NCBI GenBank assembly: GCA_020444045.1
Contig: JAHLLS010000001.1
Span: 434,001 to 498,000, forward strand
Length of the DNA stretch: 64,000 nt
Direction: 5' to 3'
Origin: Deltaproteobacteria bacterium
Lineage (GTDB): Bacteria; Desulfobacterota; Desulfobacteria; Desulfobacterales; UBA5852
Positions within the stretch are counted from its first letter, which is position 1. Each line of letters starts with the position of its first letter. This document shows positions 1-64,000 of the stretch, piece after piece. A model generated the notes under the pieces. That model saw only the letters and a program-made list of their open reading frames with translations, did no database searches and was not told the DNA's origin. A program made the position numbers and the translations under genes.

Positions 1-1
1 C

Positions 2-631
2 TTTATTGCGGCCGCGGGTCCCATTGTCCGCCAGCGCTATCCGCGTCTTGATACGCCGGACTACACCTCGATCATTGACGACCGCAGCTACCAGCGCTTA
101 ATCGGTGTGATCGAGGACGCGCGCGCCAAAGGGGCCACGGTGGTCAACCTGCTCGAGGGAGCGGCCCCGGACCCGGATTTGCGCAAAATACCCCCGACGA
201 TTCTGCGGGACGTGACCGATGACATGGAAGTGATGCAGCACGAGATTTTCGGCCCGCTGCTGCCGATCAAGCCCTATCGCACCCTGGACGAGGCGCTGGC
301 CTATATCAACGGCCATGAGCGCCCGCTGGCCCTCTACTTGTTTTCCAATGACCGCCAGGTTCGGGAGACCGTTCTCTCCCGCACCATGTCCGGGGGCGTC
401 AGCATCAATGACTGTGCCATGCACGTGGCCCAGCATGACATGCCCTTTGGCGGTATCGGCAACAGCGGCATGGGGCAGTATCACGGCTACGAGGGGTTTG
501 CCGAGTTCTCCAAGCTGCGGCCTGTTTTTCAGCAGGCGGCCCGGCCGCTGGGCGCATCCTTCCTCTACCCGCCCTATGGCAAGGCCTTTGGCACCATGTA
601 CAAAATACTGATCAAGATGCGATGGGTGTAG
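2..631 (+). CDS. Aldehyde dehydrogenase, C-terminal part (coniferyl-aldehyde-dehydrogenase-like)
   Basis: The reading frame is open from the window edge and stops at 629-631, so the N-terminal half, which would carry the NAD-binding core, lies outside. The visible 209 residues show the C-terminal ALDH landmarks: an EIFGPLLPI motif, the following glycine/asparagine-rich stretch GGVSIND, and PFGGIGNSGMG near the end. The tail with a hydrophobic KILIKMRW end resembles the class 3 / coniferyl aldehyde dehydrogenase subgroup that often associates with membranes. The family oxidises aldehydes to carboxylic acids with NAD(P)+. The catalytic cysteine is not in view, so activity cannot be judged. Substrate is unknown. 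Confidence 0.9.
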   Translation, partial: FIAAAGPIVRQRYPRLDTPDYTSIIDDRSYQRLIGVIEDARAKGATVVNLLEGAAPDPDLRKIPPTILRDVTDDMEVMQHEIFGPLLPIKPYRTLDEALAYINGHERPLALYLFSNDRQVRETVLSRTMSGGVSINDCAMHVAQHDMPFGGIGNSGMGQYHGYEGFAEFSKLRPVFQQAARPLGASFLYPPYGKAFGTMYKILIKMRWV

Positions 632-793
632 GCGTCTTGGGGGATTTTTCTCCGCTTGAGCCGGGATGGTTTTCTCGTCAATGCGCGGCATGTGGCAAAA
701 GGGAAAGAACCCATTCTCTTCAACGTCGGTAACACCTATTCAGGCATGCCCCGAAATCGTTCCTAAGTGGTGGATGATCTCAGAAGCGGGGCT

Positions 794-2059
794 TCATGGG
801 GTCGGGGACTGGTGGTAGGTGAAGAAGTTGTCCCAGGTGTGATCCAGCTTGGCCTTGGCTTCCGCCAGGGGAAGGACTTCCAGGTGGTCGCCGTGGTGTT
901 GCAGCAGTCCCCAACGCGCCAGTTTGGCCAGCGCGTCGGCAACTTCGAAGTCGATGGCGCAATCCCAATCTTTTTCCAGCCAGGATTCAACCGCCTCGTC
1001 CAACTGCCGACGGGTCAGCCCATTACCACTTTGTGCTAAAAATAAATAAGCCAGCAGGGCTTCTTTGAATTCTTCTTCTTCGGCCGCGTCGATGAGATGA
1101 TGGAAAACCCCAGCATTATTGTCCAGGTTCTTGAAATAGAGATTTTCAGACAGGGCTTTCATGAAGCGTAGTTTGCGGTTTTTGAATTTACTGATCTGCT
1201 TGAACAAAAAGCCGCCTAATGCCAACATCCCCAACCCCAGCGCCACCAAGTGCTTCTGATTGATCTCCACCGCGGTGTCGCGCAAGCCTAGCCAGAACGC
1301 CACCAGGCCACCGACCAGTGCCAGGGAGGCGCCCAGTTTGGAGACCACCACGACCACGCCGCTTACGGCGGCCGGAATGCCGATGATCAGCTTGTCGATG
1401 GTTTTCATGCGCACTTCACTGTTGGGAAAGAGCATTTCCAGATCCGCTTTGGGGACGTTCTGGAAAAGTTTGATCAGGGTGGCCCCGGGTTGATAGGGAA
1501 GATTCTTGCGATCGGCCGCCTTGAAATAGGATTCCTCCTTGAATTTGATATAGACCACCACCCGGTCGTAGTTGGTGAACGTCGTGGGGGTTTTTTTCAG
1601 GCCCGCGAACGAAACCAGGGTTTCCTGCTGCAGGCGCTCGCCCCGCCGGAAAAATAGCACTTCTTCGAAATCATCGAAATCGACCGCCAGGCGAATTTTG
1701 AAAAGCGATTCCTCGGCGAGAGCTTCTTTTAAATCGGCATCCGTTATGGGTTCGAAATTGGCGGCATCCAGCAAGGTGTTCATTTGTTGAACAAAGGATT
1801 TCTGGTGTGTCAGCAGGGCCTCCCGGTCCAGCGGTTTCAATGAACGGGTGTCGGCATCGGGGTTGAATGGGGCGTAGGCGTCCTTGAGGGACTCCAGTAG
1901 CTGGTGGTATTCAAAATGCAGAAGGGCTCCCAGAATGCGGTGGAAGTCATTGAAGTGGGTTTCGGCCTTGTTCGGCACCAGCCCGGCGTCGCGACACATG
2001 GCGATGAGGTCGGATTTGCGAAACGGGATGAAGCGGCCGCGCAGTTTGGGGTCTGTCAT
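794..2059 (-). CDS. DUF3754 / TMEM143-family membrane protein
   Basis: A 421-residue protein starting at ATG 2059 behind a GGAG ribosome-binding site about 9 nt upstream. Residues about 115-220 carry the DUF3754 signature region (RRGERLQQETLV, YDRVVVYIKFKEE, GATLIKLFQNVPKADLEMLFP), followed by two hydrophobic segments at about 224-258 and 270-288 and a soluble C-terminal domain. The family is shared with mitochondrial TMEM143 and has no proven biochemical role. The gene diverges from the large 1033-residue gene at 2499 across 439 bases, so shared regulation is possible but not shown. Confidence 0.8.
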   Translation of the reverse strand: MTDPKLRGRFIPFRKSDLIAMCRDAGLVPNKAETHFNDFHRILGALLHFEYHQLLESLKDAYAPFNPDADTRSLKPLDREALLTHQKSFVQQMNTLLDAANFEPITDADLKEALAEESLFKIRLAVDFDDFEEVLFFRRGERLQQETLVSFAGLKKTPTTFTNYDRVVVYIKFKEESYFKAADRKNLPYQPGATLIKLFQNVPKADLEMLFPNSEVRMKTIDKLIIGIPAAVSGVVVVVSKLGASLALVGGLVAFWLGLRDTAVEINQKHLVALGLGMLALGGFLFKQISKFKNRKLRFMKALSENLYFKNLDNNAGVFHHLIDAAEEEEFKEALLAYLFLAQSGNGLTRRQLDEAVESWLEKDWDCAIDFEVADALAKLARWGLLQHHGDHLEVLPLAEAKAKLDHTWDNFFTYHQSPTP

Positions 2060-2498
2060 GATCGTGCTCCGAATCAGGATGGTTGGGTAGGCGTGCCGGA
2101 GGTTGGAAACACGCCGGGATTCGCCTTCGGCCGCCAGTCCCTTCGCTGTTGCCGAAATCCCCGTGCAATATGGCCTCTTCGGGCGTGGGCGTCAAGGACG
2201 GGATGTCCAGGAGACCGGGAATCACTGCAAGCCGGCTACATCACAAGGGGTTGGAGATCACGGGCAGCGGCTGCAGAAAGCGGGTGATATTCGACGTGAC
2301 GGCATGGCATGGACCTTGTCGAATTGTTAGAAAATTGTTAGAATCGTTTCAAATCCCGACTTAACGCGCAGGGACGACATGGCTGCAAAACGGCTTTTTC
2401 CCTTTATACCAAGCCGTATCCATGTGTCACCTTGACGTCAGGCAGGCCCCAGCGTTTTTTAACCATGAATCGGGTCATTTTTAGCCACCGATCGTGTT
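2060..2498. other. Divergent intergenic region, 439 bp
   Basis: No convincing gene lies here; short open frames have no usable start context and no protein-like composition. The region must hold the promoters of the divergent DUF3754 gene and the 1033-residue gene. The one structured signal is the direct repeat described separately at 2323-2343. Confidence 0.5.
2323..2343. promoter_or_regulatory. Tandem ATTGTTAGAA direct repeat (possible operator)
   Basis: Two identical 10-mers ATTGTTAGAA start at 2323 and 2334. Their starts are 11 bp apart, one helical turn, in an A/T-rich patch of an otherwise GC-rich intergenic region between divergent genes. This is the geometry of a tandem binding site for a dimeric regulator, but no regulator is identified and chance cannot be excluded. 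Confidence 0.3.
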
Positions 2499-5400
2499 GT
2501 GTCGGGCGAATGGGACACCATGTACAGCGAAGAACACCATACAGAAAAACAGCCACCGGGCCAGAGCCCAGATCCTGACGCGTTGCCGCCGGTTTCGCGT
2601 CTGCTGTTCGATCGGCGTGACAATGAACTCATCGAGATCATCTGTGCCGTCCTTCGCCAGGACAAAGATCTGAGCTATGCCCGGAAGCAGTATTACGGCT
2701 ATTTTCACCCCCACGGCATCAAGGAAATGGCGGAATCAAGAAGCCTGCGCATTGCCTATGCCATGGTGCACCTCCTAACCTCGCTGGAAATCGGCCGGAT
2801 GGACGACCGCCTCAGCGCCCTGCGTTCGCTGAAAGACGAAGTGCTGGACACGGCCGAAGGCTCCATGCCCAAAAACACGGCCCGGATCCTGCTGCAGATC
2901 ATGAAGGAACTGGTGCGGGCTCGTGGCGACCACTACCGCCAGCTTGAGTTGGCGCACGATTTTCGCATTACGGCTATGGGGCAGCCCCGTATCGTGCGCA
3001 AGCAATTACTGCGCTACCATCTTCTGGAAATGCCGGAAGAATGGAACCAGGTGACCTTTGACGACCATGTGCATGACGTCAATACCAAAGGACGCAAGTC
3101 TTCCACCCATTTGATCATGGACGCCTGGATCAAGGGTATCCGACGTCTGCGGGTGGTGCATTACAATTATATCGAGCCCCGGTTTGCCGCCGAATTGCTG
3201 GAAGCGGCCGAGATCCTGGATATCGATGTGCGCATCGGCATTGAGTTCCCGGCGCGCTACCGCGATCGCTTTATCCAGTTGATCTGGACCCCGCGCGGGT
3301 TTGCCGATGCCCAATCCTTTTTGTGTTTTTTAGAGGAACCCGCCGTCAGTCAGCTGATGCAGGAAGGGCGGGCCCTTTCGCGCTATCAGCAGGCCTATGT
3401 CATGGCCATATTGGAGGCCTTCAACACAGTTCACCTACAACACATCAACGACCAGTATGACGTGGAGCTTAGTCCGATCGATCCAAAGGAATTCCTGGCC
3501 TTCGTCGGCATGGGTCAGCGATCTATCCTTCACCTGGAAGCCTTTGTCCGCCAGAAAATGCTGGCGGCCCTGCAGACCAAGGCGGCGGTCCTGCGAGAGC
3601 GCTACCCCGCGGCTGACGAAGCCGCCCGCAAGGAGATTTCCCGCTGGTTCGAAGTGTGGAATGGACGGGATCTGGAAGCGCTGGCGGCGGACTACCTGAA
3701 GCCATCGAATAATCCGGGAATTCCCCATCCCATGCAACCGAAGGGGGGGGATCAAGAGCCGTCCTTGCTGACCCTCACGCCCAGACAGCTGCTGGAGCGC
3801 CTGGCCGTTCTGCAGGCCGGCTACCGTATCACCCTGAACCTGACCCACCTTCAGGTGGGGGATGTGCTGGAGTTGATTTACGATTGCGATGGCATGATTT
3901 CACGTCTGGAAATCTTTAACCTGAAAGATTGGGCCACGGCCCAGACGGCCCATATCGAAACCATCAGTCGTCTTCAGGAAGCCATCAATGAACAGAACCC
4001 CATCGCTCTGAAGCGGATTATCCTGGAAATTATCGCATCGGTGGAAAAGGCGGCCGAGGGGGATCCGGACAAGCGCGCGCAGATCGAAAAGCTCACCTAT
4101 ATCCTGCACGACATCATCGGCCTACAGGCGCTTTACAAGGGAAAACCCCTCAAGGCCCGGATCGGCAGCGATTCCACCGGTAGAACGCTTCGTATTCATG
4201 GGATGGGTCTGGCCGTGATCGAGAGTCTGCCGCGACGAGCCTGGAACCGGATCAAACGCGATATCGGGGCCGGGCGCGCCATGATTCCGATGCGGATCCC
4301 CGTCCATAAGCGCCAGACATTGGTGCCCCGCCGGGAAGCCAATGCGCATCGCCGTCCGGCCCATCGCTTGAGTGCCTGGCTGCCGGGCTTGCGCTATCTC
4401 GGCCATGACCGTGTTGTGGACTGGGCGGTTCTGGGCGATGCCTCCAGCATGACGTCGCATGGAAACCTGGTCACGTTGGGCGGGGTGCAAAAGACAGTCG
4501 ACAACCACTTGCGGTTGACACCGCCGGCACTGGGAAAAACACGGCCGCGCCTGTCCTGGACCTATCTCAACTCCAACCTGCGCAACTGCATCAAGGTGCT
4601 GATCGGGTTTATCCCGGCATTTGCCACCTTTGCCCTGACCAAGGACTGGTGGCTGCTGGCCTATTGCGGAGCGTTTATCTGGTTCGGCATTACCGGCTTG
4701 CGCAATATTCTGCAATCGGTGCTGGGCGGTGGTGGGCTGCGCCGTTCGCCGCTGTTGCGGTGGAACGCCTATGTCAGCTGGGATCGGATTGCCGACTCCC
4801 TGCTTTTTACCGGATTTTCCGTGCCGCTGCTGGATTTTGTGGCCAAAACGGTGATTCTTGACAATGTGTTCAATATCAACACCACCACCCAGCCGGTAGC
4901 CCTCTACACCTTTATGGCCCTTACCAACGGCATCTACCTGTCCAGCCACAATGCTTTCCGGGGCTTGCCGCGCGGGGCCGTCCTGGGCAATTTCTTTCGC
5001 AGCATCCTTTCCATTCCCATCGCCATCCTGTTCAACTTGGCACTGGGCGGCCTGCTGACGTTTGCGGGCGTTGGCACGGCCAACCTGATCCTTCAGAAAT
5101 GGGCCGCCGTGATCAGCAAGGCCGCTTCCGACATGGTGGCCGGCATCATCGAGGGCACAGCGGATCGTTTCAAGAACATTCAAATGCGCTCCCGCGAATA
5201 TCGCAAGAAGCTCGCGGCCCTGTTTGACATCTACGCGCAACTGGAACTGCTTTTTCCCGAGTCGCGCACCCTGGAGATTCTCGACAAGCCCGCCCAGTAT
5301 CGCAAGCGGGCCAATGCCGAAGCGCGTGATATGGAAAAAATTATTTTTATCCACGCCCTCGATCTCCTCTATTTCTATATGTACCAGCCCCGTGCCCGGA

Positions 5401-5600
5401 GCGCCCTGCTCCAGCTTCTGGGAACCCTCACGGAAGAGGAGCGCCACATTCTCATCACGGCCCAGATGACCCTTCTGCGCAAGCGTGAAATCAGCCAGAT
5501 GTTCATCGATGGCGTCCTTGGCCAGGATTTCGCACGGGCCTTGTCGTTTTATTTGTCCTGCTATCCGGGCTATCTGAAAACCCTCAAACAGTTTGCCTGA
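2499..5600 (+). CDS. Large membrane protein with PHP-like N-terminal half, function unknown
   Basis: A 1033-residue protein from GTG 2499; ATG 2520 is an alternative start seven codons in. Neither start has a strong ribosome-binding site. Residues about 185-260 resemble the PHP phosphoesterase fold: a DDHVHDVNTKG stretch like the metal-binding DxHxH motif, then an alpha/beta run ending in VRIGIEF, like the second PHP motif. The rest of the catalytic motif set is not obvious, so this is a distant or inactive relative at best. Residues about 690-870 hold several hydrophobic segments (for example IKVLIGFIPAFATFAL and FRSILSIPIAILFNLALGG) interspersed with polar loops, followed by a helical cytoplasmic-type tail. 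No close family is recognised. It diverges from the DUF3754 gene. Confidence 0.85.
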   Translation: MSGEWDTMYSEEHHTEKQPPGQSPDPDALPPVSRLLFDRRDNELIEIICAVLRQDKDLSYARKQYYGYFHPHGIKEMAESRSLRIAYAMVHLLTSLEIGRMDDRLSALRSLKDEVLDTAEGSMPKNTARILLQIMKELVRARGDHYRQLELAHDFRITAMGQPRIVRKQLLRYHLLEMPEEWNQVTFDDHVHDVNTKGRKSSTHLIMDAWIKGIRRLRVVHYNYIEPRFAAELLEAAEILDIDVRIGIEFPARYRDRFIQLIWTPRGFADAQSFLCFLEEPAVSQLMQEGRALSRYQQAYVMAILEAFNTVHLQHINDQYDVELSPIDPKEFLAFVGMGQRSILHLEAFVRQKMLAALQTKAAVLRERYPAADEAARKEISRWFEVWNGRDLEALAADYLKPSNNPGIPHPMQPKGGDQEPSLLTLTPRQLLERLAVLQAGYRITLNLTHLQVGDVLELIYDCDGMISRLEIFNLKDWATAQTAHIETISRLQEAINEQNPIALKRIILEIIASVEKAAEGDPDKRAQIEKLTYILHDIIGLQALYKGKPLKARIGSDSTGRTLRIHGMGLAVIESLPRRAWNRIKRDIGAGRAMIPMRIPVHKRQTLVPRREANAHRRPAHRLSAWLPGLRYLGHDRVVDWAVLGDASSMTSHGNLVTLGGVQKTVDNHLRLTPPALGKTRPRLSWTYLNSNLRNCIKVLIGFIPAFATFALTKDWWLLAYCGAFIWFGITGLRNILQSVLGGGGLRRSPLLRWNAYVSWDRIADSLLFTGFSVPLLDFVAKTVILDNVFNINTTTQPVALYTFMALTNGIYLSSHNAFRGLPRGAVLGNFFRSILSIPIAILFNLALGGLLTFAGVGTANLILQKWAAVISKAASDMVAGIIEGTADRFKNIQMRSREYRKKLAALFDIYAQLELLFPESRTLEILDKPAQYRKRANAEARDMEKIIFIHALDLLYFYMYQPRARSALLQLLGTLTEEERHILITAQMTLLRKREISQMFIDGVLGQDFARALSFYLSCYPGYLKTLKQFA

Positions 5601-5732
5601 TGAGTGCTGGATTCAGAAGGCGGTTCTGGCAGGAACTGAGCAGGTGGTGCCGCGGCGCTGATTTTTTCGGGGTGCGGCGGTGGTGGTGTTCAAATGATGG
5701 GGTAAAGACGGGAGTGGCTTGGGCCAGGCCGC

Positions 5733-5750
5733 GGCCCTTGATCAAGGGCC
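5733..5750. repeat. 18-bp perfect palindrome GGCCCTTGATCAAGGGCC
   Basis: A perfect self-complementary 18-mer lies between the convergent 3' ends of the 1033-residue gene and the small basic-protein gene. It could form a hairpin in either transcript, but lacks an adjoining T tract, so a role as a bidirectional terminator is only a possibility; a protein-binding site is the alternative. Confidence 0.35.
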
Positions 5751-5792
5751 GGGATCGGTCAAGGGGCAATCCGTATCAGGGTCGTATCCGGT

Positions 5793-6002
5793 TCAGGGGG
5801 CAAGCGGTTCATCGGCGGGCGCTTCCGGATCTTCATTGGTTTCCGGTTTCGGCGCAAGCAGGTCAACGTCACTATCCGCTTCGACGGGCGTTTCTTCCTC
5901 GGTTTCCTTTTTCGCCATCCGGCGTTGCCGTTTTTCTTCCTGCTTTTTTTTGCGTTCTAATTCTTTTTGACGTTTTTTAAACGAGAAATTAGATCTTGCC
6001 AT
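5793..6002 (-). CDS. Small highly charged protein, function unknown
   Basis: A 69-residue protein starting at ATG 6002 with an AAGGAG site 9 nt upstream. The first 30 residues are strongly basic and probably helical (FSFKKRQKELERKKKQEEKR). The second half is acidic and proline-rich. It follows the cold-shock gene on the same strand, separated by a clear terminator hairpin, so it is probably transcribed separately. Short basic proteins of this shape occur beside cold-shock genes in related bacteria, but no function is established. Its composition and good start signal favour a real gene. Confidence 0.65.
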   Translation of the reverse strand: MARSNFSFKKRQKELERKKKQEEKRQRRMAKKETEEETPVEADSDVDLLAPKPETNEDPEAPADEPLAP

Positions 6003-6047
6003 AGGGCGATCTCCTTGATGAAAAACATGAGAGGGGGATAAGAAAAG

Positions 6048-6091
6048 AAAGAGGCATTTCTTCAGTCAGCGAAGAAATGCCTCTTTTTTAA
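6048..6091 (-). terminator. Intrinsic terminator, usable in both directions
   Basis: A perfect 16-bp stem (6048-6063 with 6071-6086) with a 7-nt loop. On the minus strand it follows the cold-shock gene and leads into a T-rich run; on the plus strand it is followed by a T tract as well. Confidence 0.85.
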
Positions 6092-6103
6092 CCGGGCGGG
6101 GAA

Positions 6104-6304
6104 CTAAACTACCGTGACATTGGCTGCTGCCGGACCTTTCGGGCCCTGCTCTACATCAAAGGTAACTCGGTCGCCCTCGCTGAGGGATTTAAAACCGGTC
6201 GCATTGATTGCGGAATGATGGACGAATACATCCGGTCCGTCTTCCTGCTCAATGAATCCGAATCCTTTTTGATCGTTAAACCACTTTACTGTTCCATTGG
6301 CCAT
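6104..6304 (-). CDS. cspA: Cold-shock protein, CspA family
   Basis: A complete 66-residue CSD protein. RNP1-type KGFGFI and RNP2-type VFVHHS motifs are both present, after the canonical GTVKWFNDQ opening. These small beta-barrel proteins bind single-stranded RNA and DNA and melt RNA structure. The ATG at 6304 follows a near-perfect AGGAGG site 8 nt upstream. A roughly 118-nt leader, if the proposed promoter at 6429-6457 is right, fits the long structured leaders typical of this family. Which paralogue it is cannot be decided from one copy. Confidence 0.95.
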
Positions 6305-6755
6305 GATATTATCCTCCTTTCTTCAAATTTTCAACGTCGCCTGCTGGAGGATGCCATCTTGATCAATGGGGTTTTCCTTCAGAATGCTCCTGGTTCACCA
6401 GAATGGTGAAACCGTGTTGATTTGCATAACGATAGGCTTTCTTGTGGCAGAAAGCAAGTGAATATCTCTTTTTTTACAATAATTAGGTCAAATTGTGGGG
6501 AAATAGGACAAGTTAACCCATATGTTGTGTTTCTAAGACCTTCGGCCATGGCATCATGTGGTTAAGGGGGTGGCTTTTTTCCACCCTGATCCGCCGTGGT
6601 GGCCGTTCACTGCAACCAGTGTTCATCGTTCGCTGGAGATATGCCTTGCCGGTCGTGATCCTTGCCAAAAAGTGGTTTTCTGTCACCAATCATATTCGGT
6701 TGTATGACCAACACATTGTTGGATGCCAAAAATCTCGAACAAGGAGCGGGGCAAA
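6305..6755. other. Intergenic region with cold-shock leader and promoter area
   Basis: The right end must also hold the promoter of the plus-strand FAD oxidoreductase. The left part is the probable untranslated leader of the minus-strand cold-shock gene and contains a perfect 7-bp hairpin with a 3-nt loop (6394-6410, TTCACCA-GAA-TGGTGAA). No gene is visible. Confidence 0.5.
6429..6457 (-). promoter_or_regulatory. Candidate sigma70-type promoter of the cold-shock gene
   Basis: On the minus strand TTGCTT (6457-6452) and TATCGT (6434-6429) are separated by exactly 17 nt. Transcription would begin near 6422. Only a consensus match by eye; the A/T-rich flank offers alternatives. Confidence 0.35.
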
Positions 6756-8129
6756 ATGGAATCGAAACCCTTCAGCGAAAAAAGCTACTGGCTGTCGACC
6801 CGGGATTATGCACCGGGTCAACCCTTGTCCGCCGATATCGATGTCGATGTGGCGATCGTCGGGGGCGGATTCACCGGCCTTTCCACGGCCTATCACCTGA
6901 AAAAGAAAGAACCGGGGCTGCGCATCGCCATCCTGGAGAGCGAGGTGATCGGATTCGGCGCCAGTGGGCGCAACGGCGGTTTCAACATGACCCTGTTCGG
7001 GCTTACCCTGGGAATCACGGCCCTGCGGTTTGGCAAGAGGAAAGCCCGGGAGGCCCACCTTTACATGGAAAAGGCGGTGGACCTGCTGCGGGATCTGGTG
7101 GCTGAACTGGACCTGGACTGCGATTATGAGCATCCCGGATTTCTCCGGGTGGCCACTTCCGAGAAATACAGAGCGCGCATTCTGGAAGAGATTGAACTGG
7201 CCCACAAGCTGGGCCTGGGCGGCATCGAGTGGCTGGACAAGGCGCAACTGGAACGGGAAGTCCGCAGCCCCATGTACCTTGGAGCCTGGTGGGAACCGCG
7301 CTGCGGCATCCTGAACCCGGCTAAACTGGCCTGGAGCTGGAAAGCGGTCATCACCCGCATGGGCGTTGCGGTCTACGAACGCAGTCCGGTGGCGGAGATA
7401 TCCCGGCAGGGTGGAAACGTCGTGTTGACCACCACCAGAGGCCGGGTCAGAGCCGACAAGGCGGTCATGGCCACCAACGCCTGGTCACACTTTTTTCCGC
7501 AGCTGCGCACCAAACAGGTTCCGGTCTGGACCCACATTGTCCTCACGGAGCCCATCCCTGAAAAAGTGTTTGCCGAAATCGGTTGGCAAAATCGCCAGGG
7601 TATCGAGGATGCCCGCAACCTGGTCCATTACTACCGGCTGACCGAGGACAATCGCCTGCTCATGGGCGGACGGGATGTCTCGGTTACCGCTTCCGGCGAT
7701 GATATGGATCAGGATCTCGCCCCGGCCACTTTTGCCGGGCTGAAAGAGGACGTACGCCAGCTGTTCCCGGCCCTTAAGGACATCCGCTTCACCCACGAAT
7801 GGGGCGGTCCGGTCTCGGTCCCGCTGGATATGGCGCCAGCCCTTGGCTACCTGGGAGACAAAAACGTGGTTTACAGCCTGGGCTGCGTCGGTCACGGTGT
7901 AAGCCTGACCCATCTCAATGGGAAAACGCTCAGTGACATGGTGCTGGGCCGGCAGACCGATCTGACCGAGGTGTTTTTCGTCAACCGGCGGACCATTCCC
8001 TGGCCGCCCAAACTCCTGCGAAACATGGCAATCAAGGCGATCGTCGGATACATGCACTGGGAAGACCGGCGCTTCGACGCCCCGGCGGCCGATCCGTCCA
8101 CATCCACACCAGAAAGGACGGTACCATGA
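6756..8129 (+). CDS. FAD-dependent amine/amino-acid oxidoreductase (DAO family)
   Basis: The start is ATG 6756 (457 residues), because AAGGAG lies 9 nt upstream; an in-frame ATG at 6723 lacks such a site. The Rossmann dinucleotide motif GGGFTG is at residues 36-41 after VDVAIV, followed by GASGRNGG, typical of the glycine oxidase / gamma-glutamylputrescine oxidase branch of the DAO family. The C-terminal half contains GGRDVS and the flavin-binding segment [15 protein letters not shown]. Such enzymes oxidise primary or secondary amines with release of the aldehyde or keto product. The substrate cannot be inferred: no polyamine or sarcosine genes are beside it. It stands alone between the cold-shock gene and a convergent acetyltransferase. 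Confidence 0.85.
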
Positions 8130-8307
8130 TCATCACGAATCATGTCGCCGGATTGCGGAAGCTTTCATCTGGCGCGGCATGAAACGACGTTTGCGGATCG
8201 GCCCGAAGCGATCGGCAGCGAAGGGCCAGATGCCAGACATAACTGAAAAGGCAATGCACGGGGCAGGTGATGGTGTGAGGTTTCAGTGCGCCTATTTTTC
8301 GTTCTGT

Positions 8308-8787
8308 TTATAATTCGAAGTGCATATAGGTCACATCAAACGGCAGATGTTCGAATTGGCGGGTTTCTTTTTCGATAAACCCCAACCCCCGGTACCAATT
8401 TTTGAGAATGTCGTGGGCCGCGATGATCCCGATACTGATAATCTGTACCTGTTTGGATCGGGCATAGGCCATGATGTGGCCGACCAGGGCCGCACCGACG
8501 CCCTGGTGACGATATGGGGGCCGCACGGACAGCCGGTTCAAGTAGGCTGTTTCAGGGTCGGGCTGTTCGAAGGCCACACATCCGGCAAGAGTGTTTTCAG
8601 CCTTGTAAAGGAAATATTCCTCGCCTCTTTGGAAATCGGACAAGACCCAATCCTGGGTGCAAAAAGAGGGGTGTTTGGGATTGTTTTCCTGGGTGAGGTT
8701 GAACATTTGCGCCACATCGCGGTGCGATTCGCGGACAATCGCGGCAATCTGTTCGGCGTCTTCTTGGGTGGCCCGGAGGATGTTCAT
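8308..8787 (-). CDS. GNAT-family N-acetyltransferase
   Basis: A 159-residue GNAT protein when started at ATG 8787 (NILRATQEDAEQIAAIV), the usual opening of the family; ATG 8805 is an alternative and neither has a strong ribosome-binding site. The acetyl-CoA motif A is clear (LSVRPPYRHQGVGAALVGHI), with the beta-bulge GCVAFEQ before it and YRGLGF near the C terminus. It would transfer an acetyl group from acetyl-CoA to an unknown amine. It is convergent with the FAD oxidoreductase and shows no operon partner. Confidence 0.8.
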   Translation of the reverse strand: MNILRATQEDAEQIAAIVRESHRDVAQMFNLTQENNPKHPSFCTQDWVLSDFQRGEEYFLYKAENTLAGCVAFEQPDPETAYLNRLSVRPPYRHQGVGAALVGHIMAYARSKQVQIISIGIIAAHDILKNWYRGLGFIEKETRQFEHLPFDVTYMHFEL

Positions 8788-8914
8788 CTTCTTCTTTCTA
8801 TTCATGAAAGCGCGGTTGACTTTCCAAAGCCGTCGTTGAATCTGACAGAAAGTGCCAGTGAAAAGGAAATGTAATCCTAAGGGCAATCGCCCTAAAGCGT
8901 CAATCAACGGTCAT

Positions 8915-9856
8915 TTATAACGTGCCGCACTCCAGCACACGGATCGCATGGAGCATGGCGGCGTTGACCGGGGTGGCGATCCCGCGTTCGCGACCAAGGG
9001 CAACCACTTTGCCGGCAAAGACATCCACCTCGGTCTGACGGCCGGCCTCGATGTCCTGCAGCATGGATGTTTTCCCATTGGGGGACAGGGTCTGGAGGAT
9101 AGCGCACCAGTCTTCGATGTCGGCTTCCGAAAGATTGACATCCGATGCCTTGGCCAGTGAAATGACTTCCTGCATGAGGGCCCGCATCAGCGCGCGGGCA
9201 TCTTGCGAGGTTTGAAAGACGCCGTAGGGTGCCCGCATCACGGCCGAGGCCTGGTTCATGCCGACATTGATCATGAATTTCCACCACAAGGTGCGCTGCA
9301 TGTCTTCCGGTGTCTCGTAGGGAATGCCGGCCCGGGTGAAGGTTTCCTGCAGCTGCCTTACCCGCGGGCTGATTTCCTTGTTCCGGGTTTTGCCGAACAG
9401 GATCTTCCCGGGGTTGGAATAGGAAATGCGGTTGCCGTCCCGCAGGGCATCGATGCCGACGGCGATGGACAGGAGCAATTTTTCCGGACCATAGCCCTCT
9501 CCTATGATTGCTTCGCTTTCCAGGCCGTTCATAATGGAGATGATGGTGGTTTGCTCTCCGACAAGGGGTTTAAGATCGTCCAGGGCATCGTTGAGATGGT
9601 GGTCCTTCAGGGCGACAATGACTAGCTCGGCAGGGGCTGCCGCATGATCCGGTTGGACGACCGGAAGCTTAAGCGTTTTCCCGTTGACGACCAAACCGTC
9701 CTGCGCAAGGCGTTCGGCGCGCGGGCCGCGCGCCACGAAGGTGGTGTCGAAAGCGTTCACGGAATTGAGCATGGCGGCATAGGCGCCGCCCATGGCGCCG
9801 GCGCCCAGGATGGCGATTTTTCTAATGGGGGGAATAGGATGGGTTTCCTTTGTCAT
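8915..9856 (-). CDS. panE: 2-dehydropantoate 2-reductase (ketopantoate reductase) family
   Basis: A 313-residue protein with the NADP-binding Rossmann motif GAGAMG at residues 18-23, the ApbA_N domain with VARGPRAERL, and the C-terminal helical ApbA_C domain with the family lysine/asparagine region (TLWWKFMINVGMNQASAVMRAPYG). Length fits the family. True PanE reduces ketopantoate to pantoate for CoA synthesis, but many ApbA/PanE proteins in anaerobes act on other 2-keto acids, and no other pan gene is nearby. The symbol is therefore by family only. ATG 9856 has no strong ribosome-binding site. Confidence 0.8.
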   Translation of the reverse strand: MTKETHPIPPIRKIAILGAGAMGGAYAAMLNSVNAFDTTFVARGPRAERLAQDGLVVNGKTLKLPVVQPDHAAAPAELVIVALKDHHLNDALDDLKPLVGEQTTIISIMNGLESEAIIGEGYGPEKLLLSIAVGIDALRDGNRISYSNPGKILFGKTRNKEISPRVRQLQETFTRAGIPYETPEDMQRTLWWKFMINVGMNQASAVMRAPYGVFQTSQDARALMRALMQEVISLAKASDVNLSEADIEDWCAILQTLSPNGKTSMLQDIEAGRQTEVDVFAGKVVALGRERGIATPVNAAMLHAIRVLECGTL

Positions 9857-9928
9857 GGATTGTCTTTCATTTACAGTTGTATTCTGGTTGTATCGAAGAA
9901 TAGGGGCTCACACTCAGGATTCAAGGAT

Positions 9929-9995
9929 CCGAGGGTTCCAGGGGGCAGAAATCTAAAGACATATTTTCGAATCACTCGAATCCTTGAACCCTCGG
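9929..9995. repeat. Inverted repeat between reductase and flavoredoxin genes
   Basis: A perfect 10-bp inverted repeat (CCGAGGGTTC at 9929-9938, GAACCCTCGG at 9986-9995) with further imperfect pairing outside and ATTCGAG-like heptamers within. It lies in the 215-bp gap upstream of the reductase gene. It may be an intergenic repeat element or a transcript hairpin; there is no T tract. Confidence 0.4.
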
Positions 9996-10071
9996 CTCCT
10001 CAAATCCTACCCCAGGCCTATACCGTCTTGCCACCTTCGCACCATTCTCCAAAACCACCCGCCTTGCAACT

Positions 10072-10632
10072 CTAGTGCAATTTCCGCTTTAGCTTTTTTC
10101 CTTCTCCCCAGGCATTGCCCACACGGGGGCCGAGGGACCAGTAGCCCTTGCTGGCCATATCGAAGAGTAGCGGTTTGACTTTGCCTATGTCGATCTTTCC
10201 CTTCTCCAGCACCTCCGGATGGACATGGGTTTGCACCACGTCGCCCACGAAGACGTCATGCTCGGTGAAATCCACGATGCGCTCCAGGCGGCACTCCATG
10301 CAGACCGGACATTCCCGGATCATGGGCGCTTTTTCAAGATCCCCGTAGAAGACATCGAAGATGGCGGCCTTGTCGGTTTTCTTGCCGGTCATGATGCCGC
10401 AGTAGTCGGTTTCAACCATGAGGTCTTCCGACGGCAAACAGACGCTGAAGACCTTGTTCTCCTTGATGCCGGCGTTGGTGTAGTGGGATTTGTGGATCCC
10501 CAGCGAAATCTGGCTCAAGGTCATGATGCCGATGTGCGCGATGGTGATGAAGTTGGGTTTGCCGTTTACCAGCGCGCCGACCAGTGTGGTCGGGGTCGGG
10601 TAGAGCGCGTTGACGGGGCCGATGGGTTGCAT
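10072..10632 (-). CDS. Flavoredoxin-like flavin reductase domain protein
   Basis: A 186-residue protein starting at ATG 10632 with AGGAG just upstream. It matches the FMN-binding split-barrel flavin reductase family: opening PTPTTLVGALVNGKPNFITIAHIG, central SVCLPSEDLMVETDYCGIMTG, and C-terminal GYWSLGPRVGNAWGEG. Flavoredoxins of sulfate reducers carry FMN and pass electrons or reduce flavins; two nearby cysteines (CPVCMEC) might take part in redox chemistry. It lies upstream of the ketopantoate-reductase-like gene on the same strand, but the 215-bp gap with an inverted repeat argues against tight coupling. Confidence 0.85.
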   Translation of the reverse strand: MQPIGPVNALYPTPTTLVGALVNGKPNFITIAHIGIMTLSQISLGIHKSHYTNAGIKENKVFSVCLPSEDLMVETDYCGIMTGKKTDKAAIFDVFYGDLEKAPMIRECPVCMECRLERIVDFTEHDVFVGDVVQTHVHPEVLEKGKIDIGKVKPLLFDMASKGYWSLGPRVGNAWGEGKKLKRKLH

Positions 10633-10730
10633 GGCGGCTCTCCTTTTTCAATGTGAGCGAAATCTTGCATCCAGACCATACTATGGGTTCCGTCGTTTCC
10701 TTTCAAGGGCGACGAACCGTCAAAAGCATT

Positions 10731-11324
10731 TCATGATCCAGCGGGACGGATGGATTTCGTCAGGCGATGGGTGGTGCGGAAGCCGAAAAAGCGGCTGAAG
10801 GGGCCCATGGTGTAGGTTGCTATCTGCCGGTAGCCCAGGCGTTCATATAGGCTGCGGGCTCGGGGGTTGATGTCGATGACCTCAAGAGAGACGGTGGCAA
10901 AGCCATTGTCCCGGGCACGGTCTTCAAAGGCCGTGATCAGGGCGCTTCCGATGCCCTGCCTCCGCAGCGATGGTTCGACCACAATGCCGTCGAGGTAGAG
11001 ATCCCCCGGGGGCGTCTTGTGATCCAGCAGCATTAGCAGCATGGTTCGAAAAGCCCCGGAAATCTGTCCGTAATGCCGGACCATGATAACGTAGGCCGGC
11101 TCCAGAAAGCTGCCCTGCAGGTCGTGGATGCCAAGAATGCCCGCCAGCCGGCCTTCTGAAAACGCCGTCATGCAGCGGGTGGGATGAATGCTGCTGGGCA
11201 GCACGGCCAGGGCTGACGCCAGAGGCCCGAAAACTGGTCTCAGCTTGGCCTCCAGGCCGGTGTAGTAAAGACGCACCCCCGCCGAAATATGGGCTTCGGG
11301 CAGGTGGTCGATGATGTCGATCAT
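10731..11324 (-). CDS. GNAT-family N-acetyltransferase
   Basis: The domain begins at ATG 11324, giving 197 residues; the frame stays open upstream to 11483 but that extension looks non-coding. The C-terminal half contains a clear GNAT core: LYLDGIVVEPSLRRQGIGSALITAF (motif A) followed by VSLEVIDINPRARSLYERLGYRQIATY (motif B), the classic RimI-like arrangement. Substrate unknown. It has no close partner gene and faces the remnant at 11537. Confidence 0.75.
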   Translation of the reverse strand: MIDIIDHLPEAHISAGVRLYYTGLEAKLRPVFGPLASALAVLPSSIHPTRCMTAFSEGRLAGILGIHDLQGSFLEPAYVIMVRHYGQISGAFRTMLLMLLDHKTPPGDLYLDGIVVEPSLRRQGIGSALITAFEDRARDNGFATVSLEVIDINPRARSLYERLGYRQIATYTMGPFSRFFGFRTTHRLTKSIRPAGS

Positions 11325-11536
11325 GGTTCTCGTCCGCGTTAAGGCTTTTAATCCGCTGAGAAAAGCGCCGGTCGCCAGCCCTGCATCCTTTATGCGTTCC
11401 TCAAAGTTTTCCTTGAAACGAAGACATATTCCCATATGATCCATAGAATGTACACCATCTCCGCCTGACCAACTTTTTTGCATCTAACGGCGGATGAAAT
11501 GAACTTTAAGGGCTTCACGTGCAACTTAACCGGTAA

Positions 11537-12031
11537 CAGTGCAGTTTCTCTTTCACTCTTGGATGGGGGATCGACCATTTCGTTAAACAGGCCGATTATG
11601 GTGAATGCAGATATTATGATCAATACTATTTTCGCTCCCGGGTCACCTTCGAGATGAATGCCCTGGAGGGCAAAGAAATCGTCGAGGCCGTCTTGATGAT
11701 CAGGCTGGGGGATTCCATCGAACTGACTCCGGGCGCCACCAACGCGGAATTGTCGAGCCAATGCGATATCTACCGGCTCAACGGCGCCTGGCAGGCCTCC
11801 CCGCAGCCGCTTTACGATTTCTACCCCGGCACCCTCCTCAAGAGTTTTTCCCTGTACGGGGAAAACGAAACCGCCCATATCGATCTGCTCGACGTGGTCC
11901 AAGACTGGGCCGCGGGCCAGGCCAACCACGGCCTGATGCTGCGCGGTCCGGTGAACCGCTCGCAATACGCCAAAAGCGTCTGCGTCAAGTACTACCACTC
12001 GGTCAAGCTGATAGGCTGGTACCTGGAATAA
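11537..12031 (+). pseudogene. 5'-truncated remnant of a DNRLRE-like secreted/surface protein
   Basis: The frame is open from a TAA at 11534-11536 to the stop at 12029-12031, yet it begins mid-domain (FVKQADYGECRYYDQYYFRSRV) and has no start codon with a ribosome-binding site; the first in-frame ATG (11654) is inside the domain. The pattern is reminiscent of DNRLRE-type carbohydrate-binding or surface domains: an initial beta strand, a LEGKEIVEAVLMIRL strand pair, then DLLDVVQDWAAGQANHGLML with the tryptophan expected before a GLML strand. No signal peptide is present. Interpretation as a decayed remnant is inference; a non-canonical start at 11654 remains possible. Confidence 0.5.
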
Positions 12032-12054
12032 AGGCCATCCGGGACGACCCTATG

Positions 12055-12085
12055 AAAGGGGGCAGGTTGCAAGCCTGTCCCCTTT
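12055..12085. terminator. Hairpin downstream of the DNRLRE-like remnant
   Basis: A 12-bp stem (AAAGGGGGCAGG with CCTGTCCCCTTT, one G-T pair) around a 7-nt loop. There is no T tract, so it may be a factor-independent pause/processing hairpin or a repeat rather than a strong terminator. Confidence 0.4.
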
Positions 12086-12514
12086 AACAGGCGACCTCGT
12101 CACCCTGCCAACCATCAGCAAAAGGCTGCTCATGGGTTATTCTTGACAGCACCCGGTCTTATCGTATACGGAAGCGCAATTATCGAAAGCAGAAGAAAGA
12201 GGTTATTATGGTTATGAAAATAATGGATATTGTGACAATCGTTGCCGACAAGGGGCTTCTCCTGCGGGTAGCGGATTGATCAGCGTTCTTCCCTATTCTA
12301 CAAAGCGGTTCCATTAAAGGACCGATTGATTTCTTCCCGTCTGTTACCCAGCAGATCTCTGATCGAGAATCTACCCCGATAGTTGTCCCCCCTGTCAGCA
12401 ACGTCACCTGCAGCAAAATATTAAAAACGATCAAAAGCACCGGTGGGTTGCATACCTTGTCTCGTGCGGGTTCATGCGCTGACCAAAACCGGGAAAATAA
12501 CAAGTAACGACAGG
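12086..12514. other. Intergenic region upstream of rsgA, 429 bp
   Basis: No supported gene. A 23-codon ATG frame at 12208-12279 (opening VMKIMDIVTIV) has no ribosome-binding site and no recognisable relatives. The rsgA promoter must lie here but no good consensus was found. Confidence 0.4.
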
Positions 12515-13636
12515 ATGAACTCGACGATGAGCATCGAAGAAGAAATATATAAAAACAAAACTATGCATCACCTTTCACAGATGGGATGGACGTCCTTTTT
12601 TCAGACACAGCTGGAGCGCTTTGCCAACGAGGGCATCATCCCGGCCAGAGTGGTTGGGGTAAGCAAAAACAGCTTTCGCGCAAGCGACGGTAAAAACGAA
12701 TGCCTGGCTACCCTGGCCGGAAGGCTCCAGCATGACCCCGCAGGTTTGTATCCGGTCACAGGGGATTGGGTCCTCATGACCGATGCCATGATTTCCAGGG
12801 TGCTGGTGCGAAAGAATGCCTTATCCCGCGGCGCTTCGGGCACCCATCACAAACAGGAGGCCCAGCCGCAAAAGGAACAGGTCATTGCCGCCAACCTGGA
12901 TACCGTATTTATCGTATGCGGTCTTGACCGAGATTTTAATTTGCGCCGCATTGAGCGCTACCTGACCCTGGTCTACAACTGCGGCCTGACGCCGGTCATC
13001 ATTCTGACCAAAGCCGATCTTCACCAGGATCCGGAACCGTTCGTCGGTGAAGTGGACGCGGTCGCATTCGGCGTTCCCATTCACCTGGTGTCGGCATCCG
13101 ACGACACCAGCCTGAATGCTCTGGAACCCTATCTGTCTCCAGGGCGGACTACGACCATGGTGGGGTCTTCCGGCGCCGGCAAATCCACCCTGGTGAATCG
13201 GCTCTACGGCAGCCCCATACAACTTACCGGTTCCATCAGCAGCCATGTGGGCAAGGGGAAGCACACGACCACCTCACGGGATCTGATCAGGATGCCCCAG
13301 GGGGGAATGGTGATCGACAACCCCGGCATCCGGGAAATTGCCTTCTGGGATGTCGCTAAAGGGATTGAAGCGGCGTTCCCCGAGATAGAAAAACTCAGTC
13401 AGGGATGTCGTTTCACCAACTGCAGCCATACCCACGAGCCTGGCTGCCGGGTCCTTGAGGCTGTCGATGAAGGTGAACTCTCATGGAACAGGCTGGAAAA
13501 CTTCCGGAAAATGAAACGTGAACTGGAATATTTGGCCCATCGCCAGCACAAAAGTGCCGACCGTATCGAAAAGGAACGATGGAAAGAGGTTGCCCTGAAA
13601 ATTAGAGCCGTGAACAAGAGGGAAAAGAATATGTAA
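12515..13636 (+). CDS. rsgA: Small ribosomal subunit biogenesis GTPase RsgA
   Basis: Starting at ATG 12515 gives 373 residues; ATG 12527 is also possible, and longer frames upstream look non-coding. The circularly permuted GTPase order is diagnostic: the G4 motif TKAD comes first, then G1 GSSGAGKST, then G3 DNPGI. An N-terminal OB-fold (ARVVGVSKNSFRASDGKNE, GDWVLMTD) precedes it and a C-terminal zinc knuckle follows (CRFTNCSHTHEPGC). RsgA assists late 30S maturation and its GTPase is stimulated by the ribosome. No neighbouring operon gene. Confidence 0.93.
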   Translation: MNSTMSIEEEIYKNKTMHHLSQMGWTSFFQTQLERFANEGIIPARVVGVSKNSFRASDGKNECLATLAGRLQHDPAGLYPVTGDWVLMTDAMISRVLVRKNALSRGASGTHHKQEAQPQKEQVIAANLDTVFIVCGLDRDFNLRRIERYLTLVYNCGLTPVIILTKADLHQDPEPFVGEVDAVAFGVPIHLVSASDDTSLNALEPYLSPGRTTTMVGSSGAGKSTLVNRLYGSPIQLTGSISSHVGKGKHTTTSRDLIRMPQGGMVIDNPGIREIAFWDVAKGIEAAFPEIEKLSQGCRFTNCSHTHEPGCRVLEAVDEGELSWNRLENFRKMKRELEYLAHRQHKSADRIEKERWKEVALKIRAVNKREKNM

Positions 13637-13652
13637 GGTTGGGCGCAGTCTT

Positions 13653-15134
13653 CTATGTCCCGCAGAAGGTTCGATAGGGCTCCACCGAGGGGGGGGGCGG
13701 CAGGTGATAGCCGGCTTCTTCCGGCGGATCCTGGTAGGGGTGGGACAGAACTTCCAGCAGGTTTTCCATGACTGAAAAGTCGGCCTGCTCCGTGGCTGCC
13801 GCCAGGGCTTCTTCCACCCGGTGGTTGCGGGGGATGACGGCCGGGTTGTGGGTGTTCATGATCCGGCGGTAGGCCTCCCGGGAATTGGATTGCCGTTTCA
13901 GCCGGGCCTGCCAGCGTTCGAACCACGCCTTGAAATCCGAGGCCTGGAACACGGAGGCCTCCGGCAGTGAGCCGGATGCCAGGTCGCGGAAGGTGTTGGT
14001 AAAATCCGCACCGTGTCGCTGCATGCCATCGAGCAGGTCCTCCACCAGGGCGCTGTCATCCGCTTCCTGGTTTGACAGGCCCAGCTTGGCCCGCATGCCC
14101 GCCAGCCAGAATTGGCGGAAGGTGTCTGGAAAGCCCGAAACGGCATCGGTTGCCAGGGAGACGGCCTTTTGCTGGTCCTCGTGAATGAGCGGCAACAACG
14201 TTTCGGCAAACCGGGCTAGATTCCACTGGGCGATTTGCGGCTGTCGGCCATAGGCGTAGCGGCCGTTCTGATCAATGGAACTGAAGACGGTGTTCGGGTC
14301 GTAGGCGTCCATGAACGCGCAGGGGCCGTAGTCGATGGTTTCACCGCAAAGGGCCATGTTGTCCGTGTTCATGACGCCGTGAATGAACCCCACCAGCAGC
14401 CAGCGGGACACGAGGGAGGCCTGCCGTTCCATGACGGCTTGCAGCAGGGCCAGATAGGGATTTTCGGCTGCGGCCAGATCCGGAAAGTGGCGGTGGAGGG
14501 TGTAATCGGCCAGGGTCCGGAGCGCGTCGGGGTTGTCCTGCGCTGCTGCATACTGGAACGTGCCCACGCGGATGTGACTGGCTGCCGTGCGGGTGAGAAT
14601 CGCCCCTTGCAGGGGCGTTTCACGGAACACCGGCTCCCCGGTGGTCACCACTGCGAGGCTGCGGGTGGTGGGTATGCCCAGGGCGTTCAGGGCCTCGCTG
14701 ATGATGTATTCCCGCAACATCGGTCCGAGGGCCGCCCGCCCGTCCCCATTGCGTGAAAACGGCGTCTTGCCGGAACCTTTGAATTGGATGTCGACGCGTT
14801 CACCCGTCGGTGTGATCTGCTCACCCATCAAGATGGCCCGCCCGTCGCCAAGCATGGTGAAGTAGCCGAATTGATGCCCGGCATAGGCCTGGGCCAGCGG
14901 TTCGGCTCCCTCGGGAATCCTGTTGCCCGCAAAAACAACGGCGCCTTCTTCGCCCTGCAGGACCTCGGGGATCAGCCCCAATGACTGGGCCAGAGGCTTG
15001 TTGAAAACCACGAGTTTCGGTTCGCGCACCGGTACGGGATTCAACCGGACATAGAACACCTCCGGCAACTGTGCGTAGCTGTTATCGAATGTCCATCCGG
15101 CGTCCGGGCGGTTAGGTCCGCTGCTGGGCGTCAT
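13653..15134 (-). CDS. selO: Protein adenylyltransferase SelO (YdiU)
   Basis: A 493-residue protein from ATG 15134 with an AGGAGG site 6 nt upstream. SelO hallmarks are continuous: [20 protein letters not shown], the glycine-rich nucleotide loop [41 protein letters not shown], and the metal-binding [18 protein letters not shown]. SelO is a pseudokinase-fold enzyme that binds ATP in flipped orientation and AMPylates proteins in redox regulation. Eukaryotic forms carry a C-terminal selenocysteine; this C terminus ([11 protein letters not shown]) has a cysteine at the matching place close to the end, as in most bacteria. It is convergent with rsgA, only 16 bp apart. Confidence 0.93.
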
Positions 15135-15590
15135 AAAATCCTCCTGCCCTTCAATTGAAATAAGACGTCTAAAAAGTTGATATCACTTCTGCAAACCTTG
15201 GGCTGAAAATCCCGAAGGTCAAGAGGAGGCGGGTACAAAATGGACGTGTGCCAACGGTCGGGGGATAGGCGCGTCTTTCCGATAAAGGAAGCTTGCGTTC
15301 GGAGGATGTTGACCAAGCGTTCGCGTTTGTACGCTGGGTTTGGATCTAAACCCACGTGCTCTGGTGGCGGTCTTTCAGAGGTCCGGCGGATCCGTCGAGC
15401 GTCTATTTGAAGCGATGGCAGCTTTTGGTTTCGAGCAAGGCCCGAGCGAATTGTCCCGCTCCGCGGGACTTCCCGTCTGATCTGTTCTTTGCGGTGGGGG
15501 GAAAGCGCAGGAATAGGGGACTATTTCGAGCATTTCCAAAGAACGAAAACGCCGCCCGGAGCTAAAAGATGCTGCTTATGGATGGACACA
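15135..15590. other. Intergenic region, 456 bp
   Basis: Open frames on both strands here have no start context and no family resemblance. The only structure is a perfect 7-bp hairpin with a 3-nt loop at 15453-15469 (GTCCCGC-TCC-GCGGGAC), on which no function can be placed. Confidence 0.4.
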
Positions 15591-15968
15591 TTAGAGTTTT
15601 TCCGGGACATACCCCTCCGGTAGATGGGCCGTGCCTTTTACACAGGGAAGTCCGGTAGCCTCATGAACCTGTTTCATTAGCGCATCGATGTGATCGCAGA
15701 ATCCGCCCTTTTCCATTTTCCAGCCGTTTTCGGTTTTGGCCGCAAACGAGCAGGTGCAAAAATGAATGGTTTCAGCCCCCTTGGATTTAAGGATTTTTCC
15801 CAGATTGACGACGTTGTCTCCCGGGCACCGGCAGGTAAAAACGCCGGCGGGTGCGGCCTCCTGATATCCGCTAAACCCTTCCGTCGCTGTCGTCAAACAC
15901 GTGAAACAACTTGTTAAAGGGCATCGGTCCTCGTTTTTTTCACAACGGATAATGGCCACTTTGGTCAT
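15591..15968 (-). CDS. CGGC-domain protein (metal-binding, function unknown)
   Basis: A 125-residue protein from ATG 15968 preceded by GGGAGGG. It opens VAIIRCEKNEDRCPLTSCFTC and continues with a CRCPGDN cluster and HFCTCSFA, ending with an HIDALMKQVHEATG helix: the conserved multi-cysteine pattern of the CGGC domain (Pfam PF08821), which is predicted to bind metal. No reaction is established. It precedes a NifU-like Fe-S scaffold gene on the same strand, 41 bp away in reverse order (the scaffold lies downstream), which suggests co-transcription and possibly a shared metal/Fe-S context. Confidence 0.85.
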   Translation of the reverse strand: MTKVAIIRCEKNEDRCPLTSCFTCLTTATEGFSGYQEAAPAGVFTCRCPGDNVVNLGKILKSKGAETIHFCTCSFAAKTENGWKMEKGGFCDHIDALMKQVHEATGLPCVKGTAHLPEGYVPEKL

Positions 15969-16009
15969 TTTTCAATCCCTCCCAATCGGTTGTTATGGTT
16001 CAGGGTTGC

Positions 16010-16447
16010 TCATTCACCGGAAACCGTGCGCTGCATGTATCGGCTCAACGCCTCCTGCAGGGCGGCGGCGGCAAGGTCCGCGCAATGCCGGTCGTCATCC
16101 GGAAGGCGGCCGATGGCATTTTCGACGACATCCCCGTTGATGTCGGCCACGGCGTCGAGATCCTTCCCAATGGCCAGTTCGGCGGCAAACGATCCGCAGA
16201 TGCTGCTGGTGCCACAGCCGTCCGTAACATAGGCGGCGTCCTGGATCCGGTCGTTTTCAATCTTCAAAAAAATTTCGATGCTGTCGCCGCAGTCGCCGGT
16301 GACACGGGCCGAACTGTCGGCCGTATCCATCCGGCCGTTGTGCCGGGGATTGCGCCAGCGGTCAAAGCCTCTTTCGCCATAGGCCTCGCGGGCTTCATCA
16401 AAAATTTTATCCTGCAATTCATTCACAAACTGATCGAATTTATCCAT
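16010..16447 (-). CDS. NifU/IscU N-terminal-like iron-sulfur scaffold protein
   Basis: ATG 16447 (145 residues) is chosen because AGGA lies 8 nt upstream. The sequence has the scaffold motifs: GDCGDSIEIFLKIENDRIQDAAYVTDGCGTSSICGSF (three cysteine positions, the first in a CGD context) and a C-terminal CADLAAAALQEAL with the third ligand cysteine. These proteins assemble Fe-S clusters. The N-terminal 45 residues differ from housekeeping IscU (RWRNPRHNGRMD does match the NPRHNG of this clade common in anaerobes). It sits upstream of the CGGC-domain gene on the same strand. No cysteine desulfurase is next to it. Confidence 0.85.
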   Translation of the reverse strand: MDKFDQFVNELQDKIFDEAREAYGERGFDRWRNPRHNGRMDTADSSARVTGDCGDSIEIFLKIENDRIQDAAYVTDGCGTSSICGSFAAELAIGKDLDAVADINGDVVENAIGRLPDDDRHCADLAAAALQEALSRYMQRTVSGE

Positions 16448-16506
16448 GGTGGTTTTCCTGGAGTTGCCCTTCCCGAACCGCCGGGAACGGCGTTGGATTG
16501 CGCATA

Positions 16507-16539
16507 GCGCCCCCGGTCCGTCGGGCATGCCGGGGGCGC
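16507..16539. repeat. Perfect 10-bp GC hairpin upstream of the scaffold gene
   Basis: GCGCCCCCGG at 16507-16516 pairs perfectly with CCGGGGGCGC at 16530-16539 across a 13-nt loop. It lies 60-90 nt upstream of the minus-strand NifU-like gene, in its probable leader. No T tract follows, so its role (leader hairpin or terminator of something else) is open. Confidence 0.4.
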
Positions 16540-16639
16540 CGAAATTTGAGTTTCCTGTCATTTCATGGTTTATGTAACGAGTATATGCTTATAACATTGA
16601 CGGATGTGTTCGCACAAGGGGATTTTTGCATCCTGAATT

Positions 16640-16804
16640 GCCGATGCTCGGCGCGGGAGAAAGGTAAACTGGCAAATCGAGATTTCACACAGCGTTTTCA
16701 GACCGTTGTCAGAGAGGCCGCACTCGGCAACACCTCTCACCGGGCTGCAGGTACCCGGTAGCCGCAATCTCAGCAGGCCATGCACAATAGGGAGAAACTG
16801 TGAT
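16640..16804 (+). ncRNA. Unidentified structured element, copy A
   Basis: This stretch shares its beginning and end with a second locus at 31194-31343. The first 19 nt are identical (GCCGATGCTCGGCGCGGGA, able to form the hairpin GCCGA-TGC-TCGGC), followed by the purine-rich AAAGG-AAA, and the 3' ends also align (AATAGGGAGAAACTGTGAT against AATAGCGTAAAGATGCGAT, 13 of 19). The middles are diverged but both contain GC hairpins (here ACCGGG-ctgcaggta-CCCGGT). Conserved ends with a diverged middle suggest a structured RNA or a small repeat element. Copy A lies upstream of rlpA. It did not match the riboswitch classes that could be recalled. Confidence 0.4.
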
Positions 16805-16927
16805 AGGGGTACAGTCGTATCTCACCGATTGCTTGTTGTTTTTGAATTGAAGCGACCTCAAAATTTTGATCTATTCCATGCGGTGGGCGCAAGCAGAAGG
16901 GCTAAATCGGAATATCGAGGAATCCAA

Positions 16928-17638
16928 ATGGGCGCCCAACGCTGCTATGGGGCCAAAAGACTTTTTTGTGAAAGCTTCCAAAAACCGGAAACCACCATCG
17001 TGCCTTTGCCCAGATTCATCCTGATCGCCGCCTGTCTTGGCCTGCTTTCCTGCAGCATCATTGAAACCACCTATGATGTTACCGTCGGCACATTGAAACT
17101 GGGCTATACCGTCACTAAATTCGCCGGCAAGACCGTCTACCATGTCGGCAAGTTTACCTATACAGTGGTCATGGCCCCCTTGAGCTGGGCTCTGACGAAC
17201 GACGACATCGAATCCATCGACGGATTGCCGCCCAAGGAAGCCATCCGCCAGGGACGGGTCAAGACATCGCCCTACGTGGTCAAGGGCAAACGCTACGTGC
17301 CCATGAGTGTCGAGGAGGCCCGAACCTATCGCGAGACCGGCATGGCCTCCTGGTACGGTTACGAAACCTATCATCAGGAAGGCGGGCACATGACCGCCAA
17401 CGGCGAAGCCTTCAACCCCAACGGATTGAACGCGGCTCACAAGCATCTGCCCCTGCCCACCTTCGTGCGTGTCGTCAACCTGGAGAACAACCGCGAAATT
17501 ATCGTGCGGGTCAACGATCGCGGGCCCTTCGTCGATGGCCGGATCATCGACTTGAGCGCCGGCGCCGCCAAAAAACTCGGGTTTTACGACAAAGGCACCG
17601 CCCGCGTCCTGGTGGAGGCCGTCGAACTCGAAGGCTGA
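16928..17638 (+). CDS. rlpA: RlpA-like septal-ring lytic transglycosylase lipoprotein
   Basis: ATG 16928 follows GAGGA about 7 nt upstream and gives 236 residues. A lipoprotein signal follows a rather long N-region: FILIAACLGLLSC with cysteine as lipidation site; GTG 17000 would give a shorter signal. The C-terminal 100 residues are a double-psi beta-barrel with the RlpA sequence GMASWYGYETYHQ...GGHMTANGEAFNPNG...AAHKHLPLPTFVRV and the catalytic-type RVNDRGPFVDGRIIDLS. RlpA cleaves peptidoglycan glycan strands lacking stem peptides during daughter-cell separation. No SPOR domain is present, unlike E. coli RlpA. Located 124 bp after the RNA-like element. Confidence 0.9.
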   Translation: MGAQRCYGAKRLFCESFQKPETTIVPLPRFILIAACLGLLSCSIIETTYDVTVGTLKLGYTVTKFAGKTVYHVGKFTYTVVMAPLSWALTNDDIESIDGLPPKEAIRQGRVKTSPYVVKGKRYVPMSVEEARTYRETGMASWYGYETYHQEGGHMTANGEAFNPNGLNAAHKHLPLPTFVRVVNLENNREIIVRVNDRGPFVDGRIIDLSAGAAKKLGFYDKGTARVLVEAVELEG

Positions 17639-17683
17639 TGACAGATTTTTCAACCGATATTTCTGTCAAGAGTGTAGACCCCG

Positions 17684-17925
17684 CTATTGGGTCAGGCTAA
17701 AACCTTCATCCAGCCAGCCCGTTATCCCGCCGATCATTTTTTTTACCGGCCGCCCGAGTTTGGCCAGGCGAATGGCGGCCTTTTCCGTGCCATTACAGTG
17801 GGGTCGTATATCGCTGTCGTCTAACTTTTTGGACAGCAGTTTTTGGAAGACGTAATATCGCCAATCATGTTGTCAATCAGATCTGTAAAATGAAGACCAT
17901 TTGAAATCAGCACCCGTAATGCTCC
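17684..17925 (-). pseudogene. Rhodanese-domain pseudogene
   Basis: On the minus strand the last 62 codons before TAG (17684-17686) read as the C-terminal half of a rhodanese: PHCNGTEKAAIRLAKLGRP at the active-site loop position, then KKMIGGITGWLDEGF, the usual GG-W-G ending. This frame is closed by TGA at 17873-17875, and the preceding part of the domain (SIAGALRVLISNGLHF, compare the usual GHIPGA strand) appears in another frame. No start codon serves the whole. So a frameshift plus stops have inactivated it. Confidence 0.6.
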
Positions 17926-18057
17926 CGCGATGCTTCATCACGCAAGCATCGCCGCAATTTTGCGGAGACAGGGCGGTTTGACAGCGTTTATCGTGCAGCC
18001 TATTTTATTCTCGATACGTCTTTTGGACTTTGAACCGTAAAGAAGGGACATACACCC

Positions 18058-19179
18058 ATGCGCATCACGATCTTATTAATTGCGATGAGTCTATTCGCGG
18101 TGCCGGCGGCAACCGGCGACTTTCAAATTGAGGGCACGCAGGGCACCGAACTTGCAGCCGCTGAGGTCGCGACGTTCGATGAGCCCTGGGCCATGACGTT
18201 CCTGCCCGACGGCACGCTTCTGGTGACCGAGAAAAGAGGGGTGCTGTGGCATGTTGCCCTCGACGGATCGAAAACCGAAGTGCAGGGTTTGTGGGACGTC
18301 GCTTACGGCGGTCAGGGCGGCCTGGGCGATGTCGTGCTGCATCCTGATTTTGAACGCAATGCCTGGGTCTATTTGTCCTATGCCGAATACGGGGAGGATA
18401 GCGGCACGCGCGGGGCGGTGGTGGTCCGCGCCAAGCTCGATCTTAAAACCAGTCCGCCCAAGCTCGCTTCTGTGGAAAGGCTGTGGGTTCAGGAGCCCAA
18501 GGTTACCGGAAAGGGCCATTACAGTCATCGCATCGCGTTCGGCCCCAACGGTAAAATGTTCATCACCTCCGGCGAGCGCCAGAAATTTGAACCGGCTCAG
18601 GATTTTAACGGCAATCTAGGCAAGGTGCTACGCTTGAACGACGACGGCACTGTGCCTGATGACAACCCGTGGCAGGACCGCGGTGAGATTGCCAGGCAGT
18701 TCTGGACCGTGGGGCACCGCAACATGCTGGGCATCGCGTTCGATGCCGACGGACGGCTGTGGGTCCACGAGATGGGACCGCGTCACGGCGATGAGTTGAA
18801 CCTGATCATTGCCGGTAAAAACTATGGCTGGCCCGTCGTATCGAACGGCGACCATTACTCGGGTATACCGATCCCCGATCATGACACCCGTCCAGAATTC
18901 GAAGCCCCCCGGGCATATTGGGTGCCTTCCATCGCCCCGTCCGGTCTGGTGATTTATGACGGTGATTTGTTTGCCGATTGGAAAGGCAGTGCGCTGATCG
19001 GCGGACTCGTATCCCGAGCCCTTATCCGCGTCACTTTAAACGGGGACACGGCGGAAGAAGCCGAACGCTTTGAATGGAATGAGCGGATTCGCGAGGTGGA
19101 ACAGGGGCCCGACGGGGCGTTGTACGTGCTCGAAGACGGCGACGGTGGTCGTCTTCTGAAGTTGACCCCGAGTCCATAG
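18058..19179 (+). CDS. PQQ-dependent sugar dehydrogenase family protein (aldose sugar dehydrogenase-like)
   Basis: A 373-residue protein from ATG 18058 with a cleavable signal ([19 protein letters not shown]), hence periplasmic. It is a complete soluble glucose/sorbosone dehydrogenase beta-propeller: [85 protein letters not shown] and the terminal [25 protein letters not shown]. The histidine in YSHRIAF and the arginine-rich MGPRHGDE match the PQQ/calcium-binding region of the family. It would oxidise aldoses and donate electrons to a periplasmic acceptor. A decayed copy of its 3' end with flanking DNA lies at 28442-28695. Confidence 0.88.
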
Positions 19180-19358
19180 AAATCTTTCAGCATTCGGATC
19201 GTTCAAAAGATGCCGCGCGTCATTTCGTATACCAAGTTGATTTGTTACTTAAAGATGCCCCTAAACCGTGTGAATATGAGGGAACCGGTGAATCCCTCCC
19301 GGCCAGCCCGAAAACCGTTGAGGTCGTCACGCCAAACGCTCCCATCACTGCCAGGGGG

Positions 19359-19856
19359 TCAGGGTGCTTGAACAAATAGGGGCGGTTGGTCTTCAAGCGC
19401 ATAAAGCCGTTCAATCATAAAGGCGGCGTATTTTTCGCATTTGTCTTTCCAGACGCCCGATTCCAGAAACTTCTGATATTCGCCCGGTTTGGCAAAATCC
19501 ATTCCAATAAGCTCCCGGCAGGTGATGGCGCCAAAATGCCGATCGAATTCCGTCACGATGTTCGCCGAAAATGTGCGCACTGCGTGACGGGCCTGCTTGG
19601 CTCGCTCTTTATCCTTCATCGGACAGCGGTGACGCAATCCAAGGCAGACGGCCGCGGCCGACACCACCCCGCAGGGCGCATTCTGATAGCCCCCGATACC
19701 CCCCAAGAAAGGAATGCCGGCCCATAAAAAATCTTCATTTCCAAAGTCATAGGCCTCCCACATAACTTGCAGGATGGAGGGGCCTCAATGATACCCGCGG
19801 TACATCAATTGAAGAGCACGCCGTTTGGCCTCTTCCGATGAGAATTTCATTTCCAT
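19359..19856 (-). CDS. C_GCAxxG_C_C family redox protein, candidate selenoprotein (UGA = Sec24)
   Basis: Reading through one in-frame TGA (19787-19785) gives a continuous 165-residue protein from ATG 19856, which has GAGGAG 6 nt upstream. Without readthrough the N-terminal part would be an isolated 23-residue peptide and the rest would start at ATG 19763 with no ribosome-binding site. The C_GCAxxG_C_C family (PF09719) has a first conserved cysteine in a GxxCA-type helix before GGIGG...CG. Here the UGA sits exactly there (RGYH-U-GPSILQVMWEA), followed by IPFLGGIGGYQNAPCGVVSAAAVCLGLRHRC with the remaining cysteines and a later CRELIG. The family is a putative redox-active protein. Immediately after the UGA the mRNA can fold (GGCC..UCC with GGGAGGCC) with AAGUU in the loop, an imperfect SECIS candidate. 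The nonsense-mutation alternative is discussed in the findings. Confidence 0.6.
19744..19787 (-). promoter_or_regulatory. Candidate SECIS stem-loop after the UGA of the C_GCAxxG_C_C gene
   Basis: Directly downstream of UGA, GGCC (with a CC bulge) UCC pairs with GGGAGGCC, closing a roughly 16-nt region that includes AAGUU. It resembles a bacterial SECIS in position but its stem is imperfect and the apical loop is larger than usual, so it is weaker than the hairpin in the AhpD-like gene. Confidence 0.35.
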
Positions 19857-19939
19857 GCATTTCTCCTCTGCTGCCATACCGTCTCTCTTGTAAACACCGA
19901 ATGATATTTCGGTGCCCGTTTCACCTTGTGCCACGCGGC

Positions 19940-21118
19940 CTATTCCCCGGTTGGGAAAGTGCTATTCAGCCTTGCATTGACAATTTCTGAAATATCTTTG
20001 ACCTGGATGCGATCATCCATATTGTTGGTCTTGACGGCATCCGCCAGCATGACGGCACAGGAGGGGCAGCTGACTGCCAGGGTGTCGGCACCGGTGTCCA
20101 GGGCCTCGGCCGCGCGGATCCGGGCCGGCGATTCCGGCCCGTTACCGATGACGTCGGTGAAAAGGTTGCCACCGCCGCCGCCGCAGCAAAGGGCATCCCC
20201 CATGGATCGGTCCATCTCCTGGAGCTCGACCCCCGGCAGGCCCGCCAGGACCATTCGCGCAGCCCCGTACTCCCAGTTGTGGCGCCCAAGATAACATGGG
20301 TCGTGATAGGTCACCCGCATTGGGGGCTGCACTTCCGGGAAGGAAAGGCGATCCACGTGTGCCGCCACAATCTGGGTGTAATGGAAAACCTGGCAGTCGC
20401 TCCCCAGGGCCGGATAGTCGTTTTTGAGGGCGTTGAAGCCATGTGGAGACAACGCAATAATCTTTTTGACATTCAATTCCTGAAAATGCCGGCCATTCTC
20501 TTCGGCAAGCATCTGAAACAGAGCGCTTTCTCCCATGGCATTAGCCTCATTGCCGTCGGACACTTCTTTTTCGCCCAGAATGCCGAAAGAAATTCCCAAG
20601 TGCCTCAGGAGGGTTGCCACCGAGCGGGCCATCTCCTGCCCGCGGCTGTCGAAGGCACCCACGTCTCCCGGAAAAAACAGATAGTCATGGCCCGCAAACA
20701 GGTCCACGTCAGTATCGGCAGCCCAATCCGTTCGCTTCTTCCGGGATATACCGTAGGGATTGCCGTACAGCTGAAGCTTGGTCAGGCAGTCCCGCACGGC
20801 CGGGGGCACCTTGCCTTCCTCGACCAGTTTCTCCTTGCCGGCCGTAAAGGCCGCCAGCAATTCGGCTTTGATCTTGGGCAGGGCACACTGCTCCACGCAG
20901 TTGCGGCAGGCCGTGCAGGCAAACAGGATTTCCTGGAAGCGTCGGGAAGGCTCCAGTCGGTTTTCCAGCCAGGCCCGCAGAAGCCACATGCGCCCCCCCG
21001 GCGAATAGGTTTCGAAGCGGAAGGCCGCGTAGGCCGGGCAGTTGAAATCAACGTAATTGCCCGGCAGCTTACAGTAGCCGCAGCGAAAACACCGATGGAG
21101 AATCTCCGCGTGTCTCAT
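19940..21118 (-). CDS. (Fe-S)-binding oxidoreductase subunit with CCG domains (HdrD/GlpC-like)
   Basis: A 392-residue protein from ATG 21118 with GGAG upstream, its start overlapping the stop of the FAD subunit by 4 nt. The N terminus carries two 4Fe-4S cluster motifs (CFRCGYC... and CTACRNCVEQC). Two cysteine-rich CCG domains follow: one with YLFFPGDV..., the second with TYHDPCYLGRHN and LCCGGGGGNLF. CCG domains ligate non-cubane Fe-S clusters in heterodisulfide-reductase and glycolate/lactate/glycerol-phosphate dehydrogenase complexes. As last gene of a three-gene operon it probably passes electrons from the FAD subunit to the membrane or to thiol/quinone carriers. Confidence 0.88.
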   Translation of the reverse strand: MRHAEILHRCFRCGYCKLPGNYVDFNCPAYAAFRFETYSPGGRMWLLRAWLENRLEPSRRFQEILFACTACRNCVEQCALPKIKAELLAAFTAGKEKLVEEGKVPPAVRDCLTKLQLYGNPYGISRKKRTDWAADTDVDLFAGHDYLFFPGDVGAFDSRGQEMARSVATLLRHLGISFGILGEKEVSDGNEANAMGESALFQMLAEENGRHFQELNVKKIIALSPHGFNALKNDYPALGSDCQVFHYTQIVAAHVDRLSFPEVQPPMRVTYHDPCYLGRHNWEYGAARMVLAGLPGVELQEMDRSMGDALCCGGGGGNLFTDVIGNGPESPARIRAAEALDTGADTLAVSCPSCAVMLADAVKTNNMDDRIQVKDISEIVNARLNSTFPTGE

Positions 21119-22497
21119 CCGTTCTTCTCCCAGTTGCCGGGGTTCATGATGCCGTTCGGGTCCAGCACCGAACGGATGCGCCCCATTATGGCAAACATGG
21201 CCGGGTCCATCCGGTCGATGATCTTCTGCTGGGCCGGGGCCTCGGCTTTCCAGGGCACACCCCCCAGCGCCACCACCCGTTGGTTGGTTTCCTCCAGGGC
21301 CCGCTGGGCCCGGGCCACCTCGTCGGGGTCCGCCCGGTTGAAGGCATAGGCGTAAAAAAACATCATGCTGTGATTGACGCCCACCACCCGGCAGCCCATG
21401 GAGTAGGCCACCCCCACCCGTCCGGCGACGTCGAGGCCCAACGCGTAGGCCTCAGGGAAGAGCTCCACCGGCATGATGGCGCCGACGTATTCGAAGCCGC
21501 CCCCCTTGCGCACATCCGCAAAAACGGAAAGCTGCCTGGCGGGCACTTCCAGGAAGCGCTGCTTCATGGGGCCCGGCAGGGGCAGAAACCCGCCGGTCTT
21601 CTCTTCGATGTAATCCACCACCGACGCCCGGATCAGGTTGCGCTTCCAAATCAGCTCGTTTTTCGTCCGGGCGCCGTAGTTGACGTTGCAGTGCAGGAAA
21701 CCGTGCGCCCAGTCCGGCTTGGGCGACATCCAGGCGGTGACGTCTTCGGCCACCTGGGTGCCGGTGATCCGATAAAGGATGTCCGGCACAAGCGAAGGGT
21801 CCTCGCAAACGAAGACCCCCACGTCGTTCAGCGGGTAGGCGGGATAGAGCTTGATGGCCAGCTTGGTGATCACGCCGGTGGTCCCGGCCCACCCAAGAAA
21901 AAGCCCCGCCAGGTCCGGCAGGGGGGCTCGGGCGTTCCAGTAGGAGGACATAGCGCAGGATCCGATGCGGGCCACTTCGCCGGTGGGCAGGACCACTTCC
22001 AGCCCATTGAGCATGTCGGAGTGAAAGCCCCCCGCGGCCGACATGTGCCCGGATCCGTGGATGGAGACGTTGCCGCCGACGGTGGCCGCCGGCGGGGCGT
22101 CCGGGGCTGAGTGTTTGAGATCCGGACAGTGCTTCTTCAAATAGGCCTGCAGCATCCCCTGGGAGGTGCCCGCCTCCACCAGGGCGTAGCGGCTCATTTG
22201 GTTGACCTCGATGACGTGGTTCATGCGCTTCATGTCCAGCACGATGCCGCCCTTCAGGGCCCGCGACAGGCCGGAGAGCACCAGGCCTGCGCCCAGGGGC
22301 ACTACGGGTACACGATTTTCGTTGGCGGCCCGCAGGATCTTCTGAACCTCTTCGGTGCTGCCGGGCATGACCACGTAATCCGGCTCGCAGGGCGGCATGG
22401 TCCCGGGGTCCATGGCATAGATGTATTTCTCTTCGGGAGCATCGGACACGAACTCAGGCCCCACGATTTCCGCCAGCTGGTCATAGAACGGGTCCAT
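21115..22497 (-). CDS. FAD-binding oxidoreductase (GlcD / D-lactate dehydrogenase type)
   Basis: A 460-residue VAO-family flavoprotein from ATG 22497 with AAGGA upstream. The FAD-binding PCMH domain is seen at RVPVVPLGAGLVLSGLSRALKGG...VLDMKRMN and GGNVSIHGSGHMSAAGGFHSDM; the C-terminal FAD-oxidase_C part ends with ...NPGNWEKNG, the typical DPNGIMNPGK-like tail. Such enzymes oxidise 2-hydroxy acids (glycolate, D-lactate) or related alcohols. It is the middle gene of an Fe-S/FAD/Fe-S operon with 4-nt overlap to the third. Substrate not deducible. Confidence 0.88.
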   Translation of the reverse strand: MDPFYDQLAEIVGPEFVSDAPEEKYIYAMDPGTMPPCEPDYVVMPGSTEEVQKILRAANENRVPVVPLGAGLVLSGLSRALKGGIVLDMKRMNHVIEVNQMSRYALVEAGTSQGMLQAYLKKHCPDLKHSAPDAPPAATVGGNVSIHGSGHMSAAGGFHSDMLNGLEVVLPTGEVARIGSCAMSSYWNARAPLPDLAGLFLGWAGTTGVITKLAIKLYPAYPLNDVGVFVCEDPSLVPDILYRITGTQVAEDVTAWMSPKPDWAHGFLHCNVNYGARTKNELIWKRNLIRASVVDYIEEKTGGFLPLPGPMKQRFLEVPARQLSVFADVRKGGGFEYVGAIMPVELFPEAYALGLDVAGRVGVAYSMGCRVVGVNHSMMFFYAYAFNRADPDEVARAQRALEETNQRVVALGGVPWKAEAPAQQKIIDRMDPAMFAIMGRIRSVLDPNGIMNPGNWEKNG

Positions 22498-22501
22498 GGA
22501 T

Positions 22502-23521
22502 CTATCCTTTCAACGCTTCTTGGCACAGATCGCTCACGTGTATCGGGAACAATCCCTTTTCCGCCGCCGCTTCGCCCAGGGTCAGCATGCAGACCGGACA
22601 GTTGAAGGCACAAAAGACCGCCCCCGCGGCTTTCATATCGTCCAGGTTGCGTTTCTGGATGTCGTCGGCCAGGTCCTCCCGCTGATGCGCCCGCAAGACC
22701 TGCCCGCAGCAGAGCGCTGTTTCCCGGTCGTATTCGCGGTCCACGCGCTCCGCCCCGATTTTGGTAAAGATGGCGTCGAGCCAATGATCGGTTTCAGGAA
22801 TCAGACGGTTGGAACAGGGCCGTTGGTAGGCCACCTTGGCGTTCAGGGGGCTGATGCGGTCTTTCAGCACATCAAGCCTATCGGAAATGTATTCGAAGAC
22901 ATGCCTCGGCTTGAAGGGCACGTCGATGTTGAAGGCCGGGGCCAGGTGGCTGAACGCCGCGTAGCACTCGTCGTGAAAGCAGATCAGCTCCTCCACGCCG
23001 CTGTCCTTTAGATAACACTGCCAGATGTTGTCGATAACCCTGGGGAGCCGTTCGCGGATTACGGAATTCCTGGCGAAATGGAGCCACATGATGTTGCAGA
23101 AAACGTCGCTGCCCTCGATGATGGAAGGATTCTCATAGAGCGGTGCCCGGATGCTCCCGGTCAGCATGGGGAAGTAGCACATGTCGATCACGGGGGCTGT
23201 GACCCTCCCAGGCGTGAGGGTGCCCTTGGGTTGCATCATCCGGATCTGCTGCTTGGTGATCGGCGCCGGCGCCGGCAGGAGGCCCTTTTCTTCCTGGCGT
23301 TCGACGATCACGTAAAACGGATGGTTGCCGTTGGGGCAGTATTCCTCGCAGGCATAGCAGGTGGCACACTCCTTAAGGACCCGCGAATCCTCGCCCTTGT
23401 TGATCCTGGTCTTTTCGCGTTTGGCCTCCTTCAGATCGAAGGTCATGTACTGGCATTTCATAAGACAATCGCAGGTATTACAGGCCTGGCAGACGGCGGG
23501 ATCGAAGTTTATCGCAAACAC
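22502..23521 (-). CDS. (Fe-S)-binding protein, HdrD-like
   Basis: A 339-residue protein starting at GTG 23521; AGGAGGG lies 7 nt upstream, which settles this unusual start. Two cluster motifs open it: CQACNTCDCLMKCQY and CATCYACEEYCPNG. A CCG domain follows (CFHDECYAAFSHLAP ... YQRPCSNRL) and ALCCGQVLRAH near the C terminus, then CAFNCPVCMLTLGE. It is the first gene of the operon with the FAD subunit 4 bp downstream. The two Fe-S proteins flanking one flavin subunit resemble lactate/glycolate-type complexes and electron-confurcating Ldh/Etf systems, though no EtfAB is next door. Confidence 0.87.
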   Translation of the reverse strand: MFAINFDPAVCQACNTCDCLMKCQYMTFDLKEAKREKTRINKGEDSRVLKECATCYACEEYCPNGNHPFYVIVERQEEKGLLPAPAPITKQQIRMMQPKGTLTPGRVTAPVIDMCYFPMLTGSIRAPLYENPSIIEGSDVFCNIMWLHFARNSVIRERLPRVIDNIWQCYLKDSGVEELICFHDECYAAFSHLAPAFNIDVPFKPRHVFEYISDRLDVLKDRISPLNAKVAYQRPCSNRLIPETDHWLDAIFTKIGAERVDREYDRETALCCGQVLRAHQREDLADDIQKRNLDDMKAAGAVFCAFNCPVCMLTLGEAAAEKGLFPIHVSDLCQEALKG

Positions 23522-23852
23522 GCTTTGTCCCTCCTGAAATTAGAATAGATACGATATGGAAACAGAAAGGCGGGAGCCGTTAGCGATGACTATACCTTTC
23601 TGCGATTTCATTGCGCAATAGGGATATGAGATATTGCTGATTTTTGTAACGCCGGCATCCCGTGTTCATATGGGCGCCTTTGCGTGGAATGGATACCCAT
23701 GCCGTGCCGCCGCCAAGTGGCTTAGGACAAACAAAAGGAAGACGTGGGTTGCCTTTCAGATTCTCAAACCTGTCATGTGGATCTGTCGCCGTTGCGTTGC
23801 TCAACCCCTCTAACAATTACTTGGTGGATGCCGTGGATTAAATCCATCCGTC
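23522..23852. other. Intergenic region, 331 bp
   Basis: It separates the divergent oxidoreductase operon and the MarR operon. A minus-strand frame at 23580-23816 (78 codons) lacks a ribosome-binding site and any family resemblance and is not called. Confidence 0.4.
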
Positions 23853-23881
23853 TTGACAGCAGGGGTGTCGTTTGCTAACGA
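23853..23881 (+). promoter_or_regulatory. Promoter of the MarR operon with overlapping inverted repeat
   Basis: TTGACA (23853-23858) and TAACGA (23876-23881) are 17 nt apart. The inverted repeat TCGTT-TGCT-AACGA (23868-23881) covers the -10 element, as expected for an autorepressor site. Transcription would start near 23888, so the mRNA of the following gene would be leaderless or nearly so. Confidence 0.55.
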
Positions 23882-23889
23882 ACGTTTGT

Positions 23890-24324
23890 ATGCGAACCAA
23901 TGAGGCCCATCCCCGCTATTTTATCTGTTCGCTTGCCACCCGGGCTGTTCGCCGGATGGTCGCCTATTACAGCCGGAGCCTTGAACCCTTGGGGTTGACG
24001 GCCCAGCAGGTGATGGCCCTGGGGGTTCTTTGGCAGCAGGACGGCATCAGCCTGGGAGAATTTGCCCGGCGGGCGGGCATGGGCAAGGCCGCTGCCGTGG
24101 CCATGATCCGGCGGCTGGATCGTATGGACCTGGTCACCAAAACGCCAGATCCGGCGGACGGCCGTCTCAATGTGTTGAATCTGACCCGGAAAGCCCGGGG
24201 CATTGCCCCGGAAGTCTTGTCCCTGGGAGCAGCACTTGAAAAAAACATCGAACAGGCTGTGGGAAAGCAAGATATGGACGCCATGATCCGGGGGCTGAAA
24301 GCGATTCGGGATCTGGAAATATAA
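23890..24324 (+). CDS. MarR-family transcriptional regulator
   Basis: ATG 23890 gives 144 residues (opening RTNEAHPRYF); a TTG at 23872 in frame is an alternative. The winged-helix core is complete: LGLTAQQVMALGVL, the recognition region LGEFARRAGMGKAAAVAMIRRLDRMDLV and the wing TPDPADGRLNVLNLTRKARG. MarR proteins bind palindromes as dimers and usually respond to phenolic or CoA-thioester ligands. It heads an operon with two ADP-forming acyl-CoA synthetase subunits, so an acid or its CoA thioester is the likely signal. There is no ribosome-binding site before the ATG, and the promoter lies directly upstream. Confidence 0.9.
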   Translation: MRTNEAHPRYFICSLATRAVRRMVAYYSRSLEPLGLTAQQVMALGVLWQQDGISLGEFARRAGMGKAAAVAMIRRLDRMDLVTKTPDPADGRLNVLNLTRKARGIAPEVLSLGAALEKNIEQAVGKQDMDAMIRGLKAIRDLEI

Positions 24325-24347
24325 CCCAATCAAAAAGCAGGCATCGT

Positions 24348-25034
24348 ATGGATCCCATTAAGACGGCACTTGACAACGGCTGGACCTCATTATCCGAATA
24401 TACCTCCAAACAGGTGCTGGGGGCATGGGATATCCCTGTTACCCGGGAAGTCCAGGTTCAGACGGCCGGTGAGGCCGCCGCTGCTGCTGAGGAAATTGGA
24501 TACCCCGTGGCCCTCAAGCCCTGTGCCCGTGACCTGATGCACAAAAGCGAACTGGGCTGCATTGAACTGGGGCTTTCCGGACCGGCGGCGGTGGGTCAGG
24601 CTTTTGGCCGGATTCGTGAAAAAATAAAATCCCCCCTCGAGGGCATCCTGGTTCAGGAAATGATGGCCGGCAGTCGTGAGCTGGTGGCGGGGCTGAGCCG
24701 GGATCCCCAGTTCGGCGCCTGTGTCATGCTTGGGTTCGGTGGGGTCATGACCGAGGTGATTGCCGATACGGTGTTCAGGGCCGCCCCCTTCGACGCGGTC
24801 GAAGCCTTGGACATGATCCGGGATTTAAAATGCCGGGCCATGCTGGATGCCTTCCGCGGGCAGGCCCCGGCCAATCTGGACACCATCTGTCGAATCCTCA
24901 CGTCCCTGGGGCGCCTCGGCCTGGAGCGGCCTGAAATAACGGAAATCGATATTAATCCACTGATTATTTCCCCCGACGGTGCCGTCACGGCGGTGGATGC
25001 CCTGATTATCCTGGATGGAGGGCCACGGAGATGA
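24348..25034 (+). CDS. ADP-forming acyl-CoA synthetase, beta (ATP-grasp) subunit
   Basis: A 228-residue protein from ATG 24348, 23 bp after the MarR gene. It is the ATP-grasp_5 subunit: GYPVALKPCARDLMHKSELG (nucleotide-binding lysine and histidine), EGILVQEMMAGSRELVAGLSRDPQFG, MLGFGGVMTEVIADTVFRAAPF and the terminal EITEIDINPLIISPDG. With the alpha subunit it interconverts acyl-CoA + ADP + Pi and free acid + CoA + ATP, allowing energy conservation from thioesters. The stop overlaps the alpha gene start by 4 nt. Separate subunits of this sort are common in archaea and anaerobic bacteria; the acyl chain is unknown. Confidence 0.9.
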   Translation: MDPIKTALDNGWTSLSEYTSKQVLGAWDIPVTREVQVQTAGEAAAAAEEIGYPVALKPCARDLMHKSELGCIELGLSGPAAVGQAFGRIREKIKSPLEGILVQEMMAGSRELVAGLSRDPQFGACVMLGFGGVMTEVIADTVFRAAPFDAVEALDMIRDLKCRAMLDAFRGQAPANLDTICRILTSLGRLGLERPEITEIDINPLIISPDGAVTAVDALIILDGGPRR

Positions 25035-26503
25035 TACCCGCGATTTCAGGAAGCCCGCTGTATAAGATTGCCTGCCCTGAGAGCATTGCTTTTTTCGGTG
25101 CCTCCAATAATTTTTCAGCCATGGGGTCCAGCATCCTCAACGCCATCCTCACCGACGGATATGAAGGCCGGATTTTTCCGGTCCATCCCAAGGAGAAAAA
25201 GGTCCTTAACTTGGAGGCCTATTCTCGGGTTCGTGACCTGCCCGAGGTGCCGGACCTGGCTTATATTGTCCTGCCGACCAAAATCGTGGCCGAAACCTTG
25301 AGGGCCTGCGGGGAGAAGGGAATCCGCCGTGCCGTTATCGTGACCGCCGGGTTCAACGAAGTCGGGGGCGAAGGGAAGGTCCGGCAGGAGGAAATCAAGG
25401 CCATTGCCAGGGAATACGATATACGATTCACCGGACCCAACTGCATCGGGGTGGTCAATTCCCATATAAAGCTCAACGCCACCTTCCTTCCCTCCCAGGG
25501 ACGGCCCGGCTTCATCGGCATGGCCTCCCAGAGCGGCAGCTTTATCACCCAGATGTTCGATTATCTGGGTACCCGCTTCGGACAGGGATTCAGCACGGGA
25601 TTCAGTCTGGGCAACGAGGCCAATATTGATATAGCGGACTGCATCCGGTACCTGGGCGCCTGTCCGGATACCCGTGCCATTGCGCTGTATATCGAGTCCA
25701 TCCGCAGGGGACGGGCGTTCATCGAGGCGGCCCGGGAAGTCTCCGCCATCAAGCCCATTGTGGCTTATTACGTGGGAGGATCGGAGACCGGTAAAAAGGC
25801 CTGTCTTTCCCACACCGGGTCTCTGGCCGGACCGGACCGGCTCTATGACGGGGTGTTTAAACAAAGCGGCATCATCCGGGCACAGTCCGTGGAAGAGATG
25901 TTCGATTTCTGCTATGCGCTGGGTTCCTGTCCCCTGCCGGAGGGAAACCGCGCCGTGATCCAGACCCATTCGGGCGGTCCCGGCGCGGCCGCGGCCGATG
26001 CATGCGGTCGGTCGGGCATCGAATTGCCGGCCCTGTCTCCGGCGACCTTAAAAAAACTTGGGTCCTATGTCCCCCACACCGGCAGTGTGAACAATCCCGT
26101 GGACCTGACCTATACCAAGAACCCGCTGGATTTTTTTCATGCCATCCCCAAGATTCTTCTGGAAGACGAGGGGGCGGACAGCATGCTGGTCTATTTTCTG
26201 GCCTCGGCGGCCATGATTCACCGGGCCCTGTCCGGCATGGGGGTGCCGAAGGCGGAGATTGACGCCCAGGTGAACAAGATTGTTGATGAACAGTGTGGAT
26301 CCGTGGCCGCTCTGATGACGTCCTGCAACAAGCCGCTGCTGGGATTTTCTTTCCTGACCCGGGAGAATCCGTTTATAGCAGGGCTTCAGGACAAGGGGGT
26401 GCCGGTGCTGCCCAGTCCGGAGCGGGCGGCCCGGGCGCTGGGAGCACTGGTGGAATACAGGCGGCTTAAGGAGAAGCTTGCCCGATCCGTTCGGACCAAA
26501 TGA
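25031..26503 (+). CDS. ADP-forming acyl-CoA synthetase, alpha (CoA-binding) subunit
   Basis: A 490-residue protein from ATG 25031 with GGAGGG 8 nt upstream, translationally coupled to the beta subunit. An N-terminal CoA-binding Rossmann domain (SIAFFGASNNFSAMGSSILNA, FPVHPKEKKV) is followed by two succinyl-CoA-ligase-like flavodoxin domains. The phosphohistidine of the swinging loop is visible in LSHTGSLAGPD, and TGPNCIGVVN and ASQSGSFITQM are the expected CoA/phosphate contacts. It completes the ADP-forming acyl-CoA synthetase with the gene before it. Confidence 0.9.
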   Translation: MIPAISGSPLYKIACPESIAFFGASNNFSAMGSSILNAILTDGYEGRIFPVHPKEKKVLNLEAYSRVRDLPEVPDLAYIVLPTKIVAETLRACGEKGIRRAVIVTAGFNEVGGEGKVRQEEIKAIAREYDIRFTGPNCIGVVNSHIKLNATFLPSQGRPGFIGMASQSGSFITQMFDYLGTRFGQGFSTGFSLGNEANIDIADCIRYLGACPDTRAIALYIESIRRGRAFIEAAREVSAIKPIVAYYVGGSETGKKACLSHTGSLAGPDRLYDGVFKQSGIIRAQSVEEMFDFCYALGSCPLPEGNRAVIQTHSGGPGAAAADACGRSGIELPALSPATLKKLGSYVPHTGSVNNPVDLTYTKNPLDFFHAIPKILLEDEGADSMLVYFLASAAMIHRALSGMGVPKAEIDAQVNKIVDEQCGSVAALMTSCNKPLLGFSFLTRENPFIAGLQDKGVPVLPSPERAARALGALVEYRRLKEKLARSVRTK

Positions 26504-26700
26504 ATCAATTGATATTAAAAGGGCATCATTACAAAAGCAGGTGTTTTAAAAATAGGCCGTTTTTATGAGGTTCCCATGGTCAGACCCTCGTTCCTGTTTT
26601 GTTAACTAAAGGCGTGCCTTTTTGCTTCCATTGATCGATTGAAACGCATGAATTCATGGGCGTCCCTTAAGCTCTCATGTGGTTTCAGGGTGATTCCACC

Positions 26701-28332
26701 TCATACTTTCAATACCCGCCCCGCCCTGACGCCCTCGACATAAATACCGTCATTCACGACGGTTTGCCCATTGAGCAGCACCCGCTTTATCCCTTCGGGT
26801 CGGCCGGCCGCCTGGCGGTCTCCGCCTGGATTGTCTGCGATCTGCTGGGGATCGAACAGGACGAGGTCCGCGGCCTTGCCGGGCGCCAGGCACCCCACAT
26901 CTTTCAAACCAAAACGCTCCGCCGAGGCGTGGGTCATTCGGCGGACGGCGTCCTCTACAGAAAAAAGCTTTTGGTCCCGAACAAAGCGGCCGAGAATGCG
27001 CGGGAAGGTTCCCGTCGCAGCTGGATTGGGCAGGCCGTTGGCCTTGATGGCGGCGTCGGTCTCGAAGAGGCAGTAGTCGCGGGAGAGGACTTTTTCCAGG
27101 GGTTCTTCGAAACCGGGTTCACCGCTGTAGGTGTGATAGAGCATCAGGGTGGCGCCCCGGCTTTTTTCCGCCAGCGTCAACATGGCCGTAAAGGGGGAGC
27201 AGTCCCACTTCTCGGCGATCTCGGTGATCCGGAGACCATTCAGGTCCTCCAAGCCGGGGATGCCGCTGTCCATTACCTGGAAGTCCGGATAGCTGAAGCC
27301 CAGCAGGCGGAAACCCACGGCCAGCTCCAATCTCAGGCGGGCTTTCAACAGCGCATTGGAATAGGCATCAGGAATTTTTGCCAGGAACCAGTAGGGCACG
27401 GGGGCCAGAATCGTGGTATTGCCGCAGGTGTAAGGGAAGGCATCGATCATTACATCCACCCCCCGGGCGCGGGCCGCATCAACCAGGTCGAGGGCCTCAT
27501 CCACGGAGGGCCAGCTCTTGCGGCCGACGAAAATAAAGTGGGACAACTGAATGGCCGCGCCGGTCTTTTCCGCCAGCAGCAGGGCTTCCTGCAAGGCTTT
27601 GATGTTGTGGGCCGCCAGCGTGGTCAGGGGATAGCAGGGCGAGAGGCGCGAGAGGGCTTTCATGTGGATGGTGACCGGTTTGTCGGCCTCAGCGGCGACG
27701 CGGCTGAAGGCCTCCAGCTCTTCCAGGGAGGCATACATGCCGGGATCGTAGCCCAATCCGAAACTCAGCCCGCACGCGCCTTCCTCCAAAGCCCGCCGCG
27801 TGCTTGCCAAACAGCGCTCAAGGTCCCCTGGGCTCATGTCGCCCCGATCCCGGCGGCTGTTCGCGTAGCGCACGGTGGCATGGCCCAAGAGCTGGGCCAT
27901 GTTGATCAGCGGGTTCTGGCTCTCCACGTGGGTCAGATATTCGGCCATCGAGCGCCAGGGGTAGTCTATCGCCCCGGCCGTGACGATGGACGCCAGGACT
28001 TCGATCCGCGCCCTGGCGTCTGGGGTCATGGGCGCCGGTGAGATGCCGCAGTTGCCTGCGACCACCGTGGTAATGCCCTGTTCCACCAGGCATTTCAGAA
28101 TCGGCGCGTGGTTCGCCAGCGGCAGGACCCAGTCGGCATGGGAGTGCATATCGATGAAACCAGGGCATACGATCAGGCCCTGGGCGTCGATCTGGCTGTC
28201 GGCCGCCGGCAAGGCCGCCCCTGCGGGAAAAATACCCGCAATGCGGTCGTCGTCGATCAGGACGCTGCCGGCAAAAGCCGACTGGCCGGTGCCGTCCACG
28301 ATGGTGCCGTGTTCAATCAGGATCGTTGTCAT
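26701..28332 (-). CDS. N-acyl-D-amino-acid deacylase / D-aminoacylase-like amidohydrolase
   Basis: ATG 28332 (543 residues, opening TTILIEHGTIVDGTG) is chosen; GGAG lies 10 nt upstream and the open frame further up is not protein-like. The TIM-barrel amidohydrolase motifs are in order: VCPGFIDMHSHADW (metal-binding HxH), GITTVVAGNCGISPAP, the ACGLSFGLGYDPGMYAS segment, VTIHMKALS, DAFPYTCGNT, and CLAPGKAADLVLFDP at the C terminus. D-aminoacylases remove N-acyl groups from D-amino acids using zinc; related enzymes act on other amides. Substrate unknown; no neighbour helps. Confidence 0.87.
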   Translation of the reverse strand: MTTILIEHGTIVDGTGQSAFAGSVLIDDDRIAGIFPAGAALPAADSQIDAQGLIVCPGFIDMHSHADWVLPLANHAPILKCLVEQGITTVVAGNCGISPAPMTPDARARIEVLASIVTAGAIDYPWRSMAEYLTHVESQNPLINMAQLLGHATVRYANSRRDRGDMSPGDLERCLASTRRALEEGACGLSFGLGYDPGMYASLEELEAFSRVAAEADKPVTIHMKALSRLSPCYPLTTLAAHNIKALQEALLLAEKTGAAIQLSHFIFVGRKSWPSVDEALDLVDAARARGVDVMIDAFPYTCGNTTILAPVPYWFLAKIPDAYSNALLKARLRLELAVGFRLLGFSYPDFQVMDSGIPGLEDLNGLRITEIAEKWDCSPFTAMLTLAEKSRGATLMLYHTYSGEPGFEEPLEKVLSRDYCLFETDAAIKANGLPNPAATGTFPRILGRFVRDQKLFSVEDAVRRMTHASAERFGLKDVGCLAPGKAADLVLFDPQQIADNPGGDRQAAGRPEGIKRVLLNGQTVVNDGIYVEGVRAGRVLKV

Positions 28333-28441
28333 GTCGCCGCTGCTCCTGCACGGTAGAGGGGATGATAAAGGGATGTCTAATGCTGCTATAAGGTGTAGTA
28401 CCGATACGTAAACGATATCAATCGTTTTTGGTGCACGTAAT

Positions 28442-28695
28442 GACACGCGTATTTATTTATGTTGCTTTGAACGAGGACACGGCCGAAGAATCCGAACACT
28501 TCAAATGGGGTGAATACATTCGCGAGGTGGAGCAAAGGCCCGACGGGGCGTTGTAAGTTCTTGAAGATGATTCCGGTGACCGTCTTCTGAAGTTGACCCC
28601 GAGCCATTAGAAATCATATAGCATCCGTACCGTTTAACCGATGCCGGGCGTTAATTCGTATATCAAGCTGTGTTGTGAATTAAGGACGCCCCTTA
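28442..28695 (+). pseudogene. Decayed duplicate of the 3' end and flank of the PQQ sugar dehydrogenase gene
   Basis: The frame reads VALNEDTAEESEHFKWGEYI, then REVEQRPDGAL, an internal [20 protein letters not shown] and TAG at 28608-28610. This is the tail of the protein encoded at 18058-19179, base for base recognisable. Similarity continues past the stop into the non-coding flank (as CGTATATCAAGCTG against CGTATACCAAGTTG), so DNA and not just coding sequence was copied. No 5' part is present. It is a dead fragment. Confidence 0.75.
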
Positions 28696-28720
28696 CCCCC
28701 GCTTTAGAAAGAGTTGTTCC

Positions 28721-31006
28721 ATGGTGAATTCAAAAACAGAGCACCTGAGCTTGATTTGCGACATCGGCGAATTGGCCAACCTGATGTCGGAAAGCAAAGA
28801 CATCGACAATTTCCTGCAGCAGGTTGTTCAGCTCGTGGCCTCGCACCTGAACGCCGATGTCGGATCCATCTACCTTCTGGAAGCCAACTCGGGCACCCTG
28901 GTGCTCAAAGCCACGGTCGGACTGCACCCCGACTCGGTGGAGCGGGTGCGGATGGAAATCGGCGAGGGGCTGGTCGGCTGGACCCTCGAACAAATGGCCC
29001 CGGTTTGCGAAGGTGACGCCAGCCGTAATCCGCGCTTTAAATATTTTGAAACCTCGATGGAGGAGCGCTTCAAATCCTTCCTGTCGGTTCCCATTCGTTA
29101 CGGCGCTGAAAAAACAGGCGTTCTCGTTGTCCAGCACACCGACGCCAATTACTTCAACCCGGCGGATGTGATGGCGCTCAAGGCCATCGCTGCCCAATTG
29201 GCCGGCACCATTGCCCACGCGCGCATGATGATGAGCTTCACCCATTCGGCCACCACGGCCGACGCGCGATCCATGCCGGCCGGCATGCAAATGGTTAAAG
29301 GCGAGGCCGCTGTCAATGGGTTTGCCCTGGCGCCGGCGATGACCATGCGTTCGTCAGACCCCCTGATGGAGGATGTTGCCGACGATCAATTCAATGCCGG
29401 ACTCAAGGATTTTCGGAACGCCATGGCCAAAACCATCGATCAACTCAGGCAGCTACAGGAGGAAATGGTCCGCCGGCTGCCGGAAAGCGCGGTGTTGATC
29501 TTCGAAGCCCACCACATGATGCTGAAGGATCCCCGGTTCGTTCAACAAATAGAACAGTTCATCACCGACGGGCTGTCCGCACCGGCGGCGATTCGCCGTG
29601 TGGCCCGCCATTTTATCGACCTGTTCGAAAAAAATCCCAACGCCTATATCAGGGAGAAATCAAAAGATATCGAAGACCTGGTGCGGCGGCTGCTGTTTAA
29701 CCTGCGCAAGCACCCGATGACCGGACAAAGTCCCATGGATGGCCATATTGTCATCGCTACGCAGCTTTATCCTTCGGATATCCCAAAGCTGGCCTCCGAG
29801 TCGGTGGCCGGCATCATCCTGGCCGGCGGCGGCGTTACCTCCCATGTCACCATCATCGCCCGGTCCCTGAAGATACCCACCATTATCGCCATGTATCCGG
29901 ATTTGTTGAAGGTCCCGGATGACACCCTTGTGCTCATGGATGCCGATGTCGGCACCCTGTATGTCGAACCTTCCCGGGATGTCCGCCGACGGTACGACGA
30001 GCGCAACCGGGCCCTCCGCAAGACCTCCGGCCGCGGGGTAAAAATGGCCCCAGAAACCCGCACCCGGGACAAGGCGCGCGTCCACCTGATGGCCAATATC
30101 AATCTGCTGAGTGAGCTTGACCTGGCTCTGGAACTCAAAGCAGAGGGCATCGGACTTTACCGGTCGGAATTTCCGTTTATCGTCCGCTCGGATTTGCCCT
30201 CTGAAGAGGAGCAGCGGCTGGTCTATGAACGGCTGTTCCATAAGATGGACCGGCGCCCGGTCTGGATCAGAACGTTGGATGTGGGCGGCGACAAAGTGCT
30301 CCCCTATCTCGATACGCTCCAGGAAGACAATCCGGAACTCGGATTGCGCTCCATTCGATTCTCATTGAAACACCGCGACATCTTCGATCAGCAGATTCGG
30401 GCCATATTGCGGGCCGGCGCGCACTCGCCATCATTGGGCATCATGTTCCCAATGATTTCCTCCATCGATGAATTCAGGACCGCCTGTCAGACCGTCCTGC
30501 AAGCCATTGCCGTACTGACCGATGAAAAACTGTCGCACCATCGCGAACCGAAGCTGGGCGCCATGATCGAATTGCCCGCCATCGTCGAGATCATCGATGA
30601 ACTGGCCCGGGAAGCCGATTTCCTCTCCATCGGCACCAATGATTTCACCCAGTATATGCTGGCGGCCGACCGCACGAATAAACATGTTTCAGCCTATTAC
30701 CAACCCTACCACCCATCCGTCCTGCGCGCCTTGGCCCGCATCGTTCAACGGGCGGCGGCCAGCCAGGTTCCGGTCTCGGTATGCGGTGAAGTGGCCCACC
30801 AGGAAGATTTCGTGCCTTTCTTGATCGGCATCGGCATCCGGCGACTAAGCGTTGACCCCCAATTTCTGCCCGCCTTGCAAAGAGACATCAGCGCCATGTC
30901 GGTAGCTCGGGCGGAAGATTATGCGCAGCAGATGCTGTCGGCGTCCACCGCCGCGCAAATCGAGCAGGTGAGGAAGGAATGGGCCTGGGGGTGCGATAGC
31001 GCGTAA
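28721..31006 (+). CDS. ptsP: PtsP: GAF-domain phosphoenolpyruvate-protein phosphotransferase (nitrogen PTS enzyme I)
   Basis: A 761-residue protein. Residues about 15-160 form a GAF domain (DIDNFLQQVVQLVASHLNADVGSIYLL). The enzyme I part follows: the phosphoryl-accepting histidine is in GGGVTSHVTIIARSLKIP at about residue 375, and the PEP-binding barrel shows ELPAIVEIIDE, IGTNDFTQYMLAADRTN and the active-site cysteine in VSVCGEVA. PtsP moves phosphate from PEP to NPr in the regulatory PTS(Ntr), linked to nitrogen and potassium balance. No NPr or EIIA gene is adjacent. ATG 28721 has only a weak ribosome-binding site. Confidence 0.92.
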   Translation: MVNSKTEHLSLICDIGELANLMSESKDIDNFLQQVVQLVASHLNADVGSIYLLEANSGTLVLKATVGLHPDSVERVRMEIGEGLVGWTLEQMAPVCEGDASRNPRFKYFETSMEERFKSFLSVPIRYGAEKTGVLVVQHTDANYFNPADVMALKAIAAQLAGTIAHARMMMSFTHSATTADARSMPAGMQMVKGEAAVNGFALAPAMTMRSSDPLMEDVADDQFNAGLKDFRNAMAKTIDQLRQLQEEMVRRLPESAVLIFEAHHMMLKDPRFVQQIEQFITDGLSAPAAIRRVARHFIDLFEKNPNAYIREKSKDIEDLVRRLLFNLRKHPMTGQSPMDGHIVIATQLYPSDIPKLASESVAGIILAGGGVTSHVTIIARSLKIPTIIAMYPDLLKVPDDTLVLMDADVGTLYVEPSRDVRRRYDERNRALRKTSGRGVKMAPETRTRDKARVHLMANINLLSELDLALELKAEGIGLYRSEFPFIVRSDLPSEEEQRLVYERLFHKMDRRPVWIRTLDVGGDKVLPYLDTLQEDNPELGLRSIRFSLKHRDIFDQQIRAILRAGAHSPSLGIMFPMISSIDEFRTACQTVLQAIAVLTDEKLSHHREPKLGAMIELPAIVEIIDELAREADFLSIGTNDFTQYMLAADRTNKHVSAYYQPYHPSVLRALARIVQRAAASQVPVSVCGEVAHQEDFVPFLIGIGIRRLSVDPQFLPALQRDISAMSVARAEDYAQQMLSASTAAQIEQVRKEWAWGCDSA

Positions 31007-31372
31007 GGGCGTCTATGAACTCGGGGGAATATGGGATGCCCCTTCTTTCCAGACTCTCAAGTGTTGACGTGCAGAATCCGGGACATTCTATCTTTCCTTT
31101 GTCAACATGTGGTTTTAGCTGACCATTTAAATATGGAAATTTGAAGGGCTCCTCCCCGAACAGACAGTCCGCGGATTTTGATCCGGCCGTATCGCCGATG
31201 CTCGGCGCGGGACAAAAGGGAAATTCAAAATCCAAAGCGTCAAAAAATGTTCTCGAGCCCCCCGCGGGGGCTACCTAAAGCCTCCCGCTCTGCGAGAGGA
31301 GCTTATAACCGGTCAAGCATGGCGAATAGCGTAAAGATGCGATCCCATGGCGGACATAGGCGCAAATAGGAG
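31007..31372. other. Intergenic region between convergent genes, 366 bp
   Basis: No gene. It contains the second copy of the structured element (31194-31343) and, inside that, a CG-rich hairpin area. Confidence 0.5.
31194..31343 (+). ncRNA. Unidentified structured element, copy B
   Basis: Starts with the same 19 nt as copy A at 16640 and ends with a related AATAG...GAT segment. Inside, AAGC(C)UCC pairs with GGAGCUU. Unlike copy A it is between the 3' ends of ptsP and a minus-strand hydrolase gene, so it cannot be a leader of an adjacent gene on either strand. It is therefore a stand-alone RNA or a mobile/repeat element. Strand is assigned by analogy to copy A and is not proven. Confidence 0.4.
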
Positions 31373-32854
31373 CTACTGCCACCAGTAGGCCCGATCCCAG
31401 AAAGGAAAGTCGCAATCGTCGAACGCGCCGTGCTTCTGCGGCTGCCCGCACTTGTCTTTCGTTTTCCCGAACACTTTGAAATAGACATGGTCCCTGACAT
31501 CGACCTTGATCAGCGGCAGTGCCTCCTTCATGTTCGACCAGCGCCCGGCGGTACGCTGCAGGATGTAATCGGGGTCGCCAAAGGCGTAGTCGATCCAAAC
31601 CAGCAGGCTGCCGGAGGGCGAGAACCCCCAGGCGCTGACCTCGCGATCCTCATTTTCGGGGTGCAGGAACAGGTTGTAGAGGCGGACGTCACGCCCCTTA
31701 CGGAGCTGGCGCTCCACATAGGGCAGCGACGTGTGCAGGAAGTTATCCAGCGTATCCGCCGAAGCCATGAAAACGACATCATCCACTCTCAGGTCCGGCA
31801 CATTCTGCAGGACACGGTTGACGGCGATGCCGCCCATGGAATGCCCGATCAGGGTTACCCGATAGTCCGGATGCTGCTCCTGGAAGGCTTGCAGGCGCTG
31901 GGCAAACAGCAGTGTCGCGCCGGTCCCCGGCATCGGCTCATTCTCCGGCGGAGGGGAGGCGGACATTCGCAACGCGGACCTTTTCTTCACCCCGGTCTCC
32001 CAGGCGCCATTGGGAAAATCCAACGGCCTGACGAACTGCACATCCACCCGCCGCAGCATACTGTTCCAGGCCGGCTTGCCGATCGTGTGAACCGCGGGCG
32101 TGGTGACGATTTTGACCGGGCTCGTCACCCACCACCAAGTGGTTCGGAGGAGCTCGCTGGTATTTTTTTCGTTGTCGGGATTCAGGTACTGAATACCGTC
32201 TTCACTGACGGTGAGCAGCCGTGCGTCCTTTTTCTCGCGATTGACTGAGGAAACGAAGGCGTGCTGGGCCTCCTTCCACCAGGCAACCGGTGCGCCGGCC
32301 ACCGTGCCCAATGCATCGCCCAATATGTAGACCGGGGAACTCAGCGGCGCCGTGCGGCTGAGCTGGCCGTCGCGGATCCTGAAATAGTGGTCCCCGAGCG
32401 AGCTCATCAACCCCGAACGCCAGTTGATAAAGATAGGGTAAATTCCCTGGTCTTTCATTTGCCCTGCGGCCTTGACCGCCCTTTTTAGCGCTCCGTTCCG
32501 GCTATTCAGGCCGCCGTGGATATAGAGGACGATCCGCTTTTTCCCCCCCTCGGTTTGGTTGAATATCAGGATTTGCTCAAAGATCGCATCAAAGTGCGCC
32601 GTGGTCGCGTCGAGATGACGCTGCAGCTCGTCTTGGCAGGCGTCGCTGCTGTTGTCCCTGTAACAGGGCTTCAAGGCATCGAATGAGGCATCGGAATCAA
32701 CTTTAACATCATCGTTGGACGGCAACGGGTAGTAGTTGCCGTCCCAATCCACCGAAACGACGTTATTCCTTGTTTGGCTCTGCCCTTCGACCGGGCCGTG
32801 CAGTCCTGAACAACCCATTAGCAGACATGCGGCAATCAAACCTATCCATCGCAT
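31373..32854 (-). CDS. Alpha/beta-hydrolase lipoprotein (esterase-like), substrate unknown
   Basis: ATG 32854 with AGGAGG 7-8 nt upstream gives 493 residues; the longer frame is not used. The signal RWIGLIAACLLMGC ends in a lipobox, so it is membrane-anchored. The body has an oxyanion-loop-type IVLYIHGGLNSRNG and the nucleophile elbow IGHSMGG (serine in GHSMGG), with VVFMASADTLDNF after it; the later histidine cannot be named with certainty. The sequence resembles large lipase/esterase proteins rather than a well-known family. Convergent with ptsP. Confidence 0.8.
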   Translation of the reverse strand: MRWIGLIAACLLMGCSGLHGPVEGQSQTRNNVVSVDWDGNYYPLPSNDDVKVDSDASFDALKPCYRDNSSDACQDELQRHLDATTAHFDAIFEQILIFNQTEGGKKRIVLYIHGGLNSRNGALKRAVKAAGQMKDQGIYPIFINWRSGLMSSLGDHYFRIRDGQLSRTAPLSSPVYILGDALGTVAGAPVAWWKEAQHAFVSSVNREKKDARLLTVSEDGIQYLNPDNEKNTSELLRTTWWWVTSPVKIVTTPAVHTIGKPAWNSMLRRVDVQFVRPLDFPNGAWETGVKKRSALRMSASPPPENEPMPGTGATLLFAQRLQAFQEQHPDYRVTLIGHSMGGIAVNRVLQNVPDLRVDDVVFMASADTLDNFLHTSLPYVERQLRKGRDVRLYNLFLHPENEDREVSAWGFSPSGSLLVWIDYAFGDPDYILQRTAGRWSNMKEALPLIKVDVRDHVYFKVFGKTKDKCGQPQKHGAFDDCDFPFWDRAYWWQ

Positions 32855-33305
32855 GGCTTCCCTCCTTTCGATTTGTGCGTTGCCAATTTTGTGCACCTGA
32901 GGCGGCAAAACCGATTATAACGTGTCCAAAACCAGACCCCTTTGCGTATTGCTCATGGGTGTGCGCCGGTTTCAGGATGCGGAGTGATCCGTTTGCCGAT
33001 CCGGAGCATGCGGAGGCGATCAAGACGAGGATCCGTAAGAGATCGTTATACGTGCCTACGGGAGAAAAGGGAGGTGCAATTTTAAAGAAGAGGCCTTGGA
33101 CTATTGTCGCTTTTCAAATATTTTGATTAATGACGTCATGCTTTCAGTGGTTTTTTTAATCTTTAGGAACAGCAATAAGCCTCTAAAAGAAAAATAGCAA
33201 TAAGGATAGTGCCATTATGAAAAGATGAGGCGGCGGTGCAATGGCTGGACAGCTTGATGGGACGAACAAGGTATAAGCCGAGGGCCATTGTATAGAGACA
33301 ACGGC
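32855..33305. other. Intergenic region, 451 bp
   Basis: No gene or strong signal is seen; the stretch at 33110-33190 is A/T-rich. It may once have belonged to the inserted element whose transposase remnant follows. Confidence 0.35.
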
Positions 33306-33605
33306 ATCAGGCCGCCTCGGCAAACGGATGGGGAAAGTCATAGTACACCTCATCCGGGGTTCGGTCGTCAAGGGAAGAATGCCCGCGTTGCTGATTGTAA
33401 TAGCCGACTCAGCCCGACAGCCCCTGTCGCAACGCGCGACCGGTATCAAACGAGCGCAGGTAAAGGTAGTGATACTTTATAGTCCACCACAGACGCTGGA
33501 TGAAGATGTTGACCTAGTAGCGACCCCGGCCATCCATGCTGATTTTCACCTGGCGTCCCTTGTGCACCTGGATGAAGGCTGTGCTGGTAAACTGTGCGTC
33601 CACAA
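33306..33605 (-). pseudogene. Remnant of an IS3-family transposase (orfB, integrase core)
   Basis: On the minus strand the translation reads DAQFTSTAFIQVHKGRQVK, ISMDGRGRY, stop, VNIFIQRLWWTIKYHYLYL, stop, VGYYNQQRGHSSLDDRTPDEVYY and TGA-terminated. The motifs DxxFTS, SMDGRGR, RLW...KY and YNQQRGH are the C-terminal integrase core of IS3 elements, with the catalytic tail degraded by two stop codons. No terminal inverted repeats are recognisable. It is dead DNA. Confidence 0.75.
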
Positions 33606-33640
33606 TTATCTCACCATCCACGCCCATTCAACCGGTGCGC

Positions 33641-33694
33641 TGCAATGACGAAAGATTCGCGTAACGCCGATATCGGGCTTTTTGCCAAACCGTC
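33641..33694. mobile_element. Partial copy of the MITE-like element found at 54905-55027
   Basis: In reverse orientation this 54-bp stretch matches the left third of that element (ATTCGCGTAACGCCGATATCGG followed by a diverged arm CTTTTTGCCAAACCGTC). It lies next to the IS3 remnant and against the 3' end of the acyl-CoA ligase gene. Truncated, as the opposite arm is missing. Confidence 0.55.
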
Positions 33695-33699
33695 CTTTT

Positions 33700-35349
33700 T
33701 TATATACGGTCGGGGAACAACTCCTCCGCCATCTCCCTCAATTTATACTTCTGAATCTTCCCGCTGGCGGTCATGGGATAGTCTTCCACAAAGGTCACGT
33801 ACTTGGGTATCTTGTAGTGGCTGATCTGGCCCCGGCAGAAATCCCGGATGTCTTCAGGCTGATAGGTCTGGCCTGCCTTTAAGACGATGAAGGCCCCCAC
33901 TTCCTCGCCGTACTTCTCGCTGGGCACGCCGGCCACCTGGACATCGGCAATGCCGTCCAGGCGGTAGAGAAACTCCTCGATCTCCCGGGGGTAGATGTTC
34001 TCCCCGCCGCGGATGATCATGTCCTTGTGGCGGCCGGTGATGGCGAGATAGCCGTCTTCGTCCATAACGCCCAGGTCGCCCGAGTGCAGCCAGCCGTCGG
34101 CGTCGATGGCTTGGGCCGTGGCTTCGGGCATGTTGTAGTAGCCCTTCATGACGTTGTAGCCCCGGCAGCAGACCTCGCCCTGCTGCCTTGGCGGCAGGAC
34201 TTCACGGGTTTCGGGGTCCACGATCTTGACCTCGATGCCCGGCATGGCGCGGCCTACCGATTCCACCCGCAACCGGATGTCGTCGTCGGCCCGGGTCTGG
34301 GTGATGACCGGCGAGGCCTCGGTGAGGCCGTAACAGATGGTGATCTCAGACATATTCATCTGGTCGATGACCTGCCGCATGACCTCAATGGGGCAGGGCG
34401 AACCGGCCATGATGCCGGTGCGCAGGGTGTCGAAGTCGAACTTCTTGAACAGCTTGTGCTGCAGCACGGCGATGAACATGGTGGGCACGCCGTAGAGGGC
34501 GGTGCAGCGCTCCTCCTCCACGGATGCCATGACCTCCACCGGATCGAAGGTTTCCAGCAATACCATGGTGGCGGCGTGGGTGACAGCCGCCAGCACGCCC
34601 AGCACGCACCCGAAGCAGTGGAAGAGGGGCACCGGGATGCAGACCCGGTCTTCGTGGGTGAAGTTCTGGTTTTCACCGATCCAGTAGCCGTTGGTGCCAA
34701 TGTTGGCGTGGGTCAGCATGACGCCTTTGGGAAAACCGGTGGTACCTGATGTATATTGCATGTTCACCACGTCGTGGGGGTCCAGGCTTTCCTGGCGGGC
34801 TTGGTAGGCCTCGTCATCGATCATGACGTGCAGGGCCATGATCTCGGGGATGGCATACATGCCCCGGTGCTTCTCGGGTCCGAGAAAGGCGACCCGCTTC
34901 AGGTGGGGAAAGGCCTTGCTCTTCAGAAAACCGCGCTCCTGGGTTTTCAGTTCCGGCACGAGCTCGTAGAGGGTCTGGACGTAGTCGGTATCGCGCAGGC
35001 CGTCGATGATAAAGATGTTTTCGGTTTCCGACTGGCGCAGCAGGTAGTCCAGCTCGGCGGTTTTGTAGTTGGTGTTGACGGTCAACAGGATGGCGCCGAT
35101 CTTGGCGGTGGCAAACTGGAGGGCCACCCAGTAGGGCACGTTGGTGGCCCAGACGGCCACTTTTTCGTTCTTTTCGACACCCAGGGCCATGAGGCCTTTG
35201 GCCAGGCGGTCCACCACATCGCCGAACTCGCGATAGGTGAGGCGGAAATCGCGGTCGGCATAGACCACAGCGTCGTTGTCGGGATGGGCGGCAATGGCCT
35301 GGTCGAGCAGCTGGCCCAGGGTGGCCTGTTTCAGATCGTGTTGGGTCAT
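33700..35349 (-). CDS. AMP-forming acyl-CoA ligase (fatty-acid-CoA-ligase-like)
   Basis: A 549-residue ANL enzyme from ATG 35349, with AGAGGAC upstream and 18 bp after the XRE-cupin gene. ATP/AMP motif [13 protein letters not shown] is at about residue 200, then YGLTEASPV, the GWLHSGDLG loop, [16 protein letters not shown], and the adenylation lysine in [12 protein letters not shown] near the end. It makes acyl-CoA from an acid, ATP and CoA. Chain-length preference cannot be inferred. It is probably controlled by the cupin regulator, which is transcribed with it. Confidence 0.92.
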
Positions 35350-35367
35350 CAGGTCCTCTTTATACGG

Positions 35368-35937
35368 TTATTCGGGGATGTACAGGACGGCATAGATGGC
35401 GGCCGTGGTGTCATCGAGGGTGCCCACGTGATGGGGCACGATGGAGTTGTAATAGATGCTGTCGCCCGGCTCGAGCTGATGGGTTTCCTTGCCGTAGATC
35501 ACTTTCACGCGGCCTTCCAACACGACGATGAATTCCTCCCCCTCGTGGCTGGAAAGCTCCGTCTCCTGGGCGGATTCGGGCAGCAGTTCCACATAGAAGG
35601 GCTCCATGTGGCGGTCGGTCTTGTCCCGTCCGAGGGCGTAGAACTTGGTTTTGACGGGGCGGTCCTTGGCCCGCAAGGTGCTGAGGGCACTGCGGCGCTC
35701 GGTGCGGCGCACGATCAGGGGATCCACGCTGCCCTGGTCGTCGAGAAAGGTGCCCAGCCGCACTCCCAGGGCCCGGGCGATTTTCACCAAGGGCCCCAAT
35801 GAAGGATAGACTTCGTCATCCCGGATGGATGTCAGCAGGGTGACGGACAGGCCGGTACGTTCAGCCAGGGTTTCGATGGACATGTCGTTCTGGGCCATGA
35901 ATTTGGCCATCCGCGGACCCACTTTGGATGCCAGCAT
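35368..35937 (-). CDS. XRE-family regulator with C-terminal cupin domain
   Basis: A 189-residue protein from ATG 35937 preceded by GAGGAGGT. The N-terminal HTH_3 is at about residues 15-65 (MSIETLAERTGLSVTLLTSIRDDEVYPSLGPL), and the cupin_2 barrel at about 110-185 (FIVVLEGRVKVIYG, LEPGDSIYYNSIVPHHVG). The cupin histidines suggest metal or small-ligand binding. Such regulators commonly control the neighbouring acyl-CoA ligase, here 18 bp downstream, so its ligand may be a fatty acid or acyl-CoA. Confidence 0.9.
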   Translation of the reverse strand: MLASKVGPRMAKFMAQNDMSIETLAERTGLSVTLLTSIRDDEVYPSLGPLVKIARALGVRLGTFLDDQGSVDPLIVRRTERRSALSTLRAKDRPVKTKFYALGRDKTDRHMEPFYVELLPESAQETELSSHEGEEFIVVLEGRVKVIYGKETHQLEPGDSIYYNSIVPHHVGTLDDTTAAIYAVLYIPE

Positions 35938-36091
35938 GCGATTACCTCCTCATGTTTGATCGCGGTCTGTTCCGGCGCCGCCGGAAAATTAAAAAGAGGC
36001 GATCCTATGACAGATGTTCCGCGAGGTCAACTCCATGGATGGGAAAAGAGCTTAGCAGCCGAAAATGGGGGAGGTGAGCCGGTTACTAAAC

Positions 36092-36121
36092 AAAAAGGCA
36101 GAGCCTCAAAGAGGCTCTGCC
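36092..36121 (-). terminator. Strong intrinsic terminator of the micropeptide operon
   Basis: An 11-bp perfect stem (GGCAGAGCCTC at 36097-36107 and GAGGCTCTGCC at 36111-36121) with a 3-nt loop, followed on the minus strand by TTTTTG. It lies just after the micropeptide genes and upstream of the XRE-cupin gene. Confidence 0.85.
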
Positions 36122-36217
36122 GCTGTATTCAACTTCAGGTTCAACTACTGGGAGGCAATTCCGTTCAGGTCAGTGGGGTATGGTATGGGTTGCCTTTGTT
36201 TTGAAGCTCTGCCGTTA

Positions 36218-36310
36218 TCATATTTTGCAGCCGCCGTAGTTGTTGACGCCGGTGTTGCAGCTGTTGATGTAATAGCCAAGAATCGAAAGGGTCAGTAAGG
36301 TTCCAATCAT
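36218..36310 (-). CDS. Micropeptide 2 (30 residues), hydrophobic, two cysteines
   Basis: ATG 36310 to TGA 36218-36220, following GGAGGT 5 nt upstream and 18 nt after the first micropeptide gene. The sequence opens with a hydrophobic stretch (IGTLLTLSILGYYI) and ends with an SCNTGVNNYGGCKI tail containing two cysteines. It could be membrane-associated or a secreted disulfide peptide; no family is recognised. The excellent ribosome-binding site, tight spacing to gene 1 and the terminator downstream support translation. Confidence 0.6.
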   Translation of the reverse strand: MIGTLLTLSILGYYINSCNTGVNNYGGCKI

Positions 36311-36328
36311 AGGTCACCTCCAGGTGTC

Positions 36329-36463
36329 TTATCCCGCTACGTCGATGCCCAGATCGCATCCCAGATGGGGATCGGGGTTTTCACAGCGGTGGTTTTGTTG
36401 GCGGGTATCAACATGACCGTAGTTGTCGTCTTTGAAGTAATCCTGAGTACGTGTATTTTCCAT
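36329..36463 (-). CDS. Micropeptide 1 (44 residues), polar, two cysteines
   Basis: ATG 36463 with a perfect AGGAGG 6 nt upstream, stop TAA at 36329-36331. The product is polar and acidic: ENTRTQDYFKDDNYGHVD, an RQQNHRCENP segment and HLGCDLGIDVAG at the end; it has no signal or membrane segment. It begins a two-gene unit with promoter and terminator. No homologue is recognised. Not a RiPP precursor by any obvious criterion, but the arrangement resembles toxin/antitoxin or small-regulator pairs. Confidence 0.6.
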   Translation of the reverse strand: MENTRTQDYFKDDNYGHVDTRQQNHRCENPDPHLGCDLGIDVAG

Positions 36464-36514
36464 AATCATCCTCCTCGTTTTAAGGGTTGTGTGTTGCTGT
36501 TTTGTCTTAAAAAC

Positions 36515-36542
36515 AAATTAGCCATGGAAGACGCGTTGGCAA
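36515..36542 (-). promoter_or_regulatory. Candidate sigma70-type promoter of the micropeptide operon
   Basis: On the minus strand TTGCCA (36542-36537) and TAATTT (36520-36515) are separated by 16 nt. It would start transcription near 36508, about 45 nt before the first micropeptide ATG. By-eye match only. Confidence 0.45.
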
Positions 36543-36736
36543 CAAGAGAGGAATGGGGTAAAAATAATAGGCAAAAACCATAATATTGGGGGCCGTACGC
36601 GATCCGCCGTAACCGAAATCGCTAACGGGCGATCATGACTCCGCGCATCAACATGGGAAGCGAACGCTAAAAACCTCCGTGGCTTCGGTTTCCTTTGGAG
36701 GGACTTGCTGAGGCTCGCTTTTTGGCATCAGGCGGC

Positions 36737-37876
36737 TTAGACGATGGAAAGCTTCAAGGCCTGGTCAAAATCCGCGATCAGGTCGTCGATATGCTCGATG
36801 CCCACCGACAACCGCAGGAGGGCGTCTGTCACGCCGACGCGCTGGCGTTCCTCGGCAGACATCTTGGCATGGGAGGTGACGGCCGGCGCACAGATGGTGG
36901 TCTCCACCCCGCCTAAACTGACGGCCGGGCGCACGATTTCGAGGTGCTGAAGAAAGGCGTTGGTGCGGACCTGCTCGCTATCCAGCTCGAAGGCCAGCAT
37001 GGCACCGAAGCCGGTCATCTGCTTGCGTGCGGTGGCGTGGCCGGGAGAACTGCTCAACCCGGGATAAAACACCCTCCGCACCATGGGGTTGGCGGCCAGG
37101 AATTCCGCCAGAAGGCCGGCATTGGCGGTCTGCTGCTTGACCCGCAGCGCCAGGGTTTTAAGACTGCGTTCCAGCAGGTAGCAGTCGCCGGCATTCAGGC
37201 TGCCCCCCAGGTGGCGGGCCAGGTGAAGGATCTTCTCCGCATGGGGTTGCGACGATACCGCAACACCGCAGCAAAGGTCGCTGTGGCCGCCCATGTATTT
37301 GGTGCCGCTGTGAACGACGATATCGATCCCCAATTCGATGGGTTTCTGGTTTATGGGGGTGGCAAAGGTGTTGTCGATGATGGTCGCAATGCCGCGGGCG
37401 CGGGCGAGGTCGGCAACCATGCGAATATCGATGATCCCCAAAAGCGGGTTGGTGGGGGATTCGATCACGATGACCCGGGTCCGGTCTGTGATGGCGGCGG
37501 TGATGGCGTCCACGTTTGTTTTGGCAAAGGAATAGCGGATGCCAAGGCGTTCGAAGGTGTCGGTGACAAAGGCGTGGGTGCCGCCATAGAGCTCATCCAT
37601 CAGGATGACGTGGTCCCCCGCTCCGGCCAGGGCCAGGATGGCGGTGCTCATGGCCGCCATGCCCGAACTGAAAAGGACGCCGTCTTCGGCCTTTTCCAGG
37701 GCACAGATTTTTTTGACGACGACATCCTGATTGACGGTGTTGAAATAGCGCGGGTAGGGCGCCTCTCTCCGGTTCCGGTAATCATAGGCCGAGGAAGTGA
37801 AAATCGGGGTATTGATACCGCCGGTGGTTTTCTCAAAATAGCCGCCGCTGTGAACACATCGGGTATCGGTTTTCAT
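36737..37876 (-). CDS. PLP-dependent trans-sulfuration enzyme (cystathionine gamma-lyase/synthase-like)
   Basis: ATG 37876 gives 379 residues; the extra 16 codons of the open frame lack a ribosome-binding site. The Cys/Met-metabolism fold type I sequence is complete: TPIFTSSAYDYRNR, SGMAAMSTAILALAGAGDHV, IIDNTFATP and the PLP-binding lysine at about residue 193 in HSGTKYMGGHSD. The family includes cystathionine gamma-synthase, gamma- and beta-lyase, methionine gamma-lyase and O-acetylhomoserine sulfhydrylase; the sequence alone does not choose among them. No met or cys neighbours. Confidence 0.9.
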   Translation of the reverse strand: MKTDTRCVHSGGYFEKTTGGINTPIFTSSAYDYRNRREAPYPRYFNTVNQDVVVKKICALEKAEDGVLFSSGMAAMSTAILALAGAGDHVILMDELYGGTHAFVTDTFERLGIRYSFAKTNVDAITAAITDRTRVIVIESPTNPLLGIIDIRMVADLARARGIATIIDNTFATPINQKPIELGIDIVVHSGTKYMGGHSDLCCGVAVSSQPHAEKILHLARHLGGSLNAGDCYLLERSLKTLALRVKQQTANAGLLAEFLAANPMVRRVFYPGLSSSPGHATARKQMTGFGAMLAFELDSEQVRTNAFLQHLEIVRPAVSLGGVETTICAPAVTSHAKMSAEERQRVGVTDALLRLSVGIEHIDDLIADFDQALKLSIV

Positions 37877-38102
37877 GGTGGGTATTCTCCCTTTGATTCG
37901 ACCGGCTTGGCCATCTAACGGCATGGGTTGCCGGTTTGGTTTTTAAAGGTGCCTGACATTCGATGCCTTCTCTATCCCTATGGGTGCACCCCTGTCAAAA
38001 ACTAAAACGCCCTTGCTTTGAGGGAAAAGACATGATGTGGAGGGAAAAACGTGCATAGCGCACATCTTGCTTCTCAATACGTTATTGGCTATAACACACG
38101 GT

Positions 38103-39788
38103 ATGACCTGCCCTCAATGCGGTGCGGAAATGGCCCCGGGCCAGAACTATTGCGGCGGTTGCGGCGCACAGCTTAAGAATGCCTGCCCGGGTTGCAGCAC
38201 CATCAATCCCCCCTTTTTTAAATACTGTGGTCAGTGCGGGCGCAACCTGGTGGAGGTGGCCTCGGTGCTGCTGGACCGGGCCGGTCTCATTCTGGCGGCC
38301 GACGCCAAAGCATCGAAGCTGATCAGCCCCAAAGCCAAAACGCTCAAGGGCAAGCCCTTCTCTCTGTATGTCAAAAATGACGACCTGGTTATTTTTTACT
38401 CCCACTGGAATGAACTGATTCGTTCCTCCCAGCGCCAGAGCGTTGAAATCGAATTGAAGCCGGGGCCGGAAACCACGATTCATGTCCAGATCGAAATGAA
38501 TCTGCTGCGCGATAAAACGTCTCAGACCCCACGTATTCACATGACGCTGTCCGACATGACAGCCCTGCGCCGATCCCTGCAGGATGCCCAGGTGATGCAG
38601 GATCTCATCAATCTCATTTTTACCTGGGTGGATGATTTTCACCCGTCGCAGGAGAATGGACGCGACAAGACCATCGGCAGCATGCTGGAGAAAATCGGCC
38701 TTTACACCATTGCGCAATATGGGTTTATCAGCCGTATCGATGCGAAAGAAAAGTGCCTGCTGACAGACTTCACATGGCAGCTATCGCCGGACGCGGAACC
38801 GCGTTCCCAACTGCCGGCCATGCCGATGGCCCTCATGGCCCGTCTATTTGAAAAACTCCTCAAGGATCGTCAACTGGTGGTCAACAACGCCCAGACCCTT
38901 TCCCGTCTGGAGCGCAAAGCGCTGCACGAATGGCACCAGATGGATCTGGGTGCCCTCCTGTGCCACGTCATCTATCGTCGAAAGAGCCCGATCGGGATTA
39001 TCGGGGTAGCGACGACGCACCCCACGCCCTGGTCCGACGATGCGGTTTCCCTCGTGAAACTGGCCGGCCGCCTGATGGCGGAAGCGCTGCCCTATTCACG
39101 GCCGGGTCTGTCGGTTATCCAGCAGCAGAAACCACAGCAGACGGACGTCGAAACCATTGATATTGCCGATATCGAGATCATCGAAGAGCCACCGAAAGAA
39201 AAAAAACCGACGTTTCGGAAACCGCCCAAGAAAGCCAAAGGTCAACCGGAAGGAGCGGTCATACCCCGCATGAAGTTTGGTACCGACAAGCAGCCGGGGG
39301 ACGAGGGGCGCCGGCCTGTATTCCCAGGGGATGACGGTAAATATCAGATGACATGCCCGCAGTGCGGTTTTCAGGATATCGTCTCCTCACGCCTTTTTGA
39401 AATGATGGGGTCGGCCGTACGCGTCAAATGCCCTTGCGGTCATCGATTTCGCATTATCCGCGAATTGCGTTCCATCTATCGCAAACAGGTGCGGTTGGAA
39501 GGCTATTTTGCCCAGGCGCGCTACACGGGCAACATGGTGGCACCCGGAGATGTCTGGGGGCCGATGGTGGTGCAGAATCTCTCCAAGGCCGGCATGAAAT
39601 TTTCTTGCGCCAATGCCAGACAGCTGCGTCCGGGCGATCGACTGCAGGTTCGCTTCAATCTGGACAACGCCAATCAGACCCTTATCAAGAAGACCGTCAT
39701 CGTCAAATCCGTCAATGCCGACACGGTGGGTGCACAATTCCATGGCACGGATCGATACGATGCGGCGTTGGGGTTCTACTTTCTTTAG
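38103..39788 (+). CDS. Zinc-ribbon, PAS/GAF-like and PilZ domain signalling protein
   Basis: ATG 38103 (561 residues) is chosen because it opens the domain (TCPQCGAEM); a GTG at 38037 is the alternative. Two N-terminal zinc ribbons (CPQCG..., YCGGCG, CPGCST, YCGQCG) precede a PAS-like sensor region (about residues 45-150) and a GAF-like region. A CPQCGFQD/KCPCGHRF second zinc ribbon follows a linker, and a C-terminal PilZ domain ends it (GPMVVQNLSKAGMKFSC, VKSVNADTVGAQF). The canonical RxxxR of PilZ c-di-GMP binding is not clear at the expected N-terminal site. It may couple c-di-GMP to a partner protein. Confidence 0.8.
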   Translation: MTCPQCGAEMAPGQNYCGGCGAQLKNACPGCSTINPPFFKYCGQCGRNLVEVASVLLDRAGLILAADAKASKLISPKAKTLKGKPFSLYVKNDDLVIFYSHWNELIRSSQRQSVEIELKPGPETTIHVQIEMNLLRDKTSQTPRIHMTLSDMTALRRSLQDAQVMQDLINLIFTWVDDFHPSQENGRDKTIGSMLEKIGLYTIAQYGFISRIDAKEKCLLTDFTWQLSPDAEPRSQLPAMPMALMARLFEKLLKDRQLVVNNAQTLSRLERKALHEWHQMDLGALLCHVIYRRKSPIGIIGVATTHPTPWSDDAVSLVKLAGRLMAEALPYSRPGLSVIQQQKPQQTDVETIDIADIEIIEEPPKEKKPTFRKPPKKAKGQPEGAVIPRMKFGTDKQPGDEGRRPVFPGDDGKYQMTCPQCGFQDIVSSRLFEMMGSAVRVKCPCGHRFRIIRELRSIYRKQVRLEGYFAQARYTGNMVAPGDVWGPMVVQNLSKAGMKFSCANARQLRPGDRLQVRFNLDNANQTLIKKTVIVKSVNADTVGAQFHGTDRYDAALGFYFL

Positions 39789-40274
39789 CGACTTTTTGAA
39801 CGTCAAAAGACCTGCCGGGGCAAGCGGCAGGCATGTCATACCGCCTCGTGCCGCGGGACGCCGATGCCAATCGCTGGCGATAGCGGAAGTCCCCAAATTT
39901 GATTTGACACGTGCGGCCTTGAACTATAAAAAGATCATGCTTTTCAATGAAGACTCAAAATTCCCATCAATGACCAAGCTCCCGAGCTGAAATGCCTGGG
40001 AGATATCATACGCAGTAAAAGACTTTTCGGCCGCACGGCCCCTAAAAATGATGGTTTTGCTCTGGCGCGGTTTGCCTCATTAAACGGCGCTATGGGACAT
40101 GACGGCGAGACACGGCGGGCGAAATAATCGTCGGTTTGGCTGGCTCACGCCCGGACGTTGTGCCGACAGCCTCCGGCATCATTGAACCATTTATCTTTCG
40201 AAGGACACTATATCCTATAGAAAAGCCCCTACAACCGAATGCACTTAAACCATGGACCTGAGTGAAAATCTGCG
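39789..40274. other. Intergenic region, 486 bp
   Basis: Holds a 7-bp hairpin (CCTGCCG 39811-39817 with CGGCAGG 39825-39831) near the stop of the PilZ gene that may act as a weak terminator, and presumably the promoter of the downstream cell-envelope gene. No gene seen. Confidence 0.4.
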
Positions 40275-42527
40275 ATGATTCGACGCGTCCTCCTCTCTGT
40301 CTTGTATCTGGCCATCATGCTGTCTTTCGTTTTCCTGCCGCAAACTGCCAAGGCGGAAGAACGCATCGTTCTTGTATCGCCCCAGGGGTCTGCTTTTGCC
40401 GGGCAAGGCGTGGTTTTTCGCATCCGTGCCCAGGAATTTGTCCTGCCGCTGCAGGCTGCCTTGCATTACCGCAATATCGGCGCTTCCGCCTACACTACCC
40501 TGCCAATGCGTCAGGACACCGAGATCGAGTTTTCCGTCGCCATTGAACAGGAATGGATTTTACCGCCGGGCATCGAATACTTTTTTACCGTGGAAGACGG
40601 CCGGGGACGGTAAGTCACCCAGCCCAAACTGGATCCCCGAAAAAATCCCTTGCAGATCGAAGTCTCCCTGGATCGCCCCCCACCCGCCGGAATTGTCTTC
40701 CCGGCCATGGATAACCAACGGATCCAGGAGCGGCGTCCCGCGGTGACGATTCGGTTTGCAGACAGCGGGCTGCCGCTCGAGTGGGCCTCGGTCCGATTGC
40801 TGCTGGATGATACGGATGTGACGCCCATTGCCGTTATCTCGCCGGATGCGATTTCCTTTGCGCCGGAATGGGATCTCGAGTTCGGCAACCACCGTGTCAC
40901 CCTCGAAGTGATGGATGCCGCCGGCAACATTCTGCCCCAACAGGAATGGGCCTTCATCATTCCCCATTCGGAGCTGTTCGACCGGGTGGCGGCTGAAATG
41001 CGGGTCGATACCGAACTCGCCCATGAAGTTTACCAGAAAGACGACAGCCCGGATCCGGACTGGACCGTGCAGTCCAATGCGACGTTGCTTTCCAACTTAG
41101 AGTCCGGCGATTTCAAAGCCTCCCTGGAGGCCAATGTCTGGTATATCGACCAGGACGGCCCCAACCCCATGGAAGACAACTTCAATCTCAACAACTATTT
41201 GGTTCAGCTTGAATACCGGGGGCAGAACCTGGCCTACGGCGACGTCAATGTCACCGGTACGGAACTGGTAAGTGAAACCATCTCGCGCCGGGGAGGGGTG
41301 GTGACGCTCAACGCGGCCGGCGTTACGGCCCAGGGGTTCATGCTCAGCAGCAACTACCTGACCGGATTCGATGATATGGTTGGTATCGACGATTCCGACA
41401 ACCGCCTGGAGGGAGGATCCCTGGAAGGTGCCCTGTTAGACAACAACCAGTTGACCCTGAAGGGCACGGTGGTCACCGGGCGCAACGAAGAGCCCGATGA
41501 CTACAACGCCAGCACGCTGGCCGCCGGCCATAAGGGCACGATTTACAGCTTTCAGTTGACCAGCAGTCTTTTTGAGGAAAAGCTGAACCTGACGGCTGAA
41601 TACGGCTTGAGTGATTTCGACGAAGACACCTCCGACGACATCGATTCCGACTGGGATGATGCCTGGTTGCTTCGCTTTTCCGGTCGCGCCGGCAGCTATG
41701 ATTATGGCGGCGGCTATAAATACTTGAGCGAAGAATTCCAGAGCGTCGTAACCCCCCTGGCCATCAACAATCGGGCCGAGTATTCCCTCTACGGGACCAA
41801 GACCTTTGAGGTCGCGAGCCTCACCGCCAATGTGATCAACAGCCGTGACAATGTCGAGAAAAACGATGCCCTGCCGGTAATCGACAACACGAATGCGGGA
41901 CTGTCCTTCAATTGTTATCCGCCGGACTGGCCCACGTTTTCCCTGAGCGGGAATGTCGGCTGGCAGGACAGTTCGCACGAGCCCAGCGGGACCGATCCCA
42001 TCGAAAACCGAACGGACACCGTGGGCGGGGGGGTCTCCTTCATCCGTGAATCCTGGAACCTGTCCCCCAATTACTATTTTACCAATTTTGATGATGAAAC
42101 GCCTGACAATGCCGACAGACAGTCCCATCAGTTAGCGCTCAACGTGGGCTGGCAGCCGATCGAGATGCTATCGCTTAATCCTTCGGCGTCCTACAGCCGC
42201 ACTGAGACGGATTTCGATGATCTCGTCACCGAAACCTGGCAGGGCACCCTGGCCGGCATGTGTGTTTTCAACGAGGCCCACAACCTGAACTGGACTCTGT
42301 CGGCAACGGACACCCAGACGGATGACGATTCCTTCCACACCCGGACGTACTTCCTAATTGGTCAACACAATTGGCATATCCAAACCCCGTTCCTGGAAAG
42401 CGTGCAAAAGACGCTTTCGTTTCGGGGGCAGTACAACCGAACTGAAGATAAAATACTCGACACCACGGACGAAGACTACACGGTATACCTGGTACTCAAT
42501 ATCGGTATCCCCTTGTCGTATCCTTAA
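40275..42527 (+). pseudogene. Outer-membrane beta-barrel-like gene split by an in-frame nonsense codon
   Basis: From ATG 40275 the frame starts with a signal peptide (RRVLLSVLYLAIMLSFVFLPQTAKA), continues 112 codons to GRGR and meets TAA (40611-40613), then continues in the same frame without another stop to 42525-42527. Sequence character is unbroken across it: FFTVEDGRGR, stop, VTQPKLDPRKNPLQIEVSLD. The C-terminal 480 residues have alternating-strand patterns (NNYLVQLEYRGQNLAYGDVN, SHQLALNVGWQPIEMLSLNP) and end in LVLNIGIPLSYP, as in outer-membrane barrels. An initiation at TTG 40650 for the larger part would lack a signal peptide. It could be a true pseudogene, a recent mutation or a sequencing error. 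Confidence 0.65.
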
Positions 42528-42554
42528 GCCTGCTGATACTGTATGGAGTCATGC

Positions 42555-43805
42555 ATGCTGAGAGCGTCTTTCCGATTTTTTCGTATCAACTCCCGGTTAT
42601 CCGCCTGCGCGTTTCTGGGGGTGCTGGTGATCCTCATCGTTGGTTTTCCGAAAGCGGGTCATGCCCTGGATGTCACCGTGGTCCCCTCAACGGTCAACAT
42701 CGTTCCCGGCGTGAACAATACGACCCAACTCCGCTATACCGGAAGAGAAACCGATATCGCTAATTACACCAGCACGTCGCCACAGGGACGCTTCGAAACG
42801 TCAGATGGCCGCGTACTCGGAACTGTTAACAAAATCATTTCGATTAATATGGTCAATACGGTTCCATCAACGGTGATGGAATTCCTTACCATTCCGGCCG
42901 GGGTCGTCTCCGAGGCTATAAAGCTTAAGCAAAGTCGTATTTTTTATCGACGTAATTTTTTGGACGCACAGGGTGCACCGGTTCCCGTCGAAGTAACGCT
43001 TTCAATTTTGCCCGCCTCGGCCGGTCCCTTCAACCTGGTGCGCATGACGCTGGAGTTCAACCAGCCGCTGGAGACAGCCGGCACACGGCCGACCAGCGGG
43101 GGCCAAATCACGGTGCCCCGTTTTAACAAGGGGCTAAGGGCCTTTGCTACCCTAACCTACAATGGTGGCGGCACCCTGCGGGGCCAATGGAAAGTGGACG
43201 GCCAGATTTTGAGCGTCGTCACCCAGCAACTCAACCGTGGATTGCGCGAGATCATCATTGGCAGCCCGTTGACACCGTCCTTTCCTACCTACGGGACCGG
43301 CCTCCACAAGGTTGAATTTGAAATTCTGGATCCCATTCCCGGGTTTGACGAGCCCGTCATCTACTATTTTGTGACGGAAGCCTATACAGGCGCGTCTCTG
43401 GGTTTCCTCAAACTGGCGGAGCCCCTGGAGCGGGCCTATGTTCTCTTCTCGCCCAAGCAGTTTCCGCGATTTTCCTGGCAGCCGGCGGGCGAAGACGCCC
43501 TCTACCGCTTCCGGCGCTATCGCCTGGATTCGGTGGCGACGTTTGACTCCCTGGCACCGCTGGCCTTGGCCTATCAAAAACCCCTGCTGGCGTCGGTTAC
43601 CAAAAAACCGTTTTATGATCTGACCGTATTCGACCTGGATGACATCGTGCTGGGCTCACCCTACTGTTGGCAGGTGCAGGCCTTCGAAGACAATGCCATG
43701 GTAGGCGCCAGCGCCTATCGCCTGGTCTTTTTTACCGGCCCGGCGGTGAGCACAGAGAAGATGCGTCTCGACCCGCTTGATTCCAGGGAAAGGTCTCTCC
43801 AGTAA
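42555..43805 (+). CDS. Exported protein of unknown function
   Basis: ATG 42555 has GGAG 6 nt upstream (ATG 42543 is an alternative) and gives 416 residues. An N-terminal membrane/signal segment (FLGVLVILIVGFPKAGHA) precedes a mostly beta-structured, periplasmic or surface-type body with DVTVVPSTVNIVPGVNN and FEILDPIPGFDEPVIYYF. No family is recognised. It follows the split beta-barrel gene by only 27 bp on the same strand, so the pair probably formed one envelope operon. Confidence 0.75.
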   Translation: MLRASFRFFRINSRLSACAFLGVLVILIVGFPKAGHALDVTVVPSTVNIVPGVNNTTQLRYTGRETDIANYTSTSPQGRFETSDGRVLGTVNKIISINMVNTVPSTVMEFLTIPAGVVSEAIKLKQSRIFYRRNFLDAQGAPVPVEVTLSILPASAGPFNLVRMTLEFNQPLETAGTRPTSGGQITVPRFNKGLRAFATLTYNGGGTLRGQWKVDGQILSVVTQQLNRGLREIIIGSPLTPSFPTYGTGLHKVEFEILDPIPGFDEPVIYYFVTEAYTGASLGFLKLAEPLERAYVLFSPKQFPRFSWQPAGEDALYRFRRYRLDSVATFDSLAPLALAYQKPLLASVTKKPFYDLTVFDLDDIVLGSPYCWQVQAFEDNAMVGASAYRLVFFTGPAVSTEKMRLDPLDSRERSLQ

Positions 43806-43982
43806 TTCCCCATAGCAATTGTTGCGGTTGCGCAACGCGATGGTCGACGTCCGTGGCGACCATGTCGCCGTGGGACGAAAGCATAACGACCCACTCCATC
43901 CCCCCGCCCTTTGACCGACACTATTGGCTTTTCATAATGCTGGCGCCTTGACAGGGGGGATTGAATTGCGTCCTGCTCGCTT

Positions 43983-46900
43983 TCATGCGGCCAGGTGGTG
44001 ATCCTTGGCGATGAGCATATAAATCGAAGGGATGACAAAGAGGGTAAAGAGCGTGCCGATGGCCATGCCCCCCACCAACACCAGACCGATGGAGTTGCGC
44101 GCTTCGGCACCGGCTCCGGTGACCAGGGTCAGTGGGAAATGGCCCGCAATGGTGGCCCCGGTGGTCATGAGGATGGGTCGCAGGCGGGTGAGCGCGGCTT
44201 CGTGTACGGCTTTGCGTTTGCTGTGGCCTTTTTCCTGGAGTTTATTGGCGAATTCCACAATCAGGATGCCGTTTTTGGAGACCAGACCCACCAGGGTCAC
44301 CAGGCCCACCTGGGAGTAGATATTGAGTGTGGTAGTCCAGCCCTTGGTCCAGAAGGGCACATTCGGATCGGGCATTTTGAGAAAGGTGAACACCAGCGCG
44401 CCGAACATGGCCAGGGGCACGGACCCGGCCAGAATCACAAAGGGGTCCCGAAAGCTGTTGAACTGGGCCGCCAACACCAGGAAAATCAGAACAACGGCCA
44501 GGGCAAAGGCCTGGATAAAGGCATTGCCTTCGGTGCGCAACTGGCGGGATTCACCGGTGTAATCCAACACGTACCCTTTGGGCAGAATCTGTGCGGCCTC
44601 GTCTTCCAAAAAACGCAGGGCTTCGTCCAGCGGCCGGATGGAAACGCCGCTGATGGTGACGGCATTGAGTTGCTGAAAGCGATTGAGGGAGCGGGCCACG
44701 GTGCTGTTTTGGAGGGTTGCGATGGTGTTCAGGGGCACCAACTGTCCGTTCGGTCCGGTGATGTAAATATGCTGCAGCTGCTCCGCATTCAGGCGGCCGC
44801 TGCGCTTGATTTGCGGGATCACCTTGTAGCTGCGGCCGTCGATGTTGAAGCGGTTGACGAAATTGCCGCCGACCATAGACGCAATGTCATTGCCGACTTG
44901 CTGGAGGCTGAGGTCCAGATCCGCCGCTTTGTCACGATCGATGATCAGCTCGGACTGGGGCTGGTCGATTTTTACATCGATAATGGGCGGGAAGGCAAAC
45001 ATGCCGCTCTGCATGGCCTTCATCTGGATTTTTTGGGCCAATGCAAGGATCTGCTCGGGTTCGGCCGTGGAGGCCAGAATGAATTCCACTGGAAACTGTC
45101 CCCCACCGGGCAGGGCTGCAGGGGTCACCGGGAACATCCGAATCCCCGGGATGGTTTCCAGTTTTTGCTGCACTTCGGGCAGAATTTCAAAAACGGTGCG
45201 CTCCCGCTCATCCCAGGGTTTGACGACCATTCCGGCAAAGCCCGAGGAAGGAAACGTCACCTGGAAGGAGAAATCGGTTTCCGGCGTTGTAAAAAAAATA
45301 TCGTTTGCTGCGGATGTGTAGCGACTGGTCTGGTCCAGGGTAGAATTGGCAGCGGCATCGACGATGCCGAAGAGAATGCCCTGGTCTTCAGATGGGGCTA
45401 GCTCCTTGGCGGACATGGTATACATGGGGATGGTTAGCAGGCTGATACCGAGCCACACCAGATAAACCGCCGGGCGGGCATCGAGGGTCACGTCGAGCCA
45501 TCGGCCATAGCGCCCCCGCAGGCGGTTGAAATCCCGGGAAATTTTTCCGGCCAGACCCCTTTCGTTCATGCCTTCGACCAGCAGGTTGGCGGCCATCATG
45601 GGCGACAGGGTGATGGCGACGATGCCCGAAATGATGACGGCCCCGGCCAGGGTGAAGGCAAACTCGCGGAACAGGGCGCCGGTGAGGCCGCCCTGCAAAC
45701 CGATAGGGGCATAGACCGCTGCCAGCGTAATGGTCATGGAAATCAGCGGGCCGACGAGTTCGCGGGCTCCCAATATGGCCGCTTCGCGTGGTGATTTACC
45801 TTTGGCAAGGTGCCGTTCGACGTTTTCCACCACCACAATGGCGTCATCCACCACCAGCCCGACGGATAGGACGATCGCCAGCAGGGTCAGCAGATTGACC
45901 GTAAACCCGAAGACCTGCATCAGAAATACCCCGCCGATGAGGGACAAGGGGATGGCGATAACCGGTATAATGGCAGAGCGCAGGGAGCCTAGAAACAGGA
46001 AGATGATCACCACCACGATCAGGAGGGTTTCGCTGAGCGTTTTAATGACCTCGCGAATGGCATTGCGGATATAGTTGGTGGCATCGTAGGCAATGCGGGC
46101 CTGAAGACCACTGGGAAGCTGGTTCTGCACGGCTTCCATGGCGACCCGCACCCGGCTGATCACGTCCAGGCTATTGGCATTGGGAAGGGCCCAGATGCCC
46201 ATGAAAACGGCCGTCTGGCCGGAAAAGCGCACTTCGGCATTGTAATCTTCGGCCCCCAGCACGATGTCCGCGATGTCTTGCAGACGCACGATGGCACCTT
46301 CCTGCTGCCGTATGACGAGACGTTTGAACTCCTCCACCGACTGCAGATCGGTATTGGCCGTCAGGTTGACCTGGACCAGGGCGCCCTTGGTCTGGCCCAC
46401 GGCGGCCAAAAAGTTGTTGGCGGCCAGGGCCTGGCGGACTTGCACCGGGCTGATATTGAACGCCGCCATGCGATCGGGTTTCAGCCAGATTCGCATGGCG
46501 AATGTCCGGGCACCCAGGATGTCGGCACGCTGCACACCGTCGAGTGCTGAAAGCTGGGGCTGCACCACACGAACCAGGTAATCGGTGATCTCGTTCTGTT
46601 TGAGGATGTCCGAGGTGAAACTCAGATAGGCCGATGCAAATTCGCTGTCGGCAGACTCCACGTTGATGACCGGGACTTCAGCCTCCGGCGGCAGATCGCC
46701 CCGTACCTGGTCGACTTTAGAACTGATTTCAGAGAGGGCTTTAATGGGATCGTAGTTCAGTTTCAAACGTACGGTGATGGTGGAAAGCCCTAAACTGCTT
46801 TGGGATTTTATATAATCGATGCCGTCGGCCGCTGCGATGGCACGTTCCAGTGGGGTGGTGATGAAGCCGCGCACCAGGTCCGCACTGGCTCCCACGTAAA

Positions 46901-47048
46901 CCGTGGTCACGGTCACCGAAGCATTGTCGCTGCGGGGGTACTGACGGACATTCAGCGTTCGGACGGCCTGCAGGCCGGCGATAACGATCAGCAGGCTGAT
47001 GACCAGCGCCAGCACGGGTCGTCGGATAAAAATATCAGTGAATTGCAT
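43983..47048 (-). CDS. RND-family efflux permease (AcrB/MexB-like)
   Basis: A 1021-residue protein matching the family length. Typical elements are FIRRPVLALVISLLIVIAG at the N terminus, the transmembrane segment with the proton-relay SVGLVVDDAIVVVENVERH (Asp-Asp pair), and the C-terminal VGLVTLVGLVSKNGILIVEFAN and VGGMAIGTLFTLFVIPSIYML. It exports hydrophobic compounds across the inner membrane by proton-motive force with its adaptor and an outer-membrane channel. Substrate spectrum cannot be read from sequence. It ends the operon whose adaptor gene is directly upstream. Confidence 0.93.
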   Translation of the reverse strand: MQFTDIFIRRPVLALVISLLIVIAGLQAVRTLNVRQYPRSDNASVTVTTVYVGASADLVRGFITTPLERAIAAADGIDYIKSQSSLGLSTITVRLKLNYDPIKALSEISSKVDQVRGDLPPEAEVPVINVESADSEFASAYLSFTSDILKQNEITDYLVRVVQPQLSALDGVQRADILGARTFAMRIWLKPDRMAAFNISPVQVRQALAANNFLAAVGQTKGALVQVNLTANTDLQSVEEFKRLVIRQQEGAIVRLQDIADIVLGAEDYNAEVRFSGQTAVFMGIWALPNANSLDVISRVRVAMEAVQNQLPSGLQARIAYDATNYIRNAIREVIKTLSETLLIVVVIIFLFLGSLRSAIIPVIAIPLSLIGGVFLMQVFGFTVNLLTLLAIVLSVGLVVDDAIVVVENVERHLAKGKSPREAAILGARELVGPLISMTITLAAVYAPIGLQGGLTGALFREFAFTLAGAVIISGIVAITLSPMMAANLLVEGMNERGLAGKISRDFNRLRGRYGRWLDVTLDARPAVYLVWLGISLLTIPMYTMSAKELAPSEDQGILFGIVDAAANSTLDQTSRYTSAANDIFFTTPETDFSFQVTFPSSGFAGMVVKPWDERERTVFEILPEVQQKLETIPGIRMFPVTPAALPGGGQFPVEFILASTAEPEQILALAQKIQMKAMQSGMFAFPPIIDVKIDQPQSELIIDRDKAADLDLSLQQVGNDIASMVGGNFVNRFNIDGRSYKVIPQIKRSGRLNAEQLQHIYITGPNGQLVPLNTIATLQNSTVARSLNRFQQLNAVTISGVSIRPLDEALRFLEDEAAQILPKGYVLDYTGESRQLRTEGNAFIQAFALAVVLIFLVLAAQFNSFRDPFVILAGSVPLAMFGALVFTFLKMPDPNVPFWTKGWTTTLNIYSQVGLVTLVGLVSKNGILIVEFANKLQEKGHSKRKAVHEAALTRLRPILMTTGATIAGHFPLTLVTGAGAEARNSIGLVLVGGMAIGTLFTLFVIPSIYMLIAKDHHLAA

Positions 47049-47129
47049 ACGGAAATTCGCTTGAAAAATGGGTAATGGGGGATAGGCCGAACCGGCAGCC
47101 CGTTTGTACGATGCGGCACATCAGCCCTG

Positions 47130-48266
47130 TCATCGGTCTTCCGGTTTGGGCGTCAGGCTGAATTCCGGTGCCAGGGTATTGTCGATGACAACGCGCTGAC
47201 CGTTGCGATACTTGAATACCCCAGTGCTGACGATCTGTTCGCCCACTTCTACGCCGGACAGCACCGCCACATAGTCGCCGCGCTGAGCGCCGAGTCGGGC
47301 AAATTGCTGTCGCAGGGCCAGGCCGTCCGGTTGGCCATCGCCGGCCGCCTGTTTTTCCACAATAAACACCGAGTCACTGTACGGGGCATACAAAACGGCC
47401 GTCGTCGGGATCATCCGCACGTTTTCCCGCTCCGGCAGAATGACATCGACATCGACAAACATGCCGGGCCGAAGCTGCTCCTGGTGATTGTCCACCGTGG
47501 CCTGGATGCGGATGTTGCGGGTCGCCTCTTCGACCAGGGGGTTGATGGCTGTGATACGACCCAGGATTTCTTGGCCGGGCAAGGCATCGGTCGTAATACG
47601 CACGGTCAGGTCCGGCTGGATTTGGGCGATCTGATTTTGCGGCAGTAGAAAATTGACGAAAATCGGATCCATGGCCTGGAGCGAAACGATGGGTTCACCC
47701 CCTTCGAGATTCTGTCCCAGATTGACCAACCGGATGCCCAACCGACCGGCAAACGGGGCCCGAATGATTTTCTTGTCGATGACAGAGCGTATATTTTCAA
47801 TGGCTGCCAGGGCCTGTTTGTATTCGGCCAGGGCTTGGTCGTAAGCGGCCTGGGTCACCACGTTATCGGCCAGCAGTTCCTTGGCGCGGTCATGATTGGC
47901 CTTTTTCAGCGCCAGGGTGGCTTCGTCCGCGCGGAGTTGGGCCTTTTCGGAGGAGATATCCTGTTGTACGAGCAGGTCGCCGGCTTCCACGTGGGTTCCA
48001 GGCTCGAAGACGATCTGTTGGATTTTGCCGCTCAATTCCGCTGTGACCGTCACGCCTTGAACGGCTTCGAGGGAGCCCACGGACGTCAGCCGTGTTTCCC
48101 AGGAAGCGCTTTCCACGGTGGAGGTGGTCACGGTCGCCGGTGGAGGAACGAATTGCTTGCCCTGGGCAATCATCCGATTGATCTGCAGGAACTTGATGCC
48201 GCCCAGCCCCCCGGCCAGCATCAGCAAGGCGCAAAAGGCTATGAATACTTTTTTTTTCATGGTCAT
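47130..48266 (-). CDS. RND efflux periplasmic adaptor (membrane fusion protein)
   Basis: ATG 48266 or the nearby 48260 starts a protein with an N-terminal hydrophobic anchor (KKVFIAFCALLMLAGGLGG). The MFP core has a lipoyl half-motif SVGSLEAVQGVTVTAELSGKI, a coiled hairpin (EATLALKKANHDRAKELL, YDQALAEYKQALAAIENI), then the second half APFAGRLGIRLVNLGQ and beta-barrel/MP domains. It bridges the permease and an outer-membrane factor. The permease gene lies 81 bp downstream. No outer-membrane factor gene is in the window, so a shared TolC-like channel is probably used. Confidence 0.92.
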   Translation of the reverse strand: MTMKKKVFIAFCALLMLAGGLGGIKFLQINRMIAQGKQFVPPPATVTTSTVESASWETRLTSVGSLEAVQGVTVTAELSGKIQQIVFEPGTHVEAGDLLVQQDISSEKAQLRADEATLALKKANHDRAKELLADNVVTQAAYDQALAEYKQALAAIENIRSVIDKKIIRAPFAGRLGIRLVNLGQNLEGGEPIVSLQAMDPIFVNFLLPQNQIAQIQPDLTVRITTDALPGQEILGRITAINPLVEEATRNIRIQATVDNHQEQLRPGMFVDVDVILPERENVRMIPTTAVLYAPYSDSVFIVEKQAAGDGQPDGLALRQQFARLGAQRGDYVAVLSGVEVGEQIVSTGVFKYRNGQRVVIDNTLAPEFSLTPKPEDR

Positions 48267-48290
48267 TGTCCGTTTTATATGCGGCTGCAT

Positions 48291-48819
48291 ATCGAAAATT
48301 GGACTTAAAAATGCGTCATAGTGACGACAATGTCAAACGTCTTTTCTTGCTAATGGTTTTCTAACCGGCTGATAATGAGAGCTTAATCCGCATCCGCCAT
48401 ATACCTTCCAACCCTGCTTGTTTCAATCCTTAGGTTGCGCCAGACGGCCGGCGATTTCAAAGTTTCAGCGCGTGTTTAACAATCCGGGTCCTTCGCTGAC
48501 CAAACTGGCAACAGGAAGCCCTTTTGGTGGAAGCATCTTCGTTGAGCTTCATCAACAACGCGGGGCGCCGGAACATGCTGCTCGCGTCTTTATGAATAAA
48601 GCATTGATGATTACGGAAGAGGAAGGGTTGTCGGCCGATAAACTAAAACAGTTATGACTGCATCAGATGATCGATGATCGTAAATTGAATCCATGATCAT
48701 GATGAAGAGACGTGACAACCCTGCCTGCGCGCAAACCAGAGGCTCTACATCCGTTGCCCGAATATACGGGTATGGTGTTGTAGAAGATCCGTAGGGCATC
48801 CCGGCAAAATGGTGCGCGG
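48291..48819. other. Intergenic region, 529 bp
   Basis: A plus-strand frame 48418-48657 (79 codons, TTG start, ending EEEGLSADKLKQL) looks somewhat protein-like but has no good start or family, so it is not called. No other signal. Confidence 0.4.
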
Positions 48820-49518
48820 TCACAGGTTTTCGAGGGCGTACGAAACGGCTTTAGCGGCATGGATGGCTGTGGTATCGTACAATGTCACCGGGGTGTCTTC
48901 CTGTTTGATCAGCATGCCGATTTCAGTGCACCCCAGAATAACGGCTTCAGCGCCGGCAGCGGCCAGGTGGTCCACAATGCGCAGATAGTGCTTGCGGGAA
49001 GCCCCCAGGAGTTTGCCCCGGCAGAGTTCATCGAAGATAATATCGTGAACGATCTGGCGGTCTTTTTTTTCCGGCACGATCACCTCAAGGCCGTACCGAT
49101 CGGTCAGGCGGCCCCGGTAAAAGTGATGCTCCATGGTAAAGGCGGTGCCCAGCAGCCCGACGGTCTTGATGCCGTCATCCGCCAGGGCTTCGGCCGTGGC
49201 GTCTGCGATATGGAGCAACGGGATGGATATCGCCAGCTCGATGGCGGGTGCAACTTTGTGCATGGTGTTGGTGCAAATCAAGAGGAAATCGGCCCCGGCC
49301 CGCTGGATACGTCGGGCGGCGTCCACCAGCAATTCGGCGGTGGCTGACCAGTCGCCGCTTTTTTGGAGTTTTTCGATGGGGGCAAAGTCGACGCTGTAGA
49401 GGACGATTTCGGCGGAATGCAGGCCACCGAGCGCCTGTTTAACCCCGGTGTTGATGGCCTGATAATAGTGGGCGGTGCTTTCCCAGCTCATGCCGCCTAA
49501 AAGCCCGATCGTTTTCAT
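48820..49518 (-). CDS. Aspartate/glutamate racemase family protein
   Basis: A 232-residue protein from ATG 49518. It opens GLLGGMSWESTAHYYQAIN, and both catalytic-cysteine regions are present: ICTNTMHKVA and the second GCTEIGMLI; the VGLLGTAFTME in between belongs to the fold. The family racemises aspartate or glutamate without PLP, and related members are amino-acid racemases of broader range. No peptidoglycan or D-amino-acid gene is adjacent. Confidence 0.9.
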   Translation of the reverse strand: MKTIGLLGGMSWESTAHYYQAINTGVKQALGGLHSAEIVLYSVDFAPIEKLQKSGDWSATAELLVDAARRIQRAGADFLLICTNTMHKVAPAIELAISIPLLHIADATAEALADDGIKTVGLLGTAFTMEHHFYRGRLTDRYGLEVIVPEKKDRQIVHDIIFDELCRGKLLGASRKHYLRIVDHLAAAGAEAVILGCTEIGMLIKQEDTPVTLYDTTAIHAAKAVSYALENL

Positions 49519-49848
49519 GGGTGATATTATCCTTGTCAGGGTTGTGTGTCTTCGCGGTGGTTTTGCCGAATGAGGGTATTCTACATGGCTTGCCCATCGC
49601 TGTCACGCGGCATTTTCGATGCGTGGTGGACGCGCTGCGGGAAGGAGGACACAACGCGACCGCCAGGCAGCATCATCGGTCCATGGGGCCGGGTTCTGTT
49701 GCCGGCGTTCGCGCCGTGTCTGGAGGAGAGTTGCCAAGCTCAAGACGGCCAACGGACGCTGTATTGAGCATAAGTGCATAATAGCACGTTGATCGAAAAA
49801 GGAAAGCTTTTTTTTAAGGATGCCTTCGGCAACCGAATTCACCAGGCG
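49519..49848. other. Intergenic region, 330 bp
   Basis: Short open frames on both strands lack start signals. No function assigned. Confidence 0.35.
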
Positions 49849-50079
49849 TCAGGTATTTTCAGTGGCGGTATACCCTTCCGGTGTCAGGTATACGCTGGTT
49901 TTTAGCGAATTCATATCCGTCAGGCCCTTTTCAAAGAGGTGCTTCAGGGTGGTCAGGGTGTCGCTGGGCGCTAATGGCAGCGCTGCAACGACGTCACTGA
50001 CGTCCAGGATTCCGGGGGGCCCCTTCAACTCCCATTCCTTGGCCAGCAGCTGGAGTATCTGACGTTCTTCCGCGGTCAT
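49849..50079 (-). CDS. Small winged-helix-like protein, function unknown
   Basis: A 76-residue protein from ATG 50079 with AGGAG 10 nt upstream. The sequence EERQILQLLAKEWELKG...DVVAALPLAPSDTLTTLKHLFEKGL then LKTSVYLTPEGY looks like helix-turn-helix followed by a wing, with a TPEGY wing-end typical of such domains. It could be a small DNA-binding protein. It is downstream of the phosphatase gene on the same strand (28 bp). Confidence 0.55.
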   Translation of the reverse strand: MTAEERQILQLLAKEWELKGPPGILDVSDVVAALPLAPSDTLTTLKHLFEKGLTDMNSLKTSVYLTPEGYTATENT

Positions 50080-50107
50080 GAGGGCATGCTCCTGATGCTT
50101 GGCGGTT

Positions 50108-50689
50108 CTATTGGTCGAAATTCAGTCTCCCGACCACTTTCGGAGACCCCGTTTTCAATTGCAGCACCACCCCTTCGCCCGACGAAACGCCTTCTCCGGT
50201 CATCGCCGCAATCGTGACATAGTGGGTGACCAGGATGATCGGTCCGCCATCACGGGGCTGTTTGGCCAGGAAGGCTTTGAGGGCATCGATGCGCATTTCG
50301 CGATCATCGGGGCGACCAAAAAAGGAATTCAACGCAGGCAACGGTTGAACATCACCCAGATTCATCAGGCGGGCGGTTTCGAGACATCGACACCACTGAC
50401 TCGAATAGAGGCGCACCTTTCCAATCTCATGATGACGAAGAACGTCACCGATAGCCTGCGCCTGGGCGCGGCCGCGTTCATCCAGGTTCCGCTGGGTCGC
50501 GCAATCGTCGATCTTGAAATTCGCCGGATCGCCACTGCCCGGGGCATTGGCATGACGAACCATCAGAACGCCGCCGCCGGATTTGAGGGCGCGTAGGACG
50601 TCAAGACGCTCGGATGAACCGCTGGAGAGGTCCGGCAGACATATCCCTGCCAGAATTATAAGCAGGATTCTGAACGGTAAGGTTTTCAA
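50108..50689 (-). CDS. Exported histidine-phosphatase-family protein
   Basis: A 193-residue protein from ATG 50689, overlapping the stop of the upstream monooxygenase gene by 4 nt. It has a signal peptide (LPFRILLIILAGICLPDLSSG) and a phosphoglycerate-mutase-type fold: the catalytic histidine in GGGVLMVRHANAPGSG, the second RCLETARLM and a late ILVTHYVTIAAMTGEG with the other histidine. The usual RHG is RHA here, as in many Ais/PhoE relatives. Substrate unknown. The operon with the monooxygenase is likely. Confidence 0.8.
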   Translation of the reverse strand: MKTLPFRILLIILAGICLPDLSSGSSERLDVLRALKSGGGVLMVRHANAPGSGDPANFKIDDCATQRNLDERGRAQAQAIGDVLRHHEIGKVRLYSSQWCRCLETARLMNLGDVQPLPALNSFFGRPDDREMRIDALKAFLAKQPRDGGPIILVTHYVTIAAMTGEGVSSGEGVVLQLKTGSPKVVGRLNFDQ

Positions 50690-52020
50690 GATGACCCTCC
50701 GTCTTGAAACTCTCGGAGGTGTCGGCCTACGGTGGCGCGATAGGTGTCTTTGTGGACGTAGTAGGCCATGCGATCGAGTTTGAGATAGTTGACCCCGCCC
50801 CGCATGTCCGGAAAGGGTGCCCGTTTCAAATTCTGAAAGGCGATCGCTGCGGCCTGGTTGCGCTCGATGCCCTGGATGAAGCGCGCGATAAGTTCGGCCT
50901 GCTCATTGCGCCCTTCCCAGCCGAGCCCGGCCGCTTCCACCAACCCGGCGATAAAGAGGTTGTCATATTCGGGATGGAAGGCGTTCAGGTAGAAATGCGG
51001 GGCGGCGCCCTGCCAGTTGAGATAGCGCTTGTCGATGAAGGGATAGTGTAATTTGTAGCCGGTGGCGGTCAGAATCAAATCGAAGGCCTGGCGGGTGCCG
51101 TCCCGGAAAACGACCTCATCGCCATCGAGTCGCGCGATGTCCTTGAAAAGGGTGATATCCCCATGTCCGATATGGTGCAGGACCAGTGAATTGACGATGG
51201 GGTGGGACTCGTAAAGGTCGTGGTCAGGCTTGGGGAAACCAAAGCGCTGCGGATCACCGGTGAAGCATTTGAGCAGCACTTTGTCAAGGCGCTGTTTGAG
51301 GGCAAAGGGCAGCTTGATGCGGCCGCCCACGGTGTCGGCCGGGCGGCCAAAGACATATTTGGGCACGAAGTGGTAGCCCCGGCGTACACTCAAGCCCACA
51401 AAACGGGCCCGGTGCACGGCATCCACCACGATGTCGCAGCCGCTGTTGCCGGCCCCGACGATCAATACGCGTCGGTCCTCGAACACGTCGGGGTGTTTGT
51501 ATTCGGCGGCATGCATCAGACGTCCGCTGAAGGTGCCCCTAAAACGGGGCTGGTTGGGTTCGGACAGGGTGCCGTTGGCAATCACCACGCCTTTGAAAGG
51601 CCGCGTGCGGTCAGTGCTGCTGCCATTTTTGCGGCTGCGGGTCGTCACCCGCCAGCCCTTGTCGGGTGATCCATCGATGGGCGCGACCGCGGTAACGTCG
51701 GTGTCGAATTCATACCTGGCGTTCAAGTCGAAACGTTCGGCAAAGGCCTTGAAGTAGCGGTAGACTTCGGTGTGGTGCGGGTAGTCGGCCACCCGGTCGT
51801 CCATGGGAAATTCTTTGAATTCCGTCATGCGTTTGGAGGAGATCAGGTGCGCCGAGCGGTACATGGTGCTGCGCGGGTTGTCGATGTTCCACAGGCCGCC
51901 CACGGTCGAACCGGCTTCGAATCCGATGAACGGGATGCCCAGTTTGTCCAGGTTCCGTGCAACCGCCAGCCCGGCCGGCCCGGCGCCGATGATGGCATAG
52001 TGATGGGTGGTGTCGGTCAT
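50686..52020 (-). CDS. Flavin-containing monooxygenase-like protein
   Basis: ATG 52020 (444 residues) has GGAGG 9 nt upstream, so the longer open frame is not used. The FAD motif IIGAGPAGLAVARNL is at the N terminus and the NADP motif VLIVGAGNSGCDIVV in the middle, with an FMO-identifying-type FRGTFSGRLMHAAEYKH before it. FMO and BVMO-type enzymes insert oxygen at N, S or C atoms using NADPH; in an anaerobe this would act only under oxygen exposure. It is co-transcribed with a periplasmic phosphatase. Substrate unknown. Confidence 0.87.
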   Translation of the reverse strand: MTDTTHHYAIIGAGPAGLAVARNLDKLGIPFIGFEAGSTVGGLWNIDNPRSTMYRSAHLISSKRMTEFKEFPMDDRVADYPHHTEVYRYFKAFAERFDLNARYEFDTDVTAVAPIDGSPDKGWRVTTRSRKNGSSTDRTRPFKGVVIANGTLSEPNQPRFRGTFSGRLMHAAEYKHPDVFEDRRVLIVGAGNSGCDIVVDAVHRARFVGLSVRRGYHFVPKYVFGRPADTVGGRIKLPFALKQRLDKVLLKCFTGDPQRFGFPKPDHDLYESHPIVNSLVLHHIGHGDITLFKDIARLDGDEVVFRDGTRQAFDLILTATGYKLHYPFIDKRYLNWQGAAPHFYLNAFHPEYDNLFIAGLVEAAGLGWEGRNEQAELIARFIQGIERNQAAAIAFQNLKRAPFPDMRGGVNYLKLDRMAYYVHKDTYRATVGRHLREFQDGGSS

Positions 52021-52194
52021 ATCGGTGTCCTCCGCCGACAACCTAAGGCACACAATCGGTGGCGTAAAGCCACGGGGAAGAGAAATACGATGTGGACGGT
52101 TTAAAGAGTGGGAGAGGTTGTTTCCTGTAACATGTTTTTTCCCTGCCTGGCATCGCCTTCAGGCATAGGGGCTCATCTGCTGGCTGGGGTACAC

Positions 52195-53493
52195 TTAGAC
52201 CAGTGGGCGGCAGCGGGTTTCGCGCGTGAACCACAACAGGATCAACGCCAGAACGGTCCAGGCGATCATCAGGCTGAAACCGGCCCGGTAGGCTTCCAAT
52301 CCATACAGGCGAACGCCATCCACGAGTTGACCGCTCCAGCGGAGATCGAGCATCCAGCCCACGAGCGGCTGCAGCAGCATCGGGCCGGACATGACCCCCA
52401 TATTGACGACGCCGGTGGCGGTACCCGACAAACTGGCCGGAACGGACTCCTTGACGTAGGCGAAGCCTATGATCATGCAGCCGGAACTGAAACCTGTGAT
52501 GATTAGCACGGCGACGAGTGCGGGCAGGGAAAGGTTTTCAATAAAAACAGCCCCAGCCCAGCCGGCCAGGGCTACTGCGCATCCCGTGATGTAAAGAGGC
52601 TTCCGTCGTCCGGTATGGTCCGACAACCACCCGAAAAAAGGTCCGCCCACGGCCCAGGCCACCAGGAGCGTGGTGGTAAGGGCGGAGGCCCAGGCGGGAC
52701 GCAGGCCATGGTGGGTGGTTAAATAGGGCACGCCCCACAAGCCGGAGAAGGTCAGCACAGGCCCCACCACCCCGCCCGGGATGAGAAAAAGCAAGAGGGT
52801 ATTGCGATAGCGCAGGACTTCCCGCAGGCCTGCCATGACCGAGAGGCGTTCAGATGGCGAGCGGTTCCGCCCTGATCTGTTCCAGTCCGCAAAGCCCCGG
52901 TCTTGGGGGTGGTCGCGTACAACGATCCAGATGGCTGCCGCAATGGCAAAGGTCGCCAGACTGGAAACCAGAATGGTGCCGCGCCAACCGTATTGGTCGA
53001 CAAGGAGCCGTAACGGTGGACCGGCGCATACCGCACCTATAATGCCGACGAACAAAGCCATGCCGGCGGCCATGGCATAATAGCGGGGCGGGAACCAGTT
53101 GTTGGTGAGCTGCAGCAACCCCACAAAGGCGACGGCCACCGAACCGCCGATCAGCAGACGCCCGGCGCCCACCAGGAGCATGCCGGGTGCCAGGGCAAAG
53201 AGCAGCGCGCCGATGCCGGCCACCAACGCGCCGAAGCTCAAAAGTCGCCGTGGACCCCAGCGGTCGGCTATAATGCCTGTTGGAATCTGCATGGCAACGT
53301 AGCTGTAGAAGTACAGCGCCGATAAGTTTCCCAGGGCGGCCGCCCCGATTTGAAAATCGCGCATGAGCGCATCGGTCATCACGGCGGGGGATACCCGCTG
53401 GAAAAAGGCCATCAGATAAAACAGCGCGCCTATCCCCCAAATCCGCCAGGCCAGGCGCATGGGAGGTGGTGTCGTCTTGTCAGGTATGATCAT
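52195..53493 (-). CDS. MFS transporter
   Basis: A 432-residue protein from ATG 53493 with GGAG 5 nt upstream and about 12 hydrophobic segments. The MFS loop motif GIIADRWGPRRLL occurs after the second helix, with its C-terminal counterpart GWLSDHTGRRKP after the eighth. Substrate is not inferable; the sequence resembles general anion or organic-acid symporters. It stands alone, upstream of the monooxygenase gene but 174 bp away. Confidence 0.9.
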   Translation of the reverse strand: MIIPDKTTPPPMRLAWRIWGIGALFYLMAFFQRVSPAVMTDALMRDFQIGAAALGNLSALYFYSYVAMQIPTGIIADRWGPRRLLSFGALVAGIGALLFALAPGMLLVGAGRLLIGGSVAVAFVGLLQLTNNWFPPRYYAMAAGMALFVGIIGAVCAGPPLRLLVDQYGWRGTILVSSLATFAIAAAIWIVVRDHPQDRGFADWNRSGRNRSPSERLSVMAGLREVLRYRNTLLLFLIPGGVVGPVLTFSGLWGVPYLTTHHGLRPAWASALTTTLLVAWAVGGPFFGWLSDHTGRRKPLYITGCAVALAGWAGAVFIENLSLPALVAVLIITGFSSGCMIIGFAYVKESVPASLSGTATGVVNMGVMSGPMLLQPLVGWMLDLRWSGQLVDGVRLYGLEAYRAGFSLMIAWTVLALILLWFTRETRCRPLV

Positions 53494-53673
53494 TCCTGCT
53501 CCGCGGACGCTTTCGGGTTGTGAACGATCGTTGGCACATGAACAGGCGGCATTATGACGGATAAACCAGCGGCATTGTGCGCGGCGGTCGGTTTGTTCAG
53601 AGATTGAACATTAATTTTAACGCCGCTGGATGGGGCCATCTGATGCTTTGTTTACATGGCGTTATTGCCGGTA

Positions 53674-54048
53674 TCAATCCCGATAGCCGTCCTCGTCGGG
53701 ATCGTAGACAATGTCGACCAGGCGGTTGTTGCCACCGGAATATACCAGGCGGCCCTCGTTTTTGTAGTAGTCAATGGTGCGGGTTCGATCGGGTCCGAAA
53801 TAAAATGGGATCCAGGCTTTGCCCGAAGCTATCATCTTGAAATCGCTTGCGGCACCGATCTTTTCGTGAACCTGGGGCCGGGACATCCCGATTTCGAGCT
53901 TCGCAAACTTGGACGTGGGTGGAACGACGGTGGACGGTGTCTGGGGTTCCGGTGTCGACGGTGTACGGGCCGTGTTGGACGCACATGCTGCCAGACCCAT
54001 CATCAAGCACAATACCAGGACGAAGCGAACCACATTTTCCAATTTCAT
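53674..54048 (-). CDS. BamE/SmpA-like small lipoprotein
   Basis: ATG 54048 with AGGAG 8 nt upstream gives 124 residues. The signal (VVRFVLVLCLMMGLAAC) ends in a lipobox, so the protein is a lipoprotein. After a Pro/Thr-rich linker, the SmpA/BamE-type domain begins with FAKLEIGMSRPQVHEKIG and contains WIPFYFGPDRTRTIDYY and GRLVYSGG. BamE stabilises the BAM outer-membrane assembly complex; a small homologue of this type may instead be a peptide- or surface-associated lipoprotein. Confidence 0.75.
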   Translation of the reverse strand: MKLENVVRFVLVLCLMMGLAACASNTARTPSTPEPQTPSTVVPPTSKFAKLEIGMSRPQVHEKIGAASDFKMIASGKAWIPFYFGPDRTRTIDYYKNEGRLVYSGGNNRLVDIVYDPDEDGYRD

Positions 54049-54150
54049 CTGCCATCTCCTTGGTTGAATGTAATCGTTGTCTGCCATAGCGGCTGCCATA
54101 ATGGCTGTCAATCGAATTGTCGATCGACGTTTTCTTGCCGAGAGGGGGGT

Positions 54151-54948
54151 TTAAAATAGGGCAGTAACCTTGTCGTTGCGCGATGACAGGTAGAAATGCC
54201 ACAGAACCCTGGCGGCAATGGCGCGCCATGGACGCCAGGCGCGACCCAGGGCGTCAAATCGTTCCTCGGAGGGAAGGGCGGGAAGATGTTTGACCGCCTT
54301 CACGGCTGCCTTCAGAGCCAGGTCACCGCGGGGCCATATGTCCGGTCGCCGCAAGGCCATCAACAGATAGATATCGGCGGTCCAGGGACCGATCCCTTTC
54401 ATCTGCACCAAGGCTTTGTGGGCCTCGGCATCCGGCAGTCGGTTCAATCGCGTCAGCGAAAGCTTTTGGGTAGCGACGGCCTCCGCCAAGTGTTTACAGT
54501 AGGCCAGTTTCTGGCGTGTAAGCCCTGCGCTTTTGAGGTGCGCCTCATCCATCTGGCGAAAGCGAACCGCGGAAAAAGGGACGACCAGCTCGGCCAGGCG
54601 CAGATAAACGGCACGTGCCGATGCCAGTGAAACCTGCTGTTCCAGAATGATACGCACCAGCGTGGCAAAACAGGGGTTGCGGCGCCACATGGGCGGCGGT
54701 CCATAGCGATCGACGACACGCGCCAGGTCGGGATCGCGGGAAACAAGGGCGCCCAGTCCCCGTTGAAATGAGGATGGTGTCAATGCCGTCGGCGCTTTGA
54801 TGTGGGGACTCCTCGGGTTTGATGCGAACCGGCCACAGCCCGTGTCGCTCGGCAGACGTGTTCGCTTATTGAGGTGCTTCGGGAGCGTATCGCGGCTCAA
54901 ATTTGACGGTTTCGTAAGAAGTCCGATATCGGCGTTACGCGAATCCAT
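54151..54948 (-). CDS. DNA-3-methyladenine glycosylase, AlkA/HhH-GPD family
   Basis: The glycosylase domain is encoded from about 54820 down to 54151: NPCFATLVRIILEQQVSLASAR, the HhH at MKGIGPWTADIYLLMAL with the catalytic aspartate in DIWPRGDLALKAA, and a WRPWRAIAARVLWHF tail. It excises alkylated bases in base excision repair. The N terminus is uncertain: ATG 54948 and ATG 54996 both lie in or beyond a MITE-like element, and no ATG exists between there and the domain. The given start uses ATG 54948, but a GTG or TTG closer to the domain is possible. Confidence 0.75.
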   Translation of the reverse strand: MDSRNADIGLLTKPSNLSRDTLPKHLNKRTRLPSDTGCGRFASNPRSPHIKAPTALTPSSFQRGLGALVSRDPDLARVVDRYGPPPMWRRNPCFATLVRIILEQQVSLASARAVYLRLAELVVPFSAVRFRQMDEAHLKSAGLTRQKLAYCKHLAEAVATQKLSLTRLNRLPDAEAHKALVQMKGIGPWTADIYLLMALRRPDIWPRGDLALKAAVKAVKHLPALPSEERFDALGRAWRPWRAIAARVLWHFYLSSRNDKVTALF

Positions 54949-55027
54949 CGTCACTGCGGCGTACCACAAGTACGCCTCTTTCCTCTGAATTCGCAAGTCT
55001 TGATCTCGAACTTCTTACGAAACCGTC
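54905..55027. mobile_element. MITE-like element with 22-bp terminal inverted repeats
   Basis: The left arm GACGGTTTCGTAAGAAGTCCGA (54905-54926, 22 nt, shown here only for its outer part GACGGTTTCGTAAGAAG) is the reverse complement, 21 of 22 positions, of the right arm at 55006-55027. Inside are nested inverted repeats GCGAAT/ATTCGC and the perfect hairpin GGCGTAC-CACAA-GTACGCC. No coding sequence. Such 100-200 bp elements with arms like these are mobilised in trans. It overlaps the assumed start of the glycosylase gene. A partial copy is at 33641-33694. Confidence 0.75.
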
Positions 55028-55241
55028 TGAAATCGGATTTTTTATGAGCCTATCAAATTTCTTTTGGACGATAGAAACAGGTAGCGATAACTAAACATTC
55101 TTCACCCTAACGGCAAAAGCCCCCGATGTAAAGATTCCCCTTGAGATTATTACCATTTTTGCATACCTATTTGTAAAAACGCCCTGGGTAAACAATACTT
55201 GTGCCCCAGGCGCATGAATCGTCAAAAGGGAGATCGGCAGC

Positions 55242-56156
55242 ATGGGTTTTAACGATGTGGAAACAACGCGTGCAACGCTGGAAGAGGCCGGTTACGTCTG
55301 CACCACGGAAATCGCCACGGTGGTGTTCCTGGCGGCGGCGGGCGACAAGCCGGTGCTGGTGGAGGGACCGGCGGGCGTGGGTAAGACCGAACTGGCCAAG
55401 GCGGTCGCCCAGGGCCTGGGGCGCGAACTGATTCGCCTGCAATGCTACGAGGGGCTGGACGAAGCCAAGGCCCTCTATGAATGGGAATATGCCAAACAAT
55501 TGCTCTACACGCAGATCGTGCGGGACAAGATCAGCGACGTGGTGGCCGGTGCCCAAACCCTGGGCGAAGCCGTGGACGGCATTGCCGCTGAAGCGGACGC
55601 CTTTTTCTCGGAGCGCTTCCTGCTGCCGCGACCACTGTTAAAAGCCATTGTCGCGCCGGAGCCGGCGGTGCTGCTCATTGACGAGATCGATAAGGCCGAT
55701 CCCGAGTTCGAGGCCTTTCTTCTGGAACTGTTAAGCGACTTTCAGGTGACGATTCCCGAACTTGGTACCCGCCGGGCCGTTCATGTGCCGTTCGTGGTGC
55801 TGACTTCCAACAGTTTCCGTGACATGAGTGACGCCCTCAAACGTCGCTGTCTGCACCTGTACATCGACTATCCGGGACCGGAAATCGAGCGGGAGATCGT
55901 CGCCCGTCGTATTCCCGACCTTTCCGGCCGGCTGGCCGACCAGATGATCGCCGCCATGGCGCGTATCCGGCGACTCGATCTGAAGAAAAAACCCAGCATT
56001 TCCGAAACGCTGGACTGGGCCCGGGCCCTGATCAGTCTCCAGCTGGAAACCCTTTCGCCGGAGGCGGTCATCGCGACCCTCAACGTGATTTGCAAACATC
56101 GCGAAGACGCCGCGTGCGTGCGCCGGGAATTGGACCAGGTCGTAAACTTCCACTAG
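55242..56156 (+). CDS. MoxR-family AAA+ ATPase
   Basis: A 304-residue AAA+ protein from ATG 55242 with GGGAG upstream. The P-loop GPAGVGKTELAKAV is at about residue 42, Walker B LLIDEIDKADPEFEAFLLELL, the sensor FVVLTSNSF and an arginine-rich LKRRCLHLYIDYP follow. The MoxR group (CbbQ/NorQ, CoxD) remodels client proteins together with a VWA-domain partner, which is encoded right after it. The first gene of a three-gene operon. Client unknown. Confidence 0.9.
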   Translation: MGFNDVETTRATLEEAGYVCTTEIATVVFLAAAGDKPVLVEGPAGVGKTELAKAVAQGLGRELIRLQCYEGLDEAKALYEWEYAKQLLYTQIVRDKISDVVAGAQTLGEAVDGIAAEADAFFSERFLLPRPLLKAIVAPEPAVLLIDEIDKADPEFEAFLLELLSDFQVTIPELGTRRAVHVPFVVLTSNSFRDMSDALKRRCLHLYIDYPGPEIEREIVARRIPDLSGRLADQMIAAMARIRRLDLKKKPSISETLDWARALISLQLETLSPEAVIATLNVICKHREDAACVRRELDQVVNFH

Positions 56157-56205
56157 TGGTGACTGGCTGGTGCCTTGACAGAAGAGGCGGGACACAGGGG
56201 ATGTC

Positions 56206-57594
56206 ATGGAAGCGATGATCCTTAAATTCGTGGCATCGGCCCGGGCTGCCGGGATGCGTATCTCTACGGCCGAGACGCTGGACTGCCTGGCCCAGCTGCC
56301 GCGTGTGGATGTCCTGGACGAGCGTCAATTTTCCACCGTAATGCGGGCGAATTTTGCCAAAAGCCGGCTGGAGCGGGCCCGCTTCGATCATCTCTACCAG
56401 CTTTTTTTTCATGAAATCCGGGAAGATCTCGACCCGGCGTCCGTCTCTCTGGCCGGGCACATGGAAACCCTTCAGCAAGTCCTCCTGTCGCTCGAGCCCC
56501 AGATGCCGGCCATGGCGGCCATTGCGGAATTCCTGGCGGCCGAACCGGCAGCATACCTGAAGATGTTGCAGGAAATGCAATCCGAAGGCAACACGGCGGC
56601 CGGCGGGCCCCGAGGGGCGGGCTCCAATCTGGGCAGCCTGGTTCGGCGACTGCCCATCCTGCGCGCCTTGCACCGGGCCCGCGATACCGTGAATGATTTT
56701 CTGCAGGCGAACTGGGACCAGATCCACTGGGAAACCCGCCAGGCGTTAAAGCGGCACGTTGACCGTCGCCTGGAAACGGCGCGACGGCTCCTGGCCGACA
56801 ATGGCCCGCCGCTGATTGTGGGGGACGAAAAAAAGATCGCCACAGCGGATGGTTACGGCGAGCTGGGTCGGCAGCCGTTTGCCAACTTGTCGCCGGGGGA
56901 ACTGGTCCGCCTGCGGGATGTGATCGCCCAACTGGTGCGCAAGCTGAAGGATATGGTCAGCCTCCGCTATGCCGCCCGTTCCCGGGGAATCCTGGACGTC
57001 AAGCGCACCCTGCGGGCAGCGTCCCGCACCCAGGGGATTCCGATCGGGTTGCGGTTTCGCCGCAAGCCACCGTGCAAAGGCCGGATTGTCGTGCTTTGCG
57101 ATGTGTCCGGATCGGTCTGGTCGTCGGCCCGTTTCATGCTTGCCATGCTATACGCCCTCCAGGAGTGCTTTGACCGGGTGAAGAGTTTCGTCTTTATCGA
57201 TGAACCCATCGAGGTCACCCACTATTTCGACGATTTCGATATCGAGCGGGCCCTGGAAGACATTCTCCATTGTCCGGACATTGCCTATGGCGCCGCCACC
57301 GACTACGGGCGCACCCTGCGCCTGTTCAAGGCCCGGCACATGGACACCATCAACAAGAAAACCACCGTCATTATCATCGGGGATGGACGCACCAATTACG
57401 GCAACCCCGAAGAAGGCATCCTGGAGGAAATTCGTGACCGCAGTCGCCGAACCATCTGGCTCAACCCGGAAACGGAACAGTTCTGGAATTCGGGCGACAG
57501 TGAAATGCGCACCTACGAAGTTCTCTGCAACGAAGTGCGCGCCTGCTGGAATCTCAACCAGCTGGCGGCGTTCATCCAGGATTTGGTCCTATGA
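56206..57594 (+). CDS. VWA-domain protein, CoxE-like
   Basis: A 462-residue protein from ATG 56206 with AGGGGATG upstream, 49 bp after the MoxR gene. The N-terminal two-thirds is a CoxE-type helical region; the C-terminal VWA domain starts about residue 290 with the MIDAS metal motif VLCDVSGSVWSSARF, continuing to YGAATDYGRTLRLF and the metal-ligating DGRTNYG. It partners MoxR ATPases in maturing metalloenzymes (the Mo hydroxylase CoxL insertion system is the known case). Its stop overlaps the third gene start by 4 nt. Confidence 0.88.
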   Translation: MEAMILKFVASARAAGMRISTAETLDCLAQLPRVDVLDERQFSTVMRANFAKSRLERARFDHLYQLFFHEIREDLDPASVSLAGHMETLQQVLLSLEPQMPAMAAIAEFLAAEPAAYLKMLQEMQSEGNTAAGGPRGAGSNLGSLVRRLPILRALHRARDTVNDFLQANWDQIHWETRQALKRHVDRRLETARRLLADNGPPLIVGDEKKIATADGYGELGRQPFANLSPGELVRLRDVIAQLVRKLKDMVSLRYAARSRGILDVKRTLRAASRTQGIPIGLRFRRKPPCKGRIVVLCDVSGSVWSSARFMLAMLYALQECFDRVKSFVFIDEPIEVTHYFDDFDIERALEDILHCPDIAYGAATDYGRTLRLFKARHMDTINKKTTVIIIGDGRTNYGNPEEGILEEIRDRSRRTIWLNPETEQFWNSGDSEMRTYEVLCNEVRACWNLNQLAAFIQDLVL

Positions 57595-58535
57595 CCGCTG
57601 CCGATCTCGCCGTAGTCGACTATTTACTGCAAGCCGCGGTTGCGCCAACCAGGATCACCGTCTTTTCCGAATGGACTGAGGCCTGGAAGTCCTTGGTCTC
57701 CCTTTGGGAATGCCCCGTCGATCGCGCGCTGGCAGGCGGTTTTGCCGCCGACCGCCCAACCTGGGCCTTTGCCGCCGGCTACCAGGCGGCGCTCCAACGC
57801 CTGCTGCCGGCGGCTGATCCGGCCCGGATTGCGGCTATTTGTATCACCGAAAAGGGCGGCCCGCATCCGGCTCGCATTCAATGCCGGCTTAAAACGGATA
57901 CCGAAACCGAATTCCGCTGGCGTCTTGACGGTACCAAAGCATTTGTCTCCGGGGCCGGCGAGGCGGAAATCCTTTACGTGGCGGCATCCACCGGTATGAC
58001 GCCCAAAGGCCGCAACATCCTGCGCATGGTTTCGGTTCCTGCGGACAGTGCCGGGGTAACCGTTGTCTCTCGCCCGTCTCTGGGAATGGTGCCGGAAATG
58101 CCCCATGGGCAGGTTCGGTTCGAGGCGGTATCGCTGGCGCACGAGGCCCTGTGGCCTGGTGACGGCTACACCGGGGCCATCAAACCGTTTCGCACCCTGG
58201 AGGATCTGCATGTGACGGGGGCTTTCCTGGGCTGGCTTTTTGCGGTCGGGCGCCGCTTCGGCTGGCCTGCTGCGATAAAGGAAACGATGGTGCCACTGAT
58301 GGTGGCCGTGCGAAGCCTTGCGCTGGCACCGCCTCTCGATCCTCATGTGCACATTGCGCTTGGGGGACTGCTGGCCCAGGTGCATTTTTTGCTGGAGGAG
58401 ATCACTCCCCTGTGGCCAATGACCGATGCCCGGGTGCGTGAATGGTGGCTGCGGGACCGCAAGGTTCTCGACATCGCCGATACGCCGCGGCAGCGTCGCC
58501 TGGATGCGGCGCGGTTGCATTACGGCTGGGCCTGA
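57591..58535 (+). CDS. Acyl-CoA-dehydrogenase-like protein in a MoxR-VWA operon
   Basis: A 314-residue protein from ATG 57591 in a 4-nt overlap with the VWA gene. The middle part looks like the beta-domain of acyl-CoA dehydrogenases: ICITEKGGPHPARI, FRWRLDGTKAFVSGAGEAEILYVAAST, SLGMVPEMPHGQVRFEAVSL, and KPFRTLEDLHVTGAFLGWLF leading to the C-terminal helices. It is shorter than ordinary ACADs and the glutamate base cannot be located. It may be an inactive or atypical ACAD. Role unknown; the operon context suggests a client or accessory of the MoxR/VWA machine. Confidence 0.7.
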   Translation: MTAADLAVVDYLLQAAVAPTRITVFSEWTEAWKSLVSLWECPVDRALAGGFAADRPTWAFAAGYQAALQRLLPAADPARIAAICITEKGGPHPARIQCRLKTDTETEFRWRLDGTKAFVSGAGEAEILYVAASTGMTPKGRNILRMVSVPADSAGVTVVSRPSLGMVPEMPHGQVRFEAVSLAHEALWPGDGYTGAIKPFRTLEDLHVTGAFLGWLFAVGRRFGWPAAIKETMVPLMVAVRSLALAPPLDPHVHIALGGLLAQVHFLLEEITPLWPMTDARVREWWLRDRKVLDIADTPRQRRLDAARLHYGWA

Positions 58536-58667
58536 TGGCTTTTACTGCCCGGCGTGCGCAGCACCACGTTCCGATGCGGGTTTCAACGGTTTCATATTTC
58601 CCCGGAAGCATTGCCAGTGGGGATGATTTGTTGTATTCGAGGGATGACTCAAGCCGGCGGGAAACAG

Positions 58668-59747
58668 ATGGATTCCAAATCAGACGCTAACATGTTGGAA
58701 GAGCGATCAGCGGCCCTGGAACAGGAAAAAGCCAGGCGAAAGGCTGCTGAAGCCAAGATACAGGAAATCGAACAAGAGACCCGGGATGCGTTGCAAGACG
58801 CCGCGGATTCGGAAACACAGCTCGAAGAGGCCATCAGCCGGGTCAATACCATGGCCATGGAAGCCGAGGTCGCCGCCCTTGAAATGAGCCAGATTTTCAA
58901 CGCCACCTCGGACGGGATTTGCGTCATCAACAAGGATTTCCAGATCTCCAAATACAATCGGATTTTGCAAGACATGATGGCCGGCATGGGTCATGAAATG
59001 AGCAAGGAGACCTGCAGCGATGTCTTCGGTCATGCGTTCTGCAAGACCAAGCAATGCCTGATGAACCGCATTGTGAAAGAAGGCCATGACCGGATTGAAG
59101 AAGAAATTGAAATGGCGTCCGCCGCCGGCGGCAAGCGAACACTGATTGTCACGGCCCAGCCCCTGCTGGACCTGACCGCCGACACGATCGGTATCGTGGC
59201 AAGCTACACGGATATCACCGACCGCAAGCAAATTGAGGAAGAATTGCGCCGGCTGGCGACCACCGATCCCCTGACCGGTGCTTATAACCGACGGCAATTC
59301 ATGGAACGCGCCCAGGAAGAAATCGATCGGAGCAAACGCTATAACACCCCCTTGACATTGTTGATGCTCGATATCGACCACTTCAAGGCCGTCAACGATA
59401 CCTTTGGCCATGATGCCGGCGATGCGGTGCTGAAACGCATGGTCCGCGAAAGCATGATCCAGCTGCGGGGCTCCGATATCTTTTGCCGGTTGGGAGGCGA
59501 AGAGTTTGCCGCTATTCTCACCCACACGGCACCGGCGCAAGGCATCCTGGCGGCCGAACGCCTCCGCAAGGCGCTGAAGGCGTTGGAGGTGAACACCGCC
59601 ACCGGCCCGGTCTGTTTCACCGTCAGCATCGGTGTGGCATCTCTGGTGCAGGCCGACCTGTCGCTCGAACAGATCATGAAAAAAGCGGATGATGCTCTGT
59701 ATGCGGCCAAAGACCAGGGAAGAGACCGGGTTGTCACGGCTGAATAG
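58668..59747 (+). CDS. PAS-domain diguanylate cyclase (GGDEF)
   Basis: ATG 58668 gives 359 residues; an upstream ATG at 58644 has GAGG too close to it. A coiled-coil opening (residues about 12-55) leads to a PAS domain (SQIFNATSDGICVINKDFQ...) with an unusual CKTKQC cysteine pair that could bind a cofactor or be a redox switch. The GGDEF domain has DPLTGAYNRR, DIDHFKAVNDTFGHDAGD and the active-site loop RLGGEEFAAIL (GGEEF, an active variant). It makes c-di-GMP, matching the PilZ gene in the window. Confidence 0.88.
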   Translation: MDSKSDANMLEERSAALEQEKARRKAAEAKIQEIEQETRDALQDAADSETQLEEAISRVNTMAMEAEVAALEMSQIFNATSDGICVINKDFQISKYNRILQDMMAGMGHEMSKETCSDVFGHAFCKTKQCLMNRIVKEGHDRIEEEIEMASAAGGKRTLIVTAQPLLDLTADTIGIVASYTDITDRKQIEEELRRLATTDPLTGAYNRRQFMERAQEEIDRSKRYNTPLTLLMLDIDHFKAVNDTFGHDAGDAVLKRMVRESMIQLRGSDIFCRLGGEEFAAILTHTAPAQGILAAERLRKALKALEVNTATGPVCFTVSIGVASLVQADLSLEQIMKKADDALYAAKDQGRDRVVTAE

Positions 59748-60262
59748 AACATCAAAAAACAAGTCTCGCCGGCCATGGCCCAAATGACCGAGGCCCTCTC
59801 CCCCCTCGACCGGCTCACGAACGGGTTCACCGAGAAATAAGCGTGTCAGTACGAATCCCTTTTTCTACGTTTTCATAATAACCCTCAAGTTATTTCCCGG
59901 ATGTCCAATAAATATCCTGGGAACCACGCTGAATCGTTCGGTTCCGCGACGATAAATCACAACGTCACGTCAAGTCGATAATGGCTATAAAAATAGGGAT
60001 CATCGAATGTTGCGAGATGGCCGTCTATTTTTAGGCCTCAGATCGAAGCCGGCCTTGAGGCGACCACCTAAAGCCAAAATCAGTCGACTTCAAGAAGAGA
60101 AGAAAAAAATGCCCTGTAGCAAGTTTTTACTTTGACAGGCCATAGGCGGCGTAGTAAATCACGTCGCTTTTATAATGGACAGGCTTGATCGCGAGGCGTC
60201 GTTGCTGGACCCTTTGACCGCGAACCCATCGCACAACTAACGAATTTTAAGCGAGGTCTATC
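59748..60262. other. Intergenic region, 515 bp
   Basis: No gene seen; several A/T-rich stretches. It contains the promoter candidate at 60132-60160 (and a lone TATAAT at 60171-60176). Confidence 0.4.
60132..60160 (+). promoter_or_regulatory. Candidate promoter of the Hint-domain lipoprotein
   Basis: TTGACA (60132-60137) and TAAATC (60155-60160) at 17-nt spacing. A TATAAT at 60171-60176 has no matching -35. Confidence 0.4.
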
Positions 60263-61129
60263 TTGGGAAAAAAACCAATACGCCACAGGACACGAGCGGC
60301 AGGGATGGTCGTGTTTGCATTACTCATTTTTCCAATGGGGTGCGTGCCATCCGGGCCCGCACCTTCTTACACACCACCCCCAAAAGTCGCCGATTCGCCG
60401 CCGCCAGCTCCCCGGACGATCCAGGAGGTCGATGCGGAAATTGACCGCCTGGAAAAGCACATCGATGGCCTCGGTGAATACGAAAAGCAACAGCGTAAGA
60501 TCGGTGTGATCAACGACGTGAAAAACTATAAGAGCAGAGGGTGGACCAAAGGCGACGGCAAAGCAAGCTACGAGGACGTTGCCGACCGGGCTTATGCCCA
60601 GGCCGCCGCCACCGAGAAGGAAATTCAGCGGCTGAAAAGAAAACTGGCCAAGACCCAACAGGAAAAACAGGCCATCCTCTCACAGTCCGCCGGTTGTTTC
60701 TTACCCGAGGCACTGGTGAAAATGGAAGACGGGTCTTTCAAGCCTTTTTTGCAGATCGAACCCGGCGACAAGGTTATGACCTACGATATCGGCTATGACA
60801 CGCTGGTGACCCGCCCGGTGACCGAACTTTATACGGTCGACGCCAATCATCTCTATACGATCAATGGCGAATTCATGACCACCGGGGGGGAAAGGCTCCT
60901 GACCCGGAACGGCTGGAAAAAAGTCCGCGACTTGAAAACGGGGGATGCGGTTCATGTGGACGGCCGTATGGTTGAGATTGACAGCATCGCATACCACCGT
61001 GTGGACCAAACGCTGCACAACATGCAAGTGGAGGGCACCCATAATTTTTATGTGGTGACCGCCAGCGGTGCCAAATATCTCGTTCATAACACGAGCGGCG
61101 GTGGAAGTGGCGGCGGTGGTCCTAAATAA
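60263..61129 (+). CDS. Lipoprotein with C-terminal Hint (intein-like) domain
   Basis: Start is TTG 60263 with GAGG about 6 nt upstream, giving 288 residues with a basic N-region before a lipobox (VVFALLIFPMGC, cysteine 27). After a proline-rich linker comes a charged helical region (about 53-138), then a Hint domain at 145-277: it opens with C145 in SAGCFLPEALVKMEDGSF, has LQIEPGDKVMTYD and the B-block-like GTHNFYVV, and ends LVHNT (His275, Asn276). This is the architecture of bacterial intein-like (BIL) autoprocessing domains: Cys1, block-B TxxH-like ... HN. After the HN only a glycine-rich SGGGSGGGGPK tail remains. It could cleave itself or be a dead Hint fold. Next gene 53 bp downstream. 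Confidence 0.8.
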   Translation: MGKKPIRHRTRAAGMVVFALLIFPMGCVPSGPAPSYTPPPKVADSPPPAPRTIQEVDAEIDRLEKHIDGLGEYEKQQRKIGVINDVKNYKSRGWTKGDGKASYEDVADRAYAQAAATEKEIQRLKRKLAKTQQEKQAILSQSAGCFLPEALVKMEDGSFKPFLQIEPGDKVMTYDIGYDTLVTRPVTELYTVDANHLYTINGEFMTTGGERLLTRNGWKKVRDLKTGDAVHVDGRMVEIDSIAYHRVDQTLHNMQVEGTHNFYVVTASGAKYLVHNTSGGGSGGGGPK

Positions 61130-61182
61130 ATAACGTTGGCCGATCTCATCATAACGATATGCATGCATCATTGGAGTCGCTC

Positions 61183-61992
61183 ATGAACAACGATCGATTG
61201 AATTCTGCGCTGGTTTTATTGCTGACCCTGCTTCTTATCACGGGATGTGCGGGTTTTACCGACACGCTCAAGTCCGGCATGTCCAATACGGCCAACTATT
61301 TCAAGGCAAGTGCGGCCGAAACAGAAGGCGATGCGGCCTATCAGAACAAGGATTACGCGAATGCGCTGGCGGCCTACCAGACGGCCGCGGAAGCCGGAGG
61401 TGAATACGGTCAGTTCATGCTGGCCAATATGTATCTGGCCGGCGAAGGCGTAAAGCGCGACCCAAAGAAATATTTGCACTGGATGCAGCAATCCGCCGAC
61501 AATGGGTATCCGCCGGCCAACTATTTGATGGGATTGGCCTATCTTACGCCGAATGCGGCCAAGGCGGCGCAGTATTTCGAAGCCGCCGCCAAGGAAGAGC
61601 ATGGTACGGCCATGTACATGCTGGGCCTGATGTATGCCAGCGGAATGGGGGTGGAACCCAGTGATCGGGAAGCGTTGCGCTGGTTTCGCTTGGCAAAGGC
61701 CCAAGGCGTTTCGGTTGAAGACCCGTTCCTGAACGCGGCCAGCATTCAAACCTATATGAAACAGGTCGATCAACAGGCCGTCCGATCGCGCCAAGCGGCA
61801 TTTGAGCAGCAGAAAAGGGTGCGTGAAATCCAGCAACTCCTGACCGATTTGGGATACGAACCAGGTCCGGTCGATGGCTTGTTCGGCAGTAAAACGCGTG
61901 CCGCCATTCAGACCTTTCAACGTGAAAAGGGGCTGGAACCGGATGGTCGCGCTACAGATAGCGTTCTCAACGCCTTGAAAAAGGCGCTTTGA
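61183..61992 (+). CDS. Sel1-repeat, peptidoglycan-binding lipoprotein
   Basis: ATG 61183 with GGAG about 7 nt upstream gives 269 residues (61159 would add eight). The signal ends with a lipobox (LVLLLTLLLITGC). Sel1-like repeats span about residues 55-185 (YGQFMLANMYLAGEGVKRDPKKYLHWMQQSAD, AMYMLGLMYASGMGVEPSDREALRWFRLAKAQG). A PG_binding_1 domain ends it (IQQLLTDLGYEPGPVDGLFGSKTRAAIQTFQREKGL). The combination suggests an envelope scaffold protein bound to peptidoglycan. It follows the Hint lipoprotein on the same strand. Confidence 0.87.
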   Translation: MNNDRLNSALVLLLTLLLITGCAGFTDTLKSGMSNTANYFKASAAETEGDAAYQNKDYANALAAYQTAAEAGGEYGQFMLANMYLAGEGVKRDPKKYLHWMQQSADNGYPPANYLMGLAYLTPNAAKAAQYFEAAAKEEHGTAMYMLGLMYASGMGVEPSDREALRWFRLAKAQGVSVEDPFLNAASIQTYMKQVDQQAVRSRQAAFEQQKRVREIQQLLTDLGYEPGPVDGLFGSKTRAAIQTFQREKGLEPDGRATDSVLNALKKAL

Positions 61993-62148
61993 ATCTACGG
62001 TCGCAAACGAACTAATTTTTAAAAGATGATTTGCGGACCGGCCAAAGCGTATCCGCCTGGTCGGTCTGTGAACGCAAGCCGCCAGTGGCAGACCTCCCCC
62101 GTGGTCCAATTTGAGCACGGCCGGAGGTAGCGCCATGCCCCCTATCCC

Positions 62149-62721
62149 CTATTCACCGACCATCTGGGCCATCATTTCCTGAAACCCTTCCACCGGGGCG
62201 CCTAAAGCGTCCGCCATACGATCCATGTAGTTAAAGAGGGACGTCACGGCTACGGCTTCGAAGATTTCTTCTTCGCTGCAGCCATCGTTTTTAAGGCTTT
62301 TGATATCCTCTTCGGTCACTTTATACGCGTATCGAGTGGTTTTCTCCGCGAGGTGCAGCAGCTTTTTGGTTTTCTTGTCGATCAGGTCAGCGCCGTCCCC
62401 ATCGTCGAGGATGCTTTTAACCTGTTCCCGGGTGAATCCTTGCGCCATGACCATGGCGCTGTGGGCGTCGACTCAATAGGCGCAGGCGTTGATCTTGGAC
62501 ACATGGGCCGCAATCAGCTCCTTGGTGCTGCGGGGCAGGGCGTGGTCATCGATCATCAGCCGTTTGACATAGGTGACGATGGGCTCCAGCAGGTCCGGCC
62601 GGATGCTCTGGGCTACAAACACCTTCGGGACCGTCATAAACATCGATTCCAGGGCCGCGTAGGTCACCTTGAGCCGGCCGCGGGCCTCTTCCGGGGGTGT
62701 TGTTTTCAGATAGTAGCTCAT
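62149..62721 (-). CDS. AhpD-like carboxymuconolactone-decarboxylase-family protein, candidate selenoprotein (CxxU)
   Basis: Reading through TGA at 62475-62473 gives one 190-residue protein from ATG 62721, which has AAGGAG 8 nt upstream. The redox motif CxxC of AhpD (before HS of the conserved helix) is here CAYU: KINACAY-U-VDAHSAMVMAQGF, i.e. selenocysteine at position 83 with cysteine 80. The frame after the UGA continues to the natural end ADALGAPVEGFQEMMAQMVGE. AhpD-like selenoproteins with CxxU are known from deltaproteobacteria and ocean metagenomes. The mRNA right after UGA carries an excellent SECIS (see 62440-62475). The likely role is thiol/peroxide redox chemistry. Confidence 0.85.
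62440..62475 (-). promoter_or_regulatory. Bacterial SECIS element of the AhpD-like gene
   Basis: From the UGA 13 nt lead to the perfect hairpin GCGCCAU-GGUC-AUGGCGC (62459-62442). The 4-nt apical loop GGUC is the loop of the classical E. coli fdhF SECIS; the loop begins about 20 nt after the UGA, within the distance used by SelB. Confidence 0.8.
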
Positions 62722-63039
62722 GCAGGTCTCCTTGCCGTCAATGGGGTGAATAATATCGGTGAAGATTACCGTATGGTTCCTTTAATCATAGGGACGGTTC
62801 CTCGTCTTTCAACAAGGAGGGGTGAAGCGGGCATGGTGTGCGAAACGGGCGCCGGGCCGGGTATCATTTTGGTGTCATGGCAATTCGATTCTTGACAACC
62901 AACCGATTTAATGACAAAAATCGGGTATATCGAATATTATAACCCCACTATCGGCCGCTTTGGAAAGCCCCACCCAACAGGAATTGAGGATGGGGACGCT
63001 TTTTACCCGTCATAACGGCCTGACTAGAGTGATACCTGA
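62722..63039. other. Intergenic region, 318 bp
   Basis: Holds the upstream sides of the divergent AhpD-like gene and the cyclase gene. No other gene or strong signal was seen. Confidence 0.4.
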
Positions 63040-64000
63040 ATGATATGCCCCGGCTGCCGTTATGAGAACTTGGAAGGGGCCAACTATTGCAATCAGTGCG
63101 GTTCCCTTCTCCTGACGAGCGTTCGTACCGATTCTCCTCCCCAGTCATTCGATGAAAAACTGGCCAAGCTTCAGCGCTATCTCCCGGAAGGCCTCACCCG
63201 AAAAATTCTCAGTCAGCGGGATCGCATCGAAGGCGAACGCCGCCATGTTACGGTCATGTTTTGCGATATGGAGGGGTTTACGTCTCTGGTCGACCGCCTC
63301 GGGGCTGAGACGGCCTACACGGTCATGGGCAAAATTTATGAAATATTGATCCGCCAGGTTCATGATTACGAAGGTACGATCAATGAGATGACCGGTGACG
63401 GGATCATGGCCCTTTTCGGGGCTCCGATTGCCCTGGAGGAAGCCCCGCAGCGCGCCCTCTGGGCCGCGCACGCCATCCACCGGGAAATCGCGGTATTCAA
63501 TCAACACCAAAATGACTTCGGGCCTATCCGCATGCGGATCGGGATTCATTCCGGCCCGGTGGTGGTGGGAACACTCGGTAATGACCTGCGGGTGGAATTC
63601 AAAGCGGTGGGGGATACCGTCAACCTGGCCTCGCGTATGGAGCACCTGGCCGAACCGGGCACCACGTACGTCACCCGTGATATCTTTAAGCAGGCGCGCG
63701 GGATGTTTGAATTTGAAAACCTTGGCAAAAAAGTGATCAAGGGCAAGGGTGAAAGCATTTCCGTTTACAAGGTCCTTCCCGACCGCAAGGGGGCCCATCG
63801 CCCGCGGCTGGGATCCGAGCGCATGATTTTCTCGGAGATGGTGGGTCGCAGCAGCAAGCTCGACCAACTGGAACTTCAGGTGCTCAAGCTGATTAACGGC
63901 AGTGGCTCGATCGTCAATGTGATTGGTGAAGCCGGCATCGGCAAGTCGCGGCTCATCGCCGAACTGAAGCAGCGGGAGTCCCTCCGGCGGGTGACCGTGC
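63040..64000 (+). CDS. Zinc-ribbon class III nucleotidyl cyclase with AAA ATPase domain (partial)
   Basis: From ATG 63040 the frame is open to the window end, at least 320 residues. It opens with a zinc ribbon (CPGCRYENLEGANYCNQCG), then the class III adenylate/guanylate cyclase domain: RHVTVMFCDMEGFTSLVDRLG with metal-binding aspartate, GDGIMALFG, FKAVGDTVNLASRME. A P-loop GEAGIGKSRLIAEL begins the AAA/NTPase domain at the very end. Such cyclase-AAA-TPR proteins are large stand-alone signalling proteins; whether this one makes cAMP cannot be told. The same zinc-ribbon opening occurs in the PilZ protein of this window. Confidence 0.88.
   Translation, partial: MICPGCRYENLEGANYCNQCGSLLLTSVRTDSPPQSFDEKLAKLQRYLPEGLTRKILSQRDRIEGERRHVTVMFCDMEGFTSLVDRLGAETAYTVMGKIYEILIRQVHDYEGTINEMTGDGIMALFGAPIALEEAPQRALWAAHAIHREIAVFNQHQNDFGPIRMRIGIHSGPVVVGTLGNDLRVEFKAVGDTVNLASRMEHLAEPGTTYVTRDIFKQARGMFEFENLGKKVIKGKGESISVYKVLPDRKGAHRPRLGSERMIFSEMVGRSSKLDQLELQVLKLINGSGSIVNVIGEAGIGKSRLIAELKQRESLRRVTV

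Follow-up and report, generated by a model that had tools for sequence, protein, structure and literature searches.

Selenoproteins with a HUGP domain

Selenocysteine (Sec)-containing members of the C-GCAxxG-C-C family (PF09719, TIGR01909) are already on record. A 2026 review describes two Sec forms of the family, forms 1 and 2 (MGD8741185.1 and WP_012158890.1), together with a HUGP/GUXX-star fusion selenoprotein, which it credits to Haft and Tolstoy 2025 (PMC13188914). The fusion, modelled as NF045501, carries Sec within the motif HUGP of its first domain and continues into a glutaredoxin-like GUXX-star domain that ends G-U-x-x-stop, giving two Sec residues; this second half is homologous to UXX-star selenoprotein family 1 (NF041114). 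For the RNA signal that directs Sec insertion, the Escherichia coli fdhF SECIS (strain MG1655) offers a reference: a hairpin immediately after the UGA codon, whose apical GU is flanked by a complementary pair, with the tetraloop GGUC at nucleotides 22–25 counted from the U of UGA.

We analysed a window of 64,000 nucleotides (contig JAHLLS010000001.1) from a Deltaproteobacteria bacterium of the order Desulfobacterales, in which a related gene occupies positions 19359..19856 of the minus strand. Translated with TGA as U, 19856..19359(-) is a single frame of 165 codons plus stop, interrupted by a lone internal UGA at codon 24 (19785..19787, minus strand; GYH-U-GPS) and closed by a UGA at codon 166. 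The residues around Sec24 read MEMKFSSEEAKRRALQLMYRGYH-U-GPSILQVMWEAYD. An initial annotation made from the DNA letters had described one in-frame UGA here, leaving the strand unnamed, and a start with a ribosome-binding site upstream of it. Both observations hold: a Shine–Dalgarno-like GGAG, read directly at 19863..19866 on the minus strand, lies 6 nt before the ATG at 19856, and orthologues share this start methionine. A scan with Rfam near the gene returned nothing relevant.

PF09719 (C_GCAxxG_C_C) matches residues 22–151 of the predicted protein (5.8e-13; 49.4 bits against a gathering threshold of 27). In an alignment of 33 sequences, the window UGA falls on the first invariant cysteine of this family, as the initial annotation had proposed. 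The other invariant positions (G53, C62, G63, C113 and C140, beside C/U24) are all present in the window protein, and the later family cysteines remain Cys at 62, 113 and 140, again as previously noted. The fusion model also matches, with profile positions 1–157 of 236 aligned to residues 1–157 across the motif GYHUGP (254.5 bits, E = 8.9e-76). It nevertheless stays below the curated cut-off of 325, and the protein ends at residue 165, so that it has the full-length HUGP domain with Sec at the same motif but one Sec only and no glutaredoxin-like domain. TIGR01909, named 'C-GCAxxG-C-C family (seleno)protein', gives 36.7 bits, likewise under its curated cut-off (47.4). We rejected the idea that codon 166, the terminal UGA, specifies a further Sec of the GUXX-star type; the downstream frame does not resemble GUXX-star, and close relatives have UAA or UAG at this point.

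The window protein thus represents the HUGP domain of the fusion selenoprotein as a stand-alone form. HUGP proteins form a clade apart within the C-GCAxxG-C-C family, sharing with its other Sec subfamilies the replacement of the first Cys by Sec. Distant PF09719 members also switch between Sec and Cys at this residue (GLNUAES, GYMUAEA and GFHUSQV versus GFNCAQG and GFSCSQA). Since forms 1 and 2 and the fusion are listed in PMC13188914, the HUGP Sec site was known before this work. The label 'new selenoprotein' in the initial annotation must therefore be dropped: HUGP is part of the NF045501 name, and the TIGR01909 name itself allows for selenoproteins. What we add is the stand-alone HUGP protein below the curated cut-offs, which may coincide with form 1 or 2 of the review, a HUGP SECIS element with covariation, and a genus that holds both Sec and Cys versions in which the SECIS decays with the switch. 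Because the stand-alone form scores below the cut-offs of both NCBIfam models able to name it, gene finders are likely to misannotate it, either truncating it at codon 24 or beginning it after the Sec.

A second Sec subfamily of PF09719 was seen in six other sequences (L046, L047, L050, L053, L055 and L058; GLNUAES and GFNUAEI types, with TGA followed by GCGGA). It is found mostly in one family of the phylum, and the hairpin after its UGA differs.

Predicted structure and possible function

The sequence comparisons set out below strongly support the reading of codon 24 as Sec at the first conserved Cys of the family. In the predicted structure, which is all helical (pLDDT 89), helices begin at residues 24, 63, 113 and 140, so that a predicted helix start coincides with or adjoins each of Sec24, Cys62, Cys113 and Cys140. 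Such placement in the AlphaFold model is compatible with a reactive selenol backed by resolving thiols and equally with a metal site of four ligands, and we infer that HUGP is likely a small helical protein whose role is thiol/selenol redox chemistry or the holding of a metal site. Most likely the four residues would come together in a single redox or metal site, with Sec24 serving as the reactive residue or as a ligand. Electrons may pass to or from a partner, for example the glutaredoxin-like UXX-star protein or the Fe-S/FAD oxidoreductase encoded upstream. We hold this explanation as a whole, SECIS-directed Sec24 in a stand-alone HUGP protein with a presumed four-residue redox or metal site and electron partner, to be very probably correct.

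On function, there is one alternative: the Sec and Cys residues may hold an Fe-S or other metal centre in place of a thiol/selenol redox pair, a reading that concerns function only and is compatible with Sec. A search with the family profile reached split-Soret cytochrome c (1h21) at E = 1.4e-4, the alignment running through the first two Cys of the family, and six family members match the NCBIfam model of that cytochrome, which has a 'novel iron centre' according to the title of Abreu et al. as cited in PMC5701242. The placement of all four Sec/Cys residues at predicted helix starts would also fit a metal centre. Against this, a fold search of the PDB found no match, 1h21 included, and the fusion with GUXX-star suggests thiol/selenol exchange. 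On balance we consider a metal centre possible but unlikely. It is more doubtful still that Sec24, Cys62, Cys113 and Cys140 jointly bind an Fe-S or metal centre as a natural Sec-ligated cluster related to the iron centre of split-Soret cytochrome c.

One relative (L076) is a true HUGP/GUXX-star fusion, with a glutaredoxin-like domain ending GGGUAV-stop and 393.6 bits against the cut-off of 325; in another (L073) the same C-terminal extension begins and then runs into masked bases. Most HUGP relatives found end before the GUXX-star domain, as the window protein does. Because the two domains are fused in some relatives, HUGP and UXX-star may be able to act together. Co-occurrence of separate genes was rejected as a functional link: genomes with and without HUGP have UXX-star genes at about the same rate, with no clear excess in the former, and one genome that has HUGP lacks them altogether.

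The upstream oxidoreductase genes lie on the same strand as HUGP. Directly upstream is a GlcF/TfrB-like Fe-S protein with Fer4_8 and CCG domains (19940..21118, minus strand; Pfam and NCBIfam), preceded by a GlcD-like FAD-linked oxidase (21115..22497, minus strand; Pfam and NCBIfam) and by a CCG-domain, HdrB-like Fe-S protein (22502..23521, minus strand; Pfam), the first gene of the apparent operon. The order CCG/GlcD/GlcF/HUGP is the same in one relative (L010), partial in a second (L018) and found close by in a third (L067). GlcF is directly upstream of HUGP in L010 and L018 too; GlcD is kept with HUGP in both and lies near it in L067, and the HdrB-like gene is kept in L010 and L067. The Fe-S/FAD operon is common to only about 4 of 20 HUGP loci, the remainder having other neighbours. 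The gene itself is patchily distributed: four sampled congeners and one further member of the taxonomic family gave no hit.

Sec and Cys forms among orthologues

The first relatives recovered (L010–L018, 48–83% identity) all have TGA at codon 24. Genome surveys, covering 395 in the phylum and 390 in the class, then enlarged the set to 31 distinct sequences of HUGP type, counting the window's own. In these the codon is TGA in 28 and TGC in three, and no other codon was found there. The search for UGA-containing homologues that the initial annotation had called for therefore came out in its favour. The UGA thus stands where homologues have Cys, both in the three Cys orthologues and in the distant Cys members of the family, the pattern by which bacterial selenoproteins are recognized. 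The true terminal stop varies, being UGA in some orthologues and UAA or UAG in others.

The Cys orthologues (L087, L088 and L090; 60–62% identity) belong to one genus with four Sec forms from sampled sister species (L089, L091, L092 and L093); the Sec versions come from genomes G437, G497, G654 and G699 and the Cys versions from G444, G707 and G747. In the tree, the three Cys forms make one clade nested among the Sec forms of the genus, which points to a single Sec/Cys switch. This tree used rows as aligned, so that one sequence with a two-residue insertion (L018) has an artefactually long branch. All three genomes with a Cys form have retained selB. This genus amounts to a natural experiment, in which the SECIS decays after the change from Sec to Cys although SelB stays, and it provides a matched Sec/Cys pair for testing the role of selenium in an uncharacterised family.

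These orthologues bear directly on whether the window gene is simply broken. A nonsense mutation of a Cys codon, the alternative named in the initial annotation, would make it a pseudogene or leave a product starting from the internal ATG at 19763; UGA is one base from TGC and TGT, and Cys orthologues do exist. Yet a further 27 distinct orthologues, with identities as low as about 49%, have the same UGA; apart from that codon the frame is intact, the residues and start upstream of the UGA are conserved, and the gene has a conserved, covarying SECIS in a genome with the Sec machinery. With the UGA so conserved, we reject this alternative as extremely unlikely.

A SECIS hairpin follows the UGA

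Just after the UGA, all Sec forms can fold a bacterial SECIS hairpin, in the window UCCUGCA-[AGUUA]-UGUGGGA at 19756..19774 on the minus strand. It spans nucleotides 14–32 from the U of UGA, with the apical GU at 22–23. All seven stem pairs and the loop pair are intact in 28 of 28 Sec forms; in the Cys forms, 5–6 of the 7 pairs remain and the loop pair has become A-C or G-G. As in fdhF, the hairpin directly follows the UGA and its apical GU is flanked by a complementary pair, at a distance from the UGA that agrees to within one base. It differs from fdhF in stem sequence and in having a five-base loop, AGUUA, in place of the GGUC tetraloop, with AGUU at 21–24. The SECIS prediction that the initial annotation had asked for thus yields a conserved element, although not the one it had suggested. 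The outer GGCC/GGGAGGCC stem occurs in the window and few relatives, is not conserved and lies outside the conserved inner hairpin (19774–19756), and we discarded it as the SECIS.

Among the 20 sequences collected first, 15 have A-U as the loop pair that flanks the apical GU and five have G-C, never a mixture (Fisher p = 6e-5, kinship ignored). The pair requires three switches on the tree, a count that is also obtained from a properly aligned tree. Its two letters are the third positions of a Gln codon (CAA/CAG) and a Val codon (GTT/GTC); as both are synonymous, the link between them is not imposed by the protein. Synonymous-site variation is also lower in the four codons under the hairpin than elsewhere (ratio 0.35 versus 0.89, p = 0.003). 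Folding energy was rejected as evidence: over the 45 nt after the UGA it is ordinary relative to synonymous recodings (mean z = -0.33, not significant). The seven stem pairs are invariant among Sec forms, partly through protein conservation there. With folding energy unexceptional and the stem invariant, the case for the SECIS rests on conservation of the pattern, covariation of the loop pair, constraint at synonymous sites and decay of the hairpin in the Cys forms.

The comparisons strongly support a model in which this hairpin recruits SelB with Sec-tRNA and Sec is inserted at HUGP position 24, the first conserved family cysteine. Reading of the UGA as Trp or another residue, by a non-standard code or a suppressor, would also keep the frame open across it but is the least likely explanation and practically negligible, as Cys is the sole alternative residue among orthologues and never Trp, UGA is an ordinary stop in several of them, and the SECIS follows the codon-24 UGA in every Sec form.

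A simple scan of the whole window for UGA–hairpin combinations gave two sites, the HUGP gene and a UGA at 62475 in an AhpD-like gene, where shuffled windows gave about one each; at both real sites, open frames extend on either side of the UGA.

Sec machinery and other selenoproteins of the genome

The genome encodes selA, selB, selC (tRNA-Sec) and selD, each above its family cut-off, and so the machinery that the initial annotation had proposed to look for is complete. That annotation had named as counter-evidence arbitrary codons at the UGA position with no conserved SECIS fold, or a genome lacking the Sec machinery. None of these turned up: orthologues have only UGA or TGC, the SECIS is conserved and the machinery is present. 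Its central interpretation, Sec at the first family Cys, stands, then, while its claim of novelty and its choice of SECIS stem do not. One selD gene (L027, G000:C67:76962-77888) has an in-frame TGA of its own; a second selD-like frame (L028), on contig C45, has none.

The second selenoprotein that had been noted in the window, an AhpD-like protein, is real in outline. It lies at 62149..62721 on the minus strand (62721-62149(-); PF02627, TIGR01926), has the motif CAYU, and after its UGA at 62475 comes a hairpin whose loop is GGUC; the gene is treated here as a candidate.

On another contig, the genome also encodes a UXX-star family 1 protein (NF041114; L078, G000:C14:7360-7569, plus strand), a separate gene unlinked to HUGP here. 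The protein, MAESIRIYGKSGUPYTQ...GGTUGV, is glutaredoxin-like; two of its codons are UGA and are taken as Sec, one in GUPYT and one in GGTUGV-stop. A hairpin also stands after its C-terminal Sec UGA, and the loop, AGUUC, is of the same AGUU type as the HUGP loop.
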